Part shown: in pieces, positions 1-35,088 of the stretch | How the letters are laid out: every line of letters begins with the position of its first letter | Numbering within the stretch: the first letter of the stretch is position 1 | NCBI GenBank assembly: GCA_947311115.1 | Contig: CAMZKE010000030.1 | Coordinates: 1-35,088 of the forward strand | Length of the DNA stretch: 35,088 nt | Direction of reading: 5' to 3' | Origin: an uncultured Bacteroidales bacterium | GTDB taxonomy: Bacteria > Bacteroidota > Bacteroidia > Bacteroidales > JAFGXI01 | Translations under genes and position numbers: made by a program | The notes under the pieces: model-generated | Databases searched by the model: none | Seen by the model: only the letters and a program-made list of their open reading frames with translations | Told to the model about the DNA's origin: nothing

Positions 1-79
1 AATCTAGGTTATTCATGTAATTTAACACAAATGAAGTTAACCCTGATTACGAGACTTTAGAAAAAGTAGCAAAAAATAG

Positions 80-138
80 CTAACTAAATTTTGATAAATA
101 CCTTGTTGGTAATATTCAGATTTTACCAATTTAGTTAG
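80..138. repeat. 11-bp perfect inverted repeat, 37-nt spacer
   Basis: The arms ctaactaaatt (80-90) and aatttagttag (128-138) are exact reverse complements. The stem is AT-rich and there is no following T-run, so a terminator role is only a guess. Confidence 0.45.
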
Positions 139-159
139 ATGGAATTATTTACTTGGTTT

Positions 160-217
160 TAAATAAATTAGCTTTGTATTTATTAAATCACATGAATGGC
201 GTGGGCTAATTTATTTA
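160..217. repeat. 13-bp perfect inverted repeat, 32-nt loop
   Basis: The arms taaataaattagc (160-172) and gctaatttattta (205-217) are exact reverse complements. The position, just beyond the stop of the minus-strand operon, would suit a transcription end or mRNA 3' stem-loop. The long loop makes it a weak terminator candidate. Confidence 0.45.
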
Positions 218-303
218 TTACCAATGTTTTAGGTGCTATATTGTTAATATGTATGAATAAATCATGTTAATATGTTTCTAAAAATTTTATAAATTTAGAT
301 AGA

Positions 304-489
304 CTATTTATGTTTTCTTGTTTTTATATCTTCAATTATTGCTAATTTTTCTTCTTTTGTAAATCGCCACCAATTTTTCTTTTCTTCATCAGTACGCATA
401 CAAACTATACAATAATTGTTATCTAAGTCGTTCATACATTTATCTTGGCAAGGCGAAAGTATTTCGTTGGTATTTATTTTATTTGTCAT
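304..489 (-). CDS. DUF1289-type small cysteine protein
   Basis: A 61-residue protein with four cysteines in a CxxxC...CxxC layout (Cys14, Cys18, Cys27, Cys30) followed by a WW pair at 40-41. This is the pattern of the DUF1289 family, small probably metal-binding proteins of unknown role. Its ATG lies inside the end of trmD: the two genes overlap by 11 nt (479-489), so translation is likely coupled and the three genes from the TPR/AraC regulator onward probably share a message. The family assignment rests on the cysteine pattern and length. The function is unknown. Confidence 0.75.
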
Positions 490-1168
490 AGTTGTTTTTT
501 AATAAATCAGGTCTGAGTTTTTTTGTTTTTTTTAGAGCTTGTTCCATTTCCCATTTAGCAATTTCTTTATGGTTACCTGAGCGTAACACATCAGGAACTT
601 TAAAACCTTTATAATCAGCTGGACGTGTATAAACAGGTGGAGCCAATAAATTATCCTGAAAGCTATCCGATAAAGCTGATTCAATATCTGAAATTACCCC
701 AGGTATTAGTCTTACAATACTATCGGTAATCACAGCAGCTGCAAGTTCACCTCCGGTTAAAACATAATCGCCAATACTAATTTCTTTAGTAATATAAATA
801 TCTCTAATTCGTTGGTCTATACCTTTATAATGTCCGCAAAGTATAATAATATTATCGTATAACGACATTGCATTTGCAGTACTCTGTTTAAACACATCGC
901 CATCGGGTGAAGTATAAATAATTTCGTCGTAATTTCTTTCGGCTTTTAGTTTTTCAATTAAGTCGGCAATAGGTTGAATTTGCATAACCATACCTGCAGT
1001 TCCGCCATAAGGCGAGTCGTCAACCTTGTTATGTTTATTTGTAGTGTAATCTCTAATATTATGCACCTGAATATTTGCAATATTCTTATCTATGGCTCGC
1101 TTTACAATAGAGTTTTCAGTAATGCCTAAGAAAAGCTCGGGGAACAATGTGAGTATATCTATTCTCAT
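479..1168 (-). CDS. trmD: tRNA (guanine-37-N1)-methyltransferase TrmD
   Basis: TrmD methylates N1 of G37, next to the anticodon, using S-adenosylmethionine, and so prevents +1 frameshifts. At 229 residues it has normal family length. Visible motifs are the N-terminal [10 protein letters not shown] strand, DDSPYGG at 50-56, LCGHYKGID at 110-118, and the SAM-binding trefoil-knot loop [11 protein letters not shown] at 131-141. Asp149 in the following ITDS segment is the likely catalytic base. The start codon is 2 nt from the stop of the upstream regulator gene, and the stop overlaps the DUF1289 gene. In many other bacteria trmD sits with rpsP, rimM and rplS; here it is coupled to a regulator instead. 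All key blocks look intact. Confidence 0.97.
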
Positions 1169-1170
1169 TA

Positions 1171-2790
1171 TTAATTATCTAATTTTGCATTTTTTACAAA
1201 TATTGAGGGTGTAACTCCGGTATAAGTTTTAAACGCAGAATTAAATGCTGATTTTGATTTAAATCCTACTTCAAAACCAACACCTTCAAATGTTAAATTT
1301 GTATTTTTTAATAAAAGTTTTTGTGCTTCTTTTACTCTATATTCATTTATTAGTGATGAGTAATTTTTATTAAATTTTTCGTTAATTGTTTGTGAAATAT
1401 ATGTGCGGTTTATCCCTAATATTTTTGATAATTTATTCAAAGTTAGATCTGAATCCAAATACAATTTCTTATTTATCATAGAGTCGTTAATAAGTTCTAC
1501 AATATCAATCTTTTGTTCTTCTTGCAAATTACTTTGATTGTCAAATTTATTATTTATTTCTATAATTGGTATATTACTAATTTCATTTATTTTATCTTCC
1601 TTATTTAAAATTTCGATATTCTTTTTTACAAGTTCTTTATACGATAAAGTTTGTTTTCGTTTTTGAGAGTATATAATAATTCCTAAAACTAAAATAATTA
1701 GTATAAATAGTATTAATATATTAATTGCAATTGAACGCATTTCAATTTTTTCGGCATTATACTGTTTCTCTTTATTGAGTATGTCTATTTTTTTATTTAA
1801 TTTTTCTGTTTCGTATTTTATATTTAATTCAGAAATTATTTGTTGTTTACCTTTATCTTTTTGAGCTTTTTGAGCATCTTTAAATAAATTAAAATAATGC
1901 AATGCCAATTTGTTGTTGTTCAGTTTATTGTAGTTTATGTACTTTAACTGATTAATCAATGTTTTAACTTCTATAAAGTAATATTTTATAGAGTCTTTTG
2001 CTAATTCATCAATAATTCTTAACGATTCTTTGTAGTTATTTTCAATTGAGTAAAGGTTAGCAATATTAATTTTAATCATTGCAACTCTGTAGTTATCATG
2101 TAGTTTCTCTGCATAATCAAGGCTTTTATTTAAAAACTCTTTAGCCAATTTATGATCTTTATTATCTAAATATACATTTGCTATATTTATATATATTGAT
2201 GCTAAGCCTACAGTATCTTTTTCATCAATGTATAATTGTTCTGCTTTTGAAAAATACATTCTGGCATCTTTCATTTCATTTTGGTATTGTTTTGCCAAAC
2301 CTAAATTGTTATACACAGGTCCAATAATTACATTTTTACAGTCTTTATATTTTGTAGCATTTAATAAAAATTTCTCGGCATTATTTATATCTTTTAACTC
2401 TAAATATAATACTCCCAAATTATTATTTATACGTGAAATTAAAAACGAATCTTTTATTTCTTCTGCTAATTTAAGTGTCATAAATAAACGACTTAAACTT
2501 TCGTCATAAAGCCATCTGTTTGACTCAACTAAACTTAATAAAATATTTGATTTTATAAATTCCTTTTTTGATGGATATTTTTTTTGTAGTTCTAATGATT
2601 TCTCTGCGTAGTACTCAATAGAATCGCGTAAAACACTATATCTTTTGTAAGCAATTTCGTTGTAAACCTCAATTTTTTCTTTATCAGATATTGTATCTAG
2701 TATCGATAATAGACTATCTACATCATCAGCTTTAACTAAAAACGGATGAATCATAAATAATAAAAGCAAATATAATAATGTAGGTTTCAC
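1171..2790 (-). CDS. Membrane TPR protein with AraC-type DNA-binding domain
   Basis: This is a Bacteroidota-style one-protein sensor-regulator. From the GTG at 2788-2790 it has 539 residues: a signal peptide (hydrophobic LLYLLLLF, ending near VKA/DD), about six TPR-like helical repeats with the typical NNLGVLYLE and NIANVYLD blocks, a charged coiled coil, one membrane span at about 354-376, and a C-terminal AraC-family helix-turn-helix (about 440-535, with [19 protein letters not shown] and [20 protein letters not shown]). The TPR part would be periplasmic and the DNA-binding part cytoplasmic. A TTG at 2820 also opens the frame, but a TATCTTTG promoter box (2797-2804) overlaps that extension, so the GTG is preferred; an ATG at 2754 would cut the signal peptide. 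The ligand and regulon are unknown. Confidence 0.85.
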
Positions 2791-2796
2791 TATTAG

Positions 2797-2804
2797 CAAA
2801 GATA
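2797..2804 (-). promoter_or_regulatory. TATCTTTG -7 box, regulator-trmD operon
   Basis: The minus-strand sequence TATCTTTG fits the Bacteroidota -7 consensus TAnnTTTG exactly. It ends 6 nt before the GTG at 2790, so transcription would begin at or within a few bases of the start codon. No clear -33 TTTG was seen. Confidence 0.5.
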
Positions 2805-2944
2805 CAATTCTTATTAACAATATAAAAGATTTTTTTATTTGTAAATAAATGATGTTCTTTATTTTCTGTATAATCGTTTATTTGTTTAACTGTTTATTTT
2901 TAACAAACTATATAACAGTTATATCAATGGTTTGGCTTTAGTTT

Positions 2945-3541
2945 TTATTCTTTAGCAAATTTTATTAAAGGAATTATATTTCCATTGTCGGCTTCTCTTA
3001 ATGCTTTGATGTAGGCTTTCCTTGTTTCATCTGCTTTAACCATATTTGATTTGTGCCAACTAAAAATTTCTTTTCCAAAAATTGATTCAATAATTATATC
3101 AGCCATCATTCTTGAGTGTCTGCCATTTCCGTTAGGAAAGCAGTGAATTGATACAATTCTATGTTTAAATCTAATAGCAATTTCTTCAGGTGAAAAGGTT
3201 TTGTTCTTTATCCAATACTTGATGTCATCAATAAGGTTTTTTAATTCTATTCCGATTTGAGTCCAATTTACTCCAATATTCTTGTCAGTCAGTCTAAAAT
3301 GACCTGCCCATTTCCAAACATCACCATACATCTTTTTGTGTACATCTTTTATAAACTTTTCTGTCAATATTCTTTCAGCATTTAAATTAGCATGAATAGT
3401 CCATTCAATAGCCTTTTCAATATTTAACTGTTCAAATTCATCCAAATCTCCTTGTGTAAATATTGTTTTTATCTTTAAACCTTCTTTTTCTTCTTCATCT
3501 AAAGGTGTTTGTCCTTCATTATATTGTAATTCTAATCCCAT
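2945..3541 (-). CDS. Fic-family protein, mobile mystery protein B
   Basis: A 198-residue Fic-fold protein. Fic enzymes usually transfer AMP or another nucleotide-derived group onto a protein hydroxyl. The active-site loop is HCFPNGNGRHSR at 133-144: His133, the GNGR phosphate loop and Arg144 are present, but the usual acidic residue before GNGR (HxFx[D/E]GNGR) is Asn137. The N-terminal region (KTIFTQGDLDEFEQLNI) and the size match the family named mobile mystery protein B, which is always found with an HTH partner. Its ATG overlaps the end of that partner by 10 nt, so the two are translationally coupled. The toxin-antitoxin role is an inference from the arrangement. I am confident of the Fic fold and less sure that it is an AMPylase. 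Confidence 0.88.
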   Translation of the reverse strand: MGLELQYNEGQTPLDEEEKEGLKIKTIFTQGDLDEFEQLNIEKAIEWTIHANLNAERILTEKFIKDVHKKMYGDVWKWAGHFRLTDKNIGVNWTQIGIELKNLIDDIKYWIKNKTFSPEEIAIRFKHRIVSIHCFPNGNGRHSRMMADIIIESIFGKEIFSWHKSNMVKADETRKAYIKALREADNGNIIPLIKFAKE

Positions 3542-3993
3542 AATGACTTCCTCATTTCTCTTTTAATTTCATTTGCCATATCTTTTATTGTTTCTTCGAT
3601 TTTTTCATCTCCAATTCCTTGGTCCTCTAATTTCATATTTTGATTACTCCTTAATACAATCTTTTTTGCTAGTATATAGGCTTTATTGTTAACTAAATCA
3701 TTAATGGTTCCATCTATTGGGACAAAACCATATATAAACTTCATATCCAAGGCTTTGCCAACATCCTTTAATTTATTGATGGTTATCTGACCTGTAGCTT
3801 CACGTTCCTCTATTTTTTGGATTGCTCCTTTTGTCATATTAAGTTTTCTTCCTAATTGCTCCCTCGTCATGTTAAGAGTAGTTCTAATAGTGTTTACCCA
3901 TCCTTTTTGTGGAATAAGAACCTTTCTAGCATCTTTAAAATGAGCTAGTTTCTGTTCCAACTGTTCTATAAGTAGTTTTTTCTTATTTCTCAT
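3532..3993 (-). CDS. HTH protein, mobile mystery protein A (likely antitoxin/repressor)
   Basis: A 153-residue protein with an Xre/Cro-type helix-turn-helix at about 35-88 (TREQLGRKLNMTKGAIQKIEERE). The N-terminal charged stretch and the QKGWVNTIRTTLNMT segment fit mobile mystery protein A, the constant partner of the Fic protein that follows. By analogy with HTH/Fic pairs it probably represses its own operon and may counter the Fic activity. Its upstream region carries three copies of an AAAGAAT-type motif around a promoter box, which suits autoregulation. The pair sits alone between the trmD operon and mutS, which suggests insertion. The DNA-binding call is firm; the antitoxin role is inferred. 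Confidence 0.85.
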   Translation of the reverse strand: MRNKKKLLIEQLEQKLAHFKDARKVLIPQKGWVNTIRTTLNMTREQLGRKLNMTKGAIQKIEEREATGQITINKLKDVGKALDMKFIYGFVPIDGTINDLVNNKAYILAKKIVLRSNQNMKLEDQGIGDEKIEETIKDMANEIKREMRKSLWD

Positions 3994-4030
3994 TTATTAA
4001 TATTTTAGACATATAAGTATATTTATCAAA

Positions 4031-4090
4031 ACAAAAGAATACAAATATATATAAAAAAACAAACAAAAGAATATTTATATGTATTCTTTT
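4031..4090 (-). promoter_or_regulatory. Promoter with operator-like repeats upstream of the HTH/Fic pair
   Basis: A minus-strand TATATTTG box lies at 4042-4049. Around it are direct copies acaaaagaatac (4031-4042) and acaaaagaatat (4063-4074), and an inverted copy tgtattctttt (4080-4090) that is the exact complement of 4033-4043. Repeats spanning a promoter just upstream of an HTH gene are typical of an autoregulated operator. Binding has not been shown. Confidence 0.45.
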
Positions 4091-4146
4091 AAATTTTATA
4101 TTATACAAATACATATGATTATACTTGTGTAAAGTTCTATTTTAAA

Positions 4147-4317
4147 TTAAACTTAAACTAAGCGATTCTAAACTTTAAAAATCACAAATCATTTGGCACT
4201 AAAAGAGTTTGCAAAATTTTTCACATACCAACCAGGTGTACTCAAAGTTTGCATAAATATTTTAGCACCAAAGCATTCATAATTTTCTTTGTTTAAAATC
4301 GCTCAATTTAGGTTAAA
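4147..4317. repeat. Long imperfect palindrome, about 170 bp
   Basis: Arms pair around a centre near 4232: tttggcactaaaa (4192-4204) with ttttagcaccaaa (4260-4272), and agcgatt (4161-4167) with aatcgct (4297-4303). Both arms have the same 24-nt gap between the blocks, and about 14 of those 24 positions also pair. Weaker pairing extends to about 4147 and 4317. It fills most of the 386-nt gap between the HTH/Fic operon and mutS. It may be a small palindromic mobile element or a structured RNA; no gene is seen in the gap. Confidence 0.55.
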
Positions 4318-4379
4318 GCCAATACACAGATAAACGTATATTTTTAATGGAGTTTTATCGAAAAATCAATAAACTTTAA

Positions 4380-6989
4380 TTATTTGCCAATAAATTTCTT
4401 TATTTCATTTAGTTTATTTAAAGCTTCAACAGGAGTTAAATTATTAATATCTATACCCGATATTTCGTCTTTAATTTGTTTTAGAACGGGGTCGTCAAGC
4501 TGAAAAAAACTTAGTTGATATCCCTCGCGATTTTGTGCAATTTCTTCTACATTTTTAGTAGGCGATTTTTTTTCGGTATTGCCTTCCATTTCGGTAAGTA
4601 TAACATTTGCTCGTTCAACAACACTTTTTGGCATACCTGCCATACGTGCAACATGAATACCAAAACTGTGTTCTACTCCACCCGGCATTAATTTACGCAA
4701 AAACAATACTTTGTTTTTAAGCTCTTTTACCGTAACATTAAAATTATTTACACGTTTAAACGATTTTTCCATTTCGTTAAGTTCGTGATAATGGGTTGCA
4801 AACAAAGTTTTTGCCTTATATTTTGGGTGTTCGTGAATATATTCTACTATACTCCAAGCTATTGAAATACCATCGTAGGTACTTGTTCCTCTTCCTATTT
4901 CGTCTAATAATATTAGTGAACGCTCCGATAGGTTATTTAAAATACCGGCAGTTTCTGTCATTTCTACCATAAAAGTAGATTCACCCATTGAAATATTATC
5001 TGATGCTCCTACACGAGTAAAAATTTTATCGACAATACCTATACTTGCTGATTTTACGGGTACAAAACTACCAACTTGTGCCATTAACACAATTAAGGCA
5101 GTTTGCCTAAGCAATGCCGATTTACCCGACATATTTGGACCGGTTATTATTATAACTTGCTGTTCGGTGTTATCTAAAAACACATTGTTTGATATATATT
5201 CCTCATCTACAGGCAATTGTTTTTCAATAACAGGATGTCGCCCTTCTTTTATATCAAGAATTAATGTATCATTAATTTCAGGTTTTGCATAGTTATTTTC
5301 TATTGCGATATTTGCAAACGATATTAAACTGTCAATTTGTGCAAGTAGATTTGCATTTAATTGAATAGCAGAAATATAATCTGCTAACCAAAAAATTAGT
5401 TCGTTATAAATTTTTGTTTCAAGAGCAAGAATTTTTTCTTCGGCTCCTAAAACTTTACTCTCATAATCTTTTAGTTCTTCTGTTATATATCGCTCGGCAC
5501 TAGTAAGAGTTTGTTTTCTAATCCACTCTCCCGGTACTTTATCTTTATGAGTATTGCGTACTTCAATATAATAACCAAAAACATTATTAAACCCTATTTT
5601 TAACGATGGTATTCCGGTATTTTTAATTTCACGTTCTTGAATACCTTGTATATAATCTTTTCCTGAATTTTTTATTGCACGTAATTCGTCTAATTCGTTA
5701 TTTACACCGGAATTTATAACATCACCTTTGTTTACTAAATTAGGGGCTTCTGTATTTAATTCTTTTGCAATTTTTTCATTTGCAGTATCGCAAGTATTAA
5801 AATTATCGGCTATTTTTTTTAGTATCGGACTGTTTTGTTCTGATAAAATATTTTTTACTTCTGCAATAATATCTAAACCACGTTTTAATTGTAATATTTC
5901 GCGAGGATTAGCTTTTCCTACTGCAATTTTTGAAACAATACGTTCTAAATCGCCTGCGTGGCGTAAACTGTCTATTATTTGGTCTTTTATCTCGGTATTT
6001 TTTACAAAATATTCAACAGTATTTTGTCTGTCTAAAATAGGTTGAATATTTTTAAGTGGTAAGGCCAGCCAATTTCTAATCATACGTCCACCCATAGGTG
6101 TAACAGTTTTATCCATTACATCAATAAGGGTAAGAGCATCGTCGTTTGATGAGCCAAAAATTTCTAAATTTCTTATTGTAAATTTATCAAGCCATACATA
6201 TTTATCTTCCTCGATACGCGATATTTTTGTTATATGCTTAATGTTTCCATTATGAGTGAGGTCTAAATATTGCATTATTGCACCACTTGCAACAATTGCA
6301 TTTTCTTTGTTTTCTATACCAAAACCTTTTAGGGTTTTTGTGTTAAATTGTTTTATTAAACGCTCGTACGAACTGTCAAAATTATATGCCCAATCCTCTA
6401 GTTTAAAAGTATAAAACTTATCGCCAAAAAGCTCTTTAAATTTATCGTATTTACTACGTTCAAAGAGTAATTCTTTTGGCTGAAAACTTTGTAAAAGCTT
6501 ACCAACATAATTGGCATTTCCTTCTGATGTGTAAAACTCGCCTGTTGAAATATCAATAAAAGCAACACCTATTTTTTTATTGTTTATATGTACCGATGCA
6601 AGGAAATTATTTTGCTTATTTTCAAGAACATTATCATTAAGTGTAACACCGGGCGTAACCATTTCGGTAACTCCTCGTTTAACAATTTTTTTTGTCATTT
6701 TAGGGTCTTCCAACTGTTCGCAAATTGCTACACGTTGCCCTGCTCGTACAAGTTTTGGCAAGTAAATATCAACCGAATGATGTGGGAAGCCTGCAAGTTC
6801 AACATATTGGGCTGCTCCATTTGCTCTGCGGGTAAGTGTAATACCTAAAATTTTTGATGCTTTTATTGCATCATCGCCAAAAGTTTCGTAAAAATCGCCT
6901 ACTCTAAAAAGTAAAATAGCATCGGGGTGTTTAGCCTTAATACTAAAATATTGTTTCATTAACGGGGTTTTTACTATATCCTTTGCCAT
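4380..6989 (-). CDS. mutS: DNA mismatch repair protein MutS
   Basis: MutS recognises base mismatches and small loops and starts methyl-independent mismatch repair through MutL. From the ATG at 6987-6989 it has 869 residues, normal for MutS1. Visible features are the mismatch-probing FYE motif at 33-35, the connector and lever regions, the clamp, Walker A GPNMSGKS near 615, and Walker B with its following loop ([16 protein letters not shown]). The HTH tail is followed by a C-terminal [16 protein letters not shown] segment typical of MutS1. A TTG at 7010 also opens the frame, but a TATATTTG promoter box covers it, so the ATG at 6989, which starts [14 protein letters not shown], is chosen. All key residues are present. 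Confidence 0.97.
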
Positions 6990-7007
6990 ACTATTTTTGT
7001 TAGTCTG

Positions 7008-7015
7008 CAAATATA
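7008..7015 (-). promoter_or_regulatory. TATATTTG -7 box for mutS
   Basis: An exact TAnnTTTG match on the minus strand, 18 nt before the ATG at 6989, predicting a leader of roughly 12 nt. It decides the start codon, because a TTG start at 7010 would lie inside the promoter. Confidence 0.5.
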
Positions 7016-7147
7016 AACTTATAAAACGTAATTGAGGTTTTTAATAATACCGAAATATTAACAAAATTTCTACATAAGTGGACTTCTATAAATTAATTAA
7101 CTTTTTTTATTTATATTCGTCATACTATTATACAAATAATAAAATAA

Positions 7148-10141
7148 ATGAAAATAATATCAATAGTTTTATTTATAATACTGATACTAAATGTTAAAAG
7201 TGCTTTTTCGCAAAATAAAAGATACTTTCAACAAGAGGTTAATTATAAAATAAATGTTAAATTAAACGACACTCTAAATATATTAACTGCTTTTGAAGAG
7301 ATTGAATATATTAATAATTCGCCGGATAGCTTAAAGTTAATTTATTTCCATTTATGGCCAAATGCATACAAGAACAATGAAACAGCTTTTGTAAAACAAA
7401 AATTAGAAAGTAAAGACACCGAATTTTTCTATGCTGACTCAACCGACAGAGGTTGGATTGATAGCCTTAATTTTAAAATTAATGGCAAAACTGCCAAATT
7501 TGAATTATTACCTGATAGTATTGATATTGGTGTTCTTTATTTGAACAAAGCATTAAAACCTAATAATAAAATAACTATCACAACTCCTTTTAAAGTAAAA
7601 ATACCACATACCTTTTCACGTCTAGGAAATGCAAAACAAACATTTCAAATTACACAATGGTATCCAAAACCCGCAGTTTACGATAATAGAGGTTGGCACA
7701 AATTTCCGTATTATGATATTGGCGAATTTTACTCGGAATTTGGCAATTACAAAGTTAGCATAACCTTACCTGAAAATTATGTTGTTGGTGCAACAGGTAA
7801 GCTCGAAACACAATCAGAAATACAGTTCTTAGAACAAAAAGTGAAAGAAACTAAATCGAAAAATGTTTTTCCAAAGCACGAGCCAATACCTAAATCATCA
7901 AAAAAATTAAAGACTATTATTTATACAGAAAAAAACATACACGATTTTGCTTGGTTCGCCGATAAACAATTTAATGTAATTAAAAGTAGTGTAACTTTAC
8001 CTCATACATTTAAAAAAGTTACTACTTGGCTAATGTTTCCAAATAAGCAAGCGAATTTATGGCTAAAAGCCGATGAATATATTAACGATGCTCTAAAATA
8101 TTACTCGCTTTGGAATGGCGATTATCCGTATAAAAATTGTACTGCAGTTCATTCGTCGTTAAGTGCGGGTGGCGGAATGGAATACCCAACAATTACCATT
8201 ATTAGCGATGTTTCTAATAAACGAGAGTTAGAAAATGTAATAATGCACGAAATAGGACATAATTGGTTTTATGGGGTGTTAGGTTTTAATGAACGCCGTT
8301 ATCCGTGGTTAGATGAAGGTATTAATTCGTTTAATGAATTACGTTATATGGATACAAAATATCCTAAAACAACACTTGGTCAAAGTATTGGCATAGGAAA
8401 TATTAAAGCATTTGGTTTTGATATGCCAAGTAAATATTCATATTATCTAACTTACTTATTTACAGCTCTTCGCAATTCAGACCAGCCAATAAATACAAGT
8501 TCTAACAATTTTTCTGACTTAAATTATGGAGCAATTGTTTATTATAAAACTGCTTATGCTTTTAATTTTTTAATGAATTATTTGGGTGAAAAACAATTTG
8601 ATAGTATTATGCAAAAATTTTATCAAAAATGGAAGTTTAAACACCCTTACCCTGAAGACTTACAAGCAGTTTTTGAAGAAGAAACAGGAAAAGATTTGTC
8701 GTGGTTTTTTGATGATGTTATTGGTACAAAAAAGAAATACGATTATAAAATTTCTAAAATAAAAAAGAATAAAAATGATAGTAGTTATACGGTTCGTATA
8801 AAACAAAATGGCGATTTTTCGGCACCTGTTTTTTATTCTTTAATTAAAAACGACTCAATTTTAAATACCGATACTATTTATTTTAAGGAAAAGAAAAAAG
8901 ATATAATAATTAACTCAACTAATTTTGATAAAATAACGCTTGATGCCAATCTTAATAGTTTAGATATTAACAGAAATAATAATTCAATAAGACGAAAGGC
9001 TTTATTAAAAAAAGCAAATCGTTTAAAAATTACATTTTTAGGTGGTATTGATAAACCTGAAAAAACCGAAATATATTGGCTACCACTAATGGGTTATAAT
9101 AATTATAATAAATTTATGACAGGTTTATTAATTTATAGTAACCCATTTTTTATTAAAAAATTAGAATATCGGTTTGCGCCAATGTATGCTTGGGGAAATA
9201 ACGAATTTGCAGGTAGTGGACGTTTTATATACAATATTTTGCCATATAAAGGTATATTTAACACTATAAAACTAAAGCTCGGAGCCGACCAATATAGCAT
9301 AATAGAAAATAAAAATTGGCAAAAATATAATGCTAGTATAAATTTTATTTTCGATAGAAAAAATTACAGAAAAGCAGTATCTCATAATTTGGAAATAAGT
9401 TCTGTTTACGCATCAAATTCAATGTATTTGTTATATGGTAACTCGCCCGATTATAATAAAATGAATTTGTTTATAAACTTAGATTGGAATTATGCTAATA
9501 AACGTATTTTTAACCCATATTCGCTTTCTTTTCGAAGTACAATTCATGAATATTTTGCAAAAGTATCAGCCGAAATTAATTATAAGTTTTCTTATTCAGC
9601 ACCTAAAACAGGTTTAGATGTGAGGCTTTTTGCCGGAGCATTTTTATATAACAACTCAAATTTAGGAATGTACAATTTTACATTAAGTGGAACTAACGGA
9701 ATATCTGATTACGAGTATAATGATATTTTTGTAGGACGTAGTGAAGATTTTGGAAATCAAAATTTTTGGTCGCAGCAAATGACCGATGGTAATGGTAATT
9801 TTGCAATATATTCTCCCCTTAGCTCTAATAAATGGCTTGCTGCATTAAACTTAAAAACTTCACTTTGGTTTAAATCTCCATTAAGAATTTATGCTAATTT
9901 TGGAACTTATGAAGGTGCCGGAAAAACATGGGATTTAAGCCAAACTATTGCTTGGGAAAGCGGCATTGAACTTGTATTAATAAATAATGTTTTATCATTT
10001 TATTTTCCTATATCTTATTCAAACGATATTAAAATTACTAACGATTATTATACAAATAGTTATTTAGAAAAAGTAAGGTTTAAACTTAAACTTATAAACT
10101 TAAACCCTTATGAGAAAATTAGGACAGTTGAAACTTTATAA
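7148..10141 (+). CDS. M1-family metallopeptidase with barrel-like C-terminal part
   Basis: A 997-residue exported peptidase. A signal peptide (about 1-21, ending AFSQ) is followed by an M1-type N-terminal beta domain, a GGGMEY variant of the exopeptidase motif, and the zinc site HEIGH (His367, Glu368, His371) with the third ligand Glu390 in WLDEG, exactly 18 residues on. M1 enzymes are usually aminopeptidases. Beyond about residue 640 the protein has no normal M1 counterpart: alternating aromatic/polar strands (LEYRFAPMYAW, INFIFDRKNYRKA, AEINYKFSYSA) look like outer-membrane beta-barrel strands. The enzyme may thus be anchored in the outer membrane. It stands alone between mutS (divergent) and a decayed patch. 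The catalytic call is firm; the barrel is inferred. Confidence 0.9.
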   Translation: MKIISIVLFIILILNVKSAFSQNKRYFQQEVNYKINVKLNDTLNILTAFEEIEYINNSPDSLKLIYFHLWPNAYKNNETAFVKQKLESKDTEFFYADSTDRGWIDSLNFKINGKTAKFELLPDSIDIGVLYLNKALKPNNKITITTPFKVKIPHTFSRLGNAKQTFQITQWYPKPAVYDNRGWHKFPYYDIGEFYSEFGNYKVSITLPENYVVGATGKLETQSEIQFLEQKVKETKSKNVFPKHEPIPKSSKKLKTIIYTEKNIHDFAWFADKQFNVIKSSVTLPHTFKKVTTWLMFPNKQANLWLKADEYINDALKYYSLWNGDYPYKNCTAVHSSLSAGGGMEYPTITIISDVSNKRELENVIMHEIGHNWFYGVLGFNERRYPWLDEGINSFNELRYMDTKYPKTTLGQSIGIGNIKAFGFDMPSKYSYYLTYLFTALRNSDQPINTSSNNFSDLNYGAIVYYKTAYAFNFLMNYLGEKQFDSIMQKFYQKWKFKHPYPEDLQAVFEEETGKDLSWFFDDVIGTKKKYDYKISKIKKNKNDSSYTVRIKQNGDFSAPVFYSLIKNDSILNTDTIYFKEKKKDIIINSTNFDKITLDANLNSLDINRNNNSIRRKALLKKANRLKITFLGGIDKPEKTEIYWLPLMGYNNYNKFMTGLLIYSNPFFIKKLEYRFAPMYAWGNNEFAGSGRFIYNILPYKGIFNTIKLKLGADQYSIIENKNWQKYNASINFIFDRKNYRKAVSHNLEISSVYASNSMYLLYGNSPDYNKMNLFINLDWNYANKRIFNPYSLSFRSTIHEYFAKVSAEINYKFSYSAPKTGLDVRLFAGAFLYNNSNLGMYNFTLSGTNGISDYEYNDIFVGRSEDFGNQNFWSQQMTDGNGNFAIYSPLSSNKWLAALNLKTSLWFKSPLRIYANFGTYEGAGKTWDLSQTIAWESGIELVLINNVLSFYFPISYSNDIKITNDYYTNSYLEKVRFKLKLINLNPYEKIRTVETL

Positions 10142-10338
10142 ACTAACTGAATTTTCGCGTGTATAATTATTGTGCTTTATATTAGTGATTTAATATATTA
10201 CATGTGGTGTTTAATGTTGTGATAAATCATTTATTTACAATTTGTTAAATCTTTACTGTGGTTTTGTGTAAGATTTAAAAATGCCAATAATTTGTATTAT
10301 GTATCTTCAAGTCAGACAAGCTTTTACTTTTTCAATAG
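10142..10338. other. Intergenic part of decayed patch
   Basis: Nothing recognisable was found between the peptidase stop and the transposase fragment; neither a tRNA-like fold nor a clear terminator. Together with the two gene relics that follow it forms a 567-nt stretch without an intact gene. Confidence 0.4.
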
Positions 10339-10527
10339 CTAAAAAGCAAATAAAAAGCCACCGTTGACAATAAATTTGCTACAGACTTTATCTGTTTTGT
10401 ATATATTTGTGCAATTTTCAAAAATCCAGCGTGGTACTAAATCTAATATTTGTCGAATTACTGGTTTATTATTATTTTTGTATAGCTGAAAGAGTCCTGT
10501 ATTTAAAAAGTTTTTCGTAGGACTCAA
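10339..10527 (-). pseudogene. N-terminal fragment of an IS4-type (DUF4372) transposase
   Basis: An open frame of 62 codons whose middle part, KPVIRQILDLVPRWIFENC followed by a KTDKVCSKF block, matches the N-terminal DUF4372 region seen in IS4-family transposases of Bacteroidota (typically K..FSQIL.LIPR..FD......). A full transposase is about 380-400 residues; here the likeness stops after CSKF and the frame ends within a few codons. The DDE catalytic part is absent. It is therefore a dead remnant of an insertion sequence. The match is from memory of the family, without a search. Confidence 0.6.
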
Positions 10528-10602
10528 AATATAGAATCCTGAGGGCTTTTTTAAATTCCGACTTTCAGATGCTAGTGAATAAACTTAATAAAATAAATAG
10601 CG

Positions 10603-10716
10603 ATGAAACAAACAATAACATTAATAATAGTATTTACCACAATGCTAGCAAAATCGCAATTTTATTTTCAGTTAAATAGTGGCTATGCAAACAGAATAAA
10701 TAATAATAATGATTGA
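10603..10716 (+). pseudogene. Truncated start of a secreted/outer-membrane protein gene
   Basis: A 37-codon frame with a clean signal peptide (MKQTITLIIVFTTMLAKSQ) followed by FYFQLNSGYANR, which looks like the first strand of an outer-membrane barrel protein. It then runs into an AAT repeat (NNNN) and stops at 10716, overlapping the ATG of the next gene at 10709. The most economical reading is that a longer gene lost everything after its first strand by a deletion ending at the AAT run. A genuine short secreted peptide or leader peptide cannot be excluded. Confidence 0.45.
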
Positions 10717-11206
10717 TTTATCAAAATTAGAAGAGCTCGCCAAAAATAAAGAGCAGGAAAATAAAAAATTCCTTAAAAAACTAAGAGCCAAAAAACCTAA
10801 AAACTTAGATTCAGTTGTACATAATTTACACAATCAGGTTTTTGAACATACCGATTGCCTTGAATGTGCAAATTGTTGCAAAACACTAGGTCCAAGAATT
10901 ACAGATAAAGACATAAAACGGATTGCAAAGCATTTAAAATTATCGGAAGAGAAATTTATTAATCAATACCTTAAAATTGATGAGGATAATGATTATGTTT
11001 TTGCATCAATGCCATGCCCTTTTCTTATGCCGGATAATTACTGTATGGTTTACGAATATCGCCCAAAAGCATGCAGAGAATATCCGCATACCGATAGTAG
11101 AAAATTCTACAAGTTACTAAATATTTCACAAAAAAATGCCGCTATATGCCCAGCTGTTTACGAAATTATTGAGGGATTAAAAGAAGAATATGTAGCTAAA
11201 AAATAA
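10709..11206 (+). CDS. YkgJ-family cysteine-cluster protein
   Basis: A 165-residue cytoplasmic protein of the YkgJ family (putative zinc- or iron-chelating, PF03692). The signature is complete: CLECANCC (Cys50, Cys53, Cys56, Cys57), then CPFL (Cys103), YCMVYEYRPKACREYP (Cys112, Cys122) and a last Cys147. In characterised relatives such clusters are thought to hold an Fe-S or zinc centre; the role is unknown. The first 35 residues are highly charged and probably helical. The start overlaps the remnant gene upstream by 8 nt, and no promoter box of its own is obvious, so it may be read from an upstream transcript. Confidence 0.85.
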   Translation: MIDLSKLEELAKNKEQENKKFLKKLRAKKPKNLDSVVHNLHNQVFEHTDCLECANCCKTLGPRITDKDIKRIAKHLKLSEEKFINQYLKIDEDNDYVFASMPCPFLMPDNYCMVYEYRPKACREYPHTDSRKFYKLLNISQKNAAICPAVYEIIEGLKEEYVAKK

Positions 11207-11281
11207 CTTTATTATAGACACTCCTAAAACTCATAAAAGTAAAAATATATAGTTTCATAGCCATTTATAAAATATAAAGCG

Positions 11282-11289
11282 TACCTTTG
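11282..11289 (+). promoter_or_regulatory. TACCTTTG -7 box, helicase gene
   Basis: An exact TAnnTTTG box 90 nt before the helicase ATG. It predicts a leader of about 80-85 nt, much longer than at the other promoters of this window (about 0-40 nt). A TTTC at 11253-11256 is a possible weak -33 element. Confidence 0.5.
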
Positions 11290-11379
11290 CGGCCGTTTAA
11301 GAATATATATTAATGTATTCTCAATTAAGTAATTGTCATATTTTTTTGGGGAGAGTACATTAATACTAACACAAAAAGT

Positions 11380-13143
11380 ATGATAAAATTCGATGAATTA
11401 GGATTGAATAACAATATCCTAAAAGCAGTAACTGAACTTGGTTTTGAAACACCAACACCGGTTCAAGAAAAAACAATCCCTTACATTTTAGAGTCGGAAA
11501 CCGACTTAATTGCATTAGCACAAACAGGTACAGGAAAAACAGCCGCTTTTGGGCTTCCTGTTATTGAAAAAACAGATGTTAACAATAAAAATGTACAGTG
11601 CTTAATATTAAGTCCAACTCGTGAGTTAGCTATACAAATTGCTAACGACTTAACAAATTACACTAAATACATAAAAGGATTTAATGTAATACCAGTATAT
11701 GGTGGAGCAAGTGCAGATACACAAATAAGAAGCCTTAACAAAGGAGGTCAAATTGTTGTTGGAACACCCGGTAGAGTTAACGATTTAATTAAGCGAAGAA
11801 AGCTTAAAGTAAATAACATTAAGTGGCTTATTTTAGATGAAGCAGACGAAATGTTAAACATGGGTTTTAAAGAAGAACTTGATGCAATTCTTGGAAACAC
11901 ACCTGAAGAAAAACAAACTTTACTTTTTTCGGCTACAATGCCAAAAGAAGTATTTTCTATCGCAAACAAATATATGAAAAACCACGAACAAATTAAAGTT
12001 GGTGGTAGTAATAAAGGAGCAGATACTGTTTCGCACGAATACTATGTAGTTCATGCAAGAGATAGATACCTCGCCCTTAAAAGATTAGCTGATGTTAACC
12101 CTGATATATACGGAATTGTATTTTGCCGTACCCGTAGAGAAACTAAAGAAGTGGCTGACAAGCTTATAAAAGATGGCTATAATGCTGATGCATTGCATGG
12201 CGATTTATCGCAAGCACAGCGTGACCACGTAATGCTACGTTTTAGAGAAAAGAATTTACAAATTTTAGTTGCAACTGATGTTGCTGCTCGTGGCTTAGAT
12301 GTAAACGACCTTACTCACGTAATAAATTACAATTTACCTGATGAGTTAGAAGCATACATTCACCGTAGTGGAAGAACAGGACGTGCAAACAACAAAGGTG
12401 TTTCAATTGCAATTATTAACACTCGCGAACAAGGTAAAATTAAACTAGTTGAAAAAAAAGTTGGAAAAAAATTCGAACGTAAAGAAGTTCCTACCGGAAA
12501 AGCAATTTGCGAAATTCAGCTTTACAATATTATGAATAAAATTGAAAATATTGAAGTTGATGAAACCGAAATTGCACCATACCTCCCTAAAATTTTTGAA
12601 AGTTTAGAACACTTAAGTAAAGAAGAACTAATTAAGCGTATTGCTTCTGTCGAATTTAATCGCTTTTTAGAATATTACAAAAACGCTAAAGATATTAACA
12701 CGTCAGAACGAGAACGTAAAAACAGCTCAGGTAAAGTCGAAAGGCGTAGTGACAGACCACGGAGAGACAACACTAACTACTCTCGTTTTTTCATTAATAT
12801 TGGAAAAAAAGATGAATTAACTGCATCACGCCTTATTGGTTGGGTAAACCGTAACTTAAATAATGACAAAGCCGGTTTTGGTAAAGTTGATATATTAAAA
12901 AGCTTCTCATTTTTTGAGGTAGAAAAAGATTATGAAGCCGATGTTTTAAATTCGTTAAACAATAACCAATACGATGGCAAAAAAGTTAGCGTAGAAGTTT
13001 CAGAAGAAAAGAAAAAATTTGGCGGCGATAAATCGTATTCATCAAATAAAGGTAGTGGTGATTATAAACGTAAAAAAAGTTACGGAGGCTCTAGTTATAA
13101 AGACAATAAAAGCAACTCAGGAGGAAGACGAAGAAGAAGATAA
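11380..13143 (+). CDS. DEAD-box RNA helicase with DbpA-like RNA-binding domain
   Basis: An ATP-dependent RNA helicase of 587 residues. The motifs appear in order: Q motif (TPTPVQE, 24-30), Walker A AQTGTGKT (47-54), PTRELA (79-84), TPGR (129-132), DEAD (153-156), SAT near 184, and in the second RecA domain ATDVAARGLD and HRSGRTGR. A DbpA-type RNA-binding domain follows at about 467-545 (YSRFFINIGKKDELTASRLIGW), then a basic Gly/Ser/Arg-rich tail. This layout matches the CsdA/DeaD group acting in ribosome assembly and cold adaptation. The long predicted leader (from about 11297) would suit post-transcriptional control, as for cold-induced helicase genes, but that is inference. Confidence 0.95.
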   Translation: MIKFDELGLNNNILKAVTELGFETPTPVQEKTIPYILESETDLIALAQTGTGKTAAFGLPVIEKTDVNNKNVQCLILSPTRELAIQIANDLTNYTKYIKGFNVIPVYGGASADTQIRSLNKGGQIVVGTPGRVNDLIKRRKLKVNNIKWLILDEADEMLNMGFKEELDAILGNTPEEKQTLLFSATMPKEVFSIANKYMKNHEQIKVGGSNKGADTVSHEYYVVHARDRYLALKRLADVNPDIYGIVFCRTRRETKEVADKLIKDGYNADALHGDLSQAQRDHVMLRFREKNLQILVATDVAARGLDVNDLTHVINYNLPDELEAYIHRSGRTGRANNKGVSIAIINTREQGKIKLVEKKVGKKFERKEVPTGKAICEIQLYNIMNKIENIEVDETEIAPYLPKIFESLEHLSKEELIKRIASVEFNRFLEYYKNAKDINTSERERKNSSGKVERRSDRPRRDNTNYSRFFINIGKKDELTASRLIGWVNRNLNNDKAGFGKVDILKSFSFFEVEKDYEADVLNSLNNNQYDGKKVSVEVSEEKKKFGGDKSYSSNKGSGDYKRKKSYGGSSYKDNKSNSGGRRRRR

Positions 13144-13193
13144 ATTTTTATTAATTAGTACATGCACTAAATAATCTTTCTTACAAAAAAACT

Positions 13194-13232
13194 AAAAAAA
13201 ATAAGCTGTAATATATTACAGCTTATTTTTTT
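13194..13232 (+). terminator. Intrinsic terminator after the helicase gene
   Basis: A perfect 26-bp palindrome (13201-13226, ATAAGCTGTAATA and its complement) is preceded by seven As and followed by six Ts. The hairpin plus T-run is a textbook factor-independent terminator and, being A-flanked, could act in both directions. It lies 50 nt after the helicase stop. Confidence 0.88.
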
Positions 13233-13313
13233 GCTAATTTTTAAAACTTTTTAACAATAACATCATATTTAAGAAGTTTAACATTTATATATTGCACGAA
13301 ATAAAAACTTTTT

Positions 13314-15671
13314 ATGAAAACATTGATTACAACAATTCTTATAGCTTTTATTGCTTTCTCTGGTTTTTCTCAGAATTTTACAATAAGCGGTAATATAAAA
13401 GATGCGTCAGATGGAGAAGATTTACTTGGAGTAAATATTCTTGTTGCTGAACTTAAAGGAGTAGGAGCAACAACAAATAGTTATGGATTCTACTCACTAT
13501 CCTTACCAAAAGGAGAATATACTATTATTTATAGCTTTATTGGTATGCAAGATATTAAGTTTAAAGTAAATTTAACCAAAAATATTAGAAAAAATATAGA
13601 ACTAGGGGCTGGAGCAGAACAGCTTGACGAAGTTGTTATTACAGGCGAAAAAGAGAATAAAAATGTTACATCTAATGATATTGGAGTCGCAACATTAGAT
13701 ATGAAAGAAATTGAGATGATTCCGGTATTGATGGGCGAACAAGATATAATGAAAACCATACAGCTAATGCCCGGAGTAAAATCGGCAGGAGAAGGAAGCT
13801 CAGGCTTTTTTGTTCGTGGTGGAGGTGCCGACCAAAACTTAATTTTACTTGATGGGGCTCCGGTTTATAATGCATCGCATATGCTTGGCTTTTTCTCTGT
13901 ATTTAATTCCGATGCAATAAAAGATGTTAAACTATACAAAGGAGCTGCACCTGCTGAATTTGGCGGACGTTTATCATCGGTAATGGATATTAGAATGAAA
14001 GAAGGAAACTCAAAACATTTAGCTGTAAGCGGTGGTATTGGGCTAATTTCATCGAGAATAACTATTGAAGCACCTATTGTAAAAAACAAAGGTTCGTTTA
14101 TTATCTCTGCACGACGAACTTATGCTGATATGTTCTTAAAACTATCTAATGATGAAAAACTAAATTCATCTAAGCTATTCTTTTACGATTTAAATTTAAA
14201 AGCAAATTACCGTATTGGAGCAAACGATAGAGTTTTCCTTTCGGGATACTTTGGTAGAGATAAATTTGGATTTTCCGACAAATTTGGATTCGACTGGGGA
14301 AACAAAACAGGTACTTTAAGATGGAATCATATATTTAATGAAAAACTTTTTTCAAACACAACATTTATCTACAGCGATTATAATTATGTAATAAATATTC
14401 AAGATGGTTTAGTTAAAATAGGTTCTGATATACAGGATTTTAATATTAAACAAGATTTTGATTATTATTTAAATAAAAACAATAAAATAAAAATTGGCGG
14501 GAATATTATTCAACATACATTTAAACCCGGTGATATAGAAGTTAAGGATGATGCCGGATTTAATTCAAGTAGTATAGAAAACAGATATTCATTAGAAAAT
14601 GCAGTTTACGTATCAAATGAACAAAAAATTGGACGTAAATTTAATATAAATTACGGATTACGATTTACTAATTTTACTCAATTAGGTCCGGGCGACATGT
14701 TCTCTTATAATATTTATGGAGATATTATTGACACAACAAGCTATGACAAAAATGAAAAAGTAGCAAGTTATAATGGCTGGGCTCCTCGAATTTTAGCTAA
14801 TTACACCATAAATAAATACAGCTCAATAAAAGCATCTATATCAAGAAATTATCAGTATTTACATATGTTGTCAAATTCAACATCAGGTACACCATTAGAT
14901 GTTTGGATGCCAAGTAGTAATAATATTAAACCCGAAATTGCCGACCAAATAGCATTGGGGTATTTCAGGAACTTTAAAAATAATTTATTCGAATTCTCAA
15001 CTGAAATTTATTACAAAAAAATACAAAACGCATTAGATTATAAAACTGGAGCTGAGGTAACTCTTAACGAAGCTGCCGAAGGTCAATTATTATTTGGCGA
15101 CGGACGGGCTTACGGTATTGAATTTTTCTTTAAAAAACGAAAAGGGAAATTTACAGGTTGGTTAAGTTACACATTAGCAAGGTCTGAAATAAAATTAAAC
15201 GAAATTAACAACGGAAATTGGTACCCTACTCATCAAGACAGAACCCACGACATTTCTATTGTTGGAATGTATCAAATAACCGAACGGCTAAATGTATCAG
15301 GTTCATGGGTATACTACACAGGAAATGCAGTAACTTTCCCTAGCGGAAAATACACTATTGACGGGCAAATATTTAATTTATATACCGAACGAAATGGTTA
15401 TAGAATGCCACAATATCACAGAATGGATTTAGGCTTAACTATAAAAGGTAAAATTTATAAATACCTATTAAATCCCGATACCGGAGAAAAGAAGAAAATA
15501 AAAAAACGTTTTCAGTCTAGCTGGAATTTTTCAATATATAATCTATACATGAGAGAAAACGCTTACATGATTGATTTTCAACAAAGCGAAACTGACCCAA
15601 ACAAAACAGAAGCAGTACAACTTTCGCTGTTTAAAATTATACCTTCAATAACTTACAACTTTAAATTTTAA
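13314..15671 (+). CDS. TonB-dependent outer-membrane receptor
   Basis: A 785-residue outer-membrane receptor. It has a signal peptide (1-20, ending FSQ), a carboxypeptidase-regulatory-like beta domain (about 22-105, ISGNIKDASDGEDLLGVNI), a plug domain (about 130-230, with FFVRGGGADQNLILLDGAPVY), then a 22-strand-type barrel to the C-terminal NFKF. Such receptors import large or scarce nutrients with energy from TonB-ExbBD. The lipoprotein gene 5 nt downstream is DUF4249, a common partner of non-SusC receptors in Bacteroidota, so the two should form one complex. The substrate cannot be read from sequence; the absence of a SusD gene argues against a typical glycan system. Confidence 0.93.
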   Translation: MKTLITTILIAFIAFSGFSQNFTISGNIKDASDGEDLLGVNILVAELKGVGATTNSYGFYSLSLPKGEYTIIYSFIGMQDIKFKVNLTKNIRKNIELGAGAEQLDEVVITGEKENKNVTSNDIGVATLDMKEIEMIPVLMGEQDIMKTIQLMPGVKSAGEGSSGFFVRGGGADQNLILLDGAPVYNASHMLGFFSVFNSDAIKDVKLYKGAAPAEFGGRLSSVMDIRMKEGNSKHLAVSGGIGLISSRITIEAPIVKNKGSFIISARRTYADMFLKLSNDEKLNSSKLFFYDLNLKANYRIGANDRVFLSGYFGRDKFGFSDKFGFDWGNKTGTLRWNHIFNEKLFSNTTFIYSDYNYVINIQDGLVKIGSDIQDFNIKQDFDYYLNKNNKIKIGGNIIQHTFKPGDIEVKDDAGFNSSSIENRYSLENAVYVSNEQKIGRKFNINYGLRFTNFTQLGPGDMFSYNIYGDIIDTTSYDKNEKVASYNGWAPRILANYTINKYSSIKASISRNYQYLHMLSNSTSGTPLDVWMPSSNNIKPEIADQIALGYFRNFKNNLFEFSTEIYYKKIQNALDYKTGAEVTLNEAAEGQLLFGDGRAYGIEFFFKKRKGKFTGWLSYTLARSEIKLNEINNGNWYPTHQDRTHDISIVGMYQITERLNVSGSWVYYTGNAVTFPSGKYTIDGQIFNLYTERNGYRMPQYHRMDLGLTIKGKIYKYLLNPDTGEKKKIKKRFQSSWNFSIYNLYMRENAYMIDFQQSETDPNKTEAVQLSLFKIIPSITYNFKF

Positions 15672-15676
15672 TATCT

Positions 15677-16498
15677 ATGAAAACTATATATAAAATATCA
15701 GCTTTATTAATATTATTTATTGCATTAAATTCTTGCGAAAAAGTAATAGATTTAGAACTCAAAGATGCGAAACAGCAAATAGTTGTTGATGCAAATATTT
15801 ATAACGGAGTAGGAAATAATGTTGTTATACTAACAAAATCAGGTAATTTTTACGAATCAAACAATTTTGAAACAGTAAAAAATGCAAATGTAATAATTAC
15901 TAATAATTTAGGCGACAGTTATATTCTAAACGAAATTTCTGATGGAATTTATTACAACGATACACTTAACGGACAATTCTTAACAAACTATAAAATAAAT
16001 ATCTTAGCAGAAGGAAAAACAATAACATCTAATTCTACTATGCCAAATCTTGTATCAATAGATTCTATTACTTACAAAAAAATAGATGATGGATTTGGCG
16101 GTGGACCTGGTAGTGGCGGACAAGGAGGTGGAGAAGCTTTTTACAAAGTATATATAAATTTTACTGACCCTGCTAACGAATCTAATTATTACAGAATTAA
16201 AGTTACTGTAAATGGACAATATATAAATGAAATTAATGTTGTTGACGATGGTTTGTTTAATGGGTTAAGTACTCAATTTTTATTACGAATGGGTGGTTTT
16301 GTACAAGGCGATACAATTGATGTTGATTTAATAAGCATTGACAAAGCAAACTATGAATATTATCGCCTTTTAAACGAAAACGATATGGGAGCAATGTCAA
16401 CATCAGTTGGTAATCCTGTTTCAAATATTAAAGGCGAAGATGTTATTGGTGTTTTTGGAGCTAATGCTGTTGATAGTAAATCTGTAACGATTGAATAA
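15677..16498 (+). CDS. DUF4249 outer-membrane lipoprotein
   Basis: A 273-residue lipoprotein with a clear lipobox (ALNSC, acylated Cys20), then EKVIDLELKDAKQQIVVDA, the usual opening of DUF4249 proteins. These accompany TonB receptors and probably sit over the barrel at the surface. Residues 139-152 form a glycine-rich loop (GFGGGPGSGGQGGG) in the middle of an otherwise beta-rich protein. The gene starts 5 nt after the receptor stop, so the two form one operon. It meets the minus-strand symporter gene tail to tail with only 7 nt between stops, and no terminator hairpin was seen there. Confidence 0.85.
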   Translation: MKTIYKISALLILFIALNSCEKVIDLELKDAKQQIVVDANIYNGVGNNVVILTKSGNFYESNNFETVKNANVIITNNLGDSYILNEISDGIYYNDTLNGQFLTNYKINILAEGKTITSNSTMPNLVSIDSITYKKIDDGFGGGPGSGGQGGGEAFYKVYINFTDPANESNYYRIKVTVNGQYINEINVVDDGLFNGLSTQFLLRMGGFVQGDTIDVDLISIDKANYEYYRLLNENDMGAMSTSVGNPVSNIKGEDVIGVFGANAVDSKSVTIE

Positions 16499-16505
16499 TT
16501 AATAA

Positions 16506-18155
16506 TTATTTATACTTTTTAATTTCTCCGGATTTAATACGTGCAAAATAGCTTTTTAAATCTTTATAAACTTCAGGAGATAGAATTAGTAGTCCAATAA
16601 TATTAGGAAAAGCCATAGATAAAATCATCATATCTGAAAAATCCATAACTGCACCTAACGACGATGCTGCACCAACTACTGTAAACGCAAGGAACAGAAC
16701 AAAGTATGTGTATTTAGCATAGCTTCTTTTTCCAAAATATTTTTCAAAAACATTTCCAAAAATATAATCAAAACCTTTAAGTCCATAATACGACCACGAA
16801 ATCATTGTAGAAAAAGCAAAAAGCATAATAGCTACAACTAAAACATAAGGAAACCACGAAAATACACTACCAAAAGCTTTTGATGTAAGTTGTGCTCCAT
16901 CTAATCCGGCTGCCAGTTCAGGATTATGATAACCTGTAAAAATTATAACAAAAGCTGTTAACGAACAAATAACTACTGTATCAATAAAAGGTTCTAACAA
17001 AGCAACAATACCCTCACTTACAGGTTCATCGGTTTTAACAGCCGAGTGGGCAATACTTGCCGAGCCAATACCTGCTTCATTAGAAAAAGCTGCACGTTGG
17101 AAACCAACAATTAGCACTCCTATTACGCCACCTTTTAATGCTTCAGGATTAAATGCTCCATGAAAAATCATAGAAAAAACATTTCCTATCTCTTTAATAT
17201 CGATAGAAATTATTACAACTGCAGCAACTAAATATAATACAGCCATAAAAGGAACAATTTTTTCGGTAACTTTTGCAATACCTTTAATTCCTCCAATTAT
17301 TACAATTCCTACAAGCACAGCCATTCCAATGCCAAAAAACGCACCATGTCCTTGTAATGCAGGCACTAACATTTCAAACTGTTGAAATGCTTGATTTGCT
17401 TGAAACATATTACCTCCGCCAAATGATGCTCCAATAACCAAAATTGCATAAACAAAAGCTAAGCCAATACCTAAGTATTTTAATAAAGTTCCTTTTTTAG
17501 CCAATCCTTTGCTTAAATAATGCATAGGTCCGCCGGAAACTTCGCCTAATTTATTTATTGTGCGATATTTAACCCCCAATGTTACTTCTACAAATTTTGA
17601 TGACATACCTATTAAACCGGCAACAATCATCCAGAAAGTTGCACCGGGTCCTCCAATTGTAATAGCTACAGCTACACCTGCAATATTTCCAAGCCCAACA
17701 GTACCTGAAAGTGCTGTTGCTAAAGCCTGAAAATGGGAAACTTCTCCGGCATCGTTAGGATTATCGTACTTTCCTTGAACCAATTCAATAGAATGTTTAA
17801 AACCTTTAATATTAATGAATTTCATTCGTATTGTAAAAAATATTGCTCCAAGCACTAACCATACAACAATAAAAGGAATACGCTTTTCAACAGGATTACC
17901 ATCTTTATCTAAAAATGCTGTTCCATCTTCATGATAAACAACGGGATCGTATATTCCCATAGCTGTAAAAGGATCCCAGAATAAAATTTCTGCCATTCCA
18001 TTTACAAATGGTTCAAATTTATCATTAATTTTTTCACTTATCGATTTTGTCTTAGATACTTGTGTTTTTTCTGTATTGTCTTGTTTTACACCATCAGCAA
18101 AAGTAATATTTAAACTAAACAGGCTTATCAATAAAACTAAAATTGTATTTTTCAT
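16506..18155 (-). CDS. Sodium:alanine symporter (AGCS family)
   Basis: A 549-residue inner-membrane carrier importing alanine or glycine with sodium. The family signature is intact ([21 protein letters not shown]), together with later conserved blocks such as [17 protein letters not shown] and about ten hydrophobic spans. Unlike the E. coli-type members it starts with a cleavable-looking signal peptide ([20 protein letters not shown]) and an extra stretch of about 75 residues before the first core span, a form common in Bacteroidota. A TATTTTTG box at 18173-18180 gives it its own promoter, although the transglycosylase gene 31 nt upstream is on the same strand. Confidence 0.93.
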
Positions 18156-18172
18156 ATTTAATGTATTTGTAT

Positions 18173-18180
18173 CAAAAATA
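18173..18180 (-). promoter_or_regulatory. TATTTTTG -7 box for the symporter gene
   Basis: An exact TAnnTTTG match on the minus strand, 17 nt from the ATG at 18155, in the short gap after the transglycosylase stop. Confidence 0.4.
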
Positions 18181-18186
18181 ATAAAT

Positions 18187-19434
18187 TTAATTTAAACTCG
18201 ATGTTTCAATTTTATGTAGGTTGTAAATAATTAACTCCTGTCCGGTATGTATTTTTCTATCGATAATATTGTTCCATTTTAAAATATCCTCAATAGTACA
18301 TCGGTAATGTAATGCTATTTTATGAAAATACTCACCTTTTTCAACAATATGTATTAATTTTTCTTTCCCATTAAAAATATCGGTATTTTTAATAATATGG
18401 TCGTTGCAAACCAATGCATTATTTAATTCAAGAAATTGTAAAATTTTGTTTGATGGTAAAACTAAAGTGTACGTGTTATTATCGTTAGGGATTATTCCTC
18501 GTTTGTAAATAGGATTTAATTTTCTTAAACTATTATAATTCAAATTTAGCTGTTCAGCTGTTTTTTGTAATGATAAGTTTCCTTGAATAGAAAGTGTGTC
18601 GATATTATTATAATTATTTGGTGTATTAGCAAGTTTAATATTATGTTCTTTGCTATATTCAAACGCATAAAAAGCTGCAATATACGCAGGTACATATCCT
18701 TGTGTTTCTTTTGGTAAAAATTTTCTTATTTCCCAAAAATTTGTTTTACCTCCCGATAAAGCAATTGCATTTCTAACAGTACCCGGACCTCCGTTATAAG
18801 CAGCTAATGCAAGTTGCCAATCGCCAAAAGTACGATATAAATACTCTAAATATCGGCATGCGGCATTTGTTGATTTATATACATCTTTACGCTCGTCGAT
18901 GTACGATGTAGTTTTTAAATCTAACATTCTACCTGTGTTATACATAAATTGCCAAAGCCCAACCGCACCTGACCGAGAACGTGCATTTGGGTTTAGAGCA
19001 GACTCAACAATTGAAAGGTACTTTAACTCTAAAGGCAAATCATATTTGTCTAAATATTCTTCAAAAATTGGGAAATATATTTTTGAGCGAGAAATTATTT
19101 TAGTTAGCAGCTTACGTTTTCTAACAGTGTACATTTCAATGTAATTTTTAACTACACTATTATAATTTAGTTTTATTGCACTCGTCTTGTTTAGTTGTAA
19201 GATACGGTATTCATAAATTAGCTCATCAAAAACAGGAATACTGTCATAATTTGGGTTTAAAGCAATTAGCTCATCATTTTCATCAATAAAATAATTTTCT
19301 TTTTCGTTTATTAAAGAATCAATATGTGATAAATATTCTGTTTTTATTGCGGCTTTTAAACTATCCTCAGGCTCTTCTGCATAAATATTTGATATAGAAA
19401 TAATAAGTATATAAAACAATAAATTTAGTCTCAT
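18187..19434 (-). CDS. Membrane-bound lytic transglycosylase with LysM (MltD-like)
   Basis: A 415-residue periplasmic enzyme cleaving the MurNAc-GlcNAc bond of peptidoglycan to leave 1,6-anhydro-MurNAc. It has a signal peptide (about 1-19), a helical linker, then a goose-lysozyme-like SLT domain at about 120-270 with the catalytic Glu144 in [16 protein letters not shown], and AAYNGGPG near 215. The C-terminal part holds a clear LysM repeat (about 365-405, [23 protein letters not shown]) for glycan binding and a weaker one before it. The signal peptide has no lipobox cysteine, so unlike E. coli MltD it is probably soluble. Confidence 0.93.
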
Positions 19435-19539
19435 TCAAAAAATTATAATTGGTTTAGTTCAAATATCTATATAATAATTTTTAAAACACTAATATTTACA
19501 TTAAAGATATTAACTTTTTTCTGTTAAAAAACTAATCGC

Positions 19540-19547
19540 TATCTTTG
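19540..19547 (+). promoter_or_regulatory. TATCTTTG -7 box for the AlbA-like/uvrB pair
   Basis: An exact TAnnTTTG match that ends only 6 nt before the ATG at 19554, so transcription would begin at or beside the start codon. No in-frame start follows for about 50 codons, so the ATG is very likely real. Confidence 0.5.
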
Positions 19548-19553
19548 TAAACT

Positions 19554-20501
19554 ATGATATTAAGTAATTTTTCGTTTAATAATATTTCCGATTTTAATAA
19601 GCTTATTGAGTTAAAAGCTGAAAGAGCAATAAATATTGAATTTATTGATTCTAGTAAAATATCAAGCTCGAAAAACTTTGAGCAAAAAATTACTCGACTT
19701 GTAGGTTCAATGGCAAATACCATTGGCGGAATTGTGTTTTTAGGAATAAAAACCAAACGAAAAAAAGCTTCTGAACTTGAATGTATAGGTGGTAATTTTT
19801 CTTTAGAGTGGCTAAAATTTATTCTCGAAAAAAATATTTTGCCAAATATTGAAAATATTAATATCATAGAATTTAGCGATGAAACTCACCGAATTATTAC
19901 AATAAAAATACCACGTAGTCAGAAAGCCCCACATATGGCTGATGACAATAAGTATTACAGTCGAAACAACACCAATACTATACTTTTGCAAGAACACGAA
20001 ATACGTAATTTATACACAAAAAACTCAAAACCTGAATTAGAATTTATTGGTGTTACAAATACAAATGGAGCTCCTACAAATAAGTTAGGACAAATTGATT
20101 TTATTACATTTTTTCCTAAATTTTTAATAAAGAATTCTGGCGAACAGGTCGAAGATATTTACAAACTTGAAATTGGATTACCTGCGAGTTTACACGATGT
20201 AAATTATATTGCAATGCAAAATTATTTTACTCGTTACGATGATGATATGATTATTTTTAGTTTTACCGGAAAAAGTCCATTATTTCAAAACGAAATTTAC
20301 ACAATTGCTGAAGCTAAATTAATTGTTAATGCAAATAATTTTAACGATTTTGAGAATGGGATTATAGAAATTAAACTATTTTATAGCAAAGGAGTTAAAA
20401 TAACTCAATTGAATTTAATGAGTACCTTAATTTATAATAAGCAACAGTTACATATTGAGCAGTTTACAGGGCAAGATAAACAATTTATTACTAATAATTA
20501 A
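19554..20501 (+). CDS. AlbA_2/Schlafen-like putative nucleic-acid-binding protein
   Basis: A 315-residue protein. The N-terminal part (about 15-140) follows the AlbA_2 (divergent AAA-4/Schlafen-like) pattern: an ELKAERAINIEF strand, a KITRLVGSMANTIGGIVFLGIK block, then the closing YYSRNNTNTILLQEHEIRNLY block. The C-terminal half is beta-rich and I do not recognise it. Such domains occur in nucleic-acid-binding and some defence proteins; the role here is unknown. The stop is 5 nt before the uvrB start on the same strand, so the two are probably one operon, linking the protein to DNA repair or stress. This is inference from position. Confidence 0.75.
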   Translation: MILSNFSFNNISDFNKLIELKAERAINIEFIDSSKISSSKNFEQKITRLVGSMANTIGGIVFLGIKTKRKKASELECIGGNFSLEWLKFILEKNILPNIENINIIEFSDETHRIITIKIPRSQKAPHMADDNKYYSRNNTNTILLQEHEIRNLYTKNSKPELEFIGVTNTNGAPTNKLGQIDFITFFPKFLIKNSGEQVEDIYKLEIGLPASLHDVNYIAMQNYFTRYDDDMIIFSFTGKSPLFQNEIYTIAEAKLIVNANNFNDFENGIIEIKLFYSKGVKITQLNLMSTLIYNKQQLHIEQFTGQDKQFITNN

Positions 20502-20506
20502 TAAAA

Positions 20507-22507
20507 GTGGATTTCAAACTAACATCAGAATATAAACCAACAGGCGACCAACCAGAAGCAATAAAACAGCTTGTTAAAGGTATAAACGACGATGTTAAAC
20601 ATCAAACATTATTGGGTGTAACAGGCTCGGGTAAAACCTTTACAATGGCTAATGTTGTTGCACAAATAAACAAACCAACACTTGTGTTAAGCCATAATAA
20701 AACTCTTGCGGCACAGCTTTATAGCGAGTTTAAAAAATTTTTTCCGAAAAATCGTGTTGAGTATTTTGTATCATATTACGATTATTACCAGCCCGAAGCA
20801 TTTTTACCTACAACGGGTACTTTTATCGAAAAAGATTTATCGATAAATGAAGAAATTGAAAAACTCAGATTAAGTGCAACATCTGCATTACTTTCTGGCC
20901 GAACCGATGTAATAATTGTATCCTCAGTTTCATGTATTTATGGTATTGGAAACCCCGAAGATTTTAAAAATAGTATTATAAGAATATATAAAGATAAAAG
21001 AATTAATAGACGTAAATTTTTATTAGATCTAGTTGATAATCTTTATTCAAGAACTGAACACGAATTTAAAGCAGGTACATTTCGTGTGCGTGGCGATACT
21101 GTAGATATTTTTCTTGCTTACGATGAAATGGGTATTCGTATTGTCTTTTGGGATGATGAGGTTGAACAAATACAATCGTTCGACCCAATAAATGGGAATA
21201 TATTAGAAAATTTAGAACAAATTTTTATTTATCCGGCAAATCTTTTTGTTACCTCTAAAGAAAAAACAAAAAAAGCTGTTCACGATATTCAGACCGATTT
21301 ATTTGAACAAATAAAATATTTTACTGCTGATGGTCGTGATCTTGAATCAAAACGAATTGAAGACAGGGTTTCGTTTGATTTAGAGATGATTAAAGAAATT
21401 GGCTATTGCTCAGGAATAGAGAATTATTCTCGCTATTTTGATGGTCGTCCGGCAGGAACACGCCCCTTTTGTTTGCTTGATTTTTTTCCTGACGATTATT
21501 TAATGTTTATCGACGAAAGTCATGTAACCCTACCGCAAGTAAGAGCAATGTATGGAGGTGATCGTTCTAGAAAAGAAAACCTCGTAACTTATGGGTTTAG
21601 GTTACCGGCCGCTCTGGATAATAGACCTCTAAAATTTGAGGAATTTGAAGAAATACAAAATAAAGTTGTGTTTGTAAGTGCAACTCCTGCTGATTACGAA
21701 ATAGAAAAATCGGAAGGTGTTATTGTAGAGCAAGTTATTCGTCCTACAGGACTTATTGACCCTGAAATTATTGTTCGCCCAAGTTTAAACCAGATTGACG
21801 ATTTACTAAACGAAATAAATTTACGTGTTACAAAAGATGAAAGAGTATTAGTTACTACACTCACAAAACGAATGGCTGAGGAATTAACATTGTTTTTAGG
21901 TGATGCAGGTATTCGTTGTAGATATATACATTCTGACGTAGATACACTTGAACGTGTGGAAATTCTTGACGATTTACGCGCCGGTAGATTTGATGTTCTT
22001 ATTGGGGTAAACCTTTTACGTGAAGGATTAGATTTACCTGAGGTTTCGCTTGTTGCGATTATTGATGCAGACAAAGAAGGATTCTTGCGTTCAGCTAGAG
22101 CCTTAACACAAACAGCAGGTAGAGCTGCAAGACATCTCGAAGGTAAAGTTATAATGTATGCAGACAAAATAACAAAGTCGATGCAACAAACTATTGATGA
22201 AACAGATAGGCGAAGAGAGAAGCAAATAGCATACAATATAGAATATAATATTACACCAACCCAAGCAATAAATACTCGAGGCACCGATTTAGTAAAAAAT
22301 AAAGAAACTCAAGAATATGTACAAACAAGCGATGCTAGTTTAGCCGCCGACCCTGTTGTGCAATATATGAGTAAAGATGCACTCGCAAAATCGATAGCAG
22401 AAACCGAGCGTAAAATGTATAAAGCATCAAAAGAAATGGATTTTATTGAAGCTGCCGCTTTACGCGATGAACTTACAAAACTTAGAGGATTATTGAAAAA
22501 TAAATAG
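20507..22507 (+). CDS. uvrB: Excinuclease ABC subunit B
   Basis: UvrB is the helicase-like damage-verifying subunit of nucleotide excision repair; it receives DNA from UvrA and recruits UvrC. It has 666 residues, normal length. Visible are Walker A GVTGSGKT (37-44), the damage-probing beta-hairpin with YYDYYQPEAF, the FIDESHV box near 337, the helicase VI-type block (TQTAGRAARH), and a C-terminal UVR motif (ETERKMYKASKEMDFIEAAALRDEL) that binds UvrC. The start is a GTG at 20507-20509, giving MDFKLTSEYKPTGDQPEAI, the usual N terminus; no ATG is available at that place. It is preceded closely by the AlbA-like gene. Confidence 0.98.
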   Translation: MDFKLTSEYKPTGDQPEAIKQLVKGINDDVKHQTLLGVTGSGKTFTMANVVAQINKPTLVLSHNKTLAAQLYSEFKKFFPKNRVEYFVSYYDYYQPEAFLPTTGTFIEKDLSINEEIEKLRLSATSALLSGRTDVIIVSSVSCIYGIGNPEDFKNSIIRIYKDKRINRRKFLLDLVDNLYSRTEHEFKAGTFRVRGDTVDIFLAYDEMGIRIVFWDDEVEQIQSFDPINGNILENLEQIFIYPANLFVTSKEKTKKAVHDIQTDLFEQIKYFTADGRDLESKRIEDRVSFDLEMIKEIGYCSGIENYSRYFDGRPAGTRPFCLLDFFPDDYLMFIDESHVTLPQVRAMYGGDRSRKENLVTYGFRLPAALDNRPLKFEEFEEIQNKVVFVSATPADYEIEKSEGVIVEQVIRPTGLIDPEIIVRPSLNQIDDLLNEINLRVTKDERVLVTTLTKRMAEELTLFLGDAGIRCRYIHSDVDTLERVEILDDLRAGRFDVLIGVNLLREGLDLPEVSLVAIIDADKEGFLRSARALTQTAGRAARHLEGKVIMYADKITKSMQQTIDETDRRREKQIAYNIEYNITPTQAINTRGTDLVKNKETQEYVQTSDASLAADPVVQYMSKDALAKSIAETERKMYKASKEMDFIEAAALRDELTKLRGLLKNK

Positions 22508-22580
22508 AGCTTGTAAGTAATGTATTTGAGGATATGAATTTAGAAGCAACAACACAGGAATAACACCTTATATACAAACT

Positions 22581-23165
22581 CTATTTATATTGTTTCCCCA
22601 TTTCTTTAAGCTTATCAAGCCACAACTTGCGTTGATGTTCATCAGACATTTTTACTGATCCTAAATAAGTTTTCTTAATTTTATTTATTCCACAAAATTT
22701 AAAAATATCTTTCATTGTGTAAAATGATGGTTGCTTAACTTTTAAAATATAATAAAGTGGTGGTGAATCCATTGTTGCTATTAATCTTGCAGTTTTACCA
22801 CTTAACAACTCGTGCCATTGCAAAAACTCTCTGTCTTTACGTGCATTTTCTTGCGAAAATCCAGGTACTAAAACTCTCTCTAAAAACGATTTTAACAATG
22901 CTGGAATTGTTGCCCACCAAATAGGATAAAAAAACACAATATGATCTGCCCATTTTAAAAGCAATTGAGATTCTTTTATATCATCTTCAATAATATTTTC
23001 ATGTTCTATTCCTCTAAAAAACGGTTCGAATTTTAATTTATATAAATCAATAACTTTAATTTCAGCTCCGCTACTTCTTGCACCAATTATATAACTCTCG
23101 CTTAAAGCATAATTAAAGCTTTTTTCGTCAGGATGGCTATTTATTATTACTATCTTTTTTTGCAA
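22581..23165 (-). CDS. Flavodoxin-fold NAD(P)H:quinone reductase
   Basis: A 194-residue flavoprotein of the Flavodoxin_2 family (KefG/YwrO/MdaB-like). Features are the FMN/FAD-binding opening IVIINSHPDEKSFNYAL, the FFYPIWWATIPALLKSFLERVL block (YPIWW at 80-84) that packs on the isoalloxazine ring, and a C-terminal helix. Members reduce quinones with two electrons or control potassium efflux systems; no kefC-like gene is nearby. The start appears to be TTG at 23163-23165, since no ATG lies between it and the conserved core and a TATATTTG promoter box sits 19 nt upstream. Confidence 0.88.
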   Translation of the reverse strand: MQKKIVIINSHPDEKSFNYALSESYIIGARSSGAEIKVIDLYKLKFEPFFRGIEHENIIEDDIKESQLLLKWADHIVFFYPIWWATIPALLKSFLERVLVPGFSQENARKDREFLQWHELLSGKTARLIATMDSPPLYYILKVKQPSFYTMKDIFKFCGINKIKKTYLGSVKMSDEHQRKLWLDKLKEMGKQYK

Positions 23166-23184
23166 AATATTAATCTTATCTATA

Positions 23185-23192
23185 CAAATATA
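23185..23192 (-). promoter_or_regulatory. TATATTTG -7 box for the quinone reductase gene
   Basis: An exact TAnnTTTG match on the minus strand, 19 nt before the TTG start at 23165. It supports the unusual start codon by placing the transcript start about 13 nt ahead of it. Confidence 0.45.
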
Positions 23193-23275
23193 ATATTTTT
23201 ATACAATAATCAATTACTACCGAAAATAAATTTAGGTATTAATATAAATATTTTCTATTTTAGCGGTTATCATTA

Positions 23276-26200
23276 ATGAGGAAAATTTTACACATATTAA
23301 TTATATTTAGCTTATTTGTTAGCACAAATATAATGTCGCAAGATATAGTGTTTAAACACTATACTGTTGACGATGGGCTTTCGCAAAGTGCTGTAAACTG
23401 CATCACACAAACAAGAGATGGGTACTTATGGTTTGGCACACAAGAGGGGCTTAATAGATATAATGGCTACGAATTTCAGATATACAATCACAATCCATTA
23501 GATACAAATTCTTTATCAAGTAATTGGGTTTGGTCTATTGCTGAAGATAAAAAAGGTAATTTATGGTTAGGAACACAGTCCGGGCTAAATTATTTAGATA
23601 TTAAAACAAATAAGGTAAAGCGATTCTTTCATGACGCAAAAAATCCAGCATCAATTCCAGATAACAGAATACTTGGTGTTTACGTTGATAAAGATGATGT
23701 TTTATGGGTAAAAACAATTTTTTCAATTAGTAAATACGATAAAAAAACAGGAAGATTTATCGAATTTGAACACGATAGAGATTATTTTTCTCCGGAACAA
23801 AGTAATTACCCTTTTCAAATAATAGAAACAAAAGATGGTTTATGGAGTGGAAGTTTCAAAGGCTTACAAAACTTTAATAAAAAATATCAACAATTTGAAA
23901 GTTTTAAACATTCAAATAGCAACAGCTCTTCTATTGCAGACAATACAATATATTCTGTAGTTGAAGATAAATATGGCTTTTTGTGGGTAGCTACTCAAAA
24001 AGGTTTAGATAGATTTGACCCTAAAACAAAAAAAAGCATACACTTCAAACATAGCGATACTGATAAAAATACAATATCTTCTAATTTAATTATTTCTCTT
24101 AGAATAGACCATTTAGGTTATTTATGGGCAGGTACAAAAAACTCTGGGTTAAATAAAATAAACACTAAAACATTTGAAATACTTAGATACGAAGCCGAAA
24201 AAGGAAATACCGAGAGTTTATCATACAATGAAATAATATCAATATTTGAAGATAACTCTGAGAATGTTTGGTTTGGTACTAACGGTAACGGTATGGACAA
24301 AATATCTTTAAGACCTCCAAAATTTAAGCTGTATAGAAATTCTGTTGGTGCTCATTCTTACGATATTTCCGATAATATGATTGCATCAATCTATGAATTT
24401 GATAAAAATCATTTATGGATTGGAACATGGAGCAAAGGTTTAGATATTCTTAACAGAAAAACAGGTGAAATTACGCATCATAATATCGATTCTCCTAAGG
24501 GGCAAAGTATTGTAGGTAATGATGTACACGTAATATTAGAAAGAAAAAATGGAGATATTTTGCTTGGTACTTCGCATGGAATAAGTGTGTACGATAGAAA
24601 AAAGAAGGTTTTTTACGATATTGAAAATATTTTTGAACAAGATATTCCAAAATTAAAAGGAAATAGAGTTTATACAATAAAAGAAGACCAATACGAGAAT
24701 TTATGGGTAGGTACTGGTAATGGCTTATTAAAATTAAACACTGATAGTAAAGAAGTTTTATATTTTAGTTCTAGCAAAAAAGACTCTACGAGCTTATCCA
24801 ATAATTCAATAGTATCAATAATTGAGGGTTCTGAAGGCTATTTATGGATAGGAACACAGTTAGGTTTAAATAAATTTAATACAAAAACACATAAATCTAA
24901 ACATTTTATAAGTAATAACGACCCGTCTAATCATATAAAAGGAGATATTTACAAAACTTTAAGTTCAAACTTTGTTTTTTCAATATACGAAGACAACCAA
25001 GGCTATTTATGGATTGGTACAACAAGTGGAATAAATAAATACGATAAAATATCAGGTACATTTCAGTATTTTACAAAAAAACACGGCTTACCAAACGAAA
25101 CAATATATGAGTTAATAATGGATAACTCAGGGGAATTATGGTTTAGCTCTAATAGAGGGATAGGTTATTTAGATACAAAAACTGAAATTGTTAAAAGTTT
25201 TGACAAAGGCGATGGACTTCAAGGGTTGGAATACAACAATGGAGCAAGTTATAAATCTAAATCAGGTGAAATTTTCTTTGGCGGTTCTGATGGACTAAAC
25301 TCTTTTTATCCTGATTCTCTAGTTGAAAATAATAATATACCAAGAGTAGTTATAGAATCTTACGAAAAAATTTCTTTAAGTGGTATTTACACAAAACAAT
25401 TACACGGAGTTGATGTTATAGAATTAAACGCTGACGACAAATCTATTAAATTAAATTTTGCAGCCTTAGAATATACAAATCCTTCAAAAAATCAGTATCA
25501 ATATAAATTAGAAGGTTTTGATAACGACTGGATTAATGGGGGTACAAATCATTATGCAAATTACTCTAATCTATCTCAGGGCGAATACACCTTTAGATTA
25601 AAAGGCTCAAATAACGATTTAGTTTGGAGTAAAGAAGTAAGTGTAAAAATAATAGTTAGTCCGCCATGGTACTTGAGCTATTGGGCATTTGCAAGTTATG
25701 TGTTTTTTGTAATAAGTATAATAATTCTTATTATAAGACTGCGAACAAGTAAGCTGAAGATAGCAAATCAAACTTTACGCCAGAAACAAATTGCGGCAAT
25801 GGAAATTGCTAAACAAAAAGAAGAGTTAGATACATTGGTGAAAAATATTCGCGATAGTATTACTTATGCTGAAAGAATACAAAAAGCTATGATGCCTTCT
25901 GAGTTTTTGTTTAAAAAACTATTGCCCGAATCATTCATTTTATACAGACCTAAAGATATAGTTAGTGGTGACTTTTATTGGATTGCAGAAAAAAACAATA
26001 AAGTTTTCGTTGCTGCTGTTGACTGTACAGGACATGGTGTTCCCGGAGCTTTTATGTCTATAATTGGCTTTGATTTGTTACGTAATATTACAAGAGACCA
26101 AGGAGTAGAGGATCCTGCTGAAATTCTAAACAGAATGAACGCAGGAGTAACCGAAACATTTAGTAAGAATATTGGGGAAACTGAAGTAAGAGATGGTATG

Positions 26201-26593
26201 GATATTGCCATTATGGTTATAGATAAAAACTTAAATGAGTTAGAATATGCAGGTGCTTTAAACCCATTATACATTATTAGAGAAGGTAAAGTTATTGAGG
26301 TTAAAGGTAACAGATTCTCAATTGGTTCGAAGGAAGCAAATAACAAATTTGATAATCACAAATTGGCTTTAAAGAAAAACGATATGTTGTATATTTTCTC
26401 AGATGGGTACGCTGATCAATTTGGAGGTCCATTAGGCAAAAAATATAAATTTAGACGTTTTAGACATACATTATTGACTATACACAATATGCCTGTAAAC
26501 AAACAAAAATCGTTTTTAAACGAAAACCTTGATAATTGGATGGGAGATTTAGAACAAGTTGATGATGTTTTATTAATAGGAGTAAGAGTTTAA
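23276..26593 (+). CDS. Propeller sensor with SpoIIE/PP2C-type phosphatase output
   Basis: A 1105-residue membrane receptor. The order is: signal peptide (1-21); fourteen LWFGT-GLNRYN-type propeller motifs, enough for two seven-bladed propellers, to about residue 690; a Y_Y_Y beta-sandwich (about 725-795); one membrane span (about 800-823); a coiled coil (825-880); and a cytoplasmic SpoIIE-type PP2C phosphatase (about 890-1105). Metal-site blocks are present (GDFYW, VDCTGHGVPGAFMS, DGMDIA, SDGYADQFGG, QVDDVLL). The propeller/Y_Y_Y half is that of hybrid two-component sensors, but the histidine kinase is replaced by a Ser/Thr phosphatase. It probably dephosphorylates an anti-sigma-factor antagonist or a similar target; no partner gene is in the window. 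An acyltransferase gene follows 9 nt on. Confidence 0.92.
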   Translation: MRKILHILIIFSLFVSTNIMSQDIVFKHYTVDDGLSQSAVNCITQTRDGYLWFGTQEGLNRYNGYEFQIYNHNPLDTNSLSSNWVWSIAEDKKGNLWLGTQSGLNYLDIKTNKVKRFFHDAKNPASIPDNRILGVYVDKDDVLWVKTIFSISKYDKKTGRFIEFEHDRDYFSPEQSNYPFQIIETKDGLWSGSFKGLQNFNKKYQQFESFKHSNSNSSSIADNTIYSVVEDKYGFLWVATQKGLDRFDPKTKKSIHFKHSDTDKNTISSNLIISLRIDHLGYLWAGTKNSGLNKINTKTFEILRYEAEKGNTESLSYNEIISIFEDNSENVWFGTNGNGMDKISLRPPKFKLYRNSVGAHSYDISDNMIASIYEFDKNHLWIGTWSKGLDILNRKTGEITHHNIDSPKGQSIVGNDVHVILERKNGDILLGTSHGISVYDRKKKVFYDIENIFEQDIPKLKGNRVYTIKEDQYENLWVGTGNGLLKLNTDSKEVLYFSSSKKDSTSLSNNSIVSIIEGSEGYLWIGTQLGLNKFNTKTHKSKHFISNNDPSNHIKGDIYKTLSSNFVFSIYEDNQGYLWIGTTSGINKYDKISGTFQYFTKKHGLPNETIYELIMDNSGELWFSSNRGIGYLDTKTEIVKSFDKGDGLQGLEYNNGASYKSKSGEIFFGGSDGLNSFYPDSLVENNNIPRVVIESYEKISLSGIYTKQLHGVDVIELNADDKSIKLNFAALEYTNPSKNQYQYKLEGFDNDWINGGTNHYANYSNLSQGEYTFRLKGSNNDLVWSKEVSVKIIVSPPWYLSYWAFASYVFFVISIIILIIRLRTSKLKIANQTLRQKQIAAMEIAKQKEELDTLVKNIRDSITYAERIQKAMMPSEFLFKKLLPESFILYRPKDIVSGDFYWIAEKNNKVFVAAVDCTGHGVPGAFMSIIGFDLLRNITRDQGVEDPAEILNRMNAGVTETFSKNIGETEVRDGMDIAIMVIDKNLNELEYAGALNPLYIIREGKVIEVKGNRFSIGSKEANNKFDNHKLALKKNDMLYIFSDGYADQFGGPLGKKYKFRRFRHTLLTIHNMPVNKQKSFLNENLDNWMGDLEQVDDVLLIGVRV

Positions 26594-26602
26594 TTAATTT
26601 TT

Positions 26603-27466
26603 ATGATGACAGAAAACACAAGCGTAAAAAAGAAGTTAATAGACCTCGACTCTGTAATAAAATCAAAAAATCCTAATTTATATACGTATTTACCCGGGTT
26701 TATTTTAAGATATTTAAAACGAGTAATACATCAAAAAGAATTAAACGAATTATTCTACGAATACAGAGACTTAAGAGGTTTAGTGTTTGTTAATGCAATT
26801 GTTAAAAGGTTTAACTTAAACTTAGTAACGCAAGGATTTGATAAAATTGATATCAATAAAAAATATATATTTGCGTCAAACCACCCTCTTGGAGGAATGG
26901 AAAGTGTTGGTTTAATGAGTATTGTTGGTGAAAAATTCCCTAATTTAAGATTTCTTGTTAACGACGTATTATTACAAATAAAAAATTATGAACCTTTATT
27001 TGTGCCAATTAACAAATTTGGTTCTCAAGCAAAAGAATCTGTTATTAGGATAGAAGAAGCATACAAGTCAGAAAATCAAATATTAATATTCCCTGCAGGG
27101 CTTGTTTCACGAAGAATAAATGGTAAAATTCAAGATTTAAAATGGCAAAAAAACTTTATCCGTAAATCAATACAGCATAAACGAGATGTGGTGCCTACTT
27201 TTATTGAAGCAAAAAACACAAATTTTTTCTATAATCTTTCTTCAATACGCAGGTTTTTCGGTATAAAAGCAAATATTGAAATGTTTTATTTAGCCGATGA
27301 AGCTTATAATCAAACAAATGCTACAATAAAATATTTTTTTGGGAAACCAATTCCTTATACAACTTTTGATAAAAGATTTTCTATAGACCAATGGGCTGAC
27401 AAAGTAAGAGAACATGTGTATAATTTACATAAAAATTCAAACAGTAAATTTGCGTATTTAAAATAA
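26603..27466 (+). CDS. PlsC-like acyltransferase
   Basis: A 287-residue glycerolipid/lyso-lipid-type acyltransferase, moving an acyl chain from a thioester to an acceptor hydroxyl or amine. The catalytic block is ASNHPLGGMES (His94): relatives mostly read NHPxGGxD, and here the acid is Glu100. The second block FPAGLVSRR corresponds to the substrate-binding FPEG motif. It starts 9 nt after the sensor-phosphatase gene and so is probably co-transcribed with it. A new promoter lies before the following ammonia-lyase. Similar acyltransferases occur in flexirubin and aryl-polyene clusters, but ordinary lipid work is equally possible. Confidence 0.85.
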   Translation: MMTENTSVKKKLIDLDSVIKSKNPNLYTYLPGFILRYLKRVIHQKELNELFYEYRDLRGLVFVNAIVKRFNLNLVTQGFDKIDINKKYIFASNHPLGGMESVGLMSIVGEKFPNLRFLVNDVLLQIKNYEPLFVPINKFGSQAKESVIRIEEAYKSENQILIFPAGLVSRRINGKIQDLKWQKNFIRKSIQHKRDVVPTFIEAKNTNFFYNLSSIRRFFGIKANIEMFYLADEAYNQTNATIKYFFGKPIPYTTFDKRFSIDQWADKVREHVYNLHKNSNSKFAYLK

Positions 27467-27509
27467 GCAATTACTTCATAAAAAGATATATTTTATTATG
27501 CATAATTTA

Positions 27510-27517
27510 TACTTTTG
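27510..27517 (+). promoter_or_regulatory. TACTTTTG -7 box for the ammonia-lyase unit
   Basis: An exact TAnnTTTG match 17 nt before the ATG at 27535, in the 68-nt gap after the acyltransferase. It suggests that the three-gene unit has its own promoter with a leader of about 10 nt. Confidence 0.5.
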
Positions 27518-27534
27518 CAAAAAAATAAAAATAA

Positions 27535-29061
27535 ATGATTAAAATTTGTGATAAAGATATTACACTCGAAGAGTTAGATTCAATATTATTAAAAAATAAA
27601 AATATAGAAGTTGACAATTCGGTTTTTGAAACCGTTGAAAATAGTTATAACTTTTTAGTAGAGTTTTCAAAAGATAAAGTTCTATACGGGGTCAATACAG
27701 GTTTTGGACCAATGGCACAGTATAAAATAGACGATGATAAATTAAATGAATTACAATATAACCTTATTAGAAGTCACGCATCAGGAATTGGAGAAACACT
27801 TGAGCCAATATACGCTAAAGCATCATTAATTGCAAGACTTAAAACTCTATCGAAAGGATATTCAGGTGTTCATAAAGATGTTTTACGAATTTTACTTGAA
27901 CTTATTAATAAAGGTATAACTCCTTATATTCCAAAACATGGAGGTGTTGGAGCCAGTGGCGATTTAGTACAGCTAGCACATTTAGCTTTAAACCTGATAG
28001 GAGAGGGGCAAGTTTATTACAATAACAAATTATTAAACACAAAAGAAGTTTTTCAAAAACTTAATATTAAAGCCTTTAATATTAGATTACGTGAAGGCTT
28101 AGCTCTTATTAATGGTACTTCTGTAATGACAGGAATTGGAATAGTTAATGTTTTATACGCAAAAAAACTATTAAAACTATCATTAATATCCTCGTCATTA
28201 ATTAATGAGCTGGTACAATCTCTCGACGATCATTTTTCGTATGAATTAAATAATGTAAAACTACATAAAGGACAAGCCGAAGTAGCTGCTAATATGCGTA
28301 ATATACTATCTGATAGTAAACTTATTAGAAAACGTAAAGATTTATTTTACAAAGAAACCAACGAAAAAGTTTTCAAACAGAAAGTTCAAGAATACTACTC
28401 TTTACGCTGTGTCCCTCAAATTTTAGGACCAATTTCTGAAACAATCGATAATGCAGAAAAAATACTTATCGAAGAAATAAATTCAGTAAACGATAACCCT
28501 ATTATTGATATTGAAAATCAAGAGGTTTACCACGGAGGGAATTTTCATGGCGATTATATTTCGTTTGAAATGGATAAACTTAAAATTGCTATAACAAAAC
28601 TATCAATGCTTGTTGAACGCCAAATTAATTTCTTGATGAACGATAAAATAAATGGAATACTAAAACCATTTGTTAACTTAGGTACATTAGGTTTAAATCT
28701 TGGTATGCAAGGCACCCAATTTACCGCAACATCAACAACTGCAGAAAATCAAATGCTTTCAAATCCAATGTATGTACACAGCATACCAAACAATAACGAT
28801 AATCAAGACATTGTAAGTATGGGAACAAACTCTGCCCTTATTTCTGCAAAAGTTATAGAAAACACTTTTCAAGTAATGTCTATTCAATTTTTGTCTTTAG
28901 CTCAAGCGGTCGATTCTCTTGAAATGAAAGAAAAATTATCATCAAAAACTCGTGCAATATATAACGATATAAGACAACTTGTACCAAGTTTTACCCAAGA
29001 TAATATAAAATACACTGAATTAGAAGCAATAACAAACTATTTAAAAACAAAAATATTATAA
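27535..29061 (+). CDS. Aromatic amino acid ammonia-lyase, probably tyrosine ammonia-lyase
   Basis: An MIO-type lyase of 508 residues that removes ammonia from an aromatic amino acid without cofactor. The MIO prosthetic group forms from Ala140-Ser141-Gly142 (GGVGASGDLVQL), and the catalytic Tyr51 lies in YGVNTGFGP. The selectivity pair is Ser80-His81, as in histidine lyases and, as I recall, in the Flavobacterium johnsoniae tyrosine lyase. Other blocks, YHGGNFHGDYISFEMDKLK and HSIPNNNDNQDIVSMGTN, resemble that enzyme strongly. No hut genes are nearby, while a ketoreductase and a ketosynthase follow at once, so 4-coumarate formation as a polyketide/polyene starter is favoured over histidine breakdown. 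The stop TAA abuts the next ATG. Confidence 0.9.
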   Translation: MIKICDKDITLEELDSILLKNKNIEVDNSVFETVENSYNFLVEFSKDKVLYGVNTGFGPMAQYKIDDDKLNELQYNLIRSHASGIGETLEPIYAKASLIARLKTLSKGYSGVHKDVLRILLELINKGITPYIPKHGGVGASGDLVQLAHLALNLIGEGQVYYNNKLLNTKEVFQKLNIKAFNIRLREGLALINGTSVMTGIGIVNVLYAKKLLKLSLISSSLINELVQSLDDHFSYELNNVKLHKGQAEVAANMRNILSDSKLIRKRKDLFYKETNEKVFKQKVQEYYSLRCVPQILGPISETIDNAEKILIEEINSVNDNPIIDIENQEVYHGGNFHGDYISFEMDKLKIAITKLSMLVERQINFLMNDKINGILKPFVNLGTLGLNLGMQGTQFTATSTTAENQMLSNPMYVHSIPNNNDNQDIVSMGTNSALISAKVIENTFQVMSIQFLSLAQAVDSLEMKEKLSSKTRAIYNDIRQLVPSFTQDNIKYTELEAITNYLKTKIL

Positions 29062-29790
29062 ATGAAATACGCTTTGGTAACTGGAGGCTCACGCGGAATA
29101 GGGAGAGCAATAAGTATTAAACTTGCCCAAATGGGTTATTACGTTATAGTAAACTACAATTCAAATAAATCAGAGGCTGAAAATACACTAAATACTATTA
29201 CAGACAACTCTGGTAAAGGCGAAATATTGCAATTCGATGTGTCGGATATTGAAAAAACACACAGTGCATTAGATACTTGGAAACATAATAACCCTGAAAA
29301 ACATATATCAACTGTAGTAAATAATGCAGGCTTTTCGTCTGATATACTAATGGTATGGATGGAAAAGAATATATGGGATTCAGTTATTAATACAAGTCTA
29401 AATGGTTTTTTTAATGTTACTCAACATTTACTTACCGATATGATAGTAAATAAATTTGGGCGAATTATTAATATAGTTTCACTTTCAGGTGTAAAAGGTT
29501 TACCCGGACAAGCAAACTATTCTGCAGCAAAAGCCGGAGTGATAGGAGCAACAAAAGCTTTAGCTCAAGAATTGGGTAAAAAGAAAATTACAGTAAATGC
29601 AGTTGCCCCCGGGTTTATTACTACAGATATGACTAAAGACTTACCGGAAAAAGAACTTAAAAAAATGATTCCTATAAATAGATTCGGTAAACCCGAAGAG
29701 GTTGCTAATTTGGTAGGCTTTTTAGCATCTGAAGAAAGTAGTTATATTACAGGCGAAGTAATAAACATAAATGGTGGTTTATATACATAA
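29062..29790 (+). CDS. 3-oxoacyl-ACP reductase (FabG-type SDR)
   Basis: A 242-residue short-chain dehydrogenase reducing a 3-ketoacyl thioester to the 3-hydroxy form with NADPH. It shows the cofactor loop TGGSRGIG (7-14), NNAG (87-90), and the catalytic set Ser140, Tyr153, Lys157 (YSAAK), with the FabG-type ending ITGEVININGG. The ATG directly follows the ammonia-lyase stop with no gap, and the ketosynthase gene starts 16 nt after its stop. That makes it a dedicated reductase of this unit rather than the housekeeping fabG, which usually sits with fabD and acpP. Confidence 0.92.
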   Translation: MKYALVTGGSRGIGRAISIKLAQMGYYVIVNYNSNKSEAENTLNTITDNSGKGEILQFDVSDIEKTHSALDTWKHNNPEKHISTVVNNAGFSSDILMVWMEKNIWDSVINTSLNGFFNVTQHLLTDMIVNKFGRIINIVSLSGVKGLPGQANYSAAKAGVIGATKALAQELGKKKITVNAVAPGFITTDMTKDLPEKELKKMIPINRFGKPEEVANLVGFLASEESSYITGEVININGGLYT

Positions 29791-29806
29791 TAAACAATTA
29801 AATAAA

Positions 29807-31024
29807 ATGGAACATAGAGTAGTAATAACAGGAATGGGTATTTACTCAACAATAGGTAAAAATATTGATGAAGTAAAAGAGTCATTATATAAAGGTAAAT
29901 CAGGTATTGGTATTGACCCTCAACGTAAAGAAATGGGCTTTAGATCATCTTTAACCGGAATTATTGAACGTCCTATATTAAAAGGAATTCTCTCTAGAAG
30001 ACAACGAATTGGGTTGCCAGAACAAGGCGAATATGCTTATGTTTCAACTATGGAGGCATTAAAAAATGCAAAAATTGACCAAGAATTTTTGAATGAAAAC
30101 GAAGTAGGAATATTATTTGGAAACGATAGCTCTGCTGTTCCTGTAATTGAGGCTATTGATAGGGTTCGTGAGAAAAAAGATACAATGCTTATTGGCTCAG
30201 GGTCTATTTTTCAATCTATGAATTCTACTGTAAGTATGAATTTATCTGTAATACTTAAATTACGAGGTATTAACTTTACTGTAAGTGGTGCTTGTGCTAG
30301 TGGTTCTCATGCTATTGGAATGGGCTTTCTACTTATAAAACAAGGTTTACAAGATATGGTTGTTTGTGGAGGAGCACAAGAAGTTAACGCCTATTCTATG
30401 GGTAGTTTCGACGGTTTAAGTGCTTTTTCAATAAACGAGGCTGACCCAACAAAAGCATCTCGACCATTCGATAAGGATAGAGATGGACTAATTCCTAGCG
30501 GTGGTGCTGCCACTGTTATTATTGAAAGCTACGAATCTGCTGTAAAAAGAGGTGCTCATATTTTAGGCGAAATTCTTAGTTACGGATTTTCTTCAAATGG
30601 CGACCATATTTCGGTACCAAACGTTGAAGGACCGGCAAAATCATTAGAAAAAGCAATAAAGTTAGCAAACTTAAGAGCTAGCGACATAGATTATATAAAC
30701 GCACATGCAACCGCTACACCTGTTGGTGACAGTAATGAAGCTCAAGCAATTCATAAACTTTTTGGTAGTAAGACACCTGTTAGTTCAACAAAATCAATGA
30801 CCGGACACGAAATGTGGATGGGTGGTGCTAGCGAAGTTATATACTCAATGTTAATGGCTCAAAATAATTTTATTGCTCCAAATATTAATTTTGAAAATCC
30901 TGACGAACACTCGGCAAAAATTAATATTATTAACGAAACAAAAGAACATAAAATAGAAACATTTTTATCAAATTCTTTTGGGTTTGGAGGAACAAACTCG
31001 TCTTTAATAATAAAAAAAATATAA
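29807..31024 (+). CDS. Beta-ketoacyl-ACP synthase (FabF-like)
   Basis: A condensing enzyme of 405 residues from the ATG at 29807. The frame is also open from an ATG at 29771, but that would overlap fabG and add 12 residues not seen in relatives, which begin RVVITGMG. The active site is complete: Cys163 (SGACASGSH), His300 (NAHATATPVGD) and His334 (KSMTGHEMWM). The C-terminal SFGFGGTNSSL block closes the fold. Enzymes of this kind extend the polyene chain in aryl-polyene and flexirubin pathways, usually with a second, chain-length-factor-like ketosynthase, which is not present here. No carrier protein gene follows; the next 242 nt are non-coding. Confidence 0.92.
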   Translation: MEHRVVITGMGIYSTIGKNIDEVKESLYKGKSGIGIDPQRKEMGFRSSLTGIIERPILKGILSRRQRIGLPEQGEYAYVSTMEALKNAKIDQEFLNENEVGILFGNDSSAVPVIEAIDRVREKKDTMLIGSGSIFQSMNSTVSMNLSVILKLRGINFTVSGACASGSHAIGMGFLLIKQGLQDMVVCGGAQEVNAYSMGSFDGLSAFSINEADPTKASRPFDKDRDGLIPSGGAATVIIESYESAVKRGAHILGEILSYGFSSNGDHISVPNVEGPAKSLEKAIKLANLRASDIDYINAHATATPVGDSNEAQAIHKLFGSKTPVSSTKSMTGHEMWMGGASEVIYSMLMAQNNFIAPNINFENPDEHSAKINIINETKEHKIETFLSNSFGFGGTNSSLIIKKI

Positions 31025-31214
31025 TTAAAGGGAGGGCTTCTAATAATTCATTCGCATCAGAATTTTTTAGGCGATTTAATTTTTAGAAACCCCCTAAATA
31101 AAATACTATTAAACCTAATAAAATAGGCATTTATACGTTTCAGTGAAATTGCGTATTGTTATTAAATTAAAAAAACTTAAATTTGTTAATAATTTCAGGC
31201 AACTGTTTACCTTA

Positions 31215-31222
31215 TACTTTTG
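31215..31222 (+). promoter_or_regulatory. TACTTTTG -7 box for the secreted protein/adhesin pair
   Basis: An exact TAnnTTTG match 44 nt before the ATG at 31267, predicting a leader of about 38 nt. It begins a new transcription unit after the ketosynthase gene. Confidence 0.45.
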
Positions 31223-31266
31223 TCTAAGTGAGTAGTAAAAAAGAAAAATAATTAAATTAATATACT

Positions 31267-31701
31267 ATGAAAATTAATAAAGTATTGATTTTGATTGCAG
31301 TAGTGATGGCTTCAATGTACAGCTACGGTCAGCAAGTAGACAGTAAATTAAGTGTAGTTTACAGTCCTGAGCAAATTAATCATTTTAAACAGAGTAATCC
31401 TGATATGATTAAGTTTGCTAATTTTTATGTAAATAACGCATCATATATTACAGATGCTCCTGAAGGAAAAACCATTGAAACGACTCCTTTAAGAAAAATT
31501 AATCCAAAAACAGGAGAAATTTTACAAGATGAGATTAGAATGATAGATTTACAAGATTTCAATGTTTATTTATATAATTGCAAGTCTAAAGCAAATTCAA
31601 ATACATTTTACACTATAGGTAATACAGGTAAAATACTAGTAATGAGGTCTAATGCTGAAATAAGTAGGCTTTTTAAACAAAGTAAAAATAGTAATAACTA
31701 A
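31267..31701 (+). CDS. Small secreted protein of unknown function
   Basis: A 144-residue protein with a signal peptide (about 1-21, ending YSYGQ). The mature part has no recognised motif: a helical start (YSPEQINHFKQSNPDMIKFANFYVNNASY), a PLRKINPKTGEI turn, then a short beta region (FNVYLYNCKSK...FYTIGNTGKILVM) with a single cysteine. The next gene, a giant surface protein, begins 14 nt after its stop, so the two are co-transcribed. A periplasmic helper for that protein is a reasonable guess, made from position only. Confidence 0.75.
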   Translation: MKINKVLILIAVVMASMYSYGQQVDSKLSVVYSPEQINHFKQSNPDMIKFANFYVNNASYITDAPEGKTIETTPLRKINPKTGEILQDEIRMIDLQDFNVYLYNCKSKANSNTFYTIGNTGKILVMRSNAEISRLFKQSKNSNN

Positions 31702-31715
31702 TAAAAATAATTATC

Positions 31716-34700
31716 ATGAAGAAATATCTTATAATATTATTAACTCTGATAACATTTGTTGGTTATTCACAGCAAGTATCAGACCAAGGTACCGTTTATT
31801 TAGATTCATTAGTTGATGTAACAGCAGGTACTGTTTCAACCGGAAATACATACATATACACTATTTGTGCTACTGATGGCTACGATATTCATCATTTGGT
31901 AATGAGTTTTTCAGATTTTAACATACCTACAGGAAGTAGTTTATGCGTTTACGATGGTGTTGATATTAATGCACCTTTATTAGCATGCTACGACAATGGT
32001 AATTTTGGTTCAAGTCAAGCTTTTTTAGCAAGTTGTACCAATATATCAGGTTGTTTAACTTTAGTTTTAGATGTACAAGATGCATCAGTTAGTTTTACAG
32101 CTACTACGCATTATCATTTTTGTTGTCAATCTTTTGATATCGGTTATACATCAACTCCCACAGCTTCAAATGGCAATATAGATTTATGTCCGGGTGATGA
32201 TGTTACAATTAATGCAACAACCGATTTTACTACTCAAAATGCACTCAACGCTTTAGGTCATAACTGGGGATATTCACAGACAACAAGTAATGTTACTTAT
32301 GAATGGGATTTAGATGATGGAACTACTGCAAATACACAAACAGTAACTCATACATATCCGCAACCTCCTACAGCACCTCAAGGATACGGGCCAACTTTAG
32401 TTGTAACCGATGATCATGGCTGTACTAACAGTAATGTAATTGTTCCTCATGTAAGAATGTCACTGGCTCCGAATTTTACAGGTACAGGTGCTGACCCTTG
32501 GACATTATGTCAAGATGCCCCAACTTCGCTTACCGGTGCAACTACACCAGACAGTTGGCAGAGTGAAGTTGCTCCTGTTTATGCAGTAACAACTTTTTTA
32601 CCTGATGGTAGTGGAGTATCATACACAACAAGCATAACTTACGATATGTTTGATGTAGGTGCAACAATTACAAATATTAGTATGCTACAAGGTATTTGGG
32701 TATCTATGGAGCACTCTTATATGGGCGATTTAACACTTTCTATCTCATGTCCTAATGGACAATCTATAGACCTACACCAACAAGGTGGAGGTGGTACATT
32801 TTTAGGAGTACCTATCGATGATGATAGCGATTTATCAATGGGAACCTGTTGGGATTATGGATGGACAGATGCAGGAACTCAAACTTGGGAACAAGCTTCC
32901 GGCAGTTATTCAACTCTACCATCAGGCGAATATGCTCCTGTTGATCCATTATCAGGTTTAATTGGCTGCCCTTTAAACGGACAGTGGACAATTACAATTA
33001 ATGACCAGTGGGGGTCAGATAACGGATATATATGTAGTTGGTGGATAGATTGGGATAGTTCATTATTACCAACACCATGGTCTTACACTATGAGTTACAA
33101 CCCAATATCTTGGACTGCACCATCAGCTAATGGAGAAATTTTATCTGGAGGAAGTGCGTCGACTACAGCAACAGGTACATACCACCAATGGTTAAATATT
33201 ACTAGTCCTGAAACTCGACCTTTCACATATACAATTCAAGATAACTTTGGTTGTACTTACGATACAACTATACAAGTAACATGGTTAGAAGATGCTGCTC
33301 AGCAATGTTGTATAGACCCTACACCTGATGCAGGTGCAGATGCAACAATTTGTGGCGATCATTTTAATTTATCAATTGACAATGGTACTGGCGATGGTAA
33401 CGGTTATACAACACCGGGTAACGATGGCGAATGGACTGTTACTCCTGCTGCAGGTGTAACTATCACAGACCCTAATAGTCCTTTTACTTTAGTACAAGTT
33501 TCAGATTTTGGCTCATACACATTTACATGGACAGAAATAAATAATGGTTCGTGTACTGCTACAGATGCTATTGTTGTTAATTTTTTAGCGACACCTGTTG
33601 CATTTGCCGGTGACGACGGAGAAGTTTGTGGACAAGATTATAATTTACAAGCAGGGGGTGATGCATCAAATGATTTTCTTTGGTATTCTTCTCCAAGTGC
33701 CGGAGTAAATATTACACCACCAAATGCACAAAACGCTAATGCTCATGTTCCTGGATATGGATTATACAGTTTTTATGTTGTTGAGTCAAATACAGTAAAT
33801 GGAGTTACCTGTTCTGATACTTCAAGAGTAAAACTTAAATTTTTACAAGTGCCTATTGCTGACGCGGGAACCGAACAAACTTTATGTGGTTCAAGTGTTG
33901 ACCTAAATGCAAACGTATCTGTATGGGATACAAATTTTGTTGGTTATTGGACAACAAATGGTATTGGTAATGGTAGTTTCTTTGACACAACAAATTATCA
34001 GCCTGACCCAACTGCTACATTTATTTGGCCGAATGGTGCAACTGGTGACCAGCTAGTTACATATACATGGAATGTTTATAACGGACAATGCTCAAGTACC
34101 GATGATGTAGTTATTACTTTCCAAGATGCTCAAGTTGTTAACTTTCCAGGAAACAATAGTTTTACATGTGTAAACGTACCTGAAGGAGAATTGTGTTATA
34201 CTATGACAGCTAGCGATATGGAACCAGGCTTGTGGACTATACCAACCGATATGCAAACTGTACTTAGTATATCAGACGCTGCAGATCCTCATGCAGAATT
34301 ATGTATTGACCCTACAATTGCTGATTGGGGGCAGTCTGATTCAATAGATGTTACAATGCTTTGGACTGTAACAAGTGGCATCTGTGATTTTTCGAAACCT
34401 GTACATGTTATTTTTTACCTTACCCCAACTGCTTATGCAGGTGAAGACGAAGGTATTTGTGGATCAGATTACACATTAAGAGCAACATATTCAAGTTCTA
34501 ATTCACAAGGAACTTGGACTCAAATTTCAGGACCTGGTACAATAACATACCAAAGTGCTGCAAATCCACCACAAGATACAAATTTAGTAAATATTCATGC
34601 TAATAATAGCGGCGTTTATACTTTAGTTTGGGAAGAATTTCATTCAACAAATCAATCATGTACATCTTTTGATACCATAACTATTGAATTTATTCAAGAG

Positions 34701-35088
34701 CCTAATGTTGTTGCCGGCTCAGATATACCTGTATGTGGTAAGTGGGTGCAATTACACGCAGAACCAGACCCTGCTGCTACAGGTGGCTCATGGCATCCTG
34801 CTGCTGTTTATTGGGTTGACACTTTGTATTCTACTACTCAAGACCCTAGCTCTCAACTTAGACCCGATGCTTATGTTTACGAACCTGTAACAGAACAAGC
34901 ATGTGTTGATACTATAGAATTTGTTTGGCAACAATTTATTCAAGGTACTGCTTTCCCTACTGTACAATGTGTAGCAAAAGATACAATGTATGTTTTCTTC
35001 CATGCTGATATTGAGGCTGAAAACCAAACCAATGTACCGGACTCTATTTGTGGTAGATTTATCGATTTAAATTCGGCACAGAATATTC
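31716..35088 (+). CDS. Giant secreted adhesin-like protein, 3' end missing
   Basis: The frame opens at ATG 31716 and is still open at the window edge (1124 codons). A signal peptide (MKKYLIILLTLITFVGYSQQ) is followed by a CUB-like domain (about 22-140, with LCVYDGVDINAPLLACYDNG), a PKD-like domain (about 195-241, YEWDLDDG...VTHTYP), and a proprotein-convertase P-like domain (about 285-453, MLQGIWVSMEHSYMGDLTLSISCPNG). From about 537 come at least six repeats of 87-98 residues, each opening with an AGxDxxxCGxxxxLxA block, near 33328, 33600, 33861, 34139 (degenerate), 34433 and 34708. This is the layout of Bacteroidota gliding/adhesion proteins exported by type IX secretion. The sorting domain would lie beyond the edge. 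Aspartate- and cysteine-rich repeats suggest calcium binding and disulfides. Confidence 0.85.
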   Translation, partial: MKKYLIILLTLITFVGYSQQVSDQGTVYLDSLVDVTAGTVSTGNTYIYTICATDGYDIHHLVMSFSDFNIPTGSSLCVYDGVDINAPLLACYDNGNFGSSQAFLASCTNISGCLTLVLDVQDASVSFTATTHYHFCCQSFDIGYTSTPTASNGNIDLCPGDDVTINATTDFTTQNALNALGHNWGYSQTTSNVTYEWDLDDGTTANTQTVTHTYPQPPTAPQGYGPTLVVTDDHGCTNSNVIVPHVRMSLAPNFTGTGADPWTLCQDAPTSLTGATTPDSWQSEVAPVYAVTTFLPDGSGVSYTTSITYDMFDVGATITNISMLQGIWVSMEHSYMGDLTLSISCPNGQSIDLHQQGGGGTFLGVPIDDDSDLSMGTCWDYGWTDAGTQTWEQASGSYSTLPSGEYAPVDPLSGLIGCPLNGQWTITINDQWGSDNGYICSWWIDWDSSLLPTPWSYTMSYNPISWTAPSANGEILSGGSASTTATGTYHQWLNITSPETRPFTYTIQDNFGCTYDTTIQVTWLEDAAQQCCIDPTPDAGADATICGDHFNLSIDNGTGDGNGYTTPGNDGEWTVTPAAGVTITDPNSPFTLVQVSDFGSYTFTWTEINNGSCTATDAIVVNFLATPVAFAGDDGEVCGQDYNLQAGGDASNDFLWYSSPSAGVNITPPNAQNANAHVPGYGLYSFYVVESNTVNGVTCSDTSRVKLKFLQVPIADAGTEQTLCGSSVDLNANVSVWDTNFVGYWTTNGIGNGSFFDTTNYQPDPTATFIWPNGATGDQLVTYTWNVYNGQCSSTDDVVITFQDAQVVNFPGNNSFTCVNVPEGELCYTMTASDMEPGLWTIPTDMQTVLSISDAADPHAELCIDPTIADWGQSDSIDVTMLWTVTSGICDFSKPVHVIFYLTPTAYAGEDEGICGSDYTLRATYSSSNSQGTWTQISGPGTITYQSAANPPQDTNLVNIHANNSGVYTLVWEEFHSTNQSCTSFDTITIEFIQEPNVVAGSDIPVCGKWVQLHAEPDPAATGGSWHPAAVYWVDTLYSTTQDPSSQLRPDAYVYEPVTEQACVDTIEFVWQQFIQGTAFPTVQCVAKDTMYVFFHADIEAENQTNVPDSICGRFIDLNSAQNI

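Follow-up and report, generated by a model that had tools for sequence, protein, structure and literature searches.

A 161-bp foldback element with IS1380-type ends and a covarying, strand-specific fold in genomes of Bacteroidales

What is the long palindrome that lies next to mutS in the genome of an uncultured member of the Bacteroidales, and is it a part of its neighbors or a unit of its own? The window analyzed here, a 35,088-nt stretch of DNA (contig CAMZKE010000030.1 of assembly GCA_947311115.1), carries this palindrome between mutS and a pair of genes that code for an HTH and a Fic-domain protein. An earlier note, made from the letters alone, had placed it at positions 4147 to 4317 with the center near 4232 and had offered three options for its nature: a palindromic miniature element, the end of an acquired segment, or a structured RNA. 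The coordinates proved to be exactly those of a 161-bp element together with the 5-bp TTAAA repeats on its two sides (Table 1), and the center at 4232 was confirmed. Among the three options, the miniature element, here a nonautonomous miniature inverted-repeat transposable element (MITE), holds, the structured RNA appears to be a second property of that same element, as judged from covariation and strand-specific G-U pairs, and the segment end had to be given up (see below).

Table 1. Features of the palindrome and its neighborhood in the window
Feature	Position	Strand	Basis or remark
Fic-domain gene, mobile mystery protein B (TIGR02613, NCBIfam)	2945..3541	-	Family match
HTH gene, mobile mystery protein A (TIGR02612, NCBIfam)	3532..3993	-	Family match
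Left target-site duplication, TTAAA, 5 bp	4147..4151	n/a	Sequence; exact match at 5/5 positions
Foldback MITE, 161 bp	4152..4312	- (structured, i.e., stronger-folding, strand)	Folding, BLAST copies, end matching
Terminal inverted repeat CCTAAATTGAGCGATT, 5' end of the structured strand	4297..4312	-	16/16 against both ends of the IS1380-family IS at G000:C94:136-1876
Second terminal inverted repeat CTTAAACTAAGCGATT	4152..4167	+	13/16 to the same consensus end
Right target-site duplication, TTAAA, 5 bp	4313..4317	n/a	Sequence; match at 5/5 positions
mutS	4380..7010	-	Encoded on the strand of the structured RNA; its end is 62 bases upstream of the right duplication

The arms of this imperfect palindrome are complementary, and nearly its full length pairs as one long hairpin. 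The nested blocks that the note had described as equally spaced on both arms are helices parted by small internal loops, a 3x3 loop (AAA opposite AAA) and then a 2x2 loop, and the spacing is equal because these loops are symmetric. Folded as RNA, the minus strand of 4147-4317 reaches -58.5 kcal/mol, compared to a mean of -27.4 for shuffled sequences (z, -9.8), and the plus strand reaches -38.3 kcal/mol, compared to a mean of -18.6 (z, -5.9); in both cases, 0 of 200 shuffles were as good, which makes chance an unlikely explanation, as had been supposed. The difference between the strands of this copy, large with RNA energies, is almost gone with DNA parameters (-24.8 for the minus and -23.3 for the plus strand; z, -4.3 and -4.2, respectively). 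Measured against the 71 pairs in the fold of the copy on contig C136, the window copy has decayed in part: 3 of its cells are A-C and 2 others are unpaired as well, and C136 itself has none of either. There is no ORF of 80 or more amino acids within the 161 bp, so the element lacks a transposase gene of its own. The palindrome was not among the repeats listed by a general repeat finder, likely because its arms share no exact 9-base seed. The surroundings of the element showed no intrinsic terminator, promoter-like matches were at the level of chance (5 versus a mean of 4.1), and in an Rfam search of window positions 3000 to 5500 and 12 loci with copies, no match overlapping the element reached the gathering score.

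The search for further copies that the note had proposed was carried out and found full-length ones in the same genome and in six other genomes. In the former, a BLAST search of all 163 contigs detected three full-length copies beside that in the window, on contigs C136, C79, and C92 (91, 90, and 86% identity, respectively), and shortened elements of 73, 44, and 44 bp on C161, C19, and C112 were added by a covariance model (R1) based on the four sequences. The C136 copy sits between two ORFs that share a strand, directly behind the stop codon of the first; from their translations, and with no family search, we take these ORFs to be sufC and sufD. The other copies sit between unrelated genes, and copies occur in both orientations, with the one on C79 opposing both of its neighboring genes. 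The upstream ORF is in the sense of the structured strand in 13 of 20 cases (P = 0.26) and the downstream ORF in 14 of 19 (P = 0.064), so a sense orientation relative to genes is only a trend, and a general orientation rule was dropped. Weak matches to model R1 or model R2 (on C70, at C94:2657, at window position 13189, and others) had no element ends by our reading and were set aside.

Target-site duplications were evaluated in 30 elements (29 small ones and one insertion sequence, described below), whose borders were placed where the end motif matched best, independently of any duplication. Exact 5-bp duplications flank 17 of them; the remaining 13 lack an exact one, with 4 of 5 positions matching in 6 elements and fewer in 7. 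With flanks displaced by 7 to 15 bases as a control, exact duplications were seen in 0 of 150 cases. All 17 exact duplications have the form T-N3-A, with T as the first and A as the last base. One of them, at a relative in another genome (G194:C118), reads TATGA, the same sequence as is given for ISEcp1, a member of the IS1380 family that is described as making 5-bp duplications at AT-rich targets (PMC2887853, in part).

A candidate mover with matching ends is present in the same genome. Positions 136 to 1876 of contig C94 hold a 1,741-bp insertion sequence, flanked by TTGAA duplications of 5 bp, with a single ORF of 462 amino acids that matches the IS1380 transposase family NF033539 (181.4 bits versus the curated cutoff of 180) and PF13701. 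Both of its ends read CCTAAATTGAGCGATT, and the window element has this end, too, with identity at 16 of 16 positions, which upholds the miniature element of the earlier note, as do the dispersed copies and the 5-bp duplications. A broken relative of this insertion sequence in genome G136, 58% identical over part of the protein, carries the same or a near-identical end, CCTAAGTTGAGCGATT, and a similar one, CCTAACCTGAGCGATT, belongs to a relative with 40% identity that resides on a Solidesulfovibrio plasmid; the end therefore goes with this branch of transposases. Only the terminal repeats are common to the insertion sequence and the small element, as model R2 had no match within C94:136-1876, and the other IS1380 genes of the genome, on C143 and C48, are without this end. 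IS1380-family matches were found in four of the eight other host genomes; none of the genes checked there (four weak loci, L181, L182, L184, and L185, were left out) has these ends, the best end match being 12 of 16 (L174, L175, L176, L178, and L180) in draft assemblies that may miss repeats. From the shared ends we infer that an IS1380-family transposase, for example the one encoded on C94, would bind the ends of the element and move it in trans. A solitary IS1380-type end on C61 (L062, G000:C61:29827, minus strand) shows by eye some likeness to the left end of the C94 insertion sequence beyond the terminal repeat; a pattern search of that contig found no second end.

Model R1 has matches with an E value of 0.001 or better in 9 of the 393 genomes of the order, including the source genome, and full-length relatives are present in 6 of the 392 others (G390, G194, G089, G345, G262, and G290). 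In two more genomes, G045 and G131, the ends are common with the element and the interiors are different: four G045 elements (L140, L141, L143, and L144) are 46 to 55 bp long and contain little beyond two facing ends, with duplications matching at 4 of 5 positions at best, and that in G131 (L142, G131:C96:124-298) is a 165-bp foldback with exact TAATA duplications. The distribution is patchy: a genome of the same genus has no element, and a copy in G390, a genome of another family, shares up to 83% identity with those of the source genome. The close relatives G001 to G005 gave no R1 match, and inspection by eye revealed no element after sufC in any of these five genomes or after mutS in the three whose contig continues (G001, G002, and G003). 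Among 395 genomes of the phylum, model R2 matched only the source genome. BLAST searches of 60 related genomes found, outside that genome, only pieces of 26 to 44 bases; the covariance model detected the element in some of these hosts, which showed that BLAST failed there because of divergence, not absence. When 84,980 species genomes were scanned with a degenerate pattern, 11 single matches emerged, judged after inspection to be chance; viral contigs gave no match. In the family of G345, three of six genomes have matches; the third, G783, has two near-identical, long-stemmed hairpins of 114 nt whose ends are different (L186 and L187), perhaps from another foldback family, which were set aside since by our reading these ends are missing. 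In G262, a tRNA match occupies positions 1 to 82 of locus L138 (G262:C1063), at the contig end beside the copy in that genome.

The 20 full-length members, 159 to 162 bp long and 51 to 97% identical in pairs, were aligned by sequence alone; the covariation count excluded the G045 and G131 elements with their other interiors, a partial copy at G390:C309, and a half copy at C92:21018. In the RNAalifold structure of this alignment, paired cells make up 95.9% of 879 (shuffles, 84.5%), at least one member with both sides changed exists for 23 of 44 pairs (shuffles, 12.8), and covariation scores 0.392 (shuffles, 0.184), with 0 of 500 shuffles as good in each case; sliding the partner along the structure lowers the pairing to 33.9 to 48.1%. 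With near-identical copies removed, the nine representatives that remain show double changes at 22 of 44 pairs, compared to a shuffled mean of 10.6 (0 of 1,000). These statistics are strong but are not probabilities, as the shuffles ignore relatedness and the structure was derived from the same alignment. The outcome that the earlier note had named as speaking against it, folding at the level of shuffled sequence with no pairing kept in relatives, was thus looked for, and what was found is a fold well beyond the shuffles with pairing that is kept.

One and the same strand folds to the lower energy in all 20 members, and this strand also holds more G-U pairs. Over the 44 pairs, the ratio of G-U to A-C cells is 108 to 13 for the complete set, 54 to 3 for the nine representatives, and 28 to 6 for the BLAST-found copies of the source genome alone; counted as distinct pair states, the ratios are 28 to 12 (P = 0.008) for all 20 members and 26 to 3 (P = 8e-6) for the nine. 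Particular G-U pairs persist, at columns 39 and 139 in 16 and at columns 40 and 138 in 15 of the 20 members. The members from outside the source genome came from a structure-aware model, which favors paired sequences; this bias is limited, since a sequence-only profile of the four original copies recovers 15 of the 16 outside rows with E values of 2.2e-5 or better, missing only that of G290. A DNA cruciform would treat both strands alike; the one-sided G-U wobble separates selection on RNA from selection on DNA. That the hairpin is kept while the letters differ suggests that an RNA shape, beyond the DNA ends, matters for the survival of the element.

The location between the HTH/Fic pair and mutS gave some grounds to regard the palindrome as the end or attachment site of a mobile segment carrying that pair, the more so as the same-genus genome G001 has neither the pair nor the element directly after mutS. 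Such an origin is hardly credible: the element carries its own 5-bp duplications, its other copies are at unrelated places, and no second palindrome was found in the window, where model R2 gave only weak matches of 21.4 bits or less. The element does not mark the end of the pair, and the arrangement in G001 means, therefore, that the mutS spacer gathered two separate acquisitions, with nothing that ties one to the other. The paper library searched contained no literature on "mobile mystery protein" together with Fic. Just upstream of the HTH gene, at window positions 4009 to 4072, lies a pair of direct repeats of 32 bp, imperfect (72% alike) and possibly an operator.

A plain parasitic foldback MITE would be a palindrome of DNA only, serving as a cruciform or for transposase binding along the arms, with covariation produced by template switching between the arms. 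The terminal repeats and duplications account for mobility without any RNA, the hairpin is the whole element, and the DNA energies, too, beat the shuffles. Copying from arm to arm, however, would yield Watson-Crick pairs, yet the G-U pairs persist at their fixed places and the mismatches of the nine representatives are one-sided, so that we regard this explanation as unlikely. The G-U excess might also stem from strand-biased mutation, such as C to T on one strand, with no selection acting on RNA, and C is indeed scarce (a fraction of 0.061) where columns of the structured strand are unpaired. Such mutation is nonetheless quite improbable as the cause, because it leaves the double changes in the nine representatives unexplained and because the structured strand is the same in 20 of 20 members even though copies lie in both orientations.

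With the anatomy and dispersal of a mobile element and a covarying, strand-specific fold, the palindrome is very probably a MITE that is mobilized by an IS1380-type transposase and whose transcript would also be under selection. The transposase is expected to act in trans on the terminal repeats, inserting the element at an AT-rich T-N3-A target; copies that settle between genes would be read through in host transcripts, where the RNA of one strand could fold into the hairpin, and selection would then see that RNA hairpin. The most likely reason for the fold is that a self-contained hairpin, possibly an RNase III substrate or a 3'-end protector, would make insertions into operons tolerable, and the trend in the orientation data leans that way. 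A more tentative view is that the element might be a mobile noncoding RNA of 161 nt, selected for its own fold, that moves from one bacterial family to another by means of borrowed IS1380-type ends; this fold might, for example, serve to bind the ribosome, the transposase, or RNase III, and its selection would let the fold and length persist while the sequence drifts to about 51% identity.

Transcripts of MITEs are known to fold, and the question at issue is whether such a fold is selected or is a by-product of the palindrome. Here, members from several bacterial families keep their length (159 to 162 bp) and their pairing despite changed letters, with a one-sided G-U wobble, and a small, defined element with a matching candidate transposase makes the question testable.

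Several known families are similar in part. The prokaryotic MITEs NEMIS/Correia, ERIC, RUP, and YPAL are likewise described as palindromic, intergenic units of approximately 100 to 200 bp that have no transposase gene, carry a target duplication, and have transcripts folding to one long stem-loop, as is predicted here; NEMIS transcripts are reported to be RNase III substrates, and RNase III processing or 3'-end protection has been discussed for other repeats (PMC2229807, PMC10969869, and PMC3049150, each in part). Compared by description and by the lack of an Rfam match, they differ in their ends from the present element, with its IS1380-type end and 5-bp T-N3-A duplication, and covariation here extends between hosts of different families and comes with a strand preference. 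The bcr1 to bcr3 elements of the Bacillus cereus group are also MITE-like and intergenic, often within untranslated regions and operons, but are tied to that group and to a TTTAT motif, whereas the duplication here varies as T-N3-A in hosts of another order (PMC6542083 and PMC3446304, in part); membership in bcr1 was rejected, as none of the 17 exact duplications is TTTAT. REP and REPIN sequences are intergenic palindromic repeats as well, but of 20 to 40 bp and with a GTAG or CGTC tag (available text of PMC3733652), and the present element was not assigned to them, being a 161-bp unit with terminal repeats, ends that read CCTAA, and a target duplication. The IS1380 family itself (ISEcp1 and ISPme1) shares the 5-bp AT-rich duplication, down to the TATGA of the G194 relative, and its transposase is described as accepting imperfect ends (PMC9330008 and PMC2887853, in part); unlike these insertion sequences, the element has no transposase and has only the terminal repeats in common with the local member of the family.
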